Assembly (NCBI GenBank): GCA_017450025.1
Contig: JAFSYJ010000039.1
Coordinates: 88,681 to 152,680 of the forward strand
Direction: 5' to 3'
Source of the DNA: Clostridia bacterium
Lineage (GTDB): Bacteria > Bacillota > Clostridia > UMGS1883 > UMGS1540
DNA length: 64,000 nucleotides
The notes beneath the pieces were generated by a model. The model saw only the letters and a program-made list of their open reading frames with translations. It was not told where the DNA came from and made no database searches. Within the stretch, counting starts at the first letter, position 1; each line of letters starts with the position of its first letter. Of this stretch, positions 1 to 64,000 are shown in pieces. The position numbers and the translations under genes were made by a program.

Positions 1-566
1 TCGTATACATTTCCGCCGAACTTGACCTCAACCGATTCGTCTGTTCTTGCGCTGAGCCATACATCACCCATATTGAGCCAGTCATCGGGAAATTCCATCT
101 GCCAGCCGTCAACGATTTTTTGCTTGAAAATACCGAACTCATAACGGATAGAGTATCCCGTAACGCTGTAGCCGAGCGAGGTTGCGGAATCCATATAGCA
201 AGATGCCAAACGCCCCAATCCGCCGTTACCGAGACCTGCGTCAGGCTCTATTGCATACAAATCTTCAATATTCACATCTATTTTTTTGAGAATATCCTTA
301 AATGTATCCTCAAGTCCGAGATTATAAAGGTTATTATGGAGCGATGTGCCTACGAGGAACTCCATTGACATATAATAAACCTTCTTTTTTTCTTTTGCGC
401 TGACTTCACGGTTAAAAGCCGTATTCTTCTCGGAAAGAATATCTCTTATAACCATACAGAGCGACTTATAAAGCTGCTGCTCTGTTGCTTCTGTAATTTC
501 GCAGCCAAAGCTTCTTCTGCATTTTTCGGCAAGCCTTTCCTGTGCTTTTTCTTTGCTTAATGTCAT
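1..566 (-). CDS. glgP: Glycogen phosphorylase, N-terminal part (cut by window edge)
   Basis: Phosphorolytic release of glucose-1-phosphate from glycogen in the cytoplasm. Only the first 188 or so codons are inside the window and the rest lies to the left. Visible family signatures are YYMSMEFLVG near residue 65 and the glycine-rich EPDAGLGNGGLGRLA block near residues 105-119, both typical of the GT35 phosphorylase N-terminal half; the PLP lysine would be outside the window. The ATG at 566 follows AGAAAGG at 11 nt spacing. It is the last gene of the glg operon, 20 bp after glgA. Family call is secure; the substrate could also be maltodextrin. Confidence 0.93.
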   Translation of the reverse strand, partial: MTLSKEKAQERLAEKCRRSFGCEITEATEQQLYKSLCMVIRDILSEKNTAFNREVSAKEKKKVYYMSMEFLVGTSLHNNLYNLGLEDTFKDILKKIDVNIEDLYAIEPDAGLGNGGLGRLASCYMDSATSLGYSVTGYSIRYEFGIFKQKIVDGWQMEFPDDWLNMGDVWLSARTDESVEVKFGGNVY

Positions 567-586
567 ATTTATATCAACCTTTCTGA

Positions 587-2047
587 TTATTTTCTTATTT
601 CCGAATAAATATCCATATACTTTGCCGCAGGGACTTTCCATGAGCTGTCATAACGCATTATATTTGATATGATTTTTTGGCTTGCTTCTTTATCATTTAT
701 CAAATCAACCCCGCGCTTAATAGCGTCATACATATCGTGTGCGTTAAAAAGCTTAAATGTAATGCCTCTGCCTTCCATTGTTTGCAAATTTATCGGAGGC
801 ACAGTATCTACAAGCCCGCCTGTTTCACTTACAATGGGTATAGTGCCATACCGCATCGCAATAAGCTGCGACAATCCGCACGGCTCGCTCTTTGAAGGCA
901 TAAGAAACAAATCCGCGCCGGCGTATGTCATATTTGCAAGCTTTTGGTCAAATGTTATGTTTGCTGATACCTTATCGGGGTACTTGTACGCGATATACTT
1001 CATATAGTCCTCAAACCGCTTTTCGCCCGTTCCGATAAGCACAAACTGAATATCGAGGCTATTGACCATTTCTTCACCGATATATTCAATAAGCTCCATA
1101 CCTTTATGCGCCACAAGCCTTGAAATCATAGCTATAACTGTTGCCTCGGGTCTTACGGGAAGCGAAAGCATCTTTTGAAGCTCCGCTTTGCATACAGCCT
1201 TACCCGACAAGTCAGAAGCTTTGAAGTTTGCAGGAATCGAAGGGTCGGTCGAAGGGTCGTATAATTTTGTATCAATGCCGTTTACTATTCCGCAAAGCTT
1301 GTATGAATTTGCGGAAAGTATGCCGTCAAGCCCGTGCGAAAAATACGGATAGAGTATTTCGTGCGAGTAAGTCTCGGACACGGTCGTAACCTTATCTGAA
1401 AGCACTATCGCACACTTCATGGCGTTTGCCAGTGAGTCAAACTCAATGACATCTTTATATGACGAATCAACGCCGAGAACATTATCTATAAAATCCAGGT
1501 CAGCCTTTCCCTGATACTCAATATTATGGATCGTAAACACTGTTTTTATATCGCGGTACTTTGGCAAGCCTCTGTAAAACGCATTTAAGAAAAGCGGAAT
1601 ATACCCTGTTTGCCAATCGTTTAAATGAATCACATCCGGTGAAAAATCCAAATGCTGTAAGCTTTCAAGCACAGCCTTTGAAAAAAACGCAAATCTTTCG
1701 CCGTCGTCGGGGTATCCGTACAAGCCGTCGCGCCCGAAATAGTATTCGTTATCTATAAAATAAAGCACGAGGTCACAGCGTTTATTTTTCCCCACGCCCG
1801 TACTTTTTAAAACTGCTTTAAATATCCCGACATACTGACCGCGCCAGCCGAGCGGCATATTAAAGCTTGTTACATACTGTATGTCAAACGAATTATTTTC
1901 TTTGATTTGCTTGTAATAAGGAATAAATACACAAACCTCGTTATCCTTTATTTTTACAAGCTCTTTAGGAAGAGCCGAAGCTACATCTCCGAGCCCTCCC
2001 GATTTTATAAACGGTGCTGCCTCACTTGCAGCAAAGAGAATTTTCAT
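587..2047 (-). CDS. glgA: Glycogen synthase (ADP-glucose type)
   Basis: Transfers glucose from ADP-glucose to the non-reducing end of glycogen (GT5). The protein is 486 aa, normal for bacterial GlgA. The ADP-glucose binding KSGGLG loop is at residues 15-20, and the C-terminal GT-B signature SEPCGLSQ..., with its conserved acid and the SETGGLVDTV loop, lies near residues 385-415. The start ATG follows GGAAAGG at 13 nt. It sits between glgD (40 bp upstream) and glgP (20 bp downstream) in the same direction, as expected for a glycogen operon. Confidence 0.96.
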   Translation of the reverse strand: MKILFAASEAAPFIKSGGLGDVASALPKELVKIKDNEVCVFIPYYKQIKENNSFDIQYVTSFNMPLGWRGQYVGIFKAVLKSTGVGKNKRCDLVLYFIDNEYYFGRDGLYGYPDDGERFAFFSKAVLESLQHLDFSPDVIHLNDWQTGYIPLFLNAFYRGLPKYRDIKTVFTIHNIEYQGKADLDFIDNVLGVDSSYKDVIEFDSLANAMKCAIVLSDKVTTVSETYSHEILYPYFSHGLDGILSANSYKLCGIVNGIDTKLYDPSTDPSIPANFKASDLSGKAVCKAELQKMLSLPVRPEATVIAMISRLVAHKGMELIEYIGEEMVNSLDIQFVLIGTGEKRFEDYMKYIAYKYPDKVSANITFDQKLANMTYAGADLFLMPSKSEPCGLSQLIAMRYGTIPIVSETGGLVDTVPPINLQTMEGRGITFKLFNAHDMYDAIKRGVDLINDKEASQKIISNIMRYDSSWKVPAAKYMDIYSEIRK

Positions 2048-2087
2048 ATTTTATATTCTGCCTTTCCGCCCGCCCTCGGGCATTGGT

Positions 2088-3206
2088 TTAAACTTTTGCG
2101 CCTTTATTTAGTATAATAGGCGAAGATGCCGCTCCGACAAGCAGCCTTGACGGAGAAACAAATACATCCTTATCAACTATTGCCTGTTCTATTACAGCGC
2201 CTTTGCTTATCACAGTACCCTGCATAATAACGCTGTTTCGCACTATTGCGCCTTTTTCTATCTTTACATCACGGAAAATAATCGAATTTTCAACTGTTCC
2301 CTCAATTTTACAGCCGTCTGCTATCAAGCAATGCTTAACAGACGAGCCTTCATAGTAGTACGACGGTTCTTCGTCGCGCACCTTTGTATAAATCGGAGCG
2401 GACTCTTTAAAAATACCTTTGCGGATATTTTCATCAAGCAAGCGCAAATTATTTTGATAAAACGACACAACATCGGTATTACGCAGAACAACGCCGTCAT
2501 ATTTATATAAATTTATTGACAGGTCACCGTCTATAAAGCTGCGCTGGATAAAATCGCGTTCCAAATGGCACAACCCATGTGAAACGGATTTTTGGACTAT
2601 TTTAAGAAGATACTCGCGCTCCATTATAAACATACCCATAGCCGCCATATCGTCCTTATCGGGTATAACATTTATTGCAGCTTCGCTTACTTCTTCCCCA
2701 TTCATATTCAAAACAAGGTCGATATACTGCTTGTTGCCTGTTTTATATTCGTCATTTGCTATAATCGTAATGTCGCGACCTGACGCAATATGCGACTCCA
2801 AAGCGTCGGAAAAATCCACATTGCATATCGTTGAAGAATCGGAAAGCACAACATATTCCTCTGTTGAATGTTCGAGAAAGTTAACCGCGTTGTAAAGAGC
2901 TTCCAGCTTGCCGCGGTAAACACCGTTGTTCTGCAATACAAAAGGCGGTATAAAATAAAGCCCTCCGTTGCGCGTATTAAAATCCCATTCTGCAGAAGTA
3001 GCAAGGTGATCCATCAGCGACTGATAATTATATTTTGTAATTATACCAACCTTATGTATTCCCGAATTACACATATTTGACAAAACAAAATCAATCTGTC
3101 TGTAACGCCCTCCGAAAGGAAGCGACGCAACAGTTCTCCTCTTTGTAAGGTCTCCCATCGATGCATCGTAAATATTTGAAAAAACAATACCTATCATTTT
3201 CATCAT
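2088..3206 (-). CDS. glgD: GlgD, regulatory-type subunit of glucose-1-phosphate adenylyltransferase
   Basis: Homologue of GlgC found in Bacillota, thought to form a heteromeric ADP-glucose pyrophosphorylase with GlgC. The first nucleotide-binding loop is degenerate: where GlgC has GGQGSRL, this protein has SNIYDASMGDL. The following LPFGGRYRQIDF block and the C-terminal left-handed beta-helix hexapeptide repeats (about residues 270-350) are kept. The frame stays open upstream to 3281, but ATG 3206 follows GGAAAGG at 10 nt and gives 372 aa, the family length, so I start there. It lies 81 bp after glgC. Loss of the loop suggests a non-catalytic or weakly catalytic role (inference). Confidence 0.93.
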   Translation of the reverse strand: MMKMIGIVFSNIYDASMGDLTKRRTVASLPFGGRYRQIDFVLSNMCNSGIHKVGIITKYNYQSLMDHLATSAEWDFNTRNGGLYFIPPFVLQNNGVYRGKLEALYNAVNFLEHSTEEYVVLSDSSTICNVDFSDALESHIASGRDITIIANDEYKTGNKQYIDLVLNMNGEEVSEAAINVIPDKDDMAAMGMFIMEREYLLKIVQKSVSHGLCHLERDFIQRSFIDGDLSINLYKYDGVVLRNTDVVSFYQNNLRLLDENIRKGIFKESAPIYTKVRDEEPSYYYEGSSVKHCLIADGCKIEGTVENSIIFRDVKIEKGAIVRNSVIMQGTVISKGAVIEQAIVDKDVFVSPSRLLVGAASSPIILNKGAKV

Positions 3207-3287
3207 AACTTCATCGCCTTTCCGCCCACAAAGTATTTTAAATATTACCGCAACGGATATAATGGGCAAATAAACTTTCACAAAACG

Positions 3288-4478
3288 CTATATAATTTCG
3301 TTAGGAAGTACGCGCTTGTTCGTTTCAACCTTTGTGTTACGACCCACTACTGCAATTCCCCATTCGCCGTCTTTGCTTTCTTCGGGTCTGCCTCCGACAA
3401 CAGCACCTTCGCATATCTCGGAATTGGAGCCTGTGATAGCATAAAAAACAGACGCGTTTTTATGTATAATACTGCCCGGCATAATTACACTGTCCTCAAC
3501 AACAGCACCTTCTTCAACCGTGCAGCCTGTGGAAATAATTGAATTTTTAACAGTTCCCTTTATACTGCACCCTTCGGAAATCATCGAGTTTGAAATACTT
3601 GACGAAGGATAAAACGCCGATGGCGGCAAAGCGTAGTTGCGGGCATATATCTTAAAAGATGTATCGGATATATTAAGCGAGTGATTGCTGTCAAGTAAAT
3701 CCATATTTGCCTGCCACAAGCTGTCTATTGTACCGACATCCTTCCAATATCCCTCAAATTTGTATGCAAAAAGCTTTTTAGAGTCTTCTATCATTTTCGG
3801 AATAATATCGTGTCCGAAATCGTTATGCGACTTCGGGTTTTCTTCATCTTCTATCAGATAACTGCGGAGAATATTCCAGTTGAAAAGATAAATCCCCATT
3901 GACGCCATTGTGCTTTTCGGGTGCTTTGGCTTTTCCTCAAATTCATAGATAGAATCGTCTTCTGCCGTATTCATTATGCCAAAGCGCGGAGCTTCTTCTA
4001 TCGGCACATCTAAAACGGCAATAGTACAGTCTGCACCCTTCTTTTTATGATACGCAAGCATCTTGGCGTAATTCATTTTGTATATATGATCCCCTGATAA
4101 TATAAGGACATATTCGGGATTATATGAATCTATATACCCGATATTTTGATAAATGGCGTTTGCCGTACCTTTATACCATTCGGTTTTTTTATTTTGAGCA
4201 TAAGGTGGCAAAATCCTTGAACCACCGAAGTTACGGTTAAGTCCCCACGGCACGCCGTTACCTATATAGTCGTTTAATTCAAGCGGCTGATACTGCGTGA
4301 GAATTCCGACAGTATCAATGCCCGAATTGGTGCAATTGGATAGAGGAAAATCGATAATCCTGTACTTTCCTCCAAACGGCAGGGCTGGCTTTGCGGTTGA
4401 TTCCGTAAGTACCTTAAGTCTGCTACCCTGACCTCCTGCGAGTAACATAGCGATACATTCTTTACTTCTTTTTAACAT
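3288..4478 (-). CDS. glgC: Glucose-1-phosphate adenylyltransferase (ADP-glucose pyrophosphorylase), catalytic subunit
   Basis: Makes ADP-glucose and pyrophosphate from ATP and glucose-1-phosphate, the committed step of glycogen synthesis. The intact nucleotide-binding loop GGQGSRL is at residues 15-21, followed by [15 protein letters not shown]. The [11 protein letters not shown] and LSGDHIYKM motifs are present, and a C-terminal hexapeptide beta-helix closes the protein. ATG 4478 follows AGAAAGG at 10 nt and gives 396 aa; the longer frame to 4511 has no ribosome site. Its first 17 bases overlap the end of glgB, which indicates translational coupling. Confidence 0.96.
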
Positions 4479-6363
4479 CAGGATCAATCCTTTCTTGCGG
4501 TATGATCTCATAATATGCTGAAGACATCGGCTGTATTGTTATACTTATACTCATATCTTTTCCGTGAAACGGAATATTTTCACTTGTAACTGTGCGAAGC
4601 GGTGTGCCGCTTCCGCCGTACTTTGCGTAATCCGACGAAAATACGGGCTTATACTTACCGCATATGGGAACGCCCACTCTGTAACCTTCCCTCTTAACAG
4701 GGCAAAAGTTACAAACGACAAGAATACGGTTGCCGCTGTTGTCACTTCTGACAAACGCGATTACGCTTTGCGCGTTGTCGTCTGCGCTTATCCATTCAAA
4801 GCCGTTCCAGTCGGAATCGTTTTCCCAAAATTGTGTATGTGATAAATAGAAGCGGTTAAGCTCTCTGACAAACTTGTGCATTTTAGCGTGCGACTCGTAC
4901 GACAGCAAATTCCAATCTAAGCTGCGGCTGTAATCCCATTCGGAAAACTGGGCAAATTCGTTGCCCATAAACGAAAGCTTTTTGCCGGGGTGAGCCGTCA
5001 TATAGGCGTAAAAAGCGCGCAGATTATTGAATTTGTCGTTATATTCTCCGGGCATTTTGGAAATCATCGAGCATTTGCCGTAAACGACTTCATCGTGCGA
5101 AAGCGGAAGAATAAAATTCTCGGAAAAGGCGTAAGTCATTGAGAATGTGAGCTTGTTGTGCCTGCCCTTTCTGAAAAGCGGGTCGGCTGACATATAATCA
5201 AGCATATCGTTCATCCAGCCCATATTCCACTTAAAGTTAAATCCTAACCCACCGTCAAACGGCGGTTTTGTAACCATTGGATATGCCGTTGATTCCTCAG
5301 CCACCATAAGAGCATATGGATTTGCGGCAAAGACCTCAGAATTAAGCCTTTTTAAAAACTCCACGGCTTCGAGATTGATATTGCTCCCGTATTTATTGGG
5401 TCTCCAGCCTGAATCCTTTTTTCCGTAATCAAGATACAGCATAGACGCCACCGCATCAACGCGCAGACCGTCTATATGATATTTTTTGCACCAGAACACG
5501 GCGTTTGAAATAAGAAAAGCTATGACCTCGTTTCTTCCGTAGTCAAAAATCCTCGTATTCCAATCTGGATGCTCGTTTTTTAGAGGGTCTGCATACTCAT
5601 AGCAAAAGCCGCCGTCAAATTCATAAAGTCCGTTTTCATCTTTCGGGAAGTGTGCGCCTACCCAATCGAGAATTACGCCTATGCCGCTTTTGTGGCACTT
5701 ATCCACAAATGCCATAAAGTCCTTTGGCGTTCCGTAGCGCGATGTCGGCGCGTAATAGCCCGTAACCTGATACCCCCACGACGGGTCGTAAGGATATTCC
5801 GAAACGGGCATAATCTCAATGTGCGTATATCCCATTTTTTTTGCATATGGGATAAGCTCTTTAGAAATATCCGAATATGACAAAGGGTTTCCGTCATCAT
5901 ATTTTTTCCAAGAGCCTAAATGAACCTCATATATGTTTATCGGTGCTGACAATGTGTTGCGCTGACAGCGTTCATTTAAGTACGCGTCATCGCCCCAGTT
6001 ATAGCCCTCTATGTCGTAAACCTTACTTGCGTTCTCAGGTCTTGTGCAGGTATGAAAAGCATACGGGTCGCTTTTGAAAACATAGCCACCCGACTGCTTT
6101 TCGATATAATACTTATAGTTATCGTAAATCTTGGCATTTGGAACAACGGCTTCCCATATCCCATAGCCAAGGCTCTGCATAGGTGCTGCGGTCGTATCCC
6201 AATTATTAAAATCACCTGCGACAAAAATACTTTTTGCATTGGGTGCCCACACGCGAAAGACAAACCCGCCGTCAGCAGGGTGACAGCCCAAAAAATCAAA
6301 CGCATTAAAGTTACAACCGTCATTGTAAGAACGGATTTTATCTGTAATATTTATATCACTCAT
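4462..6363 (-). CDS. glgB: 1,4-alpha-glucan branching enzyme
   Basis: Introduces alpha-1,6 branches into glycogen (GH13). An N-terminal CBM48 module ([20 protein letters not shown]) spans roughly residues 25-115. The TIM-barrel motifs follow: DGLRVDAV with the nucleophile Asp near 302, VAEES with the acid Glu near 354, and LSHDEVVYG with the third Asp near 422. The length is 633 aa, typical. The upstream in-frame ATG at 6387 has no ribosome site; ATG 6363 has a modest GGGG site about 10 nt away, so I use it. First gene of the glg operon, with a clear promoter 34 bp upstream. Confidence 0.95.
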
Positions 6364-6396
6364 CGCATCACACCCCAACAGCAGCATTCTTTATTA

Positions 6397-6425
6397 AGTA
6401 TATCATAATTTTTAATATTTGTCTA
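6397..6425 (-). promoter_or_regulatory. Sigma-A-type promoter of the glg operon
   Basis: On the minus strand TAGACA (6420-6425), a 17 bp spacer and TATACT (6397-6402) lie 34 bp before the glgB start. The region between this and the pcrA terminator is AT-rich with no other signal I recognise. Match quality is good, one mismatch in each box. Confidence 0.6.
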
Positions 6426-6474
6426 TCTTTTTTTCACATTTTACCCATTTTACCCATATAAAGAATTTTTTGGC

Positions 6475-6502
6475 AAAAAAAGAAACGCCCGCAGCGTTTC
6501 TC
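6475..6502 (-). terminator. Rho-independent terminator after pcrA
   Basis: Perfect 8 bp stem AGAAACGC/GCGTTTCT with a 5-base loop, starting 8 bp after the pcrA stop and followed on the minus strand by a run of T. It separates pcrA from the glg promoter. Confidence 0.85.
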
Positions 6503-6509
6503 TTATTTA

Positions 6510-8699
6510 TCAAAGCTTTTTAAGGTTTGCGTAAACCGCCAGCAGAGTTTTTGTTCCGACGGAATCAAATGCTATTTCAAGCTTTGTGTCATTTCCTACC
6601 GGAACTGCGGAAATTATCATTCCCTCGCCGAACTTTTTATGATACACTCTGTCGCCGGGAGCGTAGCTGTCAGACGGAGTATGCGCAGGCGCTTTGGGCA
6701 TCGCAAAGTGATGGCTTATCGTTGCTGTCCTTATTGGCTCAAAATCGTCGTCAAACATACTGCGTGGGCGGAGCATCGGGCTTTCGACTTCTTCATAAAC
6801 GCCCGAATCTATCTCGTCCAAAAAGCGTGACGGCCTGTTTGCCGAAGTCTGACCGAACATCATTCGCTGTGCCGCGTGAGTCAGATAAAGCTTTTTCTCC
6901 GCGCGGGTTATGCCGACATAACAAAGTCTGCGCTCCTCCTCGACCTCCTCACGCTCAAACATTGCGCGTGTGCCGGGGAATATGCCTTCTTCAAGTCCGC
7001 ACAAGAACACTACGGGGAATTCGAGACCTTTGGCACTGTGCAGCGTCATCAAAGACACGCACTTTTGCTCCTCGTCATACGAATCTATATCCGAAATCAG
7101 CGAAATATTGTCAAGAAAGTCACCCAAAGATGCTTCTTCTGTATTTTTTTCATAATCTGTGCCTACCGACACGAACTCCTCCAAATTCTCTACCCTGCCC
7201 TGCGATTCGTAGTCGGTATTATTCTGATACTGCGCAAGGTAGCCTGTTTTATCAAGAACTTCGCATATAAAATCGGAAACAGGCATTTCGTTCTGCTTTG
7301 CGCGAAGCTCCTCTACTATCGCGACAAATGCCGCAACAGGCTCTGCGGCACGCCCCAAAAGCGCATAGTTATCACGCAAAAGCTCGTATGTACTTATGCC
7401 GTTTTCGACCGCGAGTGCAGAAGCCTTATCTATCGTTGTCTGCCCTATTTTGCGCTTTGGCTCGTTTATTATACGGCGGAGCGACATATCGTCGGTCGGG
7501 TTATATATAAGCTTTAAATAAGCTATAATATCCTTTATCTCCTTGCTGTCGTAAAACCTATGTCCTGCTACAATGCGGTACGGGATAGCGGACTTTATAA
7601 GACATTCCTCTATCGCGCGCGCCTGCGCGTTCATACGGTACAAGACTGCCATTTCGGAATAATTATATCCGTCAAGCTCCAATTTTGCGATCTCGTCACA
7701 GATATACATCGCCTCGTCGCGCTCGTTTGCGGCGTTATACGATGTTATTATTGCGCCCTCGCCTTTATCGGTCCAAAGGTTTTTGCCCTTGCGCGCCGTG
7801 TTATTCCTGATAACGCTGTTTGCCGCGTCAAGTATATTGGAGGTTGAACGGTAATTTTGCTCAAGCCTTATTACAAGCGCGTCGGGGAATGATTTTTCAA
7901 AGCTCAAAATATTTTCGATATTAGCTCCGCGGAACTTATAAATGCTTTGGTCGTCGTCGCCCACAACGCAAAGGTTACGGTATTTTGCCGCAAGCAGGCT
8001 GACAAGGCGGTACTGGGCGTTATTTGTGTCCTGATACTCGTCTATATGGATATAGCGGAACTTATTTTGGTAATACTCCAAAACATCAGGACATTCTTCA
8101 AAAAGCCTTACCGTCAGCACTATCAAATCATCAAAGTCAACGCAGTTATTAGCTTTAAGGCGTTTTTGGTAGAGTTCATAAACCTTGCCTATCTCTGCAA
8201 AGCGAAGGTTGCCCACATAATTATTCATATATTCCTCGGGCGTTACAAAGTTATCCTTGGCGTCGCTTATGTACTTGATGCACTCCGCAGGCGCGTACTT
8301 TTTATCGTCGAGGTTGAGCTGTTTGAGGCAATCCTTTATGAGCCGCTTTTGGTCGTCGGAATCGTAAATTGTAAAGCTTTTATCGTAGCCAATTTTATCT
8401 ATATCACGGCGCAAAATACGCACACACGCCGAGTGAAATGTGCGAATCCACATATCGTTTGCATCTGCGCCTACGATTTTTTCTATTCTGTCGCGCATCT
8501 CACCCGCCGCTTTATTTGTAAATGTGATAGCTAAAATATTCCACGGTGCAACGCGGCACTCCGAAACAAGATACGCTATGCGGTATGTAATAACGCGCGT
8601 TTTGCCGCTGCCTGCTCCCGCAAGCACCAAAAGCGGTCCCTCTGTATGAGTGACCGCTTTCTGCTGCATCTGATTAAGTTCGTTTAAATTTATACCCAT
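6510..8699 (-). CDS. pcrA: ATP-dependent 3'-5' DNA helicase PcrA (UvrD/Rep family)
   Basis: SF1A helicase for nucleotide excision repair, plasmid replication and clearing of RecA or RNA polymerase from DNA. Walker A AGAGSGKT is at residues 27-34. Motif II DEYQDTN, motif III VGDDDQSIYKFRGA, motif IV LEQNYRST, motif V TLHSAKGLEFPVVF and motif VI YVGITRAEKKLYL follow in order. The C-terminus has the PcrA Tudor-like tail (GDRVYHKKFGEGMI, about residues 675-729) that contacts RNA polymerase. At 729 aa it is full length. The start lies 5 bp after the transketolase stop with a weak AAGAAAG site, so it is probably translated from the cysE-tkt transcript. Confidence 0.95.
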   Translation of the reverse strand: MGINLNELNQMQQKAVTHTEGPLLVLAGAGSGKTRVITYRIAYLVSECRVAPWNILAITFTNKAAGEMRDRIEKIVGADANDMWIRTFHSACVRILRRDIDKIGYDKSFTIYDSDDQKRLIKDCLKQLNLDDKKYAPAECIKYISDAKDNFVTPEEYMNNYVGNLRFAEIGKVYELYQKRLKANNCVDFDDLIVLTVRLFEECPDVLEYYQNKFRYIHIDEYQDTNNAQYRLVSLLAAKYRNLCVVGDDDQSIYKFRGANIENILSFEKSFPDALVIRLEQNYRSTSNILDAANSVIRNNTARKGKNLWTDKGEGAIITSYNAANERDEAMYICDEIAKLELDGYNYSEMAVLYRMNAQARAIEECLIKSAIPYRIVAGHRFYDSKEIKDIIAYLKLIYNPTDDMSLRRIINEPKRKIGQTTIDKASALAVENGISTYELLRDNYALLGRAAEPVAAFVAIVEELRAKQNEMPVSDFICEVLDKTGYLAQYQNNTDYESQGRVENLEEFVSVGTDYEKNTEEASLGDFLDNISLISDIDSYDEEQKCVSLMTLHSAKGLEFPVVFLCGLEEGIFPGTRAMFEREEVEEERRLCYVGITRAEKKLYLTHAAQRMMFGQTSANRPSRFLDEIDSGVYEEVESPMLRPRSMFDDDFEPIRTATISHHFAMPKAPAHTPSDSYAPGDRVYHKKFGEGMIISAVPVGNDTKLEIAFDSVGTKTLLAVYANLKKL

Positions 8700-8704
8700 T
8701 TGAA

Positions 8705-9646
8705 TTATGCTTTCTTTGCAATAACTTCTTTTGCTGCCTTTGCAATATCCTCTGCAGTTAGGTTATACTTTTTGAGAAGCTGTGCAGGCTTACCGCTCTT
8801 GCCGAACTTATCCTGAACGCCTATTCTCTTCATCGGAACAGGGCAGCCTTCGCAAAGTGCTTCTGCAACTGCGCTGCCGAGACCGCCGATTACATTATGT
8901 TCTTCTGCCGTTACAACTGCGCCTGTCTTTGCCGCAGATTTTGTTACAAGCTCATTATCAAGCGGCTTTATTGTATGGATATTGATAACCTCGGCGTTGA
9001 TGCCTTCCGCCTTTAAAAGCTTGGAAGCCTCAATTGCCTCGGGAACCATAAGGCCTGTTGCAATTATCGTTACATCTTTGCCCTCTTCAAGAACTACGCC
9101 CTTGCCGAGTTCAAACTTGTATGTGTCTTTATCAAAAATTGCGGGAACATTGAGTCTGCCAAACCTGAGATATACAGGTCCATCGTGTTCAATAGCTGCA
9201 AGAACTGCAGCTCTTGCTTCTACTGCGTCAGCGGGGCTTATAACAGTCATACCCGGAAGCGTTCTCATAAGAGCGATGTCTTCGAGGCACTGGTGCGTTG
9301 CGCCGTCTTCGCCGACGGAGATACCTGCGTGTGTCGCGCCTATTTTTACATTGAGGTGCGGATAGCATACAGAGTTACGAACCTGTTCAAAGGCTCTGCC
9401 TGCCGCAAACATTGCAAAGGAGCTTGCAAAAACTGTTTTACCGCAAGATGCGATACCTGCAGCCGCACTTATCATATCGGCTTCTGCAATACCGGAGTTT
9501 ATAAATCTTTCCGGAAACTTCTTTTTAAAGCAATCTGTCTTTGTGGATTTGGAAAGGTCGGCGTCCATAACCACAAAATCAAACTTTTCACCAAATTCCG
9601 CTAACGCTTCGCCGTAAGCCTGTCTTGTTGCAATCTTATCAGCCAT
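8705..9646 (-). CDS. Transketolase, C-terminal (pyrimidine-binding) subunit
   Basis: Second half of a split transketolase of the non-oxidative pentose phosphate pathway. It carries the pyrimidine-binding domain (about residues 1-165, with SGIAEADMI holding the catalytic Glu that activates thiamine diphosphate) and the transketolase C-terminal domain (about 180-300). The length of 313 aa matches two-subunit transketolases of Clostridia and archaea rather than the single chain of about 660 aa. It overlaps the N-terminal subunit gene by 8 bp. A DXS-type role is unlikely because the partner N-subunit is transketolase-like. Confidence 0.93.
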   Translation of the reverse strand: MADKIATRQAYGEALAEFGEKFDFVVMDADLSKSTKTDCFKKKFPERFINSGIAEADMISAAAGIASCGKTVFASSFAMFAAGRAFEQVRNSVCYPHLNVKIGATHAGISVGEDGATHQCLEDIALMRTLPGMTVISPADAVEARAAVLAAIEHDGPVYLRFGRLNVPAIFDKDTYKFELGKGVVLEEGKDVTIIATGLMVPEAIEASKLLKAEGINAEVINIHTIKPLDNELVTKSAAKTGAVVTAEEHNVIGGLGSAVAEALCEGCPVPMKRIGVQDKFGKSGKPAQLLKKYNLTAEDIAKAAKEVIAKKA

Positions 9647-10472
9647 CTATTTCAACCCCCAAATCTTTCATAGCAATTTTGTACTGTTCATCGTTCGGTG
9701 CGGAGCCGTGCCAAGAAGCCTCATTTTCCATAAACGATACACCCTTGCCCTTTACGCTCTTTGCGATAATGGCAGTAGGCTGTCCCTTTACGCTCTTTGC
9801 CTTTTGTACTGCGGCTTCGATGCTGTCAAAGTCGTGTGCATCGCAAAGCTCAACATTCCAGCCGAAAGCCTCAAACTTTTTATCGATAGGCGTCGGATTC
9901 ATAACCTTTGTGATATCGCCGTCTATCTGAAGTCCGTTGAAGTCAACGAAAATCGTGAGGTTATCAAGCTTATAATGCGGTGCAAACATAGCTGCCTCCC
10001 AAACCTGACCTTCTTCGATTTCGCCGTCGCCGAGGATTGCATATACGCGGTAGTTCTTTTTATCAAGCTTGCCTGCGAGAGCCATTCCGCCTGCAGCGCA
10101 AACGCCCTGCCCGAGCGAGCCTGTTGACATATCAACACCCGGAACCTTCTTCATATCGGGGTGACCTTCAAGATAGCTGTCGATGCTTCTGAAGCCTTTG
10201 AGGTCCTCACGCGGGAAGAAGCCTTTTTCTGCCAATACGGCATAAAGCGCAGGAGCACAATGTCCCTTTGACATAACGAAGCGGTCTCTGTCCGGATCCT
10301 TCGGATTCTTGGGGTCAACATTCATCTCCTCAAAGTATAAGTAAGCCAAAATATCGGCTACGCCGAGCGAGCCGCCCGGATGTCCGGCGCCGGCTGAATG
10401 TATCTCGGTAATTATATCGCGCCTTATCTGAAGTGCAACTTCAGCCAGCTTGTCTTTTTTTGCCTGTTCCAT
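9639..10472 (-). CDS. Transketolase, N-terminal (thiamine diphosphate-binding) subunit
   Basis: First half of the split transketolase. It binds the diphosphate of thiamine diphosphate through the ILGDGEIEEGQVWEA ... FVDFNGLQIDG motif (about residues 145-180), the GDG-N26-NN-like signature. SAGAGHPGGSLG near residue 27 and MSKGHCAPALYA near 88 are substrate and cofactor histidine motifs. 277 aa, normal for the split form. It has its own ribosome site 20 bp after mrnC, and its stop overlaps the partner gene by 8 bp, so the subunits are made at matched levels. Confidence 0.94.
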   Translation of the reverse strand: MEQAKKDKLAEVALQIRRDIITEIHSAGAGHPGGSLGVADILAYLYFEEMNVDPKNPKDPDRDRFVMSKGHCAPALYAVLAEKGFFPREDLKGFRSIDSYLEGHPDMKKVPGVDMSTGSLGQGVCAAGGMALAGKLDKKNYRVYAILGDGEIEEGQVWEAAMFAPHYKLDNLTIFVDFNGLQIDGDITKVMNPTPIDKKFEAFGWNVELCDAHDFDSIEAAVQKAKSVKGQPTAIIAKSVKGKGVSFMENEASWHGSAPNDEQYKIAMKDLGVEIDG

Positions 10473-10492
10473 AAATTATGATTCTCCTTTTC

Positions 10493-10888
10493 TTATTTAT
10501 TTGAAAGCCCATCAAATATAAAACCCATGAGCTCTTCAATTCTGTCGTGTCTGCCCTTTATGTATAGATAACCCATAAGAGCCTCTACCCCTGTCGCGCA
10601 CCTGTAATGCGTGACATCTGCATTCTTCGGCACAGTCGCGCTTTTGGCGTTTCTGCCGCGCTTTAAAACGGCGAGTTCTTCTTCTGAAAGCCTGTCCAAA
10701 ACAAAATGATATGCGTGAAACTGCGCCTCAGCTTTTACATAAGCCGTTGATTTTACAAAAAGCGTATTCACGGGAAGGTTTGCATATTCCATAAGTCTTG
10801 AACGAACATAAAGCTCATATACGGCATCTCCGAGATACGCCAGTACAAGCGGTGAATATTCGTTTGCGTTAAGTTTAAATTCTGTCAT
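10493..10888 (-). CDS. mrnC: Mini-ribonuclease III (23S rRNA maturation)
   Basis: RNase III catalytic domain without a dsRNA-binding domain; in Bacillus it trims 23S rRNA ends. The signature AYLGDAVYELYVR (residues 17-29, catalytic Asp21), KSTAYVKAEAQ and the C-terminal TGVEALMGYLY with a second acidic site are visible. 131 aa, normal. It begins 3 bp after cysS, an arrangement (cysE-cysS-mrnC) conserved in many Bacillota, so co-transcription is very likely. Confidence 0.93.
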   Translation of the reverse strand: MTEFKLNANEYSPLVLAYLGDAVYELYVRSRLMEYANLPVNTLFVKSTAYVKAEAQFHAYHFVLDRLSEEELAVLKRGRNAKSATVPKNADVTHYRCATGVEALMGYLYIKGRHDRIEELMGFIFDGLSNK

Positions 10889-10891
10889 ACA

Positions 10892-12277
10892 CTACTTCCT
10901 ATGCCATTTTACGCCTTCTCGCGTGTCCTCAAGAACAATGCCCATTGTGTCGAGCTTTGCGCGTATTTCGTCTGCAAGTGCAAAATTCTTTGCCTTTCTT
11001 GCTTCCTGACGCTGATTTATAAGGTCTTCTACCTCGCTGTCGAGCGTATTATCGCGCTTTCTTTCAAGCAGACCGAGGACGCCGCCTATTTCGTTTATAA
11101 GTCCGAGACATTCCGAAAGCACAAGCTCGTCTTTTTCTCCCGAAAGCTCGGTGTTTGCAAACCTTACGATCTCAAACAGCACTGATATTGCATCGGCGGT
11201 ATTGAGGTCATCGTCCATCGCGTCAATGAACTTTTCTTTAAGCTCAAGCACCTTGGCGCAATGCTCGGGCTTTACGGGGCTTACTGCCTCTGAAAGATTT
11301 TCTTTACAGTTATATATGCGTTCAAGTCCCGTTTTTGCGGCGTTTATGAGTTCGTCGCTGAAGTTTATGGGGCTTCTGTAATGTGCTGAAAGCATGAAGA
11401 AGCGTATGACCTCATAGTCGTACTTTTCGGCAATATCGCGCACGGTAAAGAAATTACCGAGTGATTTGCTCATTTTGACATTATCGACATTTATATAGCC
11501 GTTATGCAGCCAATAGTGTGCAAACGGCTTGCCGTTTGCGGCTTCACTCTGCGCTATCTCGTTTTCGTGATGCGGGAAGATAAGGTCCCTGCCGCCGCTG
11601 TGGATATCTATTGTTTCACCCAAAAAGCGGTTTGCCATAGCCGAACATTCTATATGCCAGCCCGGTCTGCCCTTGCCCCAAGGACTGTCCCACGCTATCT
11701 CGCCGTCTTCCTTCTGCGCCTTCCAAAGCGCGAAGTCCATCGGGTCTTCTTTTCTGTCGTCAACTTCTATCCTTGCGCCTGCTTCAAGCTCCTCAAGCGG
11801 CTGATGGCTTAATTTACCGTATTCCTTAAAGCTCTTTGTCTTATAGTAAACATCGCCGTCGCGTTCATACGCGTAGCCCTTTTCGATAAGAGTTTTGACG
11901 ATAGAAATTATGGCGTCGATATTCTCCGTTGCGCGCGGGTGGTGCGTCGCCTTTTTGATGCCGAGGCCTTGTGCATCAACAAAATACTCTTTTATGTATT
12001 TTTCGGCAACCTCGCCTACTGTGCTGTTTTCTTCCTTTGCGCGCTTTATGAGCTTATCGTCAACATCGGTAAAATTCTGAACAAAGTCAACATCATATCC
12101 GCGGTACTCAAAATAGCGGCGCAGAGTGTCAAAAATTATAAAAGGTCTTGCGTTGCCTATGTGAAAATAATTATATACCGTAGGTCCGCAGGAGTACATT
12201 TTTACCTTGCCTTCCTCTATCGGTACAAATTCTTCTTTTTGTCTGTTAAGCGTATTATATAACTTCAAATTATTCAA
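10892..12277 (-). CDS. cysS: Cysteinyl-tRNA synthetase
   Basis: Class I aminoacyl-tRNA synthetase charging tRNA-Cys. The zinc ligand Cys30 (YSCGPTVY), the HIGN motif at residues 39-42, further zinc ligands in [10 protein letters not shown] and FPHHENE, and the KMSKS loop near residue 267 are all present. The DALR and C-terminal anticodon domains follow; 461 aa, full length. Its ATG shares an ATGA with the cysE stop, so translation is coupled. I see no T-box leader before this operon, although cys operons in Bacillota often have one. Confidence 0.96.
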
Positions 12278-12903
12278 TCCTTCCCGCCAAGCTCTTTTTC
12301 CAAGGCTTCAATTCTTGCATACATACGGCAAAATTCCTGCGACACTGGGTCGGGCATATGTATATGGTCAAGGTTATTTATTCTGTTTTCTCCGCGCTTT
12401 ACTATTCTGCCGGGAACGCCTACGCAGGTGGAATTTTCTTCAACCTCGCTGAGAACTACGGCGTTTGCCGCAATTTTGGCATTATCACCGACCTTGAACG
12501 GGCCCAAAATCTTAGCACCTGCGCCTATCAGAACATTATTGCCTATCGTTGGGTGGCGTTTGCCCTTATCCTTACCCGTACCGCCGAGCGTTACGCCCTG
12601 ATATATCGTTACATCGTCGCCTATCTCCGCCGTCTCGCCGATAACAACGCCCATACCGTGGTCAATAAAAAGTCCTCTGCCTATCTTGGCGCCGGGGTGT
12701 ATCTCGATACCCGTGAAAAACCGCACAAGCTGTGAAATAAGCCTTGCAAGAAAGTAAATTTTATGCCTATACAGAAAATGCGTGAGGCGATGGAAAATTA
12801 CCGCCCATATACCCGGATACAGCAAAAAGACCTCCAGCGAAGTCCTTGCCGCAGGGTCGCGTTCTTTTATTGTTTTTATATCATAACGCAGATTTTTGAA
12901 CAT
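12274..12903 (-). CDS. cysE: Serine O-acetyltransferase
   Basis: Makes O-acetylserine from serine and acetyl-CoA, the first step of cysteine synthesis. The N-terminal helices ([11 protein letters not shown]) are followed by left-handed beta-helix hexapeptide repeats with [16 protein letters not shown] and the [12 protein letters not shown] loop containing the catalytic His region. ATG 12903 follows GGAAAGG at 12 nt and gives 209 aa; the frame continues upstream only through a TTG without a ribosome site. First gene of the operon, coupled to cysS by a 4 bp overlap. Confidence 0.95.
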
Positions 12904-12954
12904 TTTTATCAATAGCCTTTCCAAATATACAACAAGCAAAGCCTATTATTATTT

Positions 12955-12983
12955 ATTATACTATATTTTTACAAAAATTACAA
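12955..12983 (-). promoter_or_regulatory. Promoter of cysE operon
   Basis: TTGTAA (12978-12983), a 17 bp spacer and TATAAT (12955-12960) on the minus strand. The -35 box overlaps the stop codon of the EamA gene. It leaves a leader of only about 45 nt, too short for a T-box riboswitch. Confidence 0.6.
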
Positions 12984-13850
12984 CTGTTTTTTGCGCAAAA
13001 ACGAAAGTTTTGTTTCAGAAATTATCAAAGCTGCAAAAATAAGCGCAAATCCTATGCCGAGTTTGGCGTTCATGGTGTCCATACCGACGGCCAGCGAAAA
13101 TACGATGCCAAATACGGCTTCAAGGCTCAATATAAGCGACGCCGACATCGGCTCGGTGTACTTTTGCCCCACTATCTGGAATGTCAGCCCCAGCGCCGTC
13201 GGGAAAACCGCCAGAAATATTATGCTCGAAATACTGCCGGTGGAAAGTTCATGAGGCGGTTTTTCGAATATAAGTGCGGTGATAAAAGCCAAAATCCCCG
13301 CTGTGCCGAACTGTATAATAGACAAAAGTATCGGGTCTTTATCTTCGCCGAAGCGGCTGATGCACATAAGATGCACCGCAAACAAAAAGCCGCACAAAAG
13401 CGTTAGCGCGTCGCCGTACGACATCGTAAAATTGCCGTGCAGTGCAACAAAGCCTATCCCCACGATGCAGATAAACGCCGCTGCAAACGAATACATATCG
13501 GGGCGTTTACGCTTGACAGCCCATACAAGAAAAGGCACCATTACAACATATGTCGCCGTAAGAAAAGCGTTTTTGCCGGGTGTTGTTCCCGTCAGTCCGA
13601 AGGTTTGCGCGCAGTACGACGCAAATAGTGCCGCGCCGACTATTCCACCGCCGACAAGGTACGAGCGGTCAATGTTCTTGAGCCTATTTGCAAAGACGAC
13701 TGAAAGCAGTGCAAATGCAAGCAAAAACCTGCCTGCAAGAAGGTAGTTAGGTGGAATCACACTGACCGAATCCTTCATAACAACAAACGAAAATCCCCAT
13801 ATTACAGTAGCCGAAAACAGCATTATCTTTGCCCAAACTTTACTTTTCAT
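12978..13850 (-). CDS. EamA-family (DMT superfamily) permease
   Basis: Integral membrane protein of 290 aa with about ten hydrophobic segments arranged as two five-helix EamA repeats; the first opens with VIWGFSFVVMK, a common DMT start, and the second with YGDALTLLCGFLFAVHLMCISR. Members export or import small metabolites such as amino acids, nucleosides or drugs; substrate cannot be read from sequence. The ATG has a good GAGGTG site 5 nt upstream. It is monocistronic, with its own promoter, divergent from the PTS-IIC-like gene. Confidence 0.88.
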   Translation of the reverse strand: MKSKVWAKIMLFSATVIWGFSFVVMKDSVSVIPPNYLLAGRFLLAFALLSVVFANRLKNIDRSYLVGGGIVGAALFASYCAQTFGLTGTTPGKNAFLTATYVVMVPFLVWAVKRKRPDMYSFAAAFICIVGIGFVALHGNFTMSYGDALTLLCGFLFAVHLMCISRFGEDKDPILLSIIQFGTAGILAFITALIFEKPPHELSTGSISSIIFLAVFPTALGLTFQIVGQKYTEPMSASLILSLEAVFGIVFSLAVGMDTMNAKLGIGFALIFAALIISETKLSFLRKKQL

Positions 13851-13868
13851 TTTACACCTCTATGTATT

Positions 13869-13898
13869 AGTATATCACTTAAAGGCAAAAAAAGTCAA
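13869..13898 (-). promoter_or_regulatory. Promoter of the EamA permease gene
   Basis: TTGACT (13893-13898), an 18 bp spacer and TATACT (13869-13874) on the minus strand, 19 bp before the start codon. Confidence 0.6.
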
Positions 13899-13986
13899 CA
13901 AAGCTGATCAAAACTGTTATAATCTGCAAAAGTTTTATTTTTTTTAAACTTTTTTTGTTGCTTTTGACATTTTTTTGCTTTATTTA

Positions 13987-14015
13987 TTGTAATTTATTTT
14001 TAAAGGTGCTATAAT
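13987..14015 (+). promoter_or_regulatory. Promoter of the PfoR-like gene
   Basis: TTGTAA (13987-13992), a 17 bp spacer and TATAAT (14010-14015). A TTGACA at 13964 is too far from this -10 to pair with it. A second TATAAT at 13918 has only a weak -35. Confidence 0.55.
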
Positions 14016-14043
14016 TACAACAAAAAAACGGGATGTGACTGAA

Positions 14044-15156
14044 TTGAAGGAATTTTTAAAACGCAAGGATATTGTTTTTTCGTTCAAGCGTTACTTTATC
14101 GACGCTCTCGGAGCTATGGCACAGGGGCTTTTTTGTACGCTCCTTATCGGAACTATCCTGTCAACGCTCGGTCAGCAATTTAATATAGGATTTCTCAACA
14201 GCGTTATTTTTACGCTTGGCAAGGGTGACGGCGCTGTACCCTATACCATCGGCGGCTGTGCTTCGCTTATGGTCGGTCCCGCTATGGCAGTTGCAATAGG
14301 CTCGGCACTGGGCGCGCCTGCTATGGTATTATTCTCGCTCGTCCCTGTCGGCTTTGCCACAAACATTATGGGCGGCGCAGGCGGTCCGCTTGCGGTCTTG
14401 GTAACTGCTATCGTCGCCGCAGAATTCGGCAAGCTCGTTTCAAAAGAAACTAAAATAGATATTCTCGTTACACCTATCGTAACTATTCTCGCAGGTATAA
14501 GCCTTGCTTTGCTCGTTGCCGCTCCAATAGGCAAAGCGGCAAGCTGGGTGGGCAGTCTTATTATGTGGGCGACGCTTCAGCAGCCGTTTATAATGGGTAT
14601 TCTTGTTTCCGTAATCGTGGGCGTTGCTCTGACTCTGCCTATATCGTCTGCGGCAATATGCGCAGCTTTATCCCTGACAGGTCTTGCAGGCGGCGCGGCC
14701 GTTGCAGGCTGCTGCGCGCAAATGGTCGGCTTTGCTGTTATGAGCTTTAAAGAAAACGGTTGGGGCGGTATCGTAAGTCAAGGCTTGGGTACTTCAATGC
14801 TGCAAATGGGCAATATTGTCCGCAACCCTAAAATATGGATCGCACCTATCCTGACTTCTGCAATTACCGGTCCTGTCGCAACCTGTCTTTTTAAGCTCGA
14901 AATGAACGGTGCGGCGGTAAATTCGGGTATGGGAACCTGCGGTATGTGCGGTCCTATCGGCGTTTGGACAGGTTGGGTCTCGCCGAGTGAGGCGGCCATT
15001 GCAAACGGTGCTGTTCAAATTATGCCTACTGCGATGAATTGGATAGGTCTTGCGCTTATCAGCATTGTTTTGCCTGCGGTTATCTGCTTGGTTTTGGGAA
15101 CTGTTAGCCGTAAAATCGGATGGATAAAAGAGGGCGACTTAAAGCTTGATTTGTAA
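14044..15156 (+). CDS. PTS EIIC-like membrane protein, PfoR family
   Basis: Polytopic membrane protein (about 370 aa, roughly ten hydrophobic segments, very rich in Gly and Ala) of the PTS_EIIC type 2 / PfoR family, known from clostridia as a putative regulator or sugar transporter. KRYFIDALGAMAQGLFCTLLIGT near the N-terminus and the repeated GGAGGPLAV / GLAGGAAVAGCC loops fit the family. No EIIA or EIIB gene is nearby. Start: the frame is open from GTG 14035, but GGATGTGA there resembles a Shine-Dalgarno site placed 5 nt before TTG 14044, so I prefer the TTG. Substrate unknown. Confidence 0.85.
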   Translation: MKEFLKRKDIVFSFKRYFIDALGAMAQGLFCTLLIGTILSTLGQQFNIGFLNSVIFTLGKGDGAVPYTIGGCASLMVGPAMAVAIGSALGAPAMVLFSLVPVGFATNIMGGAGGPLAVLVTAIVAAEFGKLVSKETKIDILVTPIVTILAGISLALLVAAPIGKAASWVGSLIMWATLQQPFIMGILVSVIVGVALTLPISSAAICAALSLTGLAGGAAVAGCCAQMVGFAVMSFKENGWGGIVSQGLGTSMLQMGNIVRNPKIWIAPILTSAITGPVATCLFKLEMNGAAVNSGMGTCGMCGPIGVWTGWVSPSEAAIANGAVQIMPTAMNWIGLALISIVLPAVICLVLGTVSRKIGWIKEGDLKLDL

Positions 15157-15190
15157 GACAGGCTTGGTAATATCGCGCACAAGTGTATAA

Positions 15191-15222
15191 AAAAAGGGCG
15201 GTTTATGAACCGCCCCTTTAAA
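15191..15222. terminator. Bidirectional terminator between convergent genes
   Basis: Perfect stem GGGCGGTT / AACCGCCC with a TATG loop (15196-15215), flanked by A-run on the left and CTTTAAATTT on the right. It serves the PfoR-like gene on plus and the deacetylase gene on minus. Confidence 0.85.
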
Positions 15223-15235
15223 TTTGGTTTAGCAT

Positions 15236-15988
15236 TTACATTCTCTGCCTGCCTTCGTGGTCAATTGTAAAGTTATCTTTATATATAAGCTCGCCGACGG
15301 TTTTGAATTCATAGCCTTCGGCTTTTATTTTACCCAAAATTTCTCCGAGCGCCGCGGCGGTATTATCTGTCCCCGTATGGAACAAAATTATGTCGCCTTC
15401 CCGCAGCTTAGGCAAAATTCTATCCTCCATTTGCTTTGTGCTCAGTCCCTTATAATCGAGCGAATCCAAAGACCACTGAATTATATAGCGGTCGGTTTTT
15501 CGGCACGCCAGAACGAGAGTTTCGTTATACTCCCCGTACGGCGCGCGGAACAGGATATTGTCAGCTCCCGTCAGATTTTTTAACTTTGCGTCAGCCGTGT
15601 CCATATCCTTTATCATTTCTTCTTCCGACAGCGAACTGAAATGCTTATGGCTGTCGGAATGGCTCGCTATTTCGTGTCCTGCGCCATGTAGCTTTTTGAC
15701 ATCGTTTGGAAACTTTTCCGCCCACTCGCCCGTTATAAAAAATGTGGCTTTACAGTCCGCATTTGCGAGCGCGTCTATGACGGCATCAATATCCTCGTTA
15801 CCCCACGCTGTGTCAAATGTTACGGATACTGCCTTTTCAGGGGTTTCAACGCTATATATTGGAAGTGCTCTGCCGTTTTGCGAAAACGCAGGCGCAGACG
15901 GCGGCATACCCACAATCAAAGTAACCGTGAACACGGCGATAAGCAAAAACGCTATGGCTGAATATTTGTCGAGAAGAAATACTTTCAT
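15236..15988 (-). CDS. Polysaccharide deacetylase, PdaB-like, membrane-anchored
   Basis: Carbohydrate esterase 4 family; likely removes N-acetyl groups from peptidoglycan outside the membrane. An N-terminal membrane segment or uncleaved signal lies at about residues 11-28. The NodB motifs are visible: TFDTAWGNED (Asp59 as base), HEIASHSDSH (metal histidines near 107-112), RAPYGEY near 150, QWSLDSLDYKG near 170 and ILFHTG near 200. TFD.[AS]WG in place of TFDD resembles the sporulation-linked PdaB group. 250 aa. A GGAGTGA site lies 6 nt from ATG. It follows leuA by 42 bp and ends at a terminator. Confidence 0.9.
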   Translation of the reverse strand: MKVFLLDKYSAIAFLLIAVFTVTLIVGMPPSAPAFSQNGRALPIYSVETPEKAVSVTFDTAWGNEDIDAVIDALANADCKATFFITGEWAEKFPNDVKKLHGAGHEIASHSDSHKHFSSLSEEEMIKDMDTADAKLKNLTGADNILFRAPYGEYNETLVLACRKTDRYIIQWSLDSLDYKGLSTKQMEDRILPKLREGDIILFHTGTDNTAAALGEILGKIKAEGYEFKTVGELIYKDNFTIDHEGRQRM

Positions 15989-16030
15989 ACTAAATCACTC
16001 CACAAATATTATATTATCGCCGTGGTCTGT

Positions 16031-17683
16031 TTATGACTGGAGAAATCTGTTTACCGCGCTGACTACCGCCTTTATCGACGCCGTACTGATGTTTGTATCA
16101 CTGCCCGCACCCCAATAAATCTTGTTTTCCGTATCGCGGACTCCGACATACGCGATAGCCTCCGACGACGAGCCGTGTTGCAGCGCGTGTTCGTTATAGC
16201 CTGCGATTTCAAGGTTTAAATCAAAATTGGTGTTCAAGACGGACATAAACGCGTCAAGAGGTCCGTTACCGCTTCCGATATATTTGCGTTCTGTTCCCTT
16301 ATAGTCTATCATTGTGACTATCTCGGTCTCGCCCTTTTTGGCGAGAACATCGTAATCAAGAAAGCGCATCGGAGTACATATATCCAAAAAGTTATTGATA
16401 AATGTATCATATATAAACTGCGGCGTGACCTCTGTTTTTTTAGCATCGCAAACAGATGTGATAAACTCGCTGAGTTCAAGTGCCATCGCCTTTGGCATAA
16501 ATATACCAAAGCGCTTTTGCAGTACAAACGCTATGCCGCCAGACCCCGACTGGCTGTTTATTCTGATAGGCTCGTAATGTCTGCCTATATCCGTGGGGTC
16601 TATCGGGATATACGGGTTTTCCCAATACTTGAGATTATGCTTTTTGGAATAATCCGTACTCTTTTTGATGGCGTCCTGATGCGAGCCTGAAAATGCAGTA
16701 TAAACAAGCTCCCCTGCGTACGGATAGCGCGCAGGAACGCTCATATGGGTTGCAGTCTCATACCGTGTTATGATATTTTCTATATTGGAAAAGTCAAGCC
16801 CGGGGTCTATGCCGTGCGAATACATATTGAGTGCAAGCACCATTATATCGGCGTTGCCTGTGCGCTCGCCGTTGCCCAAAAGCGTGCCTTCTACCCTATC
16901 GGCGCCTGCCAAAAGTGCAAGCTCCGATGCCGCGACGGCACAGCCGCGGTCATTATGTGTGTGTACGCTTATGACGACATTTTTGCGTTCTTTTATCGCG
17001 CCGCACATATATTCAACCTGATCCGCAAAAACATTCGGCATTGACATTTCAACCGTTGACGGAAGGTTAATAATAGCCTTATTATCTTTAGACGGCTGCC
17101 AAACATCCAGGACCTCGTTACATATCCGCGCCGCAAATTCCGGCTCGGTACCGACAAAGGTCTCGGGTGAATACTCAAGGCGGATATTGCCGTTATGGTT
17201 CTTTGTATATTTTTTTACAAGCTTTGCTCCGTTTACGGCGAGCTTTACCGTCTCGTCCTGGTTTTTTTTGAACACAACCCTGCGCTGAAGCTCGCTTGTT
17301 GAGTTATACAGGTGAACTATCGCGTTTTCTGCGCCCTTTAAGGCTTCAAAAGTCTTTTTGATAATATGCTCCCGCGCCTGTGTAAGCACCTGAATAGTTA
17401 CATCGCTCGGGATAAGCTTTTCTTCGATAAGCTTGCGGACAAACGCAAACTCGGACTCCGCCGCGGCAGGAAACGCCACTTCGATCTCCTTTATACCGAT
17501 GTCGGTGAGCATCTGGAAATAGTCGAGCTTTTCGTCAATGCCCATCGGCGTTATAAGCGCCTGATTGCCGTCGCGCAAATCAACACTGCACCAAGCGGGA
17601 GCTTTTGTGAGTGTTTTATCGGGCCATGTTCTGTTTTTAATCGGAACTTCTGCGTACATTTTTTTGTACTTTGTGTAATCCAT
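16031..17683 (-). CDS. leuA: 2-isopropylmalate synthase, long (type 2) form
   Basis: Condenses acetyl-CoA with 2-oxoisovalerate, the first step of leucine synthesis. The catalytic HMGL-like barrel begins at SVDLRDGNQALITPM (metal Asp), with HTHNDRGCAVAASE near residue 235. A C-terminal LeuA allosteric dimer domain (about 430-550) should mediate leucine feedback. 550 aa is the long actinobacterial/clostridial type. ATG 17683 follows GGAGG at 6 nt; the further upstream frame has no such site. No leuB/C/D gene lies nearby, so the gene stands apart from the rest of the pathway. Confidence 0.94.
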   Translation of the reverse strand: MDYTKYKKMYAEVPIKNRTWPDKTLTKAPAWCSVDLRDGNQALITPMGIDEKLDYFQMLTDIGIKEIEVAFPAAAESEFAFVRKLIEEKLIPSDVTIQVLTQAREHIIKKTFEALKGAENAIVHLYNSTSELQRRVVFKKNQDETVKLAVNGAKLVKKYTKNHNGNIRLEYSPETFVGTEPEFAARICNEVLDVWQPSKDNKAIINLPSTVEMSMPNVFADQVEYMCGAIKERKNVVISVHTHNDRGCAVAASELALLAGADRVEGTLLGNGERTGNADIMVLALNMYSHGIDPGLDFSNIENIITRYETATHMSVPARYPYAGELVYTAFSGSHQDAIKKSTDYSKKHNLKYWENPYIPIDPTDIGRHYEPIRINSQSGSGGIAFVLQKRFGIFMPKAMALELSEFITSVCDAKKTEVTPQFIYDTFINNFLDICTPMRFLDYDVLAKKGETEIVTMIDYKGTERKYIGSGNGPLDAFMSVLNTNFDLNLEIAGYNEHALQHGSSSEAIAYVGVRDTENKIYWGAGSDTNISTASIKAVVSAVNRFLQS

Positions 17684-17696
17684 ATGTAGCCTCCGG

Positions 17697-17728
17697 AAAA
17701 AAAGCTGTATCAAATAATTGGTACAGCT
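17697..17728 (-). terminator. Terminator after recA
   Basis: On the minus strand AGCTGTA ... TACAGCT (stem arms at 17703-17709 and 17722-17728) is followed by a run of seven T. It starts 10 bp after the recA stop. Confidence 0.8.
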
Positions 17729-17737
17729 CTCAAATAA

Positions 17738-18772
17738 TTATTCCTCATTTTCCGCCGTCGGCGCGCCGTCTGACACCGGCAAACCTGACTTTTCACGGAT
17801 CTTTTGTTCAAGGTCTGACAAAACTTCGGGGTTTTCGGCAAGATATGTTTTGGCGGCATCTCTGCCCTGTCCTATCTTACTGTCTCCCATCGAGAACCAC
17901 GAGCCGCTCTTTGTGATAAAGCCATGCTCTATCGCCAGATCCAGCACAGAGCCCTCACGCGAGATGCCTTGTCCGTACATAATATCGCACTCGGCTTCTT
18001 TGAACGGCGGCGCAACTTTATTTTTGACTATTTTTATTCTAACCCTGTTGCCTATCGGCTCTGCGCCTGACTTTATCGTTTCTATCCTTCTGACATCCAT
18101 ACGGACAGAAGCATAAAACTTGAGCGCGTTACCGCCTGTTGTAGTCTCGGGGTTACCCCAGGATACGCCTATCTTCATTCGGAGCTGATTTATAAATATG
18201 GCTGTTGTATTTGACTTACTTATAACACCTGCCAGCTTACGCAGAGCCTTTGACATAAGCCTTGCCTGAAGTCCTACCTGCTGGTCGGTCATTTCGCCCT
18301 CGATTTCTGCCTTCGGAACGAGCGCCGCAACGGAGTCGATTACTATAACATCAAGCGCACCGCTGCGTACAAGCGCCTCGGCTATGTCAAGCCCCTGTTC
18401 GCCGTTATCGGGCTGCGAAACTATAAGGCTATCGACATCTACACCGAGATTTTTGGCATATACGGGGTCGAGCGCGTGTTCGGCGTCGATAAACGCAACC
18501 TCGCCGCCCTTCTTTTGAGCCTGTGCCACAATATGTAATGCAAGCGTTGTCTTACCTGACGATTCAGGTCCGTATATCTCGACAATTCTGCCGCGCGGAA
18601 CTCCGCCAATACCGAGCGCAATATCAAGGTTAAGGCAGCCTGTGGGAATGGCGTCAATATTAAGGTGCATATTGTCGCCAAGCTTCATTACAGAGCCTTT
18701 GCCGTACTGCTTTTCGATATGTCCCATTGCAAGATTTAGCGCTTTTATTTTTTCTTCGTTCTTTTCTATCAC
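17738..18772 (-). CDS. recA: Recombinase RecA
   Basis: ATP-dependent strand exchange and SOS coprotease. Walker A GPESSGKT near residue 70, [15 protein letters not shown] (Walker B), the L1/L2 DNA-binding loops with [11 protein letters not shown] and [12 protein letters not shown] are all present; 344 aa, full length. Start: GTG 18772 follows a strong GAGGGGGA site 5-7 nt upstream; the more distal GTG at 18787 is itself part of that site. It lies 89 bp after dnaJ with its own promoter. I see no clear LexA (GAAC-N4-GTTC type) box. Confidence 0.96.
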
Positions 18773-18823
18773 AAAAATCCCCCTCACATTTGGGTTTGTA
18801 TTTTTACGACTTTACATAAGTAT

Positions 18824-18852
18824 ATTTTATATTATTTTTGGAAAATTGTCAA
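18824..18852 (-). promoter_or_regulatory. Promoter of recA
   Basis: TTGACA (18847-18852), a 17 bp spacer and TAAAAT (18824-18829) on the minus strand. A TATACT 4 bp further on is an alternative -10. Confidence 0.55.
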
Positions 18853-18861
18853 CAAAAGTCG

Positions 18862-19983
18862 TTAAAATAAACCTTTTATTTTATCGGCAAACGACTTTTT
18901 CTGCTTATTGTTTTTATCGCCTGTTTCATTTGCAAACTGCCGCAAAAGCTCCTTTTGCTTTGAATTGAGGTTTTTGGGAACTTCTACTATTATCTTAACA
19001 AGCTGGTCGCCCCTGCCGCGCATCTGGAGGTGCGTTATGCCCTTATCGCGCAGTCTGAAAACAGAGCCGCTTTGCGTACCCTCGGGGAGCGTGAACTCGA
19101 CCTTACCGTCAAGCGTCGGGACTTCAAGCTTTGCACCGAGCGCCGCCTCTGTGAAAGTGACGACAAAATCACACAAAACATTGTCCCCCTGACGCGTGAA
19201 TAGCGCATGCGGCTTGACCGTTACCGCGATTATAACATCGCCTGCAGGTCCGCCGTTTTTGCCGTGATTGCCCTGTCCTCTTACGGAAACGCGCTGTCCG
19301 TTATCTATGCCTGCGGGGATATTTACATCTATCTTGCGCGACTTACGCACAAGTCCCTGTCCGCGGCAATGCTCGCAAGGCGTTTTGATTATTTTACCCG
19401 TTCCGTGACAGGCGTCGCAAGTACGCTGCGTCGTCATAAAGCCCATACTCATACGCACCTGACCCGTACCGCCGCAGGTTTTACAGGTCTCCGCCTGTGT
19501 CCCTGCCTTAGCGCCGCTGCCGCCGCAATGCTCGCACTTTTCCATACGCGTTATATCTATCGTTTTGCTCGTTCCGAATGCGGCTTCTTCAAAAGTAATT
19601 GTGACGCGCTGACCTATATCAGAGCCACGCTGTGCGCGTGTTGCGCTCCGTCTGCCGCCAAAGCCGCCGCCGAAAAACGATTCAAAAATATCGCCTACAT
19701 CGAAGCCGTCAAATCCGCCAAAGCCGCCCGCTCCGTAGCTGCCTCCCGCGTTGCCGTCAACGCCTGCGTGACCGAACTGGTCATAGCGCTGCCGTTTGGA
19801 GGCGTCGCTCAAAACCTCATAAGCCTCGCTGACCTCTTTGAACTTTGCCTCGGCTTCTTCTTTATTATCTTTATTCAAATCGGGGTGATACTTTTTTGCA
19901 AGCTTGCGGTACGCCTTTTTTATATCGTCCTCGCTCGCCGACTTTTCTACCCCTAAAACCTCGTAATAATCTCTTTTAGCCAT
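18862..19983 (-). CDS. dnaJ: Chaperone DnaJ (Hsp40)
   Basis: Co-chaperone that stimulates the DnaK ATPase. J domain at residues 1-70 with HPD in KKYHPDLN; a Gly/Phe-rich linker (about 75-110); four zinc-finger repeats [24 protein letters not shown] and CEHCRGQG (about 147-215); then the two C-terminal substrate domains. 373 aa, full length. Last gene of the hrcA-grpE-dnaK-dnaJ operon, separated from dnaK by a 67 bp gap holding a terminator-like hairpin. Confidence 0.96.
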
Positions 19984-20008
19984 ACTGTTCTCTTTTCTTT
20001 AAACCGCG

Positions 20009-20033
20009 AAAAAGCAAGGCTATGCCTCACTTT
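20009..20033 (-). terminator. Attenuator-like hairpin between dnaK and dnaJ
   Basis: On the minus strand a fully paired 10 bp stem (two G-U pairs) with a three-base ATA loop is followed by TTC; arms at 20011-20020 and 20024-20033. It may end part of the transcripts after dnaK, keeping DnaJ below DnaK. The short T-run makes it at best a partial terminator. Confidence 0.5.
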
Positions 20034-20050
20034 ATCGCAGTCTTATTATT

Positions 20051-21907
<1,857 letters not shown>

Positions 21908-21911
21908 CTAT

Positions 21912-22424
21912 TTAGTTAGCCACAGAAACCATACTGTGACGAATTACTTTACCGTTTAAAGTGTAACCCTTTTGAAACTCCTCAACAATCGTGTTATTTT
22001 CCTTTTCGTCGTCCTCTATATGCATTACGGCGTTATGAAGTTCGGGGTCAAACTGCTCTCCTACTGCGGCGATTTCTTCGACCGAAAGAGACTTTAAAAT
22101 ATCCGAAAGCTGCTTTGCGATTTTCTCAAGCCCCTCGGCAAGCGAATCGCGGTCGCTCTCCGCCGAAACTGCCTCAAGCGCGCGCTCCATATTGTCCGCA
22201 AGCGGCAAAAATTCCGCGACCGCCGACGCCTTTCCGTCGGAATAAAGCGTTTCCTTTTCCTTTACCGTTCTCTTTCTGAAATTATCAAATTCCGCGCTGA
22301 CACGGAGAAACTTATCTTTATATTCCTCTGCCTTTTTAAGTGCCTCCTTTAATTGTTCATTTTCCGCTTCTTCTGCGGTTTCTTCAGCAGTTTCTTCCAA
22401 TTCTTTTTCCTTATTTTCCTCCAT
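21912..22424 (-). CDS. grpE: Nucleotide exchange factor GrpE
   Basis: Dimeric ADP-release factor for DnaK. The highly acidic N-terminus (Glu-rich, residues 1-40) leads into a long coiled coil containing ELKEALKKAEEYKDKFLRVSAEFDNFRKR, then the C-terminal beta domain ending VIRHSMVSVAN, the usual GrpE end. 170 aa. It follows hrcA by 11 bp with a strong AGGAGG site, second gene of the heat-shock operon. Confidence 0.95.
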   Translation of the reverse strand: MEENKEKELEETAEETAEEAENEQLKEALKKAEEYKDKFLRVSAEFDNFRKRTVKEKETLYSDGKASAVAEFLPLADNMERALEAVSAESDRDSLAEGLEKIAKQLSDILKSLSVEEIAAVGEQFDPELHNAVMHIEDDEKENNTIVEEFQKGYTLNGKVIRHSMVSVAN

Positions 22425-22435
22425 CTGCTTGCCTC

Positions 22436-23473
22436 CTATTCATTAAAAAACATTTTGTTGATTATAAGGTCAAGGCGCTCTGTAATAAGCTCCAGCGACG
22501 AAACTATTTTGGAATAATTCATACGCATCGGCCCTACAACCCCTATGCTGCCGCGGAGATTGCCGCCTATGTCGTAATTTGAAATCACAACGCCGCAATC
22601 CTTAAGCTCTTCGAACTTATTTTCATCTCCGATTTTTATCTTTATATGCTCGCCATCGCCGTCCGACATAATGCTGTGTATATTGTCGCGGTTGCCGATA
22701 AACGATATAAACTGCTTTGCCTTATCTATATTGCGGTACTCGGGGTGATTTAAAATATTAACAACGCCGTCCGAATAAACATTTGTCTTTGCGTCCTCAT
22801 CAAACCACTCAAAAAGATACGCAACTACGGGACTATACAGCATTATGCAGTCCGCGGCGTGATTTTTGAGCGCGGCAAAGTCGTCTTCTGTAAGGTCATA
22901 CGGCGACTTGCCCAAAAGCGCCGCCTGAAGCGATTTTGAAAAGTTATACACGGCTTCATCTGAATAAGCTGTGCCTGCCTCAATGCCCGCGTTTTTAACA
23001 ACGCCCGCGCTCGTCATAACGGCAAGCAAAACACTGCGCTGTGTCAGCGGAAGAAGCTTGATGCTCTTAACGGTGGGATTTACCGCCCGCGGCGCCGTCG
23101 CCACAACCGTATAATCCGTAAACCGCGAAACTATATTGGAAACCTCGGCAATCAGGCCGTCAAGCTCATTTATGCGGAGCTGCATCGCCTGATTGAGACT
23201 GTTTGTTTCCTCCAGCGAAAGCTGCCACTCGCGCATAAGGCTTTTTACATAAAATCTGTAACCGAGTTCCGACGGTATTCTGCCCGCCGATGTGTGCGGC
23301 TTTTCAAGATATCCCATTTCCTCAAGGTCCGCCATCTCGTTGCGTATTGTGGCAGGACTGAGGTTTATACCGTGTTTTTCTACAATGGTGCGCGACCCTA
23401 TCGGCTCGGCCGTCTGAATGTAATCATCTATTATGGCACGAAGAATTTGCTTTTTCCTGTCGCCCAAATCCAT
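22436..23473 (-). CDS. hrcA: Heat-inducible transcription repressor HrcA
   Basis: Represses the dnaK operon by binding CIRCE; its activity depends on GroE in Bacillus. The N-terminal winged helix spans about residues 1-75 (ILRAIIDDYIQTAEPIGSRT, LSPATIRNEMADLEEMGYL). The dimerisation/GAF-like part follows to residue 345. ATG 23473 lies 7 nt after AGAGGTG; the upstream GTG at 23482 is in that ribosome site. First gene of the operon, directly downstream of CIRCE, so the operon is autoregulated. Confidence 0.95.
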   Translation of the reverse strand: MDLGDRKKQILRAIIDDYIQTAEPIGSRTIVEKHGINLSPATIRNEMADLEEMGYLEKPHTSAGRIPSELGYRFYVKSLMREWQLSLEETNSLNQAMQLRINELDGLIAEVSNIVSRFTDYTVVATAPRAVNPTVKSIKLLPLTQRSVLLAVMTSAGVVKNAGIEAGTAYSDEAVYNFSKSLQAALLGKSPYDLTEDDFAALKNHAADCIMLYSPVVAYLFEWFDEDAKTNVYSDGVVNILNHPEYRNIDKAKQFISFIGNRDNIHSIMSDGDGEHIKIKIGDENKFEELKDCGVVISNYDIGGNLRGSIGVVGPMRMNYSKIVSSLELITERLDLIINKMFFNE

Positions 23474-23489
23474 TTTTTTCACCTCTTTG

Positions 23490-23516
23490 TTAGCACTCGC
23501 GCATCGTGAGTGCTAA
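23490..23516 (-). promoter_or_regulatory. CIRCE operator (HrcA binding site)
   Basis: Perfect inverted repeat TTAGCACTC-N9-GAGTGCTAA, the canonical CIRCE sequence, located between the promoter and the hrcA ribosome site, 17 bp before the hrcA start. It predicts heat-shock control of hrcA-grpE-dnaK-dnaJ. Confidence 0.97.
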
Positions 23517-23525
23517 ACTACTATA

Positions 23526-23554
23526 AAAATACCACTATTTTATATAATTGTCAA
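23526..23554 (-). promoter_or_regulatory. Promoter of the hrcA operon
   Basis: TTGACA (23549-23554), a 17 bp spacer and TATTTT (23526-23531) on the minus strand. Transcription would start just upstream of, or within, CIRCE, as in other clostridia. Confidence 0.65.
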
Positions 23555-23600
23555 TAGTTTCAGGGAAAAAACTTTTTGAACTTAGTGTGAACAAATTATG

Positions 23601-23630
23601 AAAAAAAACAGCGGAAAACCGCTGCTTTTT
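23601..23630 (-). terminator. Terminator after gdhA
   Basis: CAGCGG / CCGCTG stem with a four-base loop (23609-23624), followed on the minus strand by eight T; 17 bp past the gdhA stop. Confidence 0.88.
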
Positions 23631-23641
23631 AAATTACTGAA

Positions 23642-25104
<1,463 letters not shown>

Positions 25105-25105
25105 A

Positions 25106-26533
25106 TTAAGACAAATCCTCTACAATAAGCCGTCTTACGCCGTCATTTTCTGTTGCTTTTGTTTCTTTTGCTTCTTGATTTAGCGTGCCGTTTGCGCGTT
25201 TTTCAAAGAACTTTTCCGCCACCTGCGGGAAAAGCGCATAGCTCAAAACATCTTCTTCCTTCTCATAATATCCCTTTGCTTTGAGTTCGGCCTCATAGCC
25301 TGCAAGCTCGGGCTTTAACAGGTCGGCAGGACGGCAGGTGATGACCTCGTCGTCGCCTATTGCCTTCTTCCTGACTTCTTCATTAACGGGTGCAGGAAGC
25401 TGACCGTATTCGCCGCGCAAAAGTCCCTTTGACTCCTTTGGTATCATCTTATATCTTTTGCCCGAAAGAATATTCATAACCGCCTGTGTACCTACTATCT
25501 GGCTTGTCGGTGTTACGAGCGGCGGATAGCCGAAGTCTTTTCTTACCTTCGGGATTTCTGCCAGCACATCGTAATACTTATCCTCCGCATTAGCCTGTTT
25601 GAGCTGTGAAAGAAGATTTGACAGCATACCGCCGGGTACTTGGTAGAGAAGTGTGTTTGTGTCAACTTTAAGCACCTTGGGATTTAAAATTCCCTCCGCC
25701 TGCAGTCTGTCCGCAACGCCTCTGAAGTGCTTTGCAATATCGGAAAGCGCGTTAAGGTCAATGCCCGTATCGTACTCCGTGCCTTTAAGCGTTGCGACAA
25801 GCGCCTCTGTTGAAGGCTGCGATGTGCCGTTGCCGAGCGGCGAAAGCGCGCAGTCAACTATATCAACGCCGGCCTGTATTGCCATAAGGTTGACCATATC
25901 GCCTGTGCCTGTCGTGTTATGTGTGTGCAGATGAATTGGCACATTGACCGCTTTTTTGAGCTGTGAAACAAGCTCATACGCGTCAAACGGAAGCAGCAGG
26001 TTTGCCATATCCTTGATACAGATTGAGTTTGCGCCCATTTCTTCAAGCTTTTTGGCAAGCTCCACAAAATACGCGATATTATGCACGGGGCTTGTTGTAT
26101 AGCTTAAAGCAGGCTCTACCCATGCGCCGTACTTATTGGCGTATTTTATTGCGGCTTCGAGATTTCTGACATCGTTCAACGCGTCAAAAATACGGATAAC
26201 ATCTATGCCGTTTTCGATTGATTTTTTAACAAACTGCTCTACAACATCGTCTGCGTAGTGCTTATAACCGAGGATATTTTGCCCCCTGAAAAGCATTTGC
26301 AGCTTTGTGTTGGGCATATACTTTTTAAGCGTACGGAGTCTTTCCCACGGGTCTTCGTCAAGAAAGCGCATGCAAGCGTCAAATGTCGCGCCGCCCCAGC
26401 ACTCCAAAGACCAATATCCGACCTTATCGAGAGCCTCAAGCGCGGGAATCATATCCTCTGTACGCATACGCGTTGCCGCCTGCGACTGATGTGCGTCACG
26501 CAGAATTGTATCTGTTATATTAACTTTAGCCAT
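25106..26533 (-). CDS. oadA: Oxaloacetate decarboxylase alpha subunit (carboxyltransferase)
   Basis: Transfers the carboxyl group of oxaloacetate to biotin on the carrier protein. TILRDAHQSQAATRM, the metal-binding HLHTHNTTGTG and MLFRGQNILGYKHYADDVV are typical of the pyruvate/oxaloacetate carboxyltransferase barrel; a PYC/OADA conserved domain follows (about 300-450). At 475 aa it lacks the C-terminal biotinyl domain, which is a separate gene here (27,769-28,116). Last gene of the operon, 13 bp after the beta subunit. A pyruvate carboxylase role is less likely because no biotin carboxylase gene is present. Confidence 0.93.
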   Translation of the reverse strand: MAKVNITDTILRDAHQSQAATRMRTEDMIPALEALDKVGYWSLECWGGATFDACMRFLDEDPWERLRTLKKYMPNTKLQMLFRGQNILGYKHYADDVVEQFVKKSIENGIDVIRIFDALNDVRNLEAAIKYANKYGAWVEPALSYTTSPVHNIAYFVELAKKLEEMGANSICIKDMANLLLPFDAYELVSQLKKAVNVPIHLHTHNTTGTGDMVNLMAIQAGVDIVDCALSPLGNGTSQPSTEALVATLKGTEYDTGIDLNALSDIAKHFRGVADRLQAEGILNPKVLKVDTNTLLYQVPGGMLSNLLSQLKQANAEDKYYDVLAEIPKVRKDFGYPPLVTPTSQIVGTQAVMNILSGKRYKMIPKESKGLLRGEYGQLPAPVNEEVRKKAIGDDEVITCRPADLLKPELAGYEAELKAKGYYEKEEDVLSYALFPQVAEKFFEKRANGTLNQEAKETKATENDGVRRLIVEDLS

Positions 26534-26546
26534 TTATATTCACCTC

Positions 26547-27743
26547 TTACTTCATAAACAGCGTCAGGAACGCGCCTGCGGCAATCGCAGAGCCGATAAC
26601 GCCTGCAACATTCGGTCCCATAGCGTGCATCAAAAGGAAGTTTGACGGGTTTTCCTTTTGTCCGACCGTCTGCGATACTCTTGCCGCCATCGGAACTGCC
26701 GAAACTCCTGCCGAGCCGATAAGCGGATTTATCTTGTTCTTTGTGAAAAGGTTCATAATTTTAGCAAGAATAACGCCGCCTGCCGTACCGAAGCCGAATG
26801 CTACAACGCCGAGCGCAATTATGAAAAGCGTTTTAGCCGTCAAAAATACCTGTGCCGTTGCGGTAGCTCCGACGGATATGCCGAGGAACACCGTAACGAT
26901 GTTCATAAGCTCGTTCTGAACTGTCTTTGAAAGTCTTTCGCATACGCCGCACTCGCGCAGAAGATTACCGAACATCAGGCAGCCAATCAAAGGAGCTGCC
27001 GACGGCAGCAAAAGCGCGATAAATGTTGTAACGACTATGGGGAAAATTATTTTTTCCGTCTTACTTACGGGGCGGAGCTGCTTCATAACTATACTGCGTT
27101 CTTTTTTGGTCGTCAAAAGCTTCATAATTGGCGGCTGGATTACAGGCACAAGCGCCATATACGAATACGCTGCAACCGCTATCGGTCCGAGCAGTTCGGG
27201 CGCGAGCTTTGATGTTACAAATATAGCCGTAGGGCCGTCTGCACCGCCGATAATACCTGTTGAAGCCGCTTCAAGCGGGCTGAAGCCAAGCGCCCTTGCG
27301 CCGAAGAATGTCAAAAAAATTCCAAGCTGTGCGGCCGCGCCCAAAAGAAGGCTCTTGGGGTTTGCAATAAGCGGTCCGAAGTCAGTCATAGCGCCGACAC
27401 CGATAAATATAAGGCATGGGTAGATACCGAGCTTTACGCCCAGATACAATATATCGATAAGTCCTGCCGATACCGTTTTGCCGTCGCCGACGGGGATACC
27501 CGAGCCTATCATTTCCCAATGCACATGACCGCCCTCAAAAAGCTGGGTGTGGTACATATCAGCACCGGGCAAATTAGTTAAGAGCATACCGAACGCAATA
27601 GGCAAAAGCAGAAGCGGTTCAAACTTTTTAACTATTGCAAGGTAGAGCAAAACAAACGCGATAACTATCATTATGATATTTCTCGGGTCGTCGCCGAGTA
27701 ATGAAAATCCCGTTGTTTTAAGAAAATTTAATATTACTTCCAT
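26547..27743 (-). CDS. oadB: Sodium-translocating decarboxylase beta subunit
   Basis: Integral membrane subunit that decarboxylates carboxybiotin and exports sodium ions. About ten hydrophobic segments; the conserved [21 protein letters not shown] region (with the essential Asp near residue 190) and [16 protein letters not shown] near 350 mark the OadB/GcdB/MmdB family. 398 aa, normal. It lies between the biotin carrier gene and oadA. The partner alpha subunit points to oxaloacetate rather than glutaconyl- or methylmalonyl-CoA. Confidence 0.95.
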
Positions 27744-27768
27744 AAATTACACCTCTGTTTCAGCTTAA

Positions 27769-28116
27769 TTAACCGAGGGTGCAAAGAACTGTACCGCTTT
27801 CAACCGCAGTACCCTTTGTAACGCTGACGGAAGTAACCTTGCCTGCCGAAGGCGCAACGATTTCGTTTTCCATTTTCATAGCTTCCAAAATCATCAAAAC
27901 ATCGCCTGATTCAACGCTCTGACCTTCTGACACGCGGACATCGAGAATCGTTCCCGGCATCGGGCTTTTGACCTGTGTTCCGCCTGCGGGTGCTGCAGCA
28001 GGTGCAGGTGCAGGCGCAGCCTTTGGTGCGGGAGCAGCCGTTTTGCCGTCGTCCTCTAAAACTTCAAGCTTAATTTCATAATCCGTTCCGTTTACATTTA
28101 CTTTATACTTTTTCAT
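27769..28116 (-). CDS. Biotin carboxyl carrier protein of the decarboxylase
   Basis: 115 aa. An N-terminal 25-residue segment is followed by a flexible Ala/Pro linker (residues 28-45) and a biotinyl domain (50-115) with the biotinylation motif EAMKM (Lys81) and MPGTILDV. It carries carboxybiotin between the alpha and beta subunits, as GcdC/MmdC do. It sits between the gamma-type and beta subunit genes, with a good ribosome site. Confidence 0.94.
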   Translation of the reverse strand: MKKYKVNVNGTDYEIKLEVLEDDGKTAAPAPKAAPAPAPAAAPAGGTQVKSPMPGTILDVRVSEGQSVESGDVLMILEAMKMENEIVAPSAGKVTSVSVTKGTAVESGTVLCTLG

Positions 28117-28131
28117 TGTTTTCCTCCGGAA

Positions 28132-28428
28132 TTAAAGTTTTTTTACAGATAAAATACGGATTTTGGAGACATCGTTCCCCAATTCCTCGGCAAGCGCCGC
28201 CGAAACGGCCGCGATAAATTCGCCTTTATTCGGAATAGTCTCCGCTTTTGGCGCAGGAGCGGTCAATTTTGCAGCTTCGGGCTTTTCTTTTACAAGCTTT
28301 TTGCATACTGCGCCCATAATACTGCATATGATTATAAGGCTTATCAAGCCCACAAAAACAAGACCGAATCCAAAGCCAAAAACCTGTATTCCGGTAATTT
28401 TTTCTGCAGCCTCTATGCTAATTGGCAT
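28132..28428 (-). CDS. OadG-type gamma/delta subunit of the sodium pump decarboxylase
   Basis: 98 aa with one membrane helix (about residues 16-41), a charged Pro/Ala-rich cytoplasmic part and a C-terminal segment SKIRILSVKKL that resembles the ends of OadG/MmdD subunits. In known pumps this small subunit anchors and stabilises the complex. Position between the GGGtGRT gene and the biotin carrier gene supports the call more than sequence alone. Confidence 0.82.
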   Translation of the reverse strand: MPISIEAAEKITGIQVFGFGFGLVFVGLISLIIICSIMGAVCKKLVKEKPEAAKLTAPAPKAETIPNKGEFIAAVSAALAEELGNDVSKIRILSVKKL

Positions 28429-28451
28429 ATTAAATTACCTCACTTTTCAAA

Positions 28452-29447
28452 CTACTTAACCTGTGCGAGAGCAACTGCAACTGCAACTGTTGCGCCAACC
28501 ATTGGGTTATTGCCCATACCGATAAGTCCCATCATTTCAACATGGGCAGGAACAGATGAAGAGCCTGCAAACTGTGCGTCAGAGTGCATTCTTCCCATTG
28601 TGTCCGTCATACCGTACGAAGCAGGACCAGCCGCCATATTGTCGGGGTGCAGAGTTCTGCCCGTGCCGCCGCCGGATGCAACAGAAAAATACTTTTTGCC
28701 CTGTTCAACACATTCCTTTTTGTATGTGCCTGCAACGGGGTGCTGGAAGCGCGTCGGGTTAGTTGAGTTACCTGTGATAGATACATCAACGCCCTCATGG
28801 TGCATTATTGCAACGCCTTCGCGTACATCGTCTGCTCCAAAGCAGCGTACTGATGCGCGCTCACCCTTTGAATATGCCTTTTCGCTGACTATTTTAAGCT
28901 TTCCTGTGAAGTAGTCAAACTCTGTCTCAACATGTGTAAAGCCGTTTATTCTTGAAATTATCTGCGCCGCGTCTTTACCTAATCCGTTGAGGATAACTCT
29001 CAAAGGCTGCTTTCTTACTTTATTTGCGGATTTTGCGATACCTATTGCGCCTTCTGCAGCCGCAAAAGATTCGTGGCCTGCCAAAAATGCAAAGCATTTT
29101 GTCTCTTCGCTCAAAAGCATTGCGCCGAGGTTACCGTGTCCGATGCCGACCTTTCTGTCATCTGCAACAGAACCGGGGATACAAAACGCCTGCAAGCCTT
29201 CGCCCAAGATTTTAGCGGCTTCACTTGCGTCTTTATAGCCCTTTTTGATTGCTATTGCCGCGCCTGTGATATATGCCCAGCAAGCGTTTTCAAAGCATAT
29301 CGGCTGTATTGATTTAACGATTTCATAAACATCTATACCCTTAGAGTCGCAAATTGCCTTTGCCTCCTCAAGAGAAGCTATGCCATAGCTGTTCAAAGCA
29401 GCGTCTATCTGCTTTATTCTTCTTTCGTAACTTTCAAATAATGCCAT
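28452..29447 (-). CDS. GGGtGRT-family protein of unknown function
   Basis: 331 aa, cytoplasmic. It carries the name-giving motif GGGTGRTLHP at about residues 258-267, and a C-terminal Ala/Val-rich segment (GATVAVAVALAQVK). I recognise the family (Pfam GGGtGRT) but know of no established function. HVEMMGLIGMGNNPMVGA and SITGNSTNPTRFQHP are other conserved-looking blocks. It starts 14 bp after the Fe-S scaffold-like gene and precedes the OadG-type gene by 23 bp, so it is part of the same transcript. Confidence 0.85.
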   Translation of the reverse strand: MALFESYERRIKQIDAALNSYGIASLEEAKAICDSKGIDVYEIVKSIQPICFENACWAYITGAAIAIKKGYKDASEAAKILGEGLQAFCIPGSVADDRKVGIGHGNLGAMLLSEETKCFAFLAGHESFAAAEGAIGIAKSANKVRKQPLRVILNGLGKDAAQIISRINGFTHVETEFDYFTGKLKIVSEKAYSKGERASVRCFGADDVREGVAIMHHEGVDVSITGNSTNPTRFQHPVAGTYKKECVEQGKKYFSVASGGGTGRTLHPDNMAAGPASYGMTDTMGRMHSDAQFAGSSSVPAHVEMMGLIGMGNNPMVGATVAVAVALAQVK

Positions 29448-29461
29448 ATCCGTTACCCTCC

Positions 29462-30154
29462 TTATTTCATACGCGGATTGATAACGCTTGCCGCGTCGTC
29501 AAATCTGCCGTACTGTCCTGAAGCCTTCTTCAAAGCCTCGTTAGCGTCCATTCCCTTTGCAATCATTTCCATCATTTTGCCGAGGTGAACGAACTTATAA
29601 CCTATAATGTGACCCTCGTCGTCAAGAGCTGTCTCGGTTATATAACCTTCTGCAAGCTCAAGGTAACGCGGACCTTTTTGAGCTGTTGAAAATACTGTGC
29701 CGACCTGACTGCGCAAGCCCTTACCCAAGTCCTCAAGACCCGCTCCGATGGGCAGACCGCCCTCGGAAAACGCCGTCTGTGTTCTGCCGTAAACTATCTG
29801 GAGGAAAAGCTCCCTCATAGCCGTATTGATAGCGTCGCACACAAGGTCTGTATTAAGCGCCTCAAGAAGCGTTTTGCCCGGAAGTATCTCGCCTGCCATA
29901 GCGGCGGAATGTGTCATACCGGAGCAGCCCAGTGTCTCAACAAGTGCCTCCTGTATGATACCCTCTTTTACATTAAGAGTAAGCTTGCATGCTCCCTGCT
30001 GGGGTGCGCACCAGCCTACGCCGTGTGTCAGTCCTGAAATATCTTTGATTTCTTTAGCCTTTACCCATTTGCCCTCCTCGGGAATAGGTGCGGGACCGTG
30101 ACACACTCCTTTTGCAACGCATTGCATTTTTTCAACTTCATGTGAAATGTTCAT
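29462..30154 (-). CDS. Iron-sulfur cluster assembly scaffold-like (NifU/IscU-related) protein
   Basis: 230 aa. An IscU-like core is suggested by LGCSGMTHSAAMAGEILPGKTLLEAL. Cysteines at residues 12, 18, 49, 56, 77 and 106 are candidate cluster ligands. A C-terminal extension (YITETALDDEGHIIGYKFVHLGKMMEMIAKGM) is not in classical IscU. ATG 30154 follows AAAGGGG at 8 nt; the upstream TTG at 30172 has none. First gene of the decarboxylase transcript, paired with the GGGtGRT gene. Partner proteins and target are unknown; no cysteine desulfurase is nearby. Confidence 0.8.
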   Translation of the reverse strand: MNISHEVEKMQCVAKGVCHGPAPIPEEGKWVKAKEIKDISGLTHGVGWCAPQQGACKLTLNVKEGIIQEALVETLGCSGMTHSAAMAGEILPGKTLLEALNTDLVCDAINTAMRELFLQIVYGRTQTAFSEGGLPIGAGLEDLGKGLRSQVGTVFSTAQKGPRYLELAEGYITETALDDEGHIIGYKFVHLGKMMEMIAKGMDANEALKKASGQYGRFDDAASVINPRMK

Positions 30155-30205
30155 TTTTGTGTCCCCTTTCAATAAATTGTTTTATAATTAAAGAGCAAAA
30201 AACCC

Positions 30206-31855
30206 TTAAACTACCGACGCTTTATCAAGCATTTCCTCCGCCGCGCTTTTGGCGGTTTCGGTAATATCGCTGCCGCTTATGATGCGCGCTATCTCGTCTA
30301 TCCTGCTGCTTCTTTCAAGCAATGTGACAGTTGTGGAAAAATCGTTTTTTTGTATAAGATAATGGCTATCCGCAAGCGACGCTATCTGTGGCAGGTGCGT
30401 TATGGATATTATCTGCTTTTTCGCACCCAGCTTTTTCATCTTTTCGCCTATCCTTTGCGCCGCTCTGCCGCTGACGCCTGTGTCTATCTCGTCAAACACG
30501 AGCGTCGGCACGGTGTCCTCATCAGAAAGCACCGTCTTGAGCGCCAAGCATATTCGTGACATCTCGCCGCCCGATGCTATCTTATGAAGCGGCTTTAACG
30601 GCTCTGACGGATTTGTGGAAATCATAAATTCCACTCTGTCGCAACCGTTTGGCGAATACTGTATCTCTTCTATATTTATATCAAATTTGACTTTTTGCAT
30701 ATCCAGATCCGAAAGCTCATTTTGAACGGCTTTACAGATATTTTGTGCGGCATTTTGTCTTGTTTTTGTCAGTTCCTCCGCCGCTTTTTTTATTTCTCCC
30801 TCTATTATGTCAAGGCATTTTTGTATCTCTGACGCGTTTTCTTCCGCGTTTTCCAGAAAGGCGATCTCTTCGTCGCACTTTTTTTGGTATTCCAAAATCT
30901 CACCTATCGACTGACCGTATTTTGACTTTAGTCTGAAAATCAAGTCAAGCCTGTCTGTGATGTATTCAAGCTCGCTCGGGTCGTACTCCATTGAGTCGCA
31001 GTACGCCGAAAGCTCCCTCGACGCGTCTTCTATTTTATAAAGCGCGTCTTTTACTTCCTCCGAAAGCGGCTCAAGCTCCCTATCGTAACTGCTTGCGGCT
31101 TCGATATTTGACGAAGCGTCGGACAAGCGCTCAAAAGCCGCTCCGTCACTCGCGTAAAGTGCTTCATACGCGGCGATGACGGCACTGCGGAGCTTTTCGT
31201 AATTACGCATTTTATCCCTTTTGTCCGTCAGCTCCTCGTCCTCTCCCTCGCGGAGCGCGGCTGTCTCGATCTCATTCGACCAATGCTTTAAAATATCAAG
31301 CCTTTGCTGCCGTTCAAGCTCGCCTGTCGTAATTTCGGCAAGCTGTTTTTCAAGATTGCGTTTTTCGTCGTATAACTTTTTATATTTATCCGAAATTTCG
31401 GTGTTTTTTGCGTATTTATCAAGGTAATCTATATGATTTGCCTGATTTAACAGCTTTTGTCCGTCGTGCTGTCCATGGATATTGACAATAAGCTTGCCGA
31501 CCTCTCGCAAGGTCGCAACAGTTGCAAGGCTGCCGTTTATTTTGCACACATTACGCCCATCGTCAAACAGCTCGCGGCAGAGCAAAAGCTCGCCGCCTTC
31601 TATGCCGTCGACTGTTTCCGACACGGCATTTAAGGCGTCGCCCTCAAGGTAAAACAGAGCCTCAACCTTGGCACTTTTTGCGCCGTGGCGTATAAGCTCG
31701 CGGTTGCCGCGCTCGCCCAAAACCATATTGAGCGAATCAATGATAAGAGACTTACCCGCGCCTGTTTCGCCCGTCAGCACATTAAAGCTTTTGTTCATAT
31801 TAACTTCACAATGCTCGATAACGGCAATATTAGAAATAACAATCTGACTCAGCAT
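30206..31855 (-). CDS. recN: DNA repair protein RecN
   Basis: SMC-like ATPase acting at double-strand breaks. Walker A GETGAGKS at residues 29-36, a coiled-coil middle (about 150-370), the ABC-type signature IASGGEMSRICLAL near 425 and Walker B TLVFDEIDTGVSGRAA near 455. 549 aa, full length. Third gene of the conserved nadK-argR-recN order; it starts 15 bp after argR. The next gene, the Fe-S scaffold-like gene, follows at 51 bp with no terminator, so read-through is possible. Confidence 0.95.
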   Translation of the reverse strand: MLSQIVISNIAVIEHCEVNMNKSFNVLTGETGAGKSLIIDSLNMVLGERGNRELIRHGAKSAKVEALFYLEGDALNAVSETVDGIEGGELLLCRELFDDGRNVCKINGSLATVATLREVGKLIVNIHGQHDGQKLLNQANHIDYLDKYAKNTEISDKYKKLYDEKRNLEKQLAEITTGELERQQRLDILKHWSNEIETAALREGEDEELTDKRDKMRNYEKLRSAVIAAYEALYASDGAAFERLSDASSNIEAASSYDRELEPLSEEVKDALYKIEDASRELSAYCDSMEYDPSELEYITDRLDLIFRLKSKYGQSIGEILEYQKKCDEEIAFLENAEENASEIQKCLDIIEGEIKKAAEELTKTRQNAAQNICKAVQNELSDLDMQKVKFDINIEEIQYSPNGCDRVEFMISTNPSEPLKPLHKIASGGEMSRICLALKTVLSDEDTVPTLVFDEIDTGVSGRAAQRIGEKMKKLGAKKQIISITHLPQIASLADSHYLIQKNDFSTTVTLLERSSRIDEIARIISGSDITETAKSAAEEMLDKASVV

Positions 31856-31870
31856 AAAATCACCTAAGCC

Positions 31871-32329
31871 TTATTTTTTATCAATAATTCCTTTAAGCTT
31901 TTCGGAAAGCTCGTTTGCGCCTTCCTCACTTCTTACAATAACAAGCACCGTATCGTCGCCCGCAACAGTCCCCAAAACATCGGGCCAGTCCATACTTTCT
32001 ATCATTATCGCCGCCGCCTGCGCCATACCTGACAGCGTTTTTATCACTATCTGATTGAGCGCACTGTCAACGCTGAGTACGGAATTCGAAAAAATCGACT
32101 TTACTCTGTTCCCGCCCTTGGGAACATTGGAAGAACCCGCCTGCGCATATTTATAATGACCGTCGCCGGTTTGCAGTTTTATTATATGCAGATCCTTTAT
32201 ATCGCGCGAAACGGTCGCCTGCGTAACGGCAAACCCCATATTTAAAAGCTCTTGCGTAAGCTCGCTCTGTGTTTCGATATTTTTTGAATTTATTAAATTG
32301 AGAATAGTGTTATGCCTTTTTTGCTTCAC
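31871..32329 (-). CDS. argR: Arginine repressor ArgR/AhrC
   Basis: Hexameric regulator of arginine synthesis and breakdown. N-terminal winged helix at residues 1-70 (ETQSELTQELLNMGF, VTQATVSRDIKDLHIIKL) and a C-terminal arginine-binding domain with GMAQAAAIMIESMDWPDVLGTVAGDDTVLVIV, the GTVAGDDT block carrying the aspartates that bind arginine. 152 aa, typical. It lies 11 bp after nadK and 15 bp before recN. No arginine genes are present in the window. Confidence 0.95.
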   Translation of the reverse strand: MKQKRHNTILNLINSKNIETQSELTQELLNMGFAVTQATVSRDIKDLHIIKLQTGDGHYKYAQAGSSNVPKGGNRVKSIFSNSVLSVDSALNQIVIKTLSGMAQAAAIMIESMDWPDVLGTVAGDDTVLVIVRSEEGANELSEKLKGIIDKK

Positions 32330-32340
32330 AAAATCTCCCC

Positions 32341-33177
32341 CTAACTCAGTTTATCGCGCAGAACATCGTAAAAGCATTTGTCCGAAATTTTAATAAGCTT
32401 TGATTTATATTCTGATTTTTTTATAACCACGAATTCGCCGTCCCAAAGCTCGCAGCCGTTTTTGCCGTCAACCGAAACAGCGCATTTTGTATTTTCTCGC
32501 GGTGTCTTGACAAGCTTGACCTCCTTATGCGGCGGAATAACGACAGGTCGTGCGTGGAGCATATGCGGACATATGGGAGTTATGACCATAGCCTCGATTT
32601 CGGGGTCTATAATAGGTCCTCCTGCCGAGAGCGAATACCCCGTTGAGCCTGTCGGCGTCGAAACTATAATGCCGTCCGCAAAATAACTGCCGAGCTCCGC
32701 ACCGTCGACAAAGACATCAATGTTCTCAACGCAGGCAAAGTCAGTTCGCGTAACAACAATATCATTAAGCGCGTGGAATTCCCCGACGCCATCCGCGCGG
32801 TGTACCTCCGCCTTTATCATCATGCGCTCTCTCGTTTCATACCCCGAAAACAGCCGTTTATAACCCTCGGAAAAGAAGTAATTTTCATCGCTTTCCGCAA
32901 GAAAGCCGAGCCTGCCCAGATTGATGCACAAAACAGGCTTATCGTAAAGTGCCGCCTTACGCGCAACGCCGAGTAGCGTTCCGTCTCCGCCGAGCGTTAT
33001 TATAATGTCGCAGAGGGAGTACATATTGCCTTCGTCAAGCAGCTTGCAACCGCCGAGCGCAGCGCACGAAGCATCAGATGTATAAAGCTCTGCGCGCCCT
33101 GACAACAGCGAGATGAGGCGCTTTGTTATTTTAAGCCCGGTATCCTTTATTACATTGGGTATTATGGCTATACGCAA
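32341..33177 (-). CDS. nadK: NAD kinase
   Basis: Phosphorylates NAD to NADP using ATP or polyphosphate. The GGDGT motif at residues 63-67 (catalytic Asp), NDIVVTR near 140 and STPTGSTGYSLSAGGPI near 175-190 are the family signatures. 278 aa. The start is TTG 33177, 7 nt after a G-rich GGGGGG site; no ATG fits better. First gene of nadK-argR-recN, with a promoter directly upstream. Confidence 0.94.
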   Translation of the reverse strand: MRIAIIPNVIKDTGLKITKRLISLLSGRAELYTSDASCAALGGCKLLDEGNMYSLCDIIITLGGDGTLLGVARKAALYDKPVLCINLGRLGFLAESDENYFFSEGYKRLFSGYETRERMMIKAEVHRADGVGEFHALNDIVVTRTDFACVENIDVFVDGAELGSYFADGIIVSTPTGSTGYSLSAGGPIIDPEIEAMVITPICPHMLHARPVVIPPHKEVKLVKTPRENTKCAVSVDGKNGCELWDGEFVVIKKSEYKSKLIKISDKCFYDVLRDKLS

Positions 33178-33209
33178 GGCTATTCCCCCCCACTTTAATA
33201 TTTTTTTAT

Positions 33210-33238
33210 ATTATATAAAAAAAATTGTCTTTCGTCAA
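33210..33238 (-). promoter_or_regulatory. Promoter of nadK-argR-recN
   Basis: TTGACG (33233-33238), a 17 bp spacer and TATAAT (33210-33215) on the minus strand, 33 bp before the TTG start. Confidence 0.65.
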
Positions 33239-33284
33239 TATAAAAATTGTATAAAAATAAATTTTGAAATCAAGAGTTTTTATA

Positions 33285-33313
33285 TTGATATATCAAATCT
33301 TATATGGTATAAT
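33285..33313 (+). promoter_or_regulatory. Promoter of ychF operon
   Basis: TTGATA (33285-33290), a 17 bp spacer and TATAAT (33308-33313). The leader to the ychF start is about 100 nt, AT-rich, with CCCGA/TCGGG arms that could pair at a distance; I see no known riboswitch in it. Confidence 0.65.
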
Positions 33314-33422
33314 AGGTATAATAATGTAATTTTTTATTTTTATAATATCCCGATACAGGCTTTTAAATGCATATTTATTCAAGCGTCGGGAGCTTGCGGA
33401 AGTTAAGGAGATGTAATAAATT

Positions 33423-34508
33423 ATGAAGTTAGGTATAGTCGGCTTGCCGAATGTCGGCAAGAGTACGCTTTTTAACGCAATAACAAAGGCAGGGGCGCAG
33501 AGCGCAAACTATCCGTTCTGCACGATTGAGCCGAATGTGGGCATAGCAGTTGTCCCCGACAGGCGTCTTGACAAACTGGCGGAAATGTATAACCCCAAAA
33601 AAATAACGCCCGCCGTTGTGGAGTTTGTCGATATTGCAGGGCTTGTACGCGGTGCAAGCCGCGGCGAAGGCTTGGGCAACAAGTTTTTGTCGCATATCCG
33701 CGAGGTTGACGCTATCGTTCATGTAGTGCGCTGCTTTGACGATTCGAACATCGTTCATGTTGACGGCAAAACCGACCCTGCGCGCGATGTTGAGACGATA
33801 AATCTGGAGCTTATAATTGCCGACAGCGAGGCTGTAAATTCGCGTCTTGAAAAAACCGCAAGACTTGTTAAAACAGGCGACAAATCCGCAAAAACAAAGC
33901 TCGGTGCACTTGAAAAGCTTGCAGAAACGCTGCAAAACGGCTCTCCCGCAAGAGCGTGTGCGCTTTCTGACGACGAAAAGGAGTCTCTCACAGACCTTAA
34001 TCTTTTAACAGACAAGCAGGTTATATATGTTGCCAACATCGGCGAGGACGCAGACGCCTGCGAGCCGTATGTAAACGAACTGCGTGAGGCGGTAAAGGAC
34101 GAAGGTGCAAGCGTTTTGACGGTTTGTGCGCAGGTCGAAGAACAAATAGCGCAGCTCCCGGACGACGAAAAAGAAGAATTTATGGCAATGCTCGATATGG
34201 AAGAAACAGGCCTTGAAAGGCTTATTTCGCTCGGATATTCGACGCTCGGTCTTATAAGCTTTTTGACGGCAGGCGAGCCTGAAGTCCGCGCGTGGCCGAT
34301 AAAGCGCGGCACTAACGCCGCAAAAGCCGCAGGAAAAATACACTCCGACTTTGAGCGCGGATTTATCCGTGCCGAGATAGTATCGTACGACGACCTTATA
34401 AAATGCGGCTCGATAGCCTCCGCCAAAGAGCACGGGCTTTACCGCAGTGAAGGCCGCGATTATATTATGGCTGACGGCGATGTCGTTTTGTTCAGATTCA
34501 ATGTATAA
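33423..34508 (+). CDS. ychF: Ribosome-binding ATPase YchF
   Basis: Obg-family nucleotide-binding protein that prefers ATP and binds ribosomes. P-loop GLPNVGKS at residues 7-14, the switch region DIAGLVRGASRGEGLGNKFLSHIREVDA, a coiled-coil insert, and the C-terminal TGS-like domain ending DGDVVLFRFNV. 361 aa, full length. The ATG has an AAGGAG site 12 nt upstream. First gene of a plus-strand operon with metF, 12 bp apart. Confidence 0.96.
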   Translation: MKLGIVGLPNVGKSTLFNAITKAGAQSANYPFCTIEPNVGIAVVPDRRLDKLAEMYNPKKITPAVVEFVDIAGLVRGASRGEGLGNKFLSHIREVDAIVHVVRCFDDSNIVHVDGKTDPARDVETINLELIIADSEAVNSRLEKTARLVKTGDKSAKTKLGALEKLAETLQNGSPARACALSDDEKESLTDLNLLTDKQVIYVANIGEDADACEPYVNELREAVKDEGASVLTVCAQVEEQIAQLPDDEKEEFMAMLDMEETGLERLISLGYSTLGLISFLTAGEPEVRAWPIKRGTNAAKAAGKIHSDFERGFIRAEIVSYDDLIKCGSIASAKEHGLYRSEGRDYIMADGDVVLFRFNV

Positions 34509-34520
34509 AAGAGGTATCAT

Positions 34521-35390
34521 ATGTATATAAAGGATATTTTCAAGAACAACAAGCCTTGTGTGTCGTTTGAGATATTCCCTCCCAAGCCGACGACACCGAC
34601 GGGAGATGTGCTGGAGGCGGCTGAAAAGCTCTCCTGTCTTACTCCGTCTTATATGAGCGTTACATGCGGTGCGGGCGGCTCTGCGGCAGGTGAATTTGAC
34701 ACTATCGACACGGCTTCTTACGTTAAAAACACGCTTAAGACCGAGGCTCTCGCACATCTTACATGCGTTTTGAGCGGCAAGGAGGAAACAGACAAAAGTC
34801 TTGCGCGTCTTAAAGCCGAAGGCATCGACAATGTGCTTGCTCTGCGCGGCGACCTTCCAAAAGGCTTTACCGAGCCGCAAGGCGACTTCAAATACGCCTG
34901 CGACCTTGTTTCTTACATAAAGGCTAATTCCGACCTTTGCATAGGCGCTGCCTGCTACCCCGAAGGTCACATAGAAAACCCCGACACCGACGACGACCTC
35001 GACAGACTCAAATACAAGGTAGATTGCGGCGTTGACTTTCTTGTTACACAGCTATTTTTTGACAACAATATGCTTTACAGCTTTTTATACAAGGCGGCGC
35101 GCAAAAACATCGATGTACCCGTTACGGCCGGCATTATGCCCGTTATGGGGCGCGCGCAAATTCAGAGAATGTGCAATATTTCGGGCGCGACACTGACGCC
35201 CAAGTTTAAGGCTATGGCCGACAAGTTCCACGCAAACCCGAAGGCTCTGCGGCAGGCGGGTATCGCTTATGCCACCGAGCAGATAATTGACCTTATTTCT
35301 AACGGCGTTCAGAATATTCACATTTACACGATGAACAAGCCCGATGTCGCAGAACAAATAATGTTGAACATACAGGATATTATAAGATGA
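34521..35390 (+). CDS. metF: 5,10-Methylenetetrahydrofolate reductase
   Basis: Makes 5-methyl-tetrahydrofolate, the methyl donor for MetH. SFEIFPPKPT near the N-terminus carries the catalytic Glu; NVLALRGDLPKG near residue 95 and the FAD/folate-binding FLVTQLFFDN and PVTAGIMPVM near 175-205 match the family TIM barrel. 289 aa, the short bacterial form. It overlaps the next gene by 4 bp (ATGA). In anaerobes this enzyme can also act in the reductive acetyl-CoA route, but the context here points to methionine. Confidence 0.95.
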   Translation: MYIKDIFKNNKPCVSFEIFPPKPTTPTGDVLEAAEKLSCLTPSYMSVTCGAGGSAAGEFDTIDTASYVKNTLKTEALAHLTCVLSGKEETDKSLARLKAEGIDNVLALRGDLPKGFTEPQGDFKYACDLVSYIKANSDLCIGAACYPEGHIENPDTDDDLDRLKYKVDCGVDFLVTQLFFDNNMLYSFLYKAARKNIDVPVTAGIMPVMGRAQIQRMCNISGATLTPKFKAMADKFHANPKALRQAGIAYATEQIIDLISNGVQNIHIYTMNKPDVAEQIMLNIQDIIR

Positions 35391-35917
35391 TTACCCTCGA
35401 CAAAGAACGGATTTTTAAAATGGCTCTCGCCTTTATGAAGGTCACAAAAAAGCCCGATGAGTTTCTGACGGAGTCGCTTGAGCTCGGATATGAGGAGCTT
35501 TTGAAGGCGGCGGACTTCCGCCACATTTTTGCGCTGTCAGATGACGACAAAAGTATTTTGCCCGGCAAGTCGGTGCAAAAGCATATGGCAAACCACACGC
35601 AGTTTTATTACTTTGCGGCAACTCTCGGGCAGTCTGTTGATGTGCTTATCAAAAAAACACAGCTTTCGTCAATGAGCCGTGCGGTCGTTATTGACGCGCT
35701 TGCAGGCGCAATGCTCGACGACTACTGCGACAAGGTCTGCGGCGAAGCTATGCCCGATACGGCGACAAAGCGGTTTTCGCCCGGATACGGCGATATGCCC
35801 CTGTCGTTTCAGGACACACTTCTTGCAAAGTGCAGAGGCGAAAAGCTCGGAATTAAAGTTCTGCCGAGCAAGCTTTTGATTCCTTCAAAAAGTATTACTG
35901 CCGTTATAGGAGTATAA
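35387..35917 (+). CDS. Vitamin B12-dependent methionine synthase activation domain protein
   Basis: 176 aa. It matches the AdoMet-binding activation domain that forms the C-terminus of long MetH proteins: RFSPGYGDMPLSFQ is the characteristic AdoMet-binding block, preceded by VVIDALAGAMLDDYCD. The protein should use SAM and a reductant to re-methylate cob(II)alamin. As a separate chain it completes the neighbouring 779-residue MetH, which ends at its B12 domain. Coupled to metF by a 4 bp overlap and 2 bp from metH. Confidence 0.92.
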   Translation: MITLDKERIFKMALAFMKVTKKPDEFLTESLELGYEELLKAADFRHIFALSDDDKSILPGKSVQKHMANHTQFYYFAATLGQSVDVLIKKTQLSSMSRAVVIDALAGAMLDDYCDKVCGEAMPDTATKRFSPGYGDMPLSFQDTLLAKCRGEKLGIKVLPSKLLIPSKSITAVIGV

Positions 35918-35919
35918 CA

Positions 35920-38259
35920 ATGAAAAAAAGTTATTTTGACCAACAAAAACTATTTATAATCGACGGGGGTTTAGGCTCAAATCTCGCAGAGTACAACTGT
36001 CCTCCCGAGCATCTTAACATAACAAGTCCTGACGCTATTTTGCGTATTCAGAAGGCTTATGTGGAAAGCGGCGCGCAAATCCTGACTACAAACACATTCG
36101 GCGCGAACAGGCTAAAGCTTGCCAAAACGCCTTATAATACAGACGGGGTTGTCAAAGCGGCAATAAATATTGCAAAAAAAGCGTCTGGCGGCAAGGCTCT
36201 TATATCGCTCGACATTGGCCCGACGGGCGCGCTTTTAGCGCCTATGGGAAGTTTGCCGTTTGATGAGGCTTATGACATTTTTGCCGAAATAATCCGCGCA
36301 GGCGTTGACGCCGACACGATAACGATAGAAACAATGACCGATACTTACGAGCTTAAGGCGGCTGTTTTGGCGGCAAAGGAAAATTCCGACAAGCCCATTA
36401 TCGCAACTGTCAGCATAGATGAAAACGGCAAGCTCCTATGCGGCGCGGATATTCCGTCTGTTGTTGCGCTGTTGGAGGGCTTGGGCGTTGACGCTCTCGG
36501 TCTTAACTGCGGTTTTGGTCCAAAGCAGTTTGCCGAGTTCTTTCCGCTTCTTAAAAAATACGCTTCTATACCCATTGCGCTTTTGCCGAACGCGGGATTG
36601 CCGCGCGTGACAGACGGCAAAACCGTTTACGACACCTCGCCCGATGAATTTGCCGTTCAAATGCGGATATTTGCGGAAGAAGGCGCGCTGCTACTTGGCG
36701 GCTGCTGCGGCACTACTCCCGACTATATACGCGCGACTGTTGACGCGGTAAAGGGTATTTCTCCGCTCCCACTGACCGAAAAAACCTACACGGTAGTATC
36801 GTCCTGGGGCGGCTCTCAAATTTTAGGCGGCGCACCCGTTATAATCGGCGAGCGCATCAACCCGACAGGCAAGAAAAAGCTAAAAAAAGCTTTATGCGAA
36901 AACGACATTGAATACATCTTAAAAGAGGGCATATCACAATCAGACGCGGGCGCGCACATACTTGATGTAAATGTGGGACTGCCCGAAATTGACGAGAAAA
37001 AAATGATGGCAAAGGCGGTTTACGAAATACAGTCTATCTTGCCTCTGCCGCTTTGTATAGATTCAAGCTCACCCGATGTTCTGGAAGCCGCGCTCCGCAT
37101 TTACAACGGCAAGCCGATAATAAATTCCGTAAACGGCAAGCAGGAGGTTATGAATTCTGTTTTGCCCCTTGCGGCAAAGTACGGCGGCGTACTTATCGCG
37201 CTTACTATCGACGAAGGCGGTATCCCCGACACCGCGCAGGGGAGATTTGAAATCGCCGAAAAAATCGTAAACGAGGCGGCAAAGTACGGCATCGCGCCGA
37301 AGGATATTATGGTCGACTGTCTTACGCTTACGATAAGCTCCGACCCAAACGCCGCCGAAATCACGCTCGAAGCCGTTAAAATGATAAAAGAACGGCTCGG
37401 AATTTGTACCGTTCTCGGAATTTCAAATGTGTCGTTCGGTCTGCCTGTACGCGAAAAGCTCAATTCGTCATTTTTAACGCAGGCACTGCACTCGGGTCTT
37501 TCGTGCGCTATTATGAATCCTCTTTCCGTAGAAATGATGAGCACATTTTTCTCATACAACGCGCTTCACGGCTTTGACGAGGGATTTACAAACTATATAA
37601 ACAACTGCGGAATAGAAACGCATCAGATAGCGGCAAGCGAGGCACAGTCAGACGCGCTTGATGAAATAATTTTCAGAGGTCTTAAAAACGCATCTTACGC
37701 GAAAACAAAGGAGCTTTTGCAAAGCGAAAAGCCGATTGAAATAATAAACAGCTACATTATCCCTGCGCTGGATAAAACAGGCGTGGAATTTGAAGCCCGG
37801 CGAATCTTTTTGCCGCATCTTCTCGCCGCGGCGGAAACCGCGAAAAACGCTTTTACCGCGATAACGGATTTTGTCGGTCCAAACGAGCAAAAGGGCGAAA
37901 AGGTTTTGCTTGCGACTGTTCAGGGCGATATTCACGATATAGGCAAAAATATTGTTGCTCTGCTTATGTCAACCTACGGCTTTGATGTCGTTGACTTGGG
38001 GCGCGATGTTCCGCCCGAGGTAATTGCTAAAACCGCCGTTGAACAAAATATCCGACTTGTTGGGTTATCGGCTTTGATGACAACTACCGTGCCGTCTATG
38101 GAGGCAACGATAAAGGCTCTGCGCGAATCATCTCACGAGTGCAAAATTATGGTCGGCGGCGCAGTTTTGACGCAGGAATACTCCGACGCAATAGGCGCGG
38201 ACTTTTACGCAAAGGACGCTTTGGAAGGCGTTAATTATGCGAAAAGGATTTTGGGGTAA
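35920..38259 (+). CDS. metH: Cobalamin-dependent methionine synthase lacking the activation domain
   Basis: Methylates homocysteine using 5-methyl-tetrahydrofolate through B12. The homocysteine methyltransferase barrel spans about residues 1-290, with zinc cysteines in LGLNCGFGP (near 196) and LLGGCCGTTPDY (near 260). The pterin-binding barrel (about 300-560) begins at VIIGERINPTGKKKL; the helical cap follows. The B12-binding domain has the DxHxxG motif in GDIHDIGKN near 670. 779 aa compared with about 1,200 for the E. coli form; the missing activation domain is the preceding gene. Confidence 0.95.
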   Translation: MKKSYFDQQKLFIIDGGLGSNLAEYNCPPEHLNITSPDAILRIQKAYVESGAQILTTNTFGANRLKLAKTPYNTDGVVKAAINIAKKASGGKALISLDIGPTGALLAPMGSLPFDEAYDIFAEIIRAGVDADTITIETMTDTYELKAAVLAAKENSDKPIIATVSIDENGKLLCGADIPSVVALLEGLGVDALGLNCGFGPKQFAEFFPLLKKYASIPIALLPNAGLPRVTDGKTVYDTSPDEFAVQMRIFAEEGALLLGGCCGTTPDYIRATVDAVKGISPLPLTEKTYTVVSSWGGSQILGGAPVIIGERINPTGKKKLKKALCENDIEYILKEGISQSDAGAHILDVNVGLPEIDEKKMMAKAVYEIQSILPLPLCIDSSSPDVLEAALRIYNGKPIINSVNGKQEVMNSVLPLAAKYGGVLIALTIDEGGIPDTAQGRFEIAEKIVNEAAKYGIAPKDIMVDCLTLTISSDPNAAEITLEAVKMIKERLGICTVLGISNVSFGLPVREKLNSSFLTQALHSGLSCAIMNPLSVEMMSTFFSYNALHGFDEGFTNYINNCGIETHQIAASEAQSDALDEIIFRGLKNASYAKTKELLQSEKPIEIINSYIIPALDKTGVEFEARRIFLPHLLAAAETAKNAFTAITDFVGPNEQKGEKVLLATVQGDIHDIGKNIVALLMSTYGFDVVDLGRDVPPEVIAKTAVEQNIRLVGLSALMTTTVPSMEATIKALRESSHECKIMVGGAVLTQEYSDAIGADFYAKDALEGVNYAKRILG

Positions 38260-38274
38260 TGATTGATATGAAGT

Positions 38275-38307
38275 AAAAAATGTCGGGGAAAACCCCGACA
38301 TTTTTTT
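38275..38307. terminator. Bidirectional terminator between metH and CBS gene
   Basis: Perfect TGTCGGGG / CCCCGACA stem with an AAAA loop (38281-38300), with A-run on the left and T-run on the right. It lies between convergent genes and overlaps the last bases of the CBS gene. Confidence 0.9.
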
Positions 38308-38734
38308 ACTTCTTATGGCAGCCCCTTGATATTTCGCAAAGTGCATCGGCACATTCAATTTTATAATCCATACAAGTCGCAATATCTCCGAGCGAAACAA
38401 GTCCGACTATCCTATTATCTTCAACAACAGGTATTCGTCTTACCTGATCCCGTGACATCATACTTGCCGCTTCTTCAACTTCAGTATCGGCGGCAATACA
38501 CTTTACATTTCCCGTCATTACGGTCGATACAGGCGTATCCTTCGGATTAAGTCCGCGTGCAATATCGCGTATAACAATATCTCTGTCCGTGATTATGCCG
38601 ACGACCTGACTTTCGCCGTCAACAACGGGAACAGCCCCGATGTTGTGTTCGCGCATTACACGAGCCGCTTCAAAAACCGAATCGCCACCGTGAAGAACTA
38701 CCGCTGGATCTGTCATTATATCCTTTATTGTCAT
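38306..38734 (-). CDS. CBS domain pair protein
   Basis: 142 aa made almost entirely of two CBS repeats (about residues 7-60 and 72-125), with IGAVPVVDGESQVVGIITDRDI and VRRIPVVEDNRIVGLVSLGDI as the repeated cores. Such stand-alone pairs bind adenine nucleotides or SAM and can regulate partners; no partner is visible in this gene. A Cys-containing tail ends CEISRGCHKK. Ribosome site AAGGAGG lies 6 nt from the ATG. Just upstream, CTTGCA-N8-TGCAAG could fold and partly mask that site. Confidence 0.9.
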   Translation of the reverse strand: MTIKDIMTDPAVVLHGGDSVFEAARVMREHNIGAVPVVDGESQVVGIITDRDIVIRDIARGLNPKDTPVSTVMTGNVKCIAADTEVEEAASMMSRDQVRRIPVVEDNRIVGLVSLGDIATCMDYKIECADALCEISRGCHKK

Positions 38735-38819
38735 AAATGCCTCCTTGCAACCTCGGCTGCAAGTTTATTATCAGCATTTCACGCCGAATATATTCTTATT
38801 AAATTTTTACAGATTTTCT

Positions 38820-41033
38820 TTATTTTATTATTCCAAAATTATTCGTTATTATTTTTTCAAGCCTATATTTTAAAAGCGAATTTCGCATAACTTCATTATG
38901 ATTTTTTACCATTTTTGCCAAAACATCGCGTCTGCCGACAAGCACTACAAGCTCTTTTGCCCTTGTCAGTGCGGTATATAAAAGATTGCGGTTTGCAAGC
39001 ATCGGCGGCATCGGATATAGCGGCATTATAACAGCCGGGAATTCGCTGCCCTGACTTTTATGAACTGTCACGGCGTACGCAAGCTCCAATTCATCTACCT
39101 GCGAAAAGTCATATTCGACGCGCCTATCGTCAAATATGACCTTGACTGTGCGAGAGCGGAGGTCGATTTCTTCAACCGTTCCTATATCGCCGTTGAACGC
39201 GCCCTCGCCCTCATCGCCTGTGTCAATATTCTGCCACTCTATCGAGTAATCGTTTTTGATCTGCATTACCTTATCGCCCTCGCGCAATATGCCGAGTTCA
39301 AACGCTTTTTCGGTTTTGCCCTTTTGCGGGGGATTTAAAACGGCCTGAAGCCTTTTATTAAGCTCATATACTCCGAGCGGCGTTCTGCGCGGCGGGGTTA
39401 TGACCTGAATATCGGCAAACGGACTTAAACCGTACGCAGCAGGCAGCCGTTTGGCGCACAGCGCGCAAACAGTGTCCATAATATCCTCCGCATTTAGTCT
39501 GTCCATCATAAAAAAGTCTTTATCCTGAACATTGAGAATCGGCTCTTCTCCGCGGTTTATCTTATGCGCGTTTACGATTATCATACTCTCAGCCGCCTGA
39601 CGATATATCTCGTCAAGGCGCACTGTGGGTATCCTTTTACTGTCTATCATATCGCGCAGTACGCACCCCGCCCCGACTGACGGAAGCTGGTCGGCATCAC
39701 CCGACATTATTATCCTGCCGCCCGGCTTTATCGCTTTGAGAAGCGAGTTCATCAAAAGTATATCGACCATACTCATTTCATCGACTATTATTACATCTTC
39801 ATCAAGCGGAAAACTCTCGTCGCGGCTGAAATACTGCCTCTCGCCCTCGCTGAATGTGAGCTCCAAAAGGCGGTGGATCGTCTTTGCCTCTCTGCCGCAC
39901 ATCTCGCCGAGCCTTTTTGCCGCTCTGCCCGTCGGCGCGCAAAGCGTTACGGTTAGCCCCGCCATTTCCATAAACGCGATGACCGAATTGATTACGGTAG
40001 TTTTGCCTGTACCCGGTCCGCCCGTTATGACTGCCGCGCTGTATTCGCACGCCACGCGGCACGCAAGGCGCTGTTTTTCGGAAAGCGTTATCTGTGTGTC
40101 ATTTTCGACCTTATCCATCATAGCCTCAAAATCGCCGTCATACGATATAGGCTGTTTTACGAGCATTGACGAAAGCCGCCTTGCCGTTCCGAGCTCCGCG
40201 TTATAAAAATACGGCAGATAAACGGCGCTTGCGTCATCTGTTACTTCTTCTGTGAGCTTACCGTCTTTTATGAGGCTGACAATCGCGTTTTCAACCTGCT
40301 CCGTTCCCGCCGAAAGTATATGGCAGGCGTTTTTGAGCAATGTCAAGTATTCCGAATATGTATCGCCGTTTTGTGACGAAAGCGTCATCACATACAAAAC
40401 GCCCCAGCGCAGCCGTTCCTCATCGTCGGGGCTTATGCCCATCTGAAACGCGATTTTATCCGCAGTTTTAAAGCCTATTCCGTCTATTTCGCATAGCGAA
40501 TACGGATTTTGCTTTATCTTTCTGACAGCCTCCGCACCCATCTTATTATACACTCTGACGGCAAATGCAGGCGTTACTCCGTACGGCTGGAGAAACATTA
40601 TGATATTTTGCATTATCTGCTTTGACAAGTATGACTCGTTTATTTCAAGCGCCTTTTTCTTGCTTATGCCCTTTATCGAAGCAAGCTTTAAAGGCTCGTT
40701 TTGGATTATCTCAAGAGACTTATCACCAAAGCGGTCAACAATTTTCTTTGCCGTGGCAGGTCCTATTCCCTTGACTATGCCCGCTGACAAATACATCAAA
40801 ATACGAACAGCCGTGGCAGGTACAACTGTTTCATACGAAGCCACTTTAAACTGCTCGCCGTATTCCGCGTGGCTTGTCCACTCGCCCGTTAAAATGACGG
40901 CTTCGCCGGGCATAAGACCCGGCATATTACCAACCGCCACAAAGCTGTCGTCATCTTTTTCTACCGCACAAACGGTATAGCCGTTTTCTTCATTTGTAAA
41001 AATTATATCAGAAACAATACCCTCTGCCTGCAT
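38820..41033 (-). CDS. recD2: SF1B DNA helicase RecD2
   Basis: Stand-alone 5'-3' helicase related to RecD, found in bacteria without RecBCD and linked to DNA repair. An N-terminal OB-like domain and helix-hairpin-helix segments occupy about residues 1-200. Walker A GGPGTGKTT is near 341, DEMSMVD (motif II) near 417, GDADQLPSVGAG (motif III) near 440 and VTVHKSQGSEFPAV (motif VI region) near 690. 737 aa, normal for RecD2. It starts 16 bp after the small membrane protein gene. Confidence 0.95.
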   Translation of the reverse strand: MQAEGIVSDIIFTNEENGYTVCAVEKDDDSFVAVGNMPGLMPGEAVILTGEWTSHAEYGEQFKVASYETVVPATAVRILMYLSAGIVKGIGPATAKKIVDRFGDKSLEIIQNEPLKLASIKGISKKKALEINESYLSKQIMQNIIMFLQPYGVTPAFAVRVYNKMGAEAVRKIKQNPYSLCEIDGIGFKTADKIAFQMGISPDDEERLRWGVLYVMTLSSQNGDTYSEYLTLLKNACHILSAGTEQVENAIVSLIKDGKLTEEVTDDASAVYLPYFYNAELGTARRLSSMLVKQPISYDGDFEAMMDKVENDTQITLSEKQRLACRVACEYSAAVITGGPGTGKTTVINSVIAFMEMAGLTVTLCAPTGRAAKRLGEMCGREAKTIHRLLELTFSEGERQYFSRDESFPLDEDVIIVDEMSMVDILLMNSLLKAIKPGGRIIMSGDADQLPSVGAGCVLRDMIDSKRIPTVRLDEIYRQAAESMIIVNAHKINRGEEPILNVQDKDFFMMDRLNAEDIMDTVCALCAKRLPAAYGLSPFADIQVITPPRRTPLGVYELNKRLQAVLNPPQKGKTEKAFELGILREGDKVMQIKNDYSIEWQNIDTGDEGEGAFNGDIGTVEEIDLRSRTVKVIFDDRRVEYDFSQVDELELAYAVTVHKSQGSEFPAVIMPLYPMPPMLANRNLLYTALTRAKELVVLVGRRDVLAKMVKNHNEVMRNSLLKYRLEKIITNNFGIIK

Positions 41034-41049
41034 AAAATTCTCCTTATAT

Positions 41050-41319
41050 TCAGGTCCATTTTTCTATTCTGTATGAGCGGCACAAAATATCAACATAATC
41101 ATCATCGCCGCCCCGCACATAGACAGACGCATTTGTAAAATACCTGTCCGCAACGCGCTTTGCCGTAAGTACCTGCTGTTCCACTCCCTCGCGGACATCC
41201 GCGTCTATAATAATCGTGACCTGTGCCGGACTTATATTTTTAAACGCCGCAAAGAAAAGCATATAAAGCGCCGCAAGTATTAAAATAATCGCCAAAACAG
41301 GAATAACATAGCTGTACAT
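41050..41319 (-). CDS. Small single-pass membrane protein, unknown function
   Basis: 89 aa. One strongly hydrophobic helix at about residues 4-25 is followed by a soluble domain with alternating beta and alpha pattern (PAQVTIIIDADVREGVEQQVLTAKRV...) and YVDILCRSYRI near the end. I do not recognise the family. It lies between metK and recD2, 16 bp from the latter. Its ribosome site GGGGGTG is enclosed in a perfect 7 bp hairpin (see 41,325-41,359), so its translation may be controlled. Confidence 0.75.
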   Translation of the reverse strand: MYSYVIPVLAIILILAALYMLFFAAFKNISPAQVTIIIDADVREGVEQQVLTAKRVADRYFTNASVYVRGGDDDYVDILCRSYRIEKWT

Positions 41320-41324
41320 ATAAG

Positions 41325-41359
41325 CACCCCCTACTCATAACAATATGAAATCGGGGGTG
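41325..41359 (-). promoter_or_regulatory. Hairpin sequestering the ribosome site of the small membrane protein gene
   Basis: On the minus strand CACCCCC (41353-41359) pairs perfectly with GGGGGTG (41325-41331) across a 21-base loop. GGGGGTG is the only Shine-Dalgarno candidate for the ATG at 41319, 5 nt away. The hairpin starts 9 bp after the metK stop. No T-run follows, so it is not a classical terminator. Confidence 0.45.
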
Positions 41360-41368
41360 AATTTGATA

Positions 41369-42541
41369 CTAAATAAGACCTTTTAACTTTTCCGCCATAT
41401 CCGTTCTTTCCCACGGCAGGTCTATATCGTCTCTGCCGAAGTGGCCGTATGCCGCAGTCTGCGCGTATATCGGGCGTCTGAGTCCCAATGTCTCGATTAT
41501 TGCACCCGGGCGAAGGTCAAAGGTTTTGGTTACGATTTCTGCGAGTTCTTCGTCAGACACCTTGCCTGTGCCAAACGAATCGACTCTTACGGATACGGGG
41601 CGTGCAACGCCTATCGCGTACGCAAGCTGGAGTTCGCACTTTGAAGCAAGCCCTGCCGCAACGATATTTTTGGCAACATATCTCGCCATATACGCCGCGC
41701 TTCTGTCAACCTTTGTCGGGTCTTTGCCCGAAAAAGCACCGCCGCCGTGGCGTGCCATACCGCCGTATGTATCGACTATTATTTTTCTGCCCGTCAGGCC
41801 GCTGTCGCCGTGCGGTCCGCCCACAACAAATCTGCCCGTCGGGTTTACAAATATCTTTGTGCCGCCGTCAATCATTTCACGCGGGACGGAGGGCATTATT
41901 ACCTTGTCTATTATGTCTTTTCTGATTTGGTCGAGCGTTACATCTTTGTCGTGCTGTGAAGAAATCACAACAGCCTCTATCCTGACGGGCTTATCCCCGT
42001 CGTATTCAACGGTGACCTGACTTTTGCCGTCGGGGCGAAGGTATTTAAGCTCGCCTGACTTTCTGACATCTGTGAGCTTTTTGGAAAGCTTATGTGCAAG
42101 CGATATCGGAAGCGGCATAAGCGTTGGAGTTTCATCACACGCATAGCCGAACATCATACCCTGATCGCCCGCGCCTGTTATAAGGTCGCTCTCCTCGCCT
42201 GCTTTTGCCTCATACGAGCGGTCAACACCCATTGCTATATCGGGCGACTGTCCGTGCAGACAGTTTAAAATCGCGCAGGTAGAAGCGTCAAAGCCGTAGC
42301 TCGAATCGGTGTATCCGATTTCCTTAACAGTATCGCGCACGATTTTTTGTATATCTACCCAGCAGGTTGTAGTGACCTCTCCCATGACCGTTATAAAGCC
42401 TGTTGATGTGCAGGTTTCGCAAGCGACGCGCGCTTCTTTATCCTGCTCTAAAATAGCGTCTAAAATTCTATCTGAAATCTGATCGCACATTTTATCGGGA
42501 TGTCCCTCTGTTACGGATTCAGATGTAAAAAACTTTTTCAT
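41369..42541 (-). CDS. metK: S-adenosylmethionine synthetase
   Basis: Makes SAM from methionine and ATP. The signatures [16 protein letters not shown] near the N-terminus, [15 protein letters not shown] near 120 and [19 protein letters not shown] near 265 are intact. 390 aa, full length. It starts 12 bp after the COG2426 membrane protein gene. No SAM riboswitch precedes it, although these are common before metK in Bacillota. It supplies SAM also needed by the MetH activation protein. Confidence 0.97.
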
Positions 42542-42553
42542 TTGTATTCCTCC

Positions 42554-43033
42554 TCAAAAAATATTGATTACCCACTTGACAAGCGATGTGCCGAAGCACA
42601 TTATAACACCTGCCGTTACAACGCCTGCAACAATGCTCGGAAGTGCGTACTTCATACGCATATCAAGCGCCGACGCCGCAATAGCTCCCGACCACGCACC
42701 TGTGCCGGGGATAGGTATCGCGACGAACAGAAAAAGCCCAAACGCGCTGTAACGCATGATCTTTTCGCGGTTTTTTTCTATTTTGCCTTCTATCCACTCT
42801 GCAAACGGCTTTAATGCCTTTGTCTTTTTAAGCCACGACATAACAGGCCTTGTGAGAAGCAGTATAAACGGCACGGGGATAATGTTCCCAATGACCGCCA
42901 CAATAAATGTCGTCATCACATCAAGCCCCATACCTATCCCGACAGGGATAGCTCCCCTCAATTCAACAACGGGGATAAGCGACAGAAGAAACACATATAA
43001 TTCCTTTTCAAATGTTACAAAAAATTCCTGCAT
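42554..43033 (-). CDS. COG2426 / small multidrug export family membrane protein
   Basis: 159 aa with about four hydrophobic helices; PVVELRGAIPVGIGMG near residue 20 and VAIPIPGTGAWSGAIAASAL near 105 are the conserved blocks of the Sm_multidrug_ex family. Despite the family name a drug-export function is poorly supported. A promoter lies 38 bp upstream. It heads a likely operon with metK, the 89-residue membrane protein and recD2. Confidence 0.85.
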   Translation of the reverse strand: MQEFFVTFEKELYVFLLSLIPVVELRGAIPVGIGMGLDVMTTFIVAVIGNIIPVPFILLLTRPVMSWLKKTKALKPFAEWIEGKIEKNREKIMRYSAFGLFLFVAIPIPGTGAWSGAIAASALDMRMKYALPSIVAGVVTAGVIMCFGTSLVKWVINIF

Positions 43034-43070
43034 ATTACCCTCTTTGTCTTTTGTTTATAGCATATTATAT

Positions 43071-43099
43071 ATACTATATCTTTTTGAAATATTTGTCAA
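43071..43099 (-). promoter_or_regulatory. Promoter of the COG2426-metK operon
   Basis: TTGACA (43094-43099), a 17 bp spacer and TAGTAT (43071-43076) on the minus strand. A TATAAT lies a few bases further on but at poor spacing. Confidence 0.5.
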
Positions 43100-43103
43100 G
43101 TGC

Positions 43104-43637
43104 TTATTCGCGCCAAGCGTAAATCCTTTTATAAAGCTTTATCTTGCGGACATACTTTTCGGTTTCGGCAAACGGAATGTCGTCAAGGTTTTCGCCGTCC
43201 GCAGAATACTCGGTGTCATCTATCCATTTATCGACATTTGTGTATCCCGCGTTATACGCCGATATTGCGCTCTTTTCGTTGCCGTTATAATAATCGAGCA
43301 GGTACGAAAGATAATAAACGCCTATCTCTATATTGTCCTTCGGCTCAAAAATATCGTAGCTATCAAGCCCGATTTTGTGAGCGCACCACGCGGCCGTGCC
43401 GTCCATTATCTGCATAAGCCCCTTTGCACCGCGCTTTGACTCGCTTTTGGCGTCAAAGTTACTCTCTGCCTTTATCACGGCATAGACGAGGTTTTTGTCA
43501 ACCCCGTAGCGTTCTGCCGCGTCTTCGACATACATATTATAGTTAAACGGAAAAAGATACTCCGTGAGCATCGGAATTGCCTTGATTATGCCTACTATGA
43601 CAAGCACAAGCAATAAAAGTCTAATCAGTTTTTTCAT
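43104..43637 (-). CDS. Lytic transglycosylase (SLT/MltE type), membrane-anchored
   Basis: Cleaves peptidoglycan glycan strands outside the membrane. An N-terminal helix (residues 5-22) anchors or exports the protein. The SLT domain starts with AVIKAESNFDAKSESKRGAKGLMQIM, where Glu58 is the catalytic acid, and continues with NIEIGVYYLSYLLDYYNGN and ISAYNAGYTNVDKWI. 177 aa, a minimal form. It overlaps coaE by 17 bp and is the last gene of the polA cluster. Confidence 0.93.
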   Translation of the reverse strand: MKKLIRLLLLVLVIVGIIKAIPMLTEYLFPFNYNMYVEDAAERYGVDKNLVYAVIKAESNFDAKSESKRGAKGLMQIMDGTAAWCAHKIGLDSYDIFEPKDNIEIGVYYLSYLLDYYNGNEKSAISAYNAGYTNVDKWIDDTEYSADGENLDDIPFAETEKYVRKIKLYKRIYAWRE

Positions 43638-44205
43638 TAATACACCATTTTTTTATTTTTTGTTTTAATTCCTCAATGCTGCCGTCGTTATCAAATATTA
43701 CATCTGCTATCGCGGCGTATTCTTTGTCGGAGAGCTGGGAATCGAGCCTGTTTTCGGCCACTTCGCGCGTAATACCGTCGCGCGCCGTTATCCTCGCTAT
43801 GCGCTGCTCCCTCGGAGCAGTTATGAGAATTGCCTTATCGCACTCACAGAACTCCTTTGGCGGCAGTGCCGCGTCGATAAGAACATCTTGATTTGATTCC
43901 GACACAATGCGGCAAAGCTCCTTTTTTATATATTTATGCGTGATTTTATCCAGTATTCCGAGCTTTTTGGGGTCGGCAAACACAACCTCGCCGAGCTTTT
44001 TGCGGTTTATCGCGCCGTCCTGCAGCAAAATGCCGTCGCCGAACGCTCTGACCGTTTCGTCATACGCGCTTTGACCCTTTTCCATAATTTTTCTTGCGAC
44101 CTTATCGGCGTCAACGACCTTAAAGCCAAGCTCTTTAAATATTTCTGACGCGGCGGACTTGCCGCTGCCGCTGCCGCCCATAAGCCAATAAATTTTATTT
44201 TGCAT
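43621..44205 (-). CDS. coaE: Dephospho-CoA kinase
   Basis: Last step of coenzyme A synthesis. P-loop GGSGSGKS at residues 10-17, VVDADKVAR with the substrate Asp near 33, and VLIDAALPPKE and TAPREQRIARITARDG in the lid region. 194 aa from ATG 44205, which follows GGAG at 8 nt; the longer frame starts 30 bases upstream inside polA without a ribosome site. It overlaps polA by 11 bp, the usual polA-coaE arrangement. Confidence 0.93.
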   Translation of the reverse strand: MQNKIYWLMGGSGSGKSAASEIFKELGFKVVDADKVARKIMEKGQSAYDETVRAFGDGILLQDGAINRKKLGEVVFADPKKLGILDKITHKYIKKELCRIVSESNQDVLIDAALPPKEFCECDKAILITAPREQRIARITARDGITREVAENRLDSQLSDKEYAAIADVIFDNDGSIEELKQKIKKWCINEKTD

Positions 44206-46711
44206 CGTACCAGCTCCTGCCGCTCGCCATATCAACAGTCAAGGGAACGGAAAGCTCAAACGCGCTTTCCATCTCGCGCTTTAAGATTGCCTTTACCTTT
44301 TCTTCTTCGTCACAATGCGCCTCTACAATAAGCTCATCATGCACCTGAAGTATCAGCCTTGAGCGCGGAGCTTCTTTTTTAAGCGCGTTATAAACCTTTA
44401 TCATAGCGAGCTTTATAATATCCGCCGCTGTCCCCTGAATGGGCGCGTTGAGCGCAACCCTCTCGCCGAATGCGCGGACATTAAAGTTTGATGATTTAAG
44501 CTCGGGAATATACCTGCGCCTATTAAAAAGCGTTTCCACATAGCCGCGCTCTTTGGCGTATTCCACGGTTGCTTTCATATAGTCCCTGACAGACGGAAAG
44601 CTGTCAAGGTACTTATCTATATAATTTTTTGCCTCTTTATTTGTAACGCCTATATCCTCCGCAAGCGAAAACGCACTTATCCCGTAAACTATGCCGAAGT
44701 TTACCGCCTTTGCCTTACGGCGCATATCGTCTGTTACCATAAAGTCCGCAACGCCGAACACCTGCGCCGCGGTCTGCGCGTGGATATCCGCTCCGCTTTT
44801 AAAGGCGTCTTTCATTCTTTCATCATCGGCAACTGACGCCAGCACGCGGAGTTCGATTTGCGAATAGTCCGCGTCAACAAGGATATGCTCGCTGTCCGAC
44901 GCTACAAACACCTTACGAAGCTCGCGCCCCAAGTCCGTTCTGACCGGAATATTCTGCAAATTGGGATCTGTTGAGCTTATCCTGCCCGTTGTCGTCACGG
45001 TCTGGTTAAAGTGCGAATGTATCCTCCCCGTATCGGGGTTTATAACGCTCTGCAAGCCGTCTGCGTAAGTTGATTTGAGCTTTGCCAAATGGCGGTATTC
45101 AAGAATAGCGGGGATAATCTCGTTTTTACCAGCAAGCTTTTCCAGCACATCAACAGATGTCGAATAGCCTGACTTTGTTTTCTTTTTATTAGGCAGGTCC
45201 AATTTTTCAAACAGAATAACGCCGAGCTGTTTTGGCGAATTTATATTAAACTCCTCGCCTGCAAGCGAATATATTTTTTGTTCAATCGTTTCTATTTTGC
45301 CGCTGAGCATTTGCGAAAACTGCTCAAGCATATCTTTATCCGCCTTAAAGCCTGTTATCTGCATTGACGCGAGCACCTTTATAAGCGGCAGTTCAAGCTC
45401 ATTATAAAGCCGCTCCTGTCCGTTTTCCGCAAGCTTTTGGCGCAAAACCTCTGCAAGCTCGCCGAGCTTTGCCGCGCAAGATGCGCCGTTCATCTGCGTT
45501 CCCAAATAATGACCGATAATCGCCTCGGCTGAAAAGTCAGTCCTCGCGGGGTTTAAAATATACGCCGCTATCGCTGTATCAAACGCAAGACCTTCGTATT
45601 CTATGCCCATTTTGGAAAGCTCTACAATATCGTCTTTTGCGTTATTTGCAATTTTTTTAACGCCTGCGTCTTCAAAAACGGATTTGAGATTTTGTGCGTT
45701 TGTGCGGTAAACATCGCCGTCAAGCTCAAAGAAAACCTCGCCGTTTTTTAAAATATATGTCAGAGTTCCGCTTGCAGTTATTTTTTTTGCCGCGTCTGTG
45801 TCTGCGTCTTTTATATCAATCTCAAGCTCCGCCGTTTCTTCCTGTGTCCCTCCGTTTAAGTCCAGCTTTTTTATCATGCTTTTGAACTCTAAATTTTCAA
45901 AAAGCGATACAAGATTTGCTCCAAACGGTTTTTGGCGGTAGTCCTCAATACTGCCGACGGGAACATCGCGCTTTATCGTGCCAAGCTCGCGGCTCAAAAA
46001 TGCGGACTCCCTGCCTGCCTCAAGCTTTGTGAGAAGTGCGCCCTTAATATCGGACAGGTTATCGTAAACGCCCTCTATCGTCTTATACTTTGAAACAAGT
46101 GAAAGCGCAGTCTTTTCGCCTATGCCCGCAACGCCGGGGATATTATCCGATGAGTCGCCCATAAGCCCCTTGACCTCTATCAGTTCTTTTGGGTTTATGC
46201 CGTACTTTTTCTTGACCTCACCGGGGTCATAGCACACCGTCTGCGTCTTGCCGCCTGCCGAAACAGTCAGCAGTACATTTGTCATATCCGACACAAGCTG
46301 AAGGCTGTCCCGGTCGCCCGTCAGAATACGGCAGGCTACGCCCGACCTTTCGCACTCCGCAGACACACTGCCTATTATATCGTCAGCCTCAAAGCCTTCC
46401 ATCTCGATATACGGTATGCCCATAGCCGTCAGCACCTCGCGCAGAACAGGCATCTGCTCCGCAAGCTCAGGCGGCATACCCTTGCGAGTGCCTTTATACT
46501 CCGAATACATCTTATGTCTGAATGTCGGCGCGGCAAGGTCAAACGCCACGGCGATAAACCCGGGCTTTTCTTCCTCCACGACCTTAAAGTATATATTAAG
46601 AAAGCCGTATATGCCGTTTGTATTAAGCCCCGACTGCGTTGTGAGCGTTCTTATCGCGTAAAACGCCCTGTTTATTATGCTGTTACCGTCTATTATCAAC
46701 AGTTTTTCCAT
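44195..46711 (-). CDS. polA: DNA polymerase I, proofreading domain degenerate
   Basis: Fills gaps and removes RNA primers. The 5' nuclease domain (about 1-290) has LLIDGNSIINRAFYA, EADDIIGSV and GLMGDSSDNIPGV. A 3'-5' exonuclease-like domain (about 300-465) lacks the DxE motif that holds the catalytic metals, so proofreading is probably absent, as in Bacillus and Thermus. The polymerase domain has DYSQIELRVLA near 617, KAVNFGIVYG near 670 and VHDELIVEA near 793. 838 aa. It starts 17 bp after the P-loop/Asp23 gene. Confidence 0.95.
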   Translation of the reverse strand: MEKLLIIDGNSIINRAFYAIRTLTTQSGLNTNGIYGFLNIYFKVVEEEKPGFIAVAFDLAAPTFRHKMYSEYKGTRKGMPPELAEQMPVLREVLTAMGIPYIEMEGFEADDIIGSVSAECERSGVACRILTGDRDSLQLVSDMTNVLLTVSAGGKTQTVCYDPGEVKKKYGINPKELIEVKGLMGDSSDNIPGVAGIGEKTALSLVSKYKTIEGVYDNLSDIKGALLTKLEAGRESAFLSRELGTIKRDVPVGSIEDYRQKPFGANLVSLFENLEFKSMIKKLDLNGGTQEETAELEIDIKDADTDAAKKITASGTLTYILKNGEVFFELDGDVYRTNAQNLKSVFEDAGVKKIANNAKDDIVELSKMGIEYEGLAFDTAIAAYILNPARTDFSAEAIIGHYLGTQMNGASCAAKLGELAEVLRQKLAENGQERLYNELELPLIKVLASMQITGFKADKDMLEQFSQMLSGKIETIEQKIYSLAGEEFNINSPKQLGVILFEKLDLPNKKKTKSGYSTSVDVLEKLAGKNEIIPAILEYRHLAKLKSTYADGLQSVINPDTGRIHSHFNQTVTTTGRISSTDPNLQNIPVRTDLGRELRKVFVASDSEHILVDADYSQIELRVLASVADDERMKDAFKSGADIHAQTAAQVFGVADFMVTDDMRRKAKAVNFGIVYGISAFSLAEDIGVTNKEAKNYIDKYLDSFPSVRDYMKATVEYAKERGYVETLFNRRRYIPELKSSNFNVRAFGERVALNAPIQGTAADIIKLAMIKVYNALKKEAPRSRLILQVHDELIVEAHCDEEEKVKAILKREMESAFELSVPLTVDMASGRSWYDAK

Positions 46712-46728
46712 AAAAGCTCCTTTTATTT

Positions 46729-47541
46729 TTATTGGATTATATCCAGCGCTTTGATTTTAACCGTTACAAAGTTTACATTTATTGAGGTGGTGTTTTCAAC
46801 CGCCTCTGTCACGCGCTTTATCACCTCACGCCCGACAGGCTGAAGCTTTATCCCGTACTTTACGGCAATATCAACGCGTACATCTATGCCGTCGGAAGCC
46901 TCGGTTATAACGCTCGCGGGTACGGCTGTCACACCCTCTACCGTGTGCGCCGCCTGCTTACATATCGATACAAGCACGCTGTTTGATATCTCATACTCGC
47001 CCATATAACTGAATGTTGGGCGAACGACCGACTTCTCGATGACATCTTCTTCCTTTGATGAGTGCACTATTTTTTTGAGCGAGTCCTTCCAATACCCCGA
47101 AAAGCTCTTTTTTATCTCAAATGTCGGCACGGGTATTACATGCTTGCCCTGACTGCGGCGTATGTTTATCGCGCTTTCGATTTCTGTCTCGGTGGCTACA
47201 TCGTTTATCTCAATAAATCTTTTGACCTCGCCTATTTCAAGCGCATCTGCGATTTTTTTAATCATACTGTGCGAAGTCCCAAGCACCAATATACCTGACG
47301 GATTTTCGCTTTTTATTGCGTCTTTGACATCTTGCGTGTGTTCGTCATCATAAAACAGCGCACGCCTTACGCTGGCAAGCTTTGTGCCTTCCTTTTTGGC
47401 TGATTTGCCCGCGATTATGCGCCCCTCTGTTATCAAAAGACCGTCGTCTATGATATATTTTATATTATTTTCTGCGGCAACCTCCGCCGCGCGATAGCTT
47501 TTTCCGCTGCCCGAAACGCCTACAAAGCCTACAACATCCAT
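46729..47541 (-). CDS. P-loop ATPase fused to an Asp23/Gls24 domain
   Basis: 270 aa, two parts. Residues 1-165 look like a P-loop nucleotide-binding domain: Walker A GVSGSGKS at 8-15, then IIDDGLLITEGR and a possible strand SGILVLGTS at 82-90. Residues 178-265 are an Asp23/Gls24 (alkaline shock) domain: YEISNSVLVSICKQAAHTVEGVTAV and VDIAVKYGIKLQPVGREVIKRVTEAVENTT. Stand-alone Asp23 proteins sit at the membrane in envelope stress; an ATPase fusion is less familiar to me. It lies between rex and polA. No membrane segment. Function unknown. Confidence 0.82.
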   Translation of the reverse strand: MDVVGFVGVSGSGKSYRAAEVAAENNIKYIIDDGLLITEGRIIAGKSAKKEGTKLASVRRALFYDDEHTQDVKDAIKSENPSGILVLGTSHSMIKKIADALEIGEVKRFIEINDVATETEIESAINIRRSQGKHVIPVPTFEIKKSFSGYWKDSLKKIVHSSKEEDVIEKSVVRPTFSYMGEYEISNSVLVSICKQAAHTVEGVTAVPASVITEASDGIDVRVDIAVKYGIKLQPVGREVIKRVTEAVENTTSINVNFVTVKIKALDIIQ

Positions 47542-47560
47542 AATTCCACCGCCTTTTTGA

Positions 47561-47615
47561 TTAAAAGGGGTTGCGACAAACCGTTTTATTAAAGCCGTTT
47601 TGTTACAATCCCTCT
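47561..47615 (-). terminator. Possible weak terminator after rex
   Basis: On the minus strand AGGGATTG-N3-CAAA pairs with TTTG-N3-CAACCCCT around a long loop, followed by TTTT. It lies just past the rex stop. One pair is a mismatch on this strand, so read-through into the P-loop/Asp23 gene is plausible. Confidence 0.35.
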
Positions 47616-47620
47616 TTTGT

Positions 47621-48256
47621 CTATTCTATCTCGCTGATTGCGTGCGAAAGCGTCATAAGGCTTTCGCTCAAATGAACATTCTCAATCTTTATTCCGTCAG
47701 GAACTTTAAGCTCCATATGCGAAAAATTCCAAATTCCCTTTATGCCGAGAGGACATATTCTTTCCACAATATCATGCGCCGACTGCTTTTTGACAGTCAG
47801 TATAACGATGTCGGGCTTGAGCGCCTCAAACTCCTCCTCGATGGTATCTATATGCTTGACCGTAAGTCCGTTTATGACTGTGCCGCACACATCGGCGCTA
47901 TTGTCAAATATGCCCACAAGGTTAAAGCCCCTGCGCTGAAACCCCGGGTAATTTGCAATCGCATGACCTAAATTGCCCGCTCCGATAATTACGGTTTTAT
48001 ACCCTCTGTCAAGTCCTAAGATACTGTGTATCGTCTTATGAAGCTGTTCTATATTATAGCCGTAGCCCTGCTGTCCGAAGCCGCCGAAGCAATTAAAATC
48101 CTGCCTTATCTGCGACGCGGTAAGTCCCATTTTTTCTGCAAGCTCCTTGGAAGAAATCCTCTCCACTCCCATATCGCGCAGTTCGCTTATGTGTCTGTAA
48201 TACCTCGGTAGGCGGCGTACAACAATTTGCGGTACATATTTAGAACTTTTGCTCAT
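47621..48256 (-). CDS. rex: Redox-sensing transcriptional repressor Rex
   Basis: Senses the NADH/NAD ratio and represses fermentation and respiration genes. The N-terminal winged helix (about 1-80) has RRLPRYYRHISELRDMG, KMGLTASQIRQDFNCFG and the loop GFGQQGYGYN. The Rossmann domain has VIIGAGNLGHAIANY near residue 92 and ends with a domain-swapped helix. 211 aa, full length. It starts 2 bp after icd, so redox sensing is tied to expression of the oxidative TCA branch. Confidence 0.95.
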   Translation of the reverse strand: MSKSSKYVPQIVVRRLPRYYRHISELRDMGVERISSKELAEKMGLTASQIRQDFNCFGGFGQQGYGYNIEQLHKTIHSILGLDRGYKTVIIGAGNLGHAIANYPGFQRRGFNLVGIFDNSADVCGTVINGLTVKHIDTIEEEFEALKPDIVILTVKKQSAHDIVERICPLGIKGIWNFSHMELKVPDGIKIENVHLSESLMTLSHAISEIE

Positions 48257-48258
48257 TA

Positions 48259-49413
48259 TTATATCCTCTTTATCGTTTCCATAATATAGTCTGCGTATTC
48301 AGCAGAAGTTGCGCCTGTGTCTCTGCCCGTCATAACGAGCTTTTTCTCCTCAAACATACATATATCCATAGCCTTGGCAAGCTTATCCGCCTGCGCCTGA
48401 TACCCAATGTGCGACAAAAGCATAACCGCGGCGCGGATAATGCTTGACGGGTCGGCGTATTTATCTCTGCCCTCCTGTACCATTCTCGGCGCGCTGCCGT
48501 GAATAGCCTCGAACATAGCGTATCTCTTACCTATGTTTGCACTGCCTGCCGTGCCTACGCCGCCCTGAAACTCTGCGGCTTCATCAGTTAATATATCACC
48601 GTAAAGGTTAGGCAGTATAAGCACCTTGAAGTTGGTGCGTCTCTTTTCGTCAACGAGCTTTGCCGTCATAATATCGATATACCAATCGTCAAACTCGATT
48701 TCAGGATATTCGCTTGCAACCTTCTGGCATATTTCAAGGAATTTGCCGTCGGTCGTCTTGACAACATTCGCCTTTGTAACGGCTGTGACCTTATTTTTGC
48801 CGTTTTTGCGTGCAAATTCAAACGCGGCTCTCGCAATTCTCTCACTGCCTTCAGTAGTCGTTACGCAAAAGTCGAACACGAGGTCGTCGTTTATCTGAAC
48901 ACCGTCTGAGCCGAGCGCGTACGAGCCCTCGGTATTCTCGCGGAAGAATGTCCAGTCTATACCCTTATCGGGTACGGAAACAGGGCGCACATTTGCAAAA
49001 AGGTCAAGCTCTTTACGCATTGCGACATTGGCACTTTCGATATTCGGCCACGGGTCGCCCTTACGCGGTGTAGTTGTCGGGCCCTTTAAAATAACATGGC
49101 ACTTTTTGAGTTCGTCAAGCACATCGTCGGGGATTGCCTTATTTACCTTAACTCTGTTCTCAATCGTGAGCCCCTCGATAACCTTGAATTCCACCTTGCC
49201 TGCCTTGACCTCGTCCGCAAGCAAAAATTCGAGTATTCTGTGTGCCTCGTGCGTGATGGCAGGACCTATTCCGTCGCCGCCCACAACGCCTATTATGATT
49301 TTGTCAAGCTTTGAATAATCCAAAAAATCCTTCTCCGCTTTGATTTTTTCTACTCTTTGGAGCTGTCTCTCAACAAGCTCTGCAAATTTTTGTACTGATG
49401 CTGAAATGTCCAT
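48259..49413 (-). CDS. icd: Isocitrate dehydrogenase, probably NAD-dependent
   Basis: Oxidative decarboxylation of isocitrate to 2-oxoglutarate. GGDGIGPAITHEAHRIL, the FRENTEGSYALGSDG substrate loop, DIMTAKLVDEKRRTNFKVLILPNLYGDILTDEAAE (metal aspartates) and FEAIHGSAPR mark the isocitrate/isopropylmalate dehydrogenase family. Isopropylmalate dehydrogenase is less likely because of the context with aconitase and the N-terminal extension of about 40 residues. NAD preference is inferred. 384 aa. ATG follows AGAAAGG at 10 nt. It follows acn by 168 bp and precedes rex by 2 bp. Confidence 0.88.
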   Translation of the reverse strand: MDISASVQKFAELVERQLQRVEKIKAEKDFLDYSKLDKIIIGVVGGDGIGPAITHEAHRILEFLLADEVKAGKVEFKVIEGLTIENRVKVNKAIPDDVLDELKKCHVILKGPTTTPRKGDPWPNIESANVAMRKELDLFANVRPVSVPDKGIDWTFFRENTEGSYALGSDGVQINDDLVFDFCVTTTEGSERIARAAFEFARKNGKNKVTAVTKANVVKTTDGKFLEICQKVASEYPEIEFDDWYIDIMTAKLVDEKRRTNFKVLILPNLYGDILTDEAAEFQGGVGTAGSANIGKRYAMFEAIHGSAPRMVQEGRDKYADPSSIIRAAVMLLSHIGYQAQADKLAKAMDICMFEEKKLVMTGRDTGATSAEYADYIMETIKRI

Positions 49414-49472
49414 TATTATTGTTCCTTTCTAATTTACATAAGAAGTGCCACAGGCATCAAATCTGTAAAAGC

Positions 49473-49520
49473 CGTGAGTATATCACGCTTTATATCATAT
49501 GAGGTTAGATATGGCTAACC
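49473..49520 (-). promoter_or_regulatory. Two inverted repeats upstream of icd (operator candidates)
   Basis: CGTGA-N5-TCACG (49473-49487) covers a TATACT hexamer on the minus strand that could be a -10 box for icd-rex, with only a poor -35. A second repeat GGTTAG-N6-CTAACC (49503-49520) lies 15 bp upstream in the icd direction. Neither matches the Rex consensus TTGTGA-N6-TCACAA well, although TGA...TCA spacing is similar. The rest of the 168 bp gap shows no gene. Confidence 0.4.
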
Positions 49521-49581
49521 GCTTTTTTATACATTTTTATAATTTAATGCTTTATGCGGTCTGTGCTATTTTAGCAAGCCC

Positions 49582-51513
49582 CTAATTTTTCTTTCCTGTA
49601 TAGTTTATAAGTCCGCCTGCTGTTAATATAGCCTTTTGTCTATCGGAAAGGCTTGCCTTTGTCTTAAATGCTTTTCCTGTCGTCGTATTGGTGACAGTAA
49701 CCTCGTCGCCTGCCTCAAGCTGTTTGGCAGGGGCTTCTATCGTGAGCGTGTCGCCCTGTGAAACCGCGTCGTAGTCGGCTTCATTCACAAATGTCAGCGG
49801 CAAAATGCCCGCGTTGACGAGGTTTGCCATATGAATACGCGCAAAGCTCTTTGTGATAACCGCCTTAACGCCGAGGTACATCGGTGCGAGTGCGGCGTGT
49901 TCTCTCGACGAGCCCTGCCCGTAATTAGAGCCACCTACCACAATGCTCTTGCCAAGCGCAAGCGCTCTGTCGGGGAAGGCTTCATCGCAAACCGCAAAGC
50001 AGAACTTGGAAATCTTGGGGATATTTGAGCGGAGGGGCAAAATCTTTGCTCCCGCAGGCATAATGTGGTCTGTCGTTATGTTATCGCCCACCTTGAGCGC
50101 GATCTGCGCGCTTATCACATCAGAAAGCGGCTGTGCCGACGGAAACGGCTTGATGTTTGGTCCTCTCAAGACCTCGACCGAATCCATTTTGCTCTCGCTT
50201 ACGGGCGGAACTATCATATTATCGTTTATTTTAAACTCTTTGGGTATCTCAAAATCGGGCATATCGCCGAGCGTTCTGGGGTCTGTCAGATAACCCGTAA
50301 GTGCTGACGCCGCCGCGAGTTCGGGCGATACAAGATAAACCTGACCGTCCTTTGTGCCTGAACGACCTTCAAAATTGCGGTTGAAGGTACGGAGGGAAAT
50401 ACCCGCGGAATTGGGCGACTGCCCCATACCTATACACGGGCCGCACGCGCTCTCCAAAATTCTTGCGCCTGCGTCTATCATAACGGACAGTGCGCCGTTT
50501 TCGGCAAGCATATTTAAAACCTGCTTTGAGCCGGGTGCAATCGACAGCGACACATCGGGGTAAACTGTCTTGCCCTTTAAAATATACGCAACCTTAAGCA
50601 TATCAAGTAGCGACGAATTTGTACACGAGCCTATGCAGACCTGGTCAATTTTGAGCTTGCCGATTTCTTCGCAGGTCTTTACATTGTCGGGAGAATGTGG
50701 GCAAGCCGCCATCGGAACAAGCGCCCCGAGGTCGATTTCCACGACTTCGTCATACACAGCTCCGTCGTCCGCCGAAAGCGGAACATACACACTCTCTCTG
50801 CCCTGCGCTTTTAAAAAGCTTTTTGTGACCTCGTCTGACGGGAATATCGAGGTCGTTGCGCCAAGCTCCGCACCCATATTGGTTATTGTGGCTCTTTCGG
50901 GAACGGAAAGCGTTTTAACGCCGTCGCCCGAATATTCAATAATTTTGCCGACCCCGCCTTTAACGGACAGCCTTTTCAAAACCTCCAAAATAACATCTTT
51001 TGCAGCAACCCACGGTTGCAGCTTGCCCGTGAGGCGCACATTGACGATTTGCGGATATGTTATATAATACGCGCCGCCGCCCATAGCGACTGCAACATCC
51101 ATACCGCCTGCGCCAATGGCTATCATACCTATACCGCCGCCTGTCGGCGTGTGGCTGTCAGAGCCTATAAGCGTTTTGCCCGGTGCGCCGAAGCGTTCCA
51201 GATGCACCTGATGGCAGATCCCGTTGCCGGGACGCGAAAAATATATACCGTGTTTTTTACAAACGCTGCCTATAAATCTATGGTCGTCGGCGTTTTCAAA
51301 GCCGTTTTGAAGTGTGTTATGGTCTATATATGCGACCGATCTTTCCGTCTTTACCCTCGGCACGCCCATAGCCTCGAATTCGAGGTATGCCATTGTGCCT
51401 GTCGCGTCTTGCGTAAGCGTTTGGTCGATTTTTAGTCCAACCTCACTGCCCTTTTCGGGCTTGCCGTCAACTATGTGGGCGTTGAGGATTTTTTCTGCCA
51501 AAGCTAATGCCAA
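49582..51513 (-). CDS. acn: Aconitate hydratase
   Basis: Isomerises citrate to isocitrate with a 4Fe-4S cluster. Cluster cysteines are in GSCTNSS (near 298) and ACGPCIGMGQSP (near 358-361). QTLTQDATGTMAYLEFEAMG near the N-terminus and YGQGSSREHAALAPMYLG near 545 in the swivel domain are conserved. 643 aa, the mitochondrial-like type. The frame is open from GTG 51522, but GAGGTGA there is the Shine-Dalgarno site for TTG 51513, which also fits homologous N-termini (ALAEKILNAH), so I use TTG. Confidence 0.94.
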   Translation of the reverse strand: MALALAEKILNAHIVDGKPEKGSEVGLKIDQTLTQDATGTMAYLEFEAMGVPRVKTERSVAYIDHNTLQNGFENADDHRFIGSVCKKHGIYFSRPGNGICHQVHLERFGAPGKTLIGSDSHTPTGGGIGMIAIGAGGMDVAVAMGGGAYYITYPQIVNVRLTGKLQPWVAAKDVILEVLKRLSVKGGVGKIIEYSGDGVKTLSVPERATITNMGAELGATTSIFPSDEVTKSFLKAQGRESVYVPLSADDGAVYDEVVEIDLGALVPMAACPHSPDNVKTCEEIGKLKIDQVCIGSCTNSSLLDMLKVAYILKGKTVYPDVSLSIAPGSKQVLNMLAENGALSVMIDAGARILESACGPCIGMGQSPNSAGISLRTFNRNFEGRSGTKDGQVYLVSPELAAASALTGYLTDPRTLGDMPDFEIPKEFKINDNMIVPPVSESKMDSVEVLRGPNIKPFPSAQPLSDVISAQIALKVGDNITTDHIMPAGAKILPLRSNIPKISKFCFAVCDEAFPDRALALGKSIVVGGSNYGQGSSREHAALAPMYLGVKAVITKSFARIHMANLVNAGILPLTFVNEADYDAVSQGDTLTIEAPAKQLEAGDEVTVTNTTTGKAFKTKASLSDRQKAILTAGGLINYTGKKN

Positions 51514-51547
51514 TTCTGTCACCTCATATTGTGTTTTGTTTCATATT

Positions 51548-51577
51548 ATTATATCATTTTTTACCTTATTATGTCAA
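51548..51577 (-). promoter_or_regulatory. Promoter of acn
   Basis: TTGACA (51572-51577), an 18 bp spacer and TATAAT (51548-51553) on the minus strand, both boxes perfect. The -35 overlaps the last codons of the YhaN-like gene. Confidence 0.7.
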
Positions 51578-53506
51578 GAAAATTGTGTTTAAATCTTCGG
51601 CATTTTCGATATTTCTGCACGCAAAAATCACTATCTGCTGACCGCCGTCACTGCGCTCCTTTAAGTAGCGCATCAAATTGCCCTCTCTTATTGTGTCGTA
51701 TGTCAAAAACGGGTCGTCAATAAACAGCGGCTTGTCCGTGCCGAACAGTATATCCGTAACGGCAAGGCGCAGAGCCATATACACCTGATCGACAGTACCG
51801 TTTGAAAAATACCCTATCTGCTTTGTGCCTTCGTGATTTATGGCAACCGAAAAGCTCCTGTCGGAAATTATATCGCCGTACTTGCCTGTTATGCCGAGCA
51901 ATATCTCCGACGCTTTTTTGTTTACCGCAGGCGTAAAGTCACTGCTTATGCGCGAGTACGCGTCTTGGAGCGCCTTATGCGCCGCCGCGTATGCGTTATG
52001 CTTTGTGAGCGCGTCGTCAAGCTGCGCCGAAGCTTCTGCTCTTTCAGTCAGGATAATATCGGGTGGGCGCACCGCGCTGTCGGCGCTCAAAACGCCGTCT
52101 ATCCTGCTTTTTTCTATAACATACTGCTGAATTGCCGCCTTTGTGTTTGCCTCGGCTTCCGCAAGCTGTTGCACCGTGTACTGCGAGTCGGGCTTTTCCG
52201 CTCCGCCGAGCTGTGCTCGTATCGCGTCGTTCTCGGCGTCCTGCTTTGCTATCCTCTCGGCAAGCTCCATACAGCGTTTTTCGATTTCGGCAAGCCGCGC
52301 CTTAAGCGCCGTATATGCCGCCTTTTTTTCGGAATACTCGCGCAAATCCGCCGCGTTAAAGCGGTCAAGCTCCGCCTTTATCTGTGCGTTTGTTGCGTTT
52401 GCCTTTTCTATTTGGGCTTCGATTTCGCTACGCCTTTTGCGCGCGCGGACATTTAGCACCGCAAAAACGGCACATATCGCGGCAAACACCGCCGCAGGCA
52501 CTAACGCCCACAAGCTCCGTACTGACGCAAGTGCGCCGAGCGCCGCAAGCACCGCAAAAATCACGGGCAGGACTTTGCCGCCGCCCTTTGGCAGAGCCGC
52601 TTCTAACCCTTTTGTATCGCAAAAGTCCGCAAACATCACGGCGTCGGGCGTGTTTTCATACGCCTTCATGGCTTCTGACTGCTTTTTTATGCCGTCGGCC
52701 TCTGCGGCGGCAGTGTCAAGCTCGCGCCTTAACATATCCGCCTTGCCGCAAGCTTCTTCAAGCTCTGTAAATCTGTCGTAAATCTCTCTTTCCGCTGTCA
52801 GCTTTTTTATTTCTTCAAGCTTTTGTCCGCCCTTTGAGATAAGCGTTTCAAGTTCTTCTCTCCTGTTTTCAAGCTCCATCATATCAAGGCGGTACTTTTT
52901 AGCTTCTGCAAGCTCCGTATTGAGCGCGGTGATTTTATTTTCAAGCTCCTTTATAAGCCCGCCGCTGCCGCGGAAAGGCTTATAGCGCTTCATGTTGCCT
53001 TCTATTTCGCAGAGCGCAGCGTGGTAATTGACATCTTGCGAGCCGCTGTGGGCAAGGTTTATAAGCTTTTGCGCTATTTCGTCGCTCTCGCCGCCTATAA
53101 GCGCGCCCAACTGGCGGATATAAAACGACTTTACAAAAGCCTCCTCGCCAAGACCTGTTATATTTTTGACATCGTATATGTATTCTTCTCCGTTAGACAG
53201 GTTTATCACAGTCAGCATATCCTGCGACTGCGTTCTGCCCATCTCGCGCGCAATTCTGATAATCTCACCCGAATCAGTCACTATGTCCATCTCGCCGCAG
53301 GTCTTTTTGCCGTTCCACGGTATGTACTTTTTGCGGTCGCCCTTTCTGCCGTCGCCAAAGCCGTAAAGCATTGCCCTGATAAACGACATAACCGTTGATT
53401 TTCCGGCTTCGTTATTGCCGTAGATTACATTGAAGGAATCCGACAAATCTATCCGTGTTTCTTCAAATTTGCCGTAATTTTTAAGGTAAAGCGATTTTAT
53501 TTTCAT
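51569..53506 (-). CDS. YhaN/SbcC-like AAA ATPase with membrane hairpin in the coiled coil
   Basis: 645 aa SMC-like protein. N-terminal FNVIYGNNEAGKSTVMSFIRAML is the Walker A region near residues 27-50; C-terminal ATPase half has VDQVYMALRLAVTDIL (signature helix) and KPLFIDDPFLTYD (Walker B) near 585-600. Coiled coils fill about 185-290 and 350-460. Between them, about residues 305-350, lie two hydrophobic segments (VLPVIFAVLAALGALA and LWALVPAAVFAAICAVFAVL), as in Bacillus YhaN, suggesting membrane tethering. Overlaps its nuclease partner by 4 bp. Shorter than Bacillus YhaN (over 900 aa). Confidence 0.85.
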   Translation of the reverse strand: MKIKSLYLKNYGKFEETRIDLSDSFNVIYGNNEAGKSTVMSFIRAMLYGFGDGRKGDRKKYIPWNGKKTCGEMDIVTDSGEIIRIAREMGRTQSQDMLTVINLSNGEEYIYDVKNITGLGEEAFVKSFYIRQLGALIGGESDEIAQKLINLAHSGSQDVNYHAALCEIEGNMKRYKPFRGSGGLIKELENKITALNTELAEAKKYRLDMMELENRREELETLISKGGQKLEEIKKLTAEREIYDRFTELEEACGKADMLRRELDTAAAEADGIKKQSEAMKAYENTPDAVMFADFCDTKGLEAALPKGGGKVLPVIFAVLAALGALASVRSLWALVPAAVFAAICAVFAVLNVRARKRRSEIEAQIEKANATNAQIKAELDRFNAADLREYSEKKAAYTALKARLAEIEKRCMELAERIAKQDAENDAIRAQLGGAEKPDSQYTVQQLAEAEANTKAAIQQYVIEKSRIDGVLSADSAVRPPDIILTERAEASAQLDDALTKHNAYAAAHKALQDAYSRISSDFTPAVNKKASEILLGITGKYGDIISDRSFSVAINHEGTKQIGYFSNGTVDQVYMALRLAVTDILFGTDKPLFIDDPFLTYDTIREGNLMRYLKERSDGGQQIVIFACRNIENAEDLNTIFLT

Positions 53507-54567
53507 TTGCCGTCAGCCCCCTTTGCAAGAGCCTCAAGTCCGTATTCCGCCGCGAGTTCATATATCTCCTCGGACAAGTTCTGTTCAGCCAAAGCCTCAA
53601 GAAACATATTTTCCATTATGCCGAGTTCGCGCGTTGTGCGTTTTTTTGTTTCGTCCGTCAGCCTGACATAAAAAAGCCGCTCCGAAAGCGCCTTTGTGAG
53701 CGCGTCTGTATCAAAATATGCGTCGTCCGAGAGCCCGCCCGTCAGCGTTATGCTATAAAGGTCATTGGCGTCAAAGCCGTCTGTCTTACGCGCAACTTCG
53801 GAATATGTAATGCAATCCGACACATCGAGTGTTACGCGGTGAAGCTGTCTTTTGCAGACGGGAACAAAGTGCAAATCGCAGCTATCCTTTGAAATTTCAC
53901 CGACGATAACGCCCTTTTCGCCTGTTTCGTCAAAGCCTCTGCCCTCGGGGATACCGCAGTAGGCGTATGTCGTTTTGCCCGCCTTATGAAAGCCGTCGTG
54001 CAGATGGATATGCCCTGCGGCAAGGTAATCAAGGCCGCTGTTTTCTATCTGCTCGGCGGTTATGGGGTTATGGTCCGTATATGGTGGCACGGCGCAGTGG
54101 AATACGCCGATATTTACAAAGCTATCGTCCTCTGCCCGAAGCGTGTCAAAATCGCAGCTGTAAAACTGCTCCGTAAAGCTGCAGCCGTAAACTCTGCACT
54201 TTTTATCGGTGAGTTCGACCTCTTCTATATCTCCGCCAAAGACAGTTACATTTTCGCCCAGCGACGCGCCTTTATAGATGTTGTTGCCGCCTACAAAGTC
54301 GTGGTTGCCTGCGGCAATAAAAACGCGCGTGTCCTTTATTTTTTCAAACGAACGGCGCAAAAACTCCGCTGTCCTGCGCGAGACATATCCGTTTTCAAAA
54401 AGGTCACCCGCCAAAAGAAGCAAATCGGCTTTTGACTCCTGTGTTATTTTTATCACCCTTTCAAACGCGGCAAGCTGTTCCGCACGGCGAATCTCCGCCG
54501 CGCTTGCAGATAGCCCCGCAAAAGGCGAATCAAAATGTGTATCGGCGCAATGTACGATTTTTACCAT
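53503..54567 (-). CDS. Metallophosphoesterase, DNA repair exonuclease (YhaO/SbcD-like)
   Basis: 354 aa calcineurin-like phosphoesterase. Metal ligands in HCADTHFDSP (Asp9, His11), LLLLAGDLFENG (near 50), AAGNHDFVGG (near 83) and AAGHIHLHDGF (near 187) form the two-metal site of Mre11/SbcD nucleases. A C-terminal region of about 120 residues would cap the ATPase. It overlaps the YhaN-like gene by 4 bp (ATGA), the arrangement of Mre11-Rad50 type pairs. No promoter is obvious; it lies past the rpmE terminator. Confidence 0.9.
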   Translation of the reverse strand: MVKIVHCADTHFDSPFAGLSASAAEIRRAEQLAAFERVIKITQESKADLLLLAGDLFENGYVSRRTAEFLRRSFEKIKDTRVFIAAGNHDFVGGNNIYKGASLGENVTVFGGDIEEVELTDKKCRVYGCSFTEQFYSCDFDTLRAEDDSFVNIGVFHCAVPPYTDHNPITAEQIENSGLDYLAAGHIHLHDGFHKAGKTTYAYCGIPEGRGFDETGEKGVIVGEISKDSCDLHFVPVCKRQLHRVTLDVSDCITYSEVARKTDGFDANDLYSITLTGGLSDDAYFDTDALTKALSERLFYVRLTDETKKRTTRELGIMENMFLEALAEQNLSEEIYELAAEYGLEALAKGADGK

Positions 54568-54597
54568 AGCTTTTACCTTTCAGAAAAAATTAACGAA

Positions 54598-54630
54598 TTA
54601 AAAAGGTCCGCCGTTGCGCGAACCTTTTAA
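54598..54630 (-). terminator. Terminator after rpmE
   Basis: AAAAGGTTCGC / GCGGACCTTTT stem (54601-54628) with one G-U pair on the minus strand, followed by TTAATT. It sits between rpmE and the YhaO-like gene. Confidence 0.75.
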
Positions 54631-54677
54631 TTAACATAGTAACCCAGCGCATTTGGCACGCCAAAAGTGCTTTTAAA

Positions 54678-54881
54678 TTACTTATCCAGATTAAATTTCT
54701 TACGGAATTTTTCAACTCTGCCGCCTGTATCAACGAGCTTTTGTTTACCTGTGAACATCGGATGGCAAGCCGAGCAAATTTCAACAGTTATGTTTTCTTT
54801 TGTCGAACCTGTTTCTATAACATTACCGCAAGCGCATTTAATTGTAGTCTGCTTGTAATCGGGATGAATTCCTTCCTTCAT
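54678..54881 (-). CDS. rpmE: 50S ribosomal protein L31 (zinc-binding form)
   Basis: 67 aa. [19 protein letters not shown] at the start and [28 protein letters not shown] in the second half are diagnostic. Four cysteines (CAC and CSAC) form the zinc site of the C+ type. Start: ATG 54881 follows AAAGAGGTGA at 5 nt; an in-frame GTG at 54890 is part of that site. Own promoter and terminator; it separates the nuclease pair from the giant glucan synthase gene. Confidence 0.97.
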
Positions 54882-54921
54882 CTGTATCACCTCTTTCGCA
54901 TAGACATCTATTAACTACCAT

Positions 54922-54950
54922 AGTATAACACAGTTAAAATTAAAATGCAA
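54922..54950 (-). promoter_or_regulatory. Promoter of rpmE
   Basis: TTGCAT (54945-54950), a 17 bp spacer and TATACT (54922-54927) on the minus strand, 40 bp before the rpmE start. Confidence 0.6.
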
Positions 54951-54969
54951 GATATTTTTTACTTTTTTC

Positions 54970-57900
54970 TCAAAATGTTATGCAAAGTTCGTGTTTTTTG
55001 CCGTCGTTTACAAGCTTGACCGCGTTTTCGCCGCGTGTTCCCGTGCGGTTTACGGTTATTTTATACTCTGTTTCACGGTGGGTGTATATGACCTCATACC
55101 CGTTCCAGCCATCGGGCAGGCTCGGTGTGACAGTCAGTGTGTCGCCCTCCTTTTGTATGCCCAAGATATACCTCACCGCAAGCACATACATCCACGACGC
55201 CGCGCCCGTGTACCAGCTCCAGCCGCCCCTGCCCTCGTTGGGCGGTGCGGAATATATATCCGCCGCCAGAGCGTACGGCTCCGTTTTGTATTTTTGCGCG
55301 CCCTCCGCTGTTTTTGTGCGGTTTATGGGGTTTATCGCCGCAAATATCTCCGCCGCGTCGTTGTTCATACCGAGCTCGGCACACGCTATCGCAAGCCACA
55401 CGGCGGCGTGGGTGTACTGTCCGCCGTTTTCACGCACGCCGGGGATATAGCTTTTAATATAGCCGGGGTTTTCCGCACTTTTGTCAAACGGCGGCGTTAA
55501 AAGCTTTACTATGCCGTTTTTTCTGTCAAAAAGGTGCTCTAAAGCCGATTTCACCGCGGCCTCGGCGCGCTTTTTATCAGCCGCGCCCGATATTACCGCC
55601 CACGACTGGCTGACGGAGTCGATATAGCACTCCGCGTTTTCCTTTGAGCCTATCGGTCTTCCGTCGTCGTAAAAGGCTCTTTTGTACCATTCGCCGTCCC
55701 ACGCGTTTTGCTCTATATTTTGGGCGATTTTGTCGGCGCAGTTTTCGTACATCTTTGCCGTGTCTGTATCGCCCTGTTCGCGGCATACGGGAGCAAACTC
55801 CCGCAAAACCTTTATCATAAAAAAGCTGAGCCACACGCTTTCGCCCTTGCCGCCGAGCCCTACGCGGTTAAAGCCGTCGTTCCAGTCGCCGCCGCCTATA
55901 AGCGGCAGTCCGTTCTGCCCGAAGCGAAGCGACGCATCAACGGCGCGTCTGCAATGCGCGTAAAGGCTTTCTTTGCCACCTTTTTCGCACACCTCAAAAT
56001 ATCTCTCGTTTTCGTCTTTTTTTAGGGGTTCAGCAATTATATAGTCGGCTTCTTCCTGCAAAATGCTAAAGTCGCCTGTCACCTTTATATATTCGCACAC
56101 GACATACACGAGCCAAAGTCTGTCGTCGGAGATGCGCGTTCTTACACCCTTGTCGGGCGCGCCCTCGTGCCACCAATGCATAGCGTCGCCCTCGGTGAAC
56201 TGGTGTGCGGCGGCTCTTAAAATCTGCTCCTTTGCCAAATCGGGTCTGGCGTACAAAAGGGATATGACATCCTGAAGCTGGTCACGGAAGCCGTATGCGC
56301 CGCCCGACTGGTAAAATCCGCTCCTGCCAAAGAGCCTGCAAACTGCGCTTTGGTATAAAAGTCTGTCGTTTACGAGCCTGTCGAATGATTCGTCGGGCGT
56401 TGTGACCTTGATATTACTGAAAGACGAAAAGAACTTTTTACACTCTGCAAAATGAGCGGCGGCGTTGTTTTTATACTTTTCCGAAAGCTTCTGAATACCG
56501 CCGTCGTCCTCCGCAGCGCCGAGCAAAAATACGCACTCGCCCGTACCAAAGCCCGACACCTCGATATGATTTACCGCCTCAATATAAAAATCGTCTCCGT
56601 ACGCTTCGGGTATTTCTATACCTGTTCCGCGCAGTTTTAAAAAGCACTCTGCGCCGCTCAAAAACAGCTTTGCGCCGTCTTCAAAGGCGTTTTCGCAAAC
56701 TGCCGCGCCGCCCGTTTTGCGCGCTTTTAGTCTGCCTCTTGTATCATACATTTTAACGCCGCAAACAGGCGTGAGCAAATACGATATTTTATATTTTTTG
56801 GCTTCATTTGTTCTGTTTTTGACTTTTGCCCATATTATCTTAACGCCGTCCTGCGGCGGCGCAAACGCCGTGACGCTGACATCTCCGTTTGTGTATTCCG
56901 TATATCCTGCACCGTGGCGTGTTTCTGTTTGAATTCCCGTCTCAAATAAAAGTCTGTCGCCGTCAAGCACCTTAAAAATCTCTGTCGGTGCGTCTGTTAC
57001 GGGGTCGTTATGCCACTCTGTCAGGCGCATCTCGTGGCTGTTTTTATACCAAGTGTAGCCGCCGCCGTTTTCGCCCGCCACAAAGCCTATATCGCCGTTT
57101 GAGACAACATTTACCCACGGTGCCGGCGTTTGTGCCGTTATTACATACTCGTTTTTACCGTTAAAGCCCCCGTACGAATTATAAAAATGCAGCTCTTCGC
57201 CCGCGCGTTTTGTTTCGGGGCAGGCGGCATCTTTGGGCGCAAGGCGTATGCCAAAGTCCGTTTTAACGCTTTCAAGTCCGCCCTCCTTTGCGTCTGCATA
57301 AAGGCGCGACGCGGCGACAAGAAGCGTTTTGTCCCCGGGCAGTATCTCCTGCCCTCCGATTATGAATATCCCGCCCTTTTGCGACAAAACTCCCGACGGA
57401 ATATGCTCCTTGACCTCGTCAAAAAGCGGCGTGCTATACCCGACCGCCTCATCGCAGAGTACCGCGAGGTCAAAGTGTATGCCGCGGTGCATAAAATATG
57501 CGTGCGCGCGGATAAACTGCGCGAGAAAATCTATATCTCCGCTGTCGCTTATGCGGAGTACCGCTATCGGCAAATCGCCTGAAATCCCAAGCTTCCAGAG
57601 CTCTTTGAGGCTTTTTTTGTTTTCCCTTATGCACTCCCTTTGTCTTTCGCACGGAAAGCCGCCGTAATACAAAAGCGGCAGAACTGACAAAAACAGCTCC
57701 TCCTCTCCCTCGCATAGCGCGGTTTTTTCGACTGCGCGTGCGGTTTGTATGTGATTTTCGGCATTTTGGCTGTACTTTTTTGCCGTTTGAACTGCCTTTT
57801 CGCGCGTTTCGCAGATGCCTGCGGCAATACACAAAGACGCGCTCTCGCCCTTCGGGATATTAAGCCTTACGCGCGCCGCGAAGCAGCTTTCCAAGGTGTT

Positions 57901-60900
57901 GCCCGTCGTGTTTTCGACTTTTGGCTCGCCTTGTACCGCGTCAAACACAGTATTGCCGCGCCCCAGAAATTTTGCCCTGTCAGCTTCATACGCGACTTCC
58001 GCTCCGTCGCAAGAGACAGTAAAAAACGCAGTATATTCACTCTCGCCCTCCGAGCGTGTGCGCCTTTTGGCGAGCAGCACTCCGTCTTTTAGCTCCGTCG
58101 TCAGAAAAAGCCCCGAAAACACGCTATGCGCAGATTCGCTCTCGTATGTGTCGAGCGCGAGGTCGGTATAAGCTATTACCTCGACTTCCTTCGCTTCGCC
58201 GCTTTTATTGACTATGCTCATACGGCGCAGTTCCGCGCAGTCCTCGGGCATTACGCATATCTTGAGGTCCGTCGATATTTCGCCCGTGTCTGTCTTAAAG
58301 GTCGCAGACGACGGCGTAAAAATGCACCTGCCGTCGTACGCGCTTTTGGCGGTTTTATCTGCCGTTTTGACAAAGATATTTATGCCGCTGCCTCGCTTGC
58401 CGGGGTCGGGGCGTTTTTTGCCGAGGTAAACGCCCTCGCGCGAGCTTACGCCTTCGCCGTGCGTATCGAGCAGCACCGTATATGAGCCGTTTGAAAGCAC
58501 TGTCATCTTTGGCAAAACAGAACGGTCGTTTTCAAACTCCCTGATACATTCCGCAGTCTCGCGCCAGCGGTTTTTGACGGGCGGTATCCTGTGGCGCGCC
58601 TCTTTCGTGACCTTGACGCGCACCGGAACTTTTTCCTGAAGCAAAGGCTCAGCCGCCTTGACTTCGGGGTACGAATGAAATCTCTTTTGCATCGCTTCAT
58701 CGCAAAGCGCGTTGACTATCGACGCAAAGCCCATTCCCTGATGATGCGCCATATAGCTTTTGCAAATCATACTTCTCCTGCCCTGTGTGCGCGACGGCGT
58801 GTAGTCTATCGCCTCGTAAAATCCGTAATCGCCCTCCGCGCCTTCCTTTTTGAGCATCAAGAGGTTATAAACCGCGCTTTTGGGGTTCACCGCGAGCGCA
58901 AGCATCGTACTGTACGGCGACACGACAACATCGTCGGCAAGTCCGCGCTTTACGCCGAGCGCCGGCACTCCGAATGCCTTATAGCGATAGTTGAGGTTTA
59001 CATCAAAGCCGTAAAATGCGGATTCCGATGTTCCCCACGGCACGCGCCTTTTATGCGCGTATTTTTTCTGGCAATGAAGCGCAAAAAAGTAACCCTCGTC
59101 AAGAAGCGTGTTTTTGTAGTTTTTCATAATTATAAGCGGCATCAGGTACTCAAACATCGTGCCTGTCCACGAGATGAGACCTTTATAGCCGTCCGAGCCT
59201 GTCAGCGTCCGCGAAAGTCTGAACCAGTCCTTTGGCTTTATCTCGCCGCGCGCCGCCGCCAAAAACACGCTCTGCCGCGCCTCACTTGCCAAAATATCGT
59301 AATACGACGGCGAAAGCCGCGCTTCCTCGATATTGTAGCCTATCGAAAAAAGCTTTTTTTTGGAGTCGAAAAGGTCTTTGAAATGCGTCTCTGAAACGAG
59401 CTTGTCAATCCTCATTGAAAGGAGCTCGCTTTTCGCGCCGCCGTACTCGCGCAGTCCCTGTGAAACTGTCATCATATAGCATATAAAGTTACCGCTGTCG
59501 ACGGTCGAAACATACCTCGGATAAAGCGGCTTTAAGGTTACCGTATCGTACCAGTTAAGAAGGTGTCCGCGCCATTTTTCGAGCTTTTCCACGGTGTCGA
59601 GCGTGGCGGCAATTTTTTCTTCCATAGTCTCTGTCGTTATAAAGCCGAGGTCGCGTGCGCCCAAAACCGCGAGCAGGTAAAGCCCGATATTTGTGGGGCT
59701 TGTCCTGTGCGCCGCGCCCTTATACGGTCTGAACTGCACATTGTCGGGCGGCAGAAAGTTATCCGTACTCTGTGTATAATCCTCAAAAAACTGCCATATT
59801 TTACGCGCGGTTTCAAGGAGAAATTTGCGGCTTCTGCCCGACAGCTTTACAGTATCATTGCCGTCACGGCTGATTATATATGCGAGTGCAGGCGCAAACG
59901 CCCATATAACTGCAAAAATAAGTGCCGTGCCTGCGTATTCGCCGCCTTTTGCAAATGATATTAAGAGAGTCAAGGCACTCGCTGCAACGCTTGACGCCAT
60001 AAGCGAATAATACCCTGCCATTCCTCCGCTTTTTCCCCTTTCGGCATCTGCGGCGGTCACCCACTCCAGCGTGTGTTTTTTGGTAAACGATATTCTGTAA
60101 ACTGTTCTGACAGCCGCGTCAGCCGCCATAAATCCCTGATACGCCAAAAACGAAACGCCGAGTATAAACCTGAAAAACAGAGCCTTTGCCCCGAATATGA
60201 CATTTGAGTTGCGCTTTTCTCTTACATAAAGCGCGCGGCGGCTGAATATCGTATCCAGAACATAAAGCAAAAGCGGCAGTACAAGCGATGCCATTACAAG
60301 TCCGACGCCAAATGCGGCAAAGCCCGAACTGAACGCTCCTGCAAAAATGAGCAGTACCGCCTGAAAAAACGGCGTTATGCTCCTGCGGAGGTTATCGGTG
60401 ATTTTCCACTTTGAAAGCGCGCTTATTTCGTTTTTGACCTTTTTTCCGTCAGCCGTTTTAACGCGGCGCATAAGCCACGGCAAAAGCTGCCAATCACCCC
60501 TTATCCAGCGGTGAAGTCTCTTGGAATATCCGTCAAATCCCGATGGGTAGCCGTCATAGACCTCGGCGCCTGTGCAGAGCGCGCAGCGCAGGTACGAGCC
60601 TTCCAGAAGGTCGTGGCTCAAAACGGTGTTTTCGGGTATCGACTCTTTGGCGCACAAAAGATATGCGTCAATGTCAAAAATTCCCTTGCCCGTAAAAATT
60701 GCATCGCCGAAAACATCCATATACAAGTCGGACACCGACGCGGAGTAAGGGTCTGTGCCGCCCTGTCCTGCAAATATGCGCGAAAACGCCGTACGCGACG
60801 CACTGACGGCATCAAGGCTGACCTTTGGCTTAATTATTCCGTAGCCTTTTGTCACAATGCGCCTGTCACTATCTGTCACCGCCTTATTAAGAGGGTGTGC

Positions 60901-62238
60901 CGCCGCTCCGCAGAGCTTTGCCGCGCCGCCTATCGGAAGAACGGTGTCCGAATCAAGCGTTAAAATGTACTTTATATCTTGAAGAGCGTCAGTATCGCCC
61001 ACAATCCTGTCAAAGCTGCCTTCGCCGCGCAAATACGAGCATAGCTGTACAAGTGCGCCTCTTTTGCGCTCCCACGCCATATATTTGCCCTGTTTTTCGT
61101 TCCATTCGCGGCGGCGCACAAACAGGAAAAACCTATGCCCGTACTTTTCGCACAGTCTTGTTATGCCTTCCTCCGCCGCACCTACAATCCTCTCATCATC
61201 AGGTTTTGAGGGCGTGACTGCGTCCTTCAAATCGCCGAGCAGAACGAACACCAGGTTATCGTATTTATTGGCGTGGTAGCACACCTCAAGCCGCTCGCAC
61301 ATCTCGGCGGCACTTTCTTCGCCTGTCAACAGAACGGGATAAACGACGGCAGTTTTGGCACTTTTGGGGATACCGCCGTCAAAGTCCAGCGCAGGCAATA
61401 TGCGCGGCTTTGTAATGCGCGAAATTATAAAATTTGCAAATGTCACGGCGATTTCAAACGCGGGAAACGCGAGTAGCAAAAGCCCTGCGGCGGATTTGGT
61501 ATCGCCGTACGCCCACGCCGTGAGCGCGGCAAAGAATACCGCGGTGAGGCTTATATAAATGTATTTTGAGCGGTTTTTGGAAGCCCTTATTCCGAGCGTT
61601 TTACAAAGTACCTCCCTGCCCTCGCCGACGAGGTAGTACCCCGCGCAGCTCTCGCGCTCCGACTTGCCTGACCTGGCGCAGGACAAGGCGTTTTCAGCGA
61701 CTATGTTTTCGCTTTTTCCGCTTTTGAGCGCAAGGCGAAGCGCCGCTCGTCTGTACAGATCGCGCGTTTCCGCCGTCAGGTGCTTGAATTCGCTTGCCAA
61801 AACCCTGTCGCAGGCGCAGAACCTTGTCTGCTTTTCGCCCATATCGATATCGCCGAGCGCGACAAGCGACTGAATACAGTTGCCCATTTCTTCACCCGTC
61901 GCGGCAGCTATGTTTTTGCACATCTCCCCGATATGCTCTATAACGGCAGCCTTAAGATACAGCGTAAACACCGCAAGTCTGTCGCTTCGCAAGGCGTTTT
62001 GCTCCAAAAATGCGTCGAGCGAAGCCTCGTCAGCCTTATAGCCAAACGACCTGACAGCGCGCGCCGCAAGCCGTGCGAGGTCCTTGTCGCGGCGCTTTAC
62101 CGACGCTTTTATGTCCTTTATGTCGCGCTCTATTATATAATAGTTATCCAAAAGCCACTCCTCTGCCGTAGTGATGTTTTTTTTGCCGTACAGAGCGGCA
62201 CATGTCCTGGATATAGTCTTGATGCTGCATATTTTCAT
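54970..62238 (-). CDS. Giant NdvB/ChvB-like cyclic beta-glucan synthase (GT84 + glycoamylase-like + GH94)
   Basis: 2,422 aa. After a helical N-terminus come membrane helices (about 225-270), then a GT84 domain with LDSDT near 429 and RLHRWIRGDWQ near 578, and further helices (about 620-670 and 690-800). A glycoamylase-like domain follows (SWTGTMFEY near 1020, VPWGTSESAFYGF near 1068). The C-terminal third holds GH94 phosphorylase-type modules: FRDQLQD near 1985 and GGGDWNDGFNRVG near 2118, its Asp in the position of the GH94 general acid. Rhizobial ChvB is about 2,830 aa, so this is a shorter version. Product (cyclic beta-1,2-glucan or other) is inferred. Good GAGGTGA site; no promoter recognised. 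Confidence 0.88.
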   Translation of the reverse strand: MKICSIKTISRTCAALYGKKNITTAEEWLLDNYYIIERDIKDIKASVKRRDKDLARLAARAVRSFGYKADEASLDAFLEQNALRSDRLAVFTLYLKAAVIEHIGEMCKNIAAATGEEMGNCIQSLVALGDIDMGEKQTRFCACDRVLASEFKHLTAETRDLYRRAALRLALKSGKSENIVAENALSCARSGKSERESCAGYYLVGEGREVLCKTLGIRASKNRSKYIYISLTAVFFAALTAWAYGDTKSAAGLLLLAFPAFEIAVTFANFIISRITKPRILPALDFDGGIPKSAKTAVVYPVLLTGEESAAEMCERLEVCYHANKYDNLVFVLLGDLKDAVTPSKPDDERIVGAAEEGITRLCEKYGHRFFLFVRRREWNEKQGKYMAWERKRGALVQLCSYLRGEGSFDRIVGDTDALQDIKYILTLDSDTVLPIGGAAKLCGAAAHPLNKAVTDSDRRIVTKGYGIIKPKVSLDAVSASRTAFSRIFAGQGGTDPYSASVSDLYMDVFGDAIFTGKGIFDIDAYLLCAKESIPENTVLSHDLLEGSYLRCALCTGAEVYDGYPSGFDGYSKRLHRWIRGDWQLLPWLMRRVKTADGKKVKNEISALSKWKITDNLRRSITPFFQAVLLIFAGAFSSGFAAFGVGLVMASLVLPLLLYVLDTIFSRRALYVREKRNSNVIFGAKALFFRFILGVSFLAYQGFMAADAAVRTVYRISFTKKHTLEWVTAADAERGKSGGMAGYYSLMASSVAASALTLLISFAKGGEYAGTALIFAVIWAFAPALAYIISRDGNDTVKLSGRSRKFLLETARKIWQFFEDYTQSTDNFLPPDNVQFRPYKGAAHRTSPTNIGLYLLAVLGARDLGFITTETMEEKIAATLDTVEKLEKWRGHLLNWYDTVTLKPLYPRYVSTVDSGNFICYMMTVSQGLREYGGAKSELLSMRIDKLVSETHFKDLFDSKKKLFSIGYNIEEARLSPSYYDILASEARQSVFLAAARGEIKPKDWFRLSRTLTGSDGYKGLISWTGTMFEYLMPLIIMKNYKNTLLDEGYFFALHCQKKYAHKRRVPWGTSESAFYGFDVNLNYRYKAFGVPALGVKRGLADDVVVSPYSTMLALAVNPKSAVYNLLMLKKEGAEGDYGFYEAIDYTPSRTQGRRSMICKSYMAHHQGMGFASIVNALCDEAMQKRFHSYPEVKAAEPLLQEKVPVRVKVTKEARHRIPPVKNRWRETAECIREFENDRSVLPKMTVLSNGSYTVLLDTHGEGVSSREGVYLGKKRPDPGKRGSGINIFVKTADKTAKSAYDGRCIFTPSSATFKTDTGEISTDLKICVMPEDCAELRRMSIVNKSGEAKEVEVIAYTDLALDTYESESAHSVFSGLFLTTELKDGVLLAKRRTRSEGESEYTAFFTVSCDGAEVAYEADRAKFLGRGNTVFDAVQGEPKVENTTGNTLESCFAARVRLNIPKGESASLCIAAGICETREKAVQTAKKYSQNAENHIQTARAVEKTALCEGEEELFLSVLPLLYYGGFPCERQRECIRENKKSLKELWKLGISGDLPIAVLRISDSGDIDFLAQFIRAHAYFMHRGIHFDLAVLCDEAVGYSTPLFDEVKEHIPSGVLSQKGGIFIIGGQEILPGDKTLLVAASRLYADAKEGGLESVKTDFGIRLAPKDAACPETKRAGEELHFYNSYGGFNGKNEYVITAQTPAPWVNVVSNGDIGFVAGENGGGYTWYKNSHEMRLTEWHNDPVTDAPTEIFKVLDGDRLLFETGIQTETRHGAGYTEYTNGDVSVTAFAPPQDGVKIIWAKVKNRTNEAKKYKISYLLTPVCGVKMYDTRGRLKARKTGGAAVCENAFEDGAKLFLSGAECFLKLRGTGIEIPEAYGDDFYIEAVNHIEVSGFGTGECVFLLGAAEDDGGIQKLSEKYKNNAAAHFAECKKFFSSFSNIKVTTPDESFDRLVNDRLLYQSAVCRLFGRSGFYQSGGAYGFRDQLQDVISLLYARPDLAKEQILRAAAHQFTEGDAMHWWHEGAPDKGVRTRISDDRLWLVYVVCEYIKVTGDFSILQEEADYIIAEPLKKDENERYFEVCEKGGKESLYAHCRRAVDASLRFGQNGLPLIGGGDWNDGFNRVGLGGKGESVWLSFFMIKVLREFAPVCREQGDTDTAKMYENCADKIAQNIEQNAWDGEWYKRAFYDDGRPIGSKENAECYIDSVSQSWAVISGAADKKRAEAAVKSALEHLFDRKNGIVKLLTPPFDKSAENPGYIKSYIPGVRENGGQYTHAAVWLAIACAELGMNNDAAEIFAAINPINRTKTAEGAQKYKTEPYALAADIYSAPPNEGRGGWSWYTGAASWMYVLAVRYILGIQKEGDTLTVTPSLPDGWNGYEVIYTHRETEYKITVNRTGTRGENAVKLVNDGKKHELCITF

Positions 62239-62295
62239 TTTGATTCACCTCAATTTAGATATTCCCCTTTGCAGGCGCATTTATCCAAATTAAAT

Positions 62296-62324
62296 TTGAC
62301 AAAGCACGACAAAAAATATATAAT
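62296..62324 (+). promoter_or_regulatory. Consensus promoter of the PP2C-like gene
   Basis: TTGACA (62296-62301), a 17 bp spacer and TATAAT (62319-62324), a perfect sigma-A consensus. Predicted start of transcription is near 62331, only about 8 nt before the first possible start codon, so the leader is very short. Confidence 0.75.
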
Positions 62325-62338
62325 GAACTTGAACGGAG

Positions 62339-63409
62339 TTGATTTTTATTTTTATTCCAAGATTTAACATCACCGTACACACCGTGACATCAGGCAAAAG
62401 AATGGGCGACTGCTTTTACATAAACGGCTCAGTGCCGCCGCAGACCTCAAAGGTTATGAAAAAGCCGGCTATGCGTACTGTTCGCGGCAAAAGTGCGATG
62501 TTTGCGCTGTTTCAGGCAAACGACAAAAATGAAGATTTCGAAGTACCGTCGTTCCGCTTTGCGGCGATGCTGCAAGACGCGCAGGACAAGCTTTTGAGCG
62601 TGAACGACGACAGCCGCAAGCTCGCCTACAACGACTTTTTGCTTAACGCAAACGGCGAATTATGCTCGTTTGCGGCGGCAAATTCGCTCGAGGATTACGG
62701 CGCGTCTGCCGCTGTTTTGGAGATTTCCGGCGGCGTTGCAGATGTCGTTAGTATCGGTAATGTTATGTGCTACCACAAGCGCCACGGCGAAGTAAAGCTC
62801 TTGACGCGCGTTCCCGAAGCACAAAAAACCGCTGCTGTGGGCGGCGTCGCAGTCGGTGAAACACCCGCGCATTATACCTCCGAGCATGTCGAGGTAGATC
62901 GCGACGATGTTTTTATGCTCTGCTCCGCCGGAATTACGGATTATGTATCAGAGCAGAGGCTTTCGTATATCCTGTCGCTTGACCTGTCGGACGAGAGAAT
63001 GGTCCGCAGAATAACGGGCGAGGCGATTGCAAAAGGCTCGGAACGCGATATAACCGTTGTTCTTGTGCGCAACGGCGGCAAGCCGATACGCTCCAAAAAG
63101 CTGATAAAAGCAGGTGTTGCCGTTATCGGCGCAGTCGTGATTTTATCCGTACTGTCGGCGTTTTTCTCGTCGCAGCTTGTGCATCTTTTCCGCAAGCCCG
63201 AAATAAGCGAGGAACCCTCGTCAGCTATTGCGCCCGCTGCCGCGCCTGCGGAATTTATACAGGTAGAGGATCCAAAAAATCCCATTCCGCCCGAGCCTTA
63301 TACACCGACTGAGGAAGATGAGGAAGAGACGGAAGAGACAGAAGGAACAGAAGAAACGGAAGATAGCGGCGAAACTGCGAAAGAAGCAACGGGTAGTAAT
63401 GAACAGTGA
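62339..63409 (+). CDS. Degenerate PP2C-like protein with a membrane anchor and acidic tail
   Basis: 356 aa. Residues 10-245 follow the PP2C fold pattern: VHTVTSGKRMGDCFYI, MFALFQANDK, VVSIGNVMCYHKRHGEVKLLT, FMLCSAGITDYVSEQ, ERDITVVLV. The metal aspartates are gone: DGMGG is QANDK (59-63), GDSR is GNVM (140-143) and the Asp of SDG is Ala197, so it is probably a pseudophosphatase. One membrane helix at 257-279 is followed by a Pro- and Glu/Thr-rich acidic tail. Start uncertain: TTG 62339 abuts GGAG; ATG 62402 would cut the first strand. Divergent from the glucan synthase gene. Confidence 0.75.
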   Translation: MIFIFIPRFNITVHTVTSGKRMGDCFYINGSVPPQTSKVMKKPAMRTVRGKSAMFALFQANDKNEDFEVPSFRFAAMLQDAQDKLLSVNDDSRKLAYNDFLLNANGELCSFAAANSLEDYGASAAVLEISGGVADVVSIGNVMCYHKRHGEVKLLTRVPEAQKTAAVGGVAVGETPAHYTSEHVEVDRDDVFMLCSAGITDYVSEQRLSYILSLDLSDERMVRRITGEAIAKGSERDITVVLVRNGGKPIRSKKLIKAGVAVIGAVVILSVLSAFFSSQLVHLFRKPEISEEPSSAIAPAAAPAEFIQVEDPKNPIPPEPYTPTEEDEEETEETEGTEETEDSGETAKEATGSNEQ

Positions 63410-63435
63410 ATAAATAATAATGAATAATTGAGGTG

Positions 63436-63456
63436 CAAAACCGCGTGGCGGTTTTG
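63436..63456. repeat. Perfect 9 bp inverted repeat
   Basis: CAAAACCGC-GTG-GCGGTTTTG, 27 bp after the PP2C-like stop and just before the terminator. It has no T-run of its own; it may strengthen termination or be a leftover terminator stem. Confidence 0.6.
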
Positions 63457-63464
63457 GATTGGAT

Positions 63465-63503
63465 AAAAAAAACGGGCAGCGTTTTGCGTCGCCCGTTTTT
63501 TTC
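63465..63503. terminator. Bidirectional terminator
   Basis: ACGGGC ... GCCCGT stem (63472-63477 and 63491-63496) flanked by eight A on the left and seven T on the right. It lies between the PP2C-like gene on plus and the 54-residue gene on minus. Confidence 0.85.
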
Positions 63504-63513
63504 TGATGTTTTA

Positions 63514-63678
63514 TTACAAAAAATTATCGGCGCACCTGCGCAAATCATCAAGGTTTCTTATGGTGTCCGCCCTGTCCTCAATGAATTCGCGCACATATTC
63601 GGGCAACTCCTGATAAAATTCCTCCGCCTCAAAATCCTCCTCCAACAAGTCAAACAAATCGTAAAATTGTTCTGACAT
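63514..63678 (-). CDS. Small acidic protein, 54 aa, unknown function
   Basis: An open frame of 54 codons starting ATG 63678 and ending TAA 63514. It is preceded by AGGAGGTGA, a perfect Shine-Dalgarno site at 4 nt, and followed after 11 bp by a terminator, so it is very likely translated. The protein starts MSEQFYDLFDLLEEDFEAEE and is rich in Glu, Asp, Leu and Phe, with later segments PEYVREFIEDRADTIRN and LDDLRRCADNFL; it is probably all helical and soluble. No family recognised. Confidence 0.75.
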   Translation of the reverse strand: MSEQFYDLFDLLEEDFEAEEFYQELPEYVREFIEDRADTIRNLDDLRRCADNFL

Positions 63679-63809
63679 AAAATCACCTCCTGATTTAAGT
63701 ATTTACAAAAAAACAATTATAATACAGGCTTGTTAAAATCGCGCAGAACGCAAAATACAACAATGATTTAGATTTAGATAGCAAAGATTTATTGTAAATT
63801 TAATATGAT
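63679..63809 (-). other. AT-rich intergenic stretch between RNA element and small gene
   Basis: Holds the ribosome site of the 54-residue gene and, on the minus strand, a TATAAT near 63717-63722 without a convincing -35. No open frame with a ribosome site is seen. Confidence 0.5.
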
Positions 63810-64000
63810 AAACCCGAATACAATTCGGGTTTGATAATAAGCATTTTGCTACGAACAAACTTCGCCTCTCGAGCGTCGGCGTTTGTAGGTAACTTAGCTC
63901 CAATCCGCCCTTGACGGTCGGATTTTACGCCCGTACTACGACGCCTCCTTTTCCCCAAAAGGCAACAGCCTTTCGGGGACCCCATTATGTATGCCTTCAG
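63810..64000 (-). ncRNA. Candidate structured non-coding RNA (5' end near or beyond window edge)
   Basis: Minus-strand stretch denser in paired segments than any other gap here. Stems: CCCC-G-AAAGGC / GCCTTT-T-GGGG with TGTT loop (63953-63978), AATCCG / CGGATT (63902-63924), CTAC-AAAC / GTTT-GTTC-GTAG with a bulge (about 63848-63888), a possible long-range GCGTCG / CGACGC pairing, and a perfect terminal 10 bp hairpin AAACCCGAAT-ACA-ATTCGGGTTT (63810-63832). The last resembles a terminator but has a poor T-run. A 61-codon frame here lacks a ribosome site and looks accidental. The raiA motif of Bacillota is one candidate family; I cannot confirm it by eye. Confidence 0.6.

What the first reader, a model, noticed from the sequence alone, without database searches (positions are those of the whole stretch)
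63805..64000. Densely structured, probably non-coding RNA at the right edge
The minus strand carries an 11 bp hairpin with TGTT loop, a 6 bp hairpin, a long interrupted stem, a possible long-range GCGTCG/CGACGC pairing and a perfect 10 bp terminal hairpin within about 190 nt. Base composition is much richer in GC than the flanking AT-rich gap, and the only open frame lacks a ribosome site. Size and complexity fit a large ncRNA class such as raiA, but the identity is not established and the 5' end may lie outside the window.
Basis: partly seen in the sequence, partly recalled or inferred. Interest (0 to 1): 0.65.

Follow-up and report, generated by a model that had tools for sequence, protein, structure and literature searches.

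The report
Mobile RNA-like repeat at gene ends
The folded stretch at the window's edge is one copy of an apparently undescribed, protein-free mobile repeat. It is scattered through the genomes of gut Clostridia. Copies keep their folded shape even when their letters change, and most sit, in one fixed orientation, right at the stop codon of a neighbouring gene.

Summary
The structure is real, but it is not a single-locus ncRNA of the raiA kind; no Rfam family matches. It is one long-form copy of a dispersed repeat. The copy spans window 63,727 to 64,059 on the minus strand, so 59 nt lie outside the window. The covariance model finds the family in 25 of 28 genomes of the order (up to at least 49 copies per genome) and 54 of 391 of the class. 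No match appeared outside the class, in viral contigs, phages or plasmids. Each copy has a terminal stem, a conserved arm A and a variable arm B. Covariation is strong: one arm-A pair is intact in 65/65 copies as G-C, A-U, G-U or C-G. Near-identical copies with unrelated flanks, and empty orthologous sites, show mobility. No target-site duplication, internal gene or consistent known transposase was found. Where the gene on the element's 3' side is antisense, the element ends within 12 nt of, or just past, its stop codon in 73 of 84 cases (19 expected). The window copy also carries a second, independently dispersed structured repeat nested in arm A. Best reading: a BOX/MITE-like mobile element recognised by its folded strand. 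How it moves is unknown.

The parts
63727..64000 (-). Outer element, long form; continues 59 nt beyond the window (L039:6408-6740, 333 nt in all)
   Evidence: Ends defined by complementarity of terminal arms and by comparison with copies in G000, G003 and other genomes
63727..63751 (-). 3' terminal-stem arm (GCGTTCTGCGCGATTTTAACAAGCC); partner arm GGCGCAGGAAAAATGGTGCAGAACG lies outside the window
   Evidence: Cognate arms pair far better than swapped arms across 65 copies, z = -14.9, and within each sequence type
63750..63758 (-). Arm B, 3' strand (GTATTTTGC), pairs with 63841-63849
   Evidence: Arm B covaries across copies: z = -13.1; A-U/U-A swaps at columns 145:269
63810..63832 (-). Perfect 10-bp hairpin inside arm B; a hairpin is kept at this place in other copies though its sequence differs
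63841..63849 (-). Arm B, 5' strand (GCAAAATGC)
63850..63872 (-). Arm A, 3' strand: conserved CTCGAGAGGCGAAGTTTGTTCGTA; the 5' strand GGACAAACTGAGCC is outside the window
   Evidence: Repeated in 18 of 60 related genomes by DNA search; base pair after CUGA intact in 65/65 copies
63874..63983 (-). Nested inner module: hairpin 63953-63978, AAAAGGAG linker, stem 63936-63945 / 63878-63888 enclosing hairpin 63902-63924
   Evidence: Three compensatory pair changes in four copies, 4/500 shuffles as good; module also occurs alone in other genomes

Best explanation
It is a copy of a non-autonomous mobile element of gut Clostridia, a BOX/MITE-like structured interspersed repeat. It spreads by means of machinery encoded elsewhere that recognises the folded forward strand (window minus strand) rather than a fixed end sequence. 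It is placed at, or kept only at, gene 3' ends with its 3' end at the stop codon of an antisense neighbour. SHOWN: dispersal, copy number, terminal inverted arms, covariation of terminal stem, arm A and arm B, invariant unpaired bases in arm A, recent multiplication into unrelated sites, empty orthologous sites, the stop-codon position with fixed orientation, and the nesting of a second repeat in the window copy. INFERRED: that the folded strand (single-stranded DNA or RNA) is what the mobilising enzyme binds, and that an unidentified trans-acting enzyme moves it. The window copy itself is one of the minority lying between two genes on its own strand (dut upstream, a small ORF downstream), not docked at an antisense stop.
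For: 25/28 genomes of the order and 54/391 of the class carry it. Copies 95-96% identical have flanks only 31-37% alike. Empty orthologous sites. Covariation and cognate-arm tests, also within sequence types. In the paired columns, non-Watson-Crick cells are 63 G-U against 1 A-C on the forward strand, at 7 positions against 1, so the forward strand is the one under constraint. 3' end within 12 nt of, or inside, an antisense stop in 73/84 copies against 19.1 expected from a uniform position in the gap (maximum 33 in 100,000 simulations); the 5' side shows no such excess, 4/84. For co-directional gene pairs 45 copies point one way and 13 the other, p = 3e-5. 9 of 10 sampled docked genes have Pfam domains.
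Against: No transposase, autonomous long copy or target-site duplication was found, so movement is inferred from products only. Empty sites are from species about 70-90% alike, so exact junctions are unresolved. Strong conservation inside arm A could instead mean a cellular RNA function.
Confidence: 0.72

Rival explanations
1. A functional RNA element of the cell: a 3'-UTR or terminator-like structure that selection keeps next to stop codons, with dispersal secondary.
For: Invariant unpaired nucleotides and covarying stems. Position right at stop codons. 38 of 55 copies with a co-directional upstream gene lie just after a terminator-like hairpin, against 14 of 49 with an antisense upstream gene. 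SPRITE repeats of pneumococcus are thought to be co-opted terminators (PMC3049150).
Against: The constrained strand is antisense to the gene whose stop codon it abuts. The copy number differs from at least 49 to 0 within one order. Some copies sit between closely packed co-directional genes where an orthologue has overlapping genes and no element.
Confidence: 0.2
2. An ordinary DNA-transposase MITE whose parent insertion sequence is simply missing from the assemblies, with target duplications eroded or very short.
For: Terminal inverted arms, no coding capacity, high copy number, intergenic sites, nested insertion: the standard MITE picture (PMC10969869, PMC3049150).
Against: No direct flanking repeat beyond chance in 105 copies. 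End sequences vary widely while staying complementary, which sequence-specific end recognition does not predict. The most conserved part is internal.
Confidence: 0.3
3. attC-like recombination sites: folded single strands located just after stop codons and moved by an integron-type tyrosine recombinase.
For: Same position after the stop codon, structure kept over sequence, and the constrained strand is the template strand of the docked gene, as in attC (the attC features are general knowledge).
Against: No integron integrase above the family cut-off in 28 genomes. Copies are dispersed beside housekeeping genes and not in cassette arrays; element ends lack the attC R boxes on inspection.
Confidence: 0.07
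4. A stand-alone trans-acting ncRNA.
For: Covariation, complexity and strand-specific constraint.
Against: Tens of copies per genome with changing neighbours, terminal inverted arms, no Rfam match. No promoter analysis was run.
Confidence: 0.1

Closest known systems
BOX elements of Streptococcus pneumoniae (boxA-boxB-boxC)
   Same: Short interspersed, modular, tightly folded with terminal arms paired, variable central module, intergenic, enriched between convergent genes, no firmly established mobilising enzyme (PMC3049150).
   Different: Found across at least 32 genera of the class rather than mainly one species group; precise docking at stop codons in one orientation; constrained internal arm; central insert is an independent repeat family; sequence relation to BOX not tested.
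MITEs in general (RUP, ERIC, QMITE, Correia)
   Same: Terminal inverted repeats, non-coding, high copy, stable fold, nested insertions (PMC10969869).
   Different: No target-site duplication detected; end sequences drift with compensation; no parent IS found.
REPIN/RAYT
   Same: Folded palindromic mobile DNA moved in trans (PMC3116915, abstract only; general knowledge).
   Different: Far larger; the Y1 transposase family is absent from 8 of 14 carrier genomes.
Integron attC sites
   Same: After stop codons, fold recognised rather than sequence, template strand (general knowledge).
   Different: No integron integrase, no cassettes, dispersed.
Group IIC introns (terminator-targeted retroelements)
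   Same: Sit next to terminator hairpins in fixed orientation (general knowledge).
   Different: No group II match in the Rfam scan; reverse transcriptase absent from 11 of 14 carrier genomes.

Membership tests
raiA or any other Rfam RNA class | Match to the covariance model | tested here: not met
   No match reaching a gathering score over the element in 3 scans of 4227 families, including 16 loci with copies; the L20-leader hit at 63,458-63,565 is weak and outside the element
MITE | Terminal inverted repeats, non-coding, multiple dispersed copies | tested here: met
MITE | Target-site duplication on insertion | tested here: not met
   Direct flanking repeats of 4-8 nt within the range of shuffled pairs; no offset with consistent short repeats. 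Mean longest repeat 2.88 against 2.48 leaves a very short duplication possible
MITE | Ends shared with an autonomous transposon in the same host | tested here: inconclusive
   No copy with more than 268 nt between 5' motif and 3' core among 104, and no recurrent neighbouring gene; whole-genome search for a parent IS not done
BOX element | Modular folded repeat with paired ends and variable centre | tested here: met
BOX element | boxA/boxC sequence homology | not tested
   No BOX sequence was compared
Integron attC | Integron integrase in the genome | tested here: not met
   0 of 28 genomes over the TIGR02249 cut-off
REPIN / IS200-IS605 | Y1 transposase in carrier genomes | tested here: not met
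   Absent from 8 of 14 carriers; drafts, so absence is not absolute
Group II intron / retroelement | Reverse transcriptase in carrier genomes | tested here: not met
   Absent from 11 of 14; drafts
IS110 / bridge RNA element | IS110 transposase in carrier genomes | tested here: not met
   Only 1 of 14 over the cut-off; drafts

The most novel reading that the evidence does not exclude
A new class of bacterial mobile element, recognised as a folded single strand (DNA or RNA) and moved without target duplication by an unknown enzyme. It inserts precisely at stop codons in fixed orientation and serves as a host site for a second structured mobile repeat.
Probability: 0.3. Interest if true: 0.85.

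Novelty: new variant of a known kind. Interest (0 to 1): 0.62.

Why it matters
If the reading holds, tens of gene ends per genome in many gut Clostridia carry the same folded mobile unit, which has no Rfam match and was not found in the papers searched. Its placement at stop codons in one orientation poses a sharp question: what mobilising or selective mechanism sees the end of a coding sequence? Many copies lie at contig ends, so it may also break assemblies, and it can replace native stop codons, adding a -GM tail to some proteins.

Tried and rejected
Rfam classes. Coding explanation: frame broken in homologues. tRNA/tmRNA in the window: none. Phage or plasmid origin: no match in viral contigs, PLSDB or INPHARED. 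Integron, RAYT/IS200, reverse transcriptase and IS110 partners: integrase never over the cut-off, the other families missing from most carriers. Target-site duplication: none detected. Global alignment of filled and empty sites failed to place the insertion and was redone on joined flanks. Literature searches on MITEs in Ruminococcus/rumen, stop-codon repeats and CALIN found no description. The library holds open-licence papers only.

Full report
OBSERVATION. The true unit is larger: reading past the window and comparing copies gives ends at window 63,727 and 59 nt beyond 64,000, on the minus strand. No Rfam family matches it, and the 61-codon frame is not conserved.

A DISPERSED FAMILY. A DNA search of the window's own genome returned ten places, and 18 of 60 related genomes had hits. 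A covariance model of arm A found 25 of 28 genomes of the order, with up to 49 matches in one genome (a lower bound because only 150 candidates per genome were scored). It also found 54 of 391 genomes of the class in 32 of 223 genera, and nothing outside the class in a phylum-wide sample. A pattern scan of GTDB contigs gave 77 stretches, all in Clostridia, Oscillospiraceae or Ruminococcus MAGs, many labelled as ruminant or deer gut. Viral contigs, phages and plasmids gave none.

ANATOMY. The short form is about 240 nt. Its terminal stem runs from GGGGATAGGAAAAAATGnTTCAGAACG or GGGCGAAGAGAAAATAGTGCAGAACG to the complementary 3' arm. Arm A is GGACAAACUGA[G/A]CC ... CCCGAAG-hairpin-CGAGAGG[C/U]GAAGUUUGUUC. 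Arm B is GCAAAAGGC, a hairpin, AT-rich spacer, then GCCUUUUGC.

COVARIATION. The pair after CUGA is G-C in 36 copies, A-U in 25, G-U in 3 and C-G in 1, intact in all 65. Other pairs switch on both sides. Cognate terminal arms pair better than swapped arms (z = -14.9), as do arm B strands (z = -13.1); both hold within each end-sequence type (z -7.4 to -9.4). Non-Watson-Crick cells are 63 G-U against 1 A-C on the forward strand, so that strand is the one that folds. This does not separate RNA from single-stranded DNA. Relatedness of copies inflates shuffle tests, so the z values are indicative.

MOBILITY. In one genome, copies 95-96% identical lie in flanks 31-37% alike, which is what unrelated sequence gives. 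Orthologous intergenic gaps lacking the element were found for several copies. In one pair (L045 and L088) the empty genome has overlapping ATGA genes where the other carries the element. No target duplication was found. No recurrent neighbouring gene or long ORF-bearing copy was seen. Integron integrase scored below its family cut-off in all 28 genomes tested, and Y1 transposase, reverse transcriptase and IS110 transposase are missing from most carriers. These are draft genomes, so absences are not absolute.

STOP-CODON DOCKING. Among 84 copies with genes on both sides and an antisense gene on the element's 3' side, 73 end within 12 nt of that gene's stop codon or slightly inside it. Uniform placement in the same gaps predicts 19.1, with a maximum of 33 in 100,000 simulations. 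The 5' side shows only 4. The median distance is 1 nt, and stops are 51 TAA, 15 TGA and 8 TAG. Orientation is biased: 45 against 13 in co-directional pairs, 39 convergent against 2 divergent. In 12 copies the element supplies the stop, in six of them giving a protein ending in -GM. Nine of ten sampled docked genes have Pfam domains, including FolD, LytB and a pseudouridine synthase. Genes were called mechanically, so small ORFs are missed: the window copy was at first mis-scored as antisense because of a spurious plus-strand ORF, and by inspection lies between dut and a 54-aa ORF on the same strand. Insertion preference and selection were not separated.

NESTING. In the window copy and three copies of G003, arm A carries an insert of about 110 nt (hairpin, AAAAGGAG linker, stem with inner hairpin) whose four copies show three compensatory pair changes. 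The same module occurs without the outer element in other genomes, including 72-bp tandem arrays, so it is a second repeat family.

VERDICT. It works like a BOX/MITE-type non-autonomous mobile element. It meets the structural features of MITEs but not the target duplication, and no parent was found, so it is filed as a variant of that kind rather than a proven member. The mechanism of movement and any effect on neighbouring genes are open.

Noticed in passing
L208 (G010:C5) and L222 (G010:C28): The inner module's GGGGTCCCCGCAAAGCC...GGCTTTGTGGGGAAAAGGAG unit forms tandem arrays with a 72-bp period, without the outer element.
   Followed up: partly
G001 contigs C22, C23, C27, C36; L119, L180: Outer elements stand in head-to-tail arrays with a period of about 240 bp.
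   Followed up: no
L012, L032, L038, L045, L094, L096: Genes whose reading frame runs into the element end with an element-supplied stop, giving a C-terminal -GM.
   Followed up: partly
upstream of many copies, e.g. L015, L034, L088, L173: Small near-perfect terminator-like hairpins whose arms resemble the element's 3' end and its reverse complement precede the element; possibly internally deleted copies.
   Followed up: partly
window 63468-63502: An intrinsic-terminator-like hairpin (AAAACGGGCAGCGTTTTGCGTCGCCCGTTTTTTT, plus strand) lies between the element and the 356-aa plus-strand ORF, under the weak L20-leader match.
   Followed up: no
window 54970-62238, minus: A 2422-aa ORF, by appearance a very large glycan synthase/phosphorylase-like protein; not searched.
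   Followed up: no
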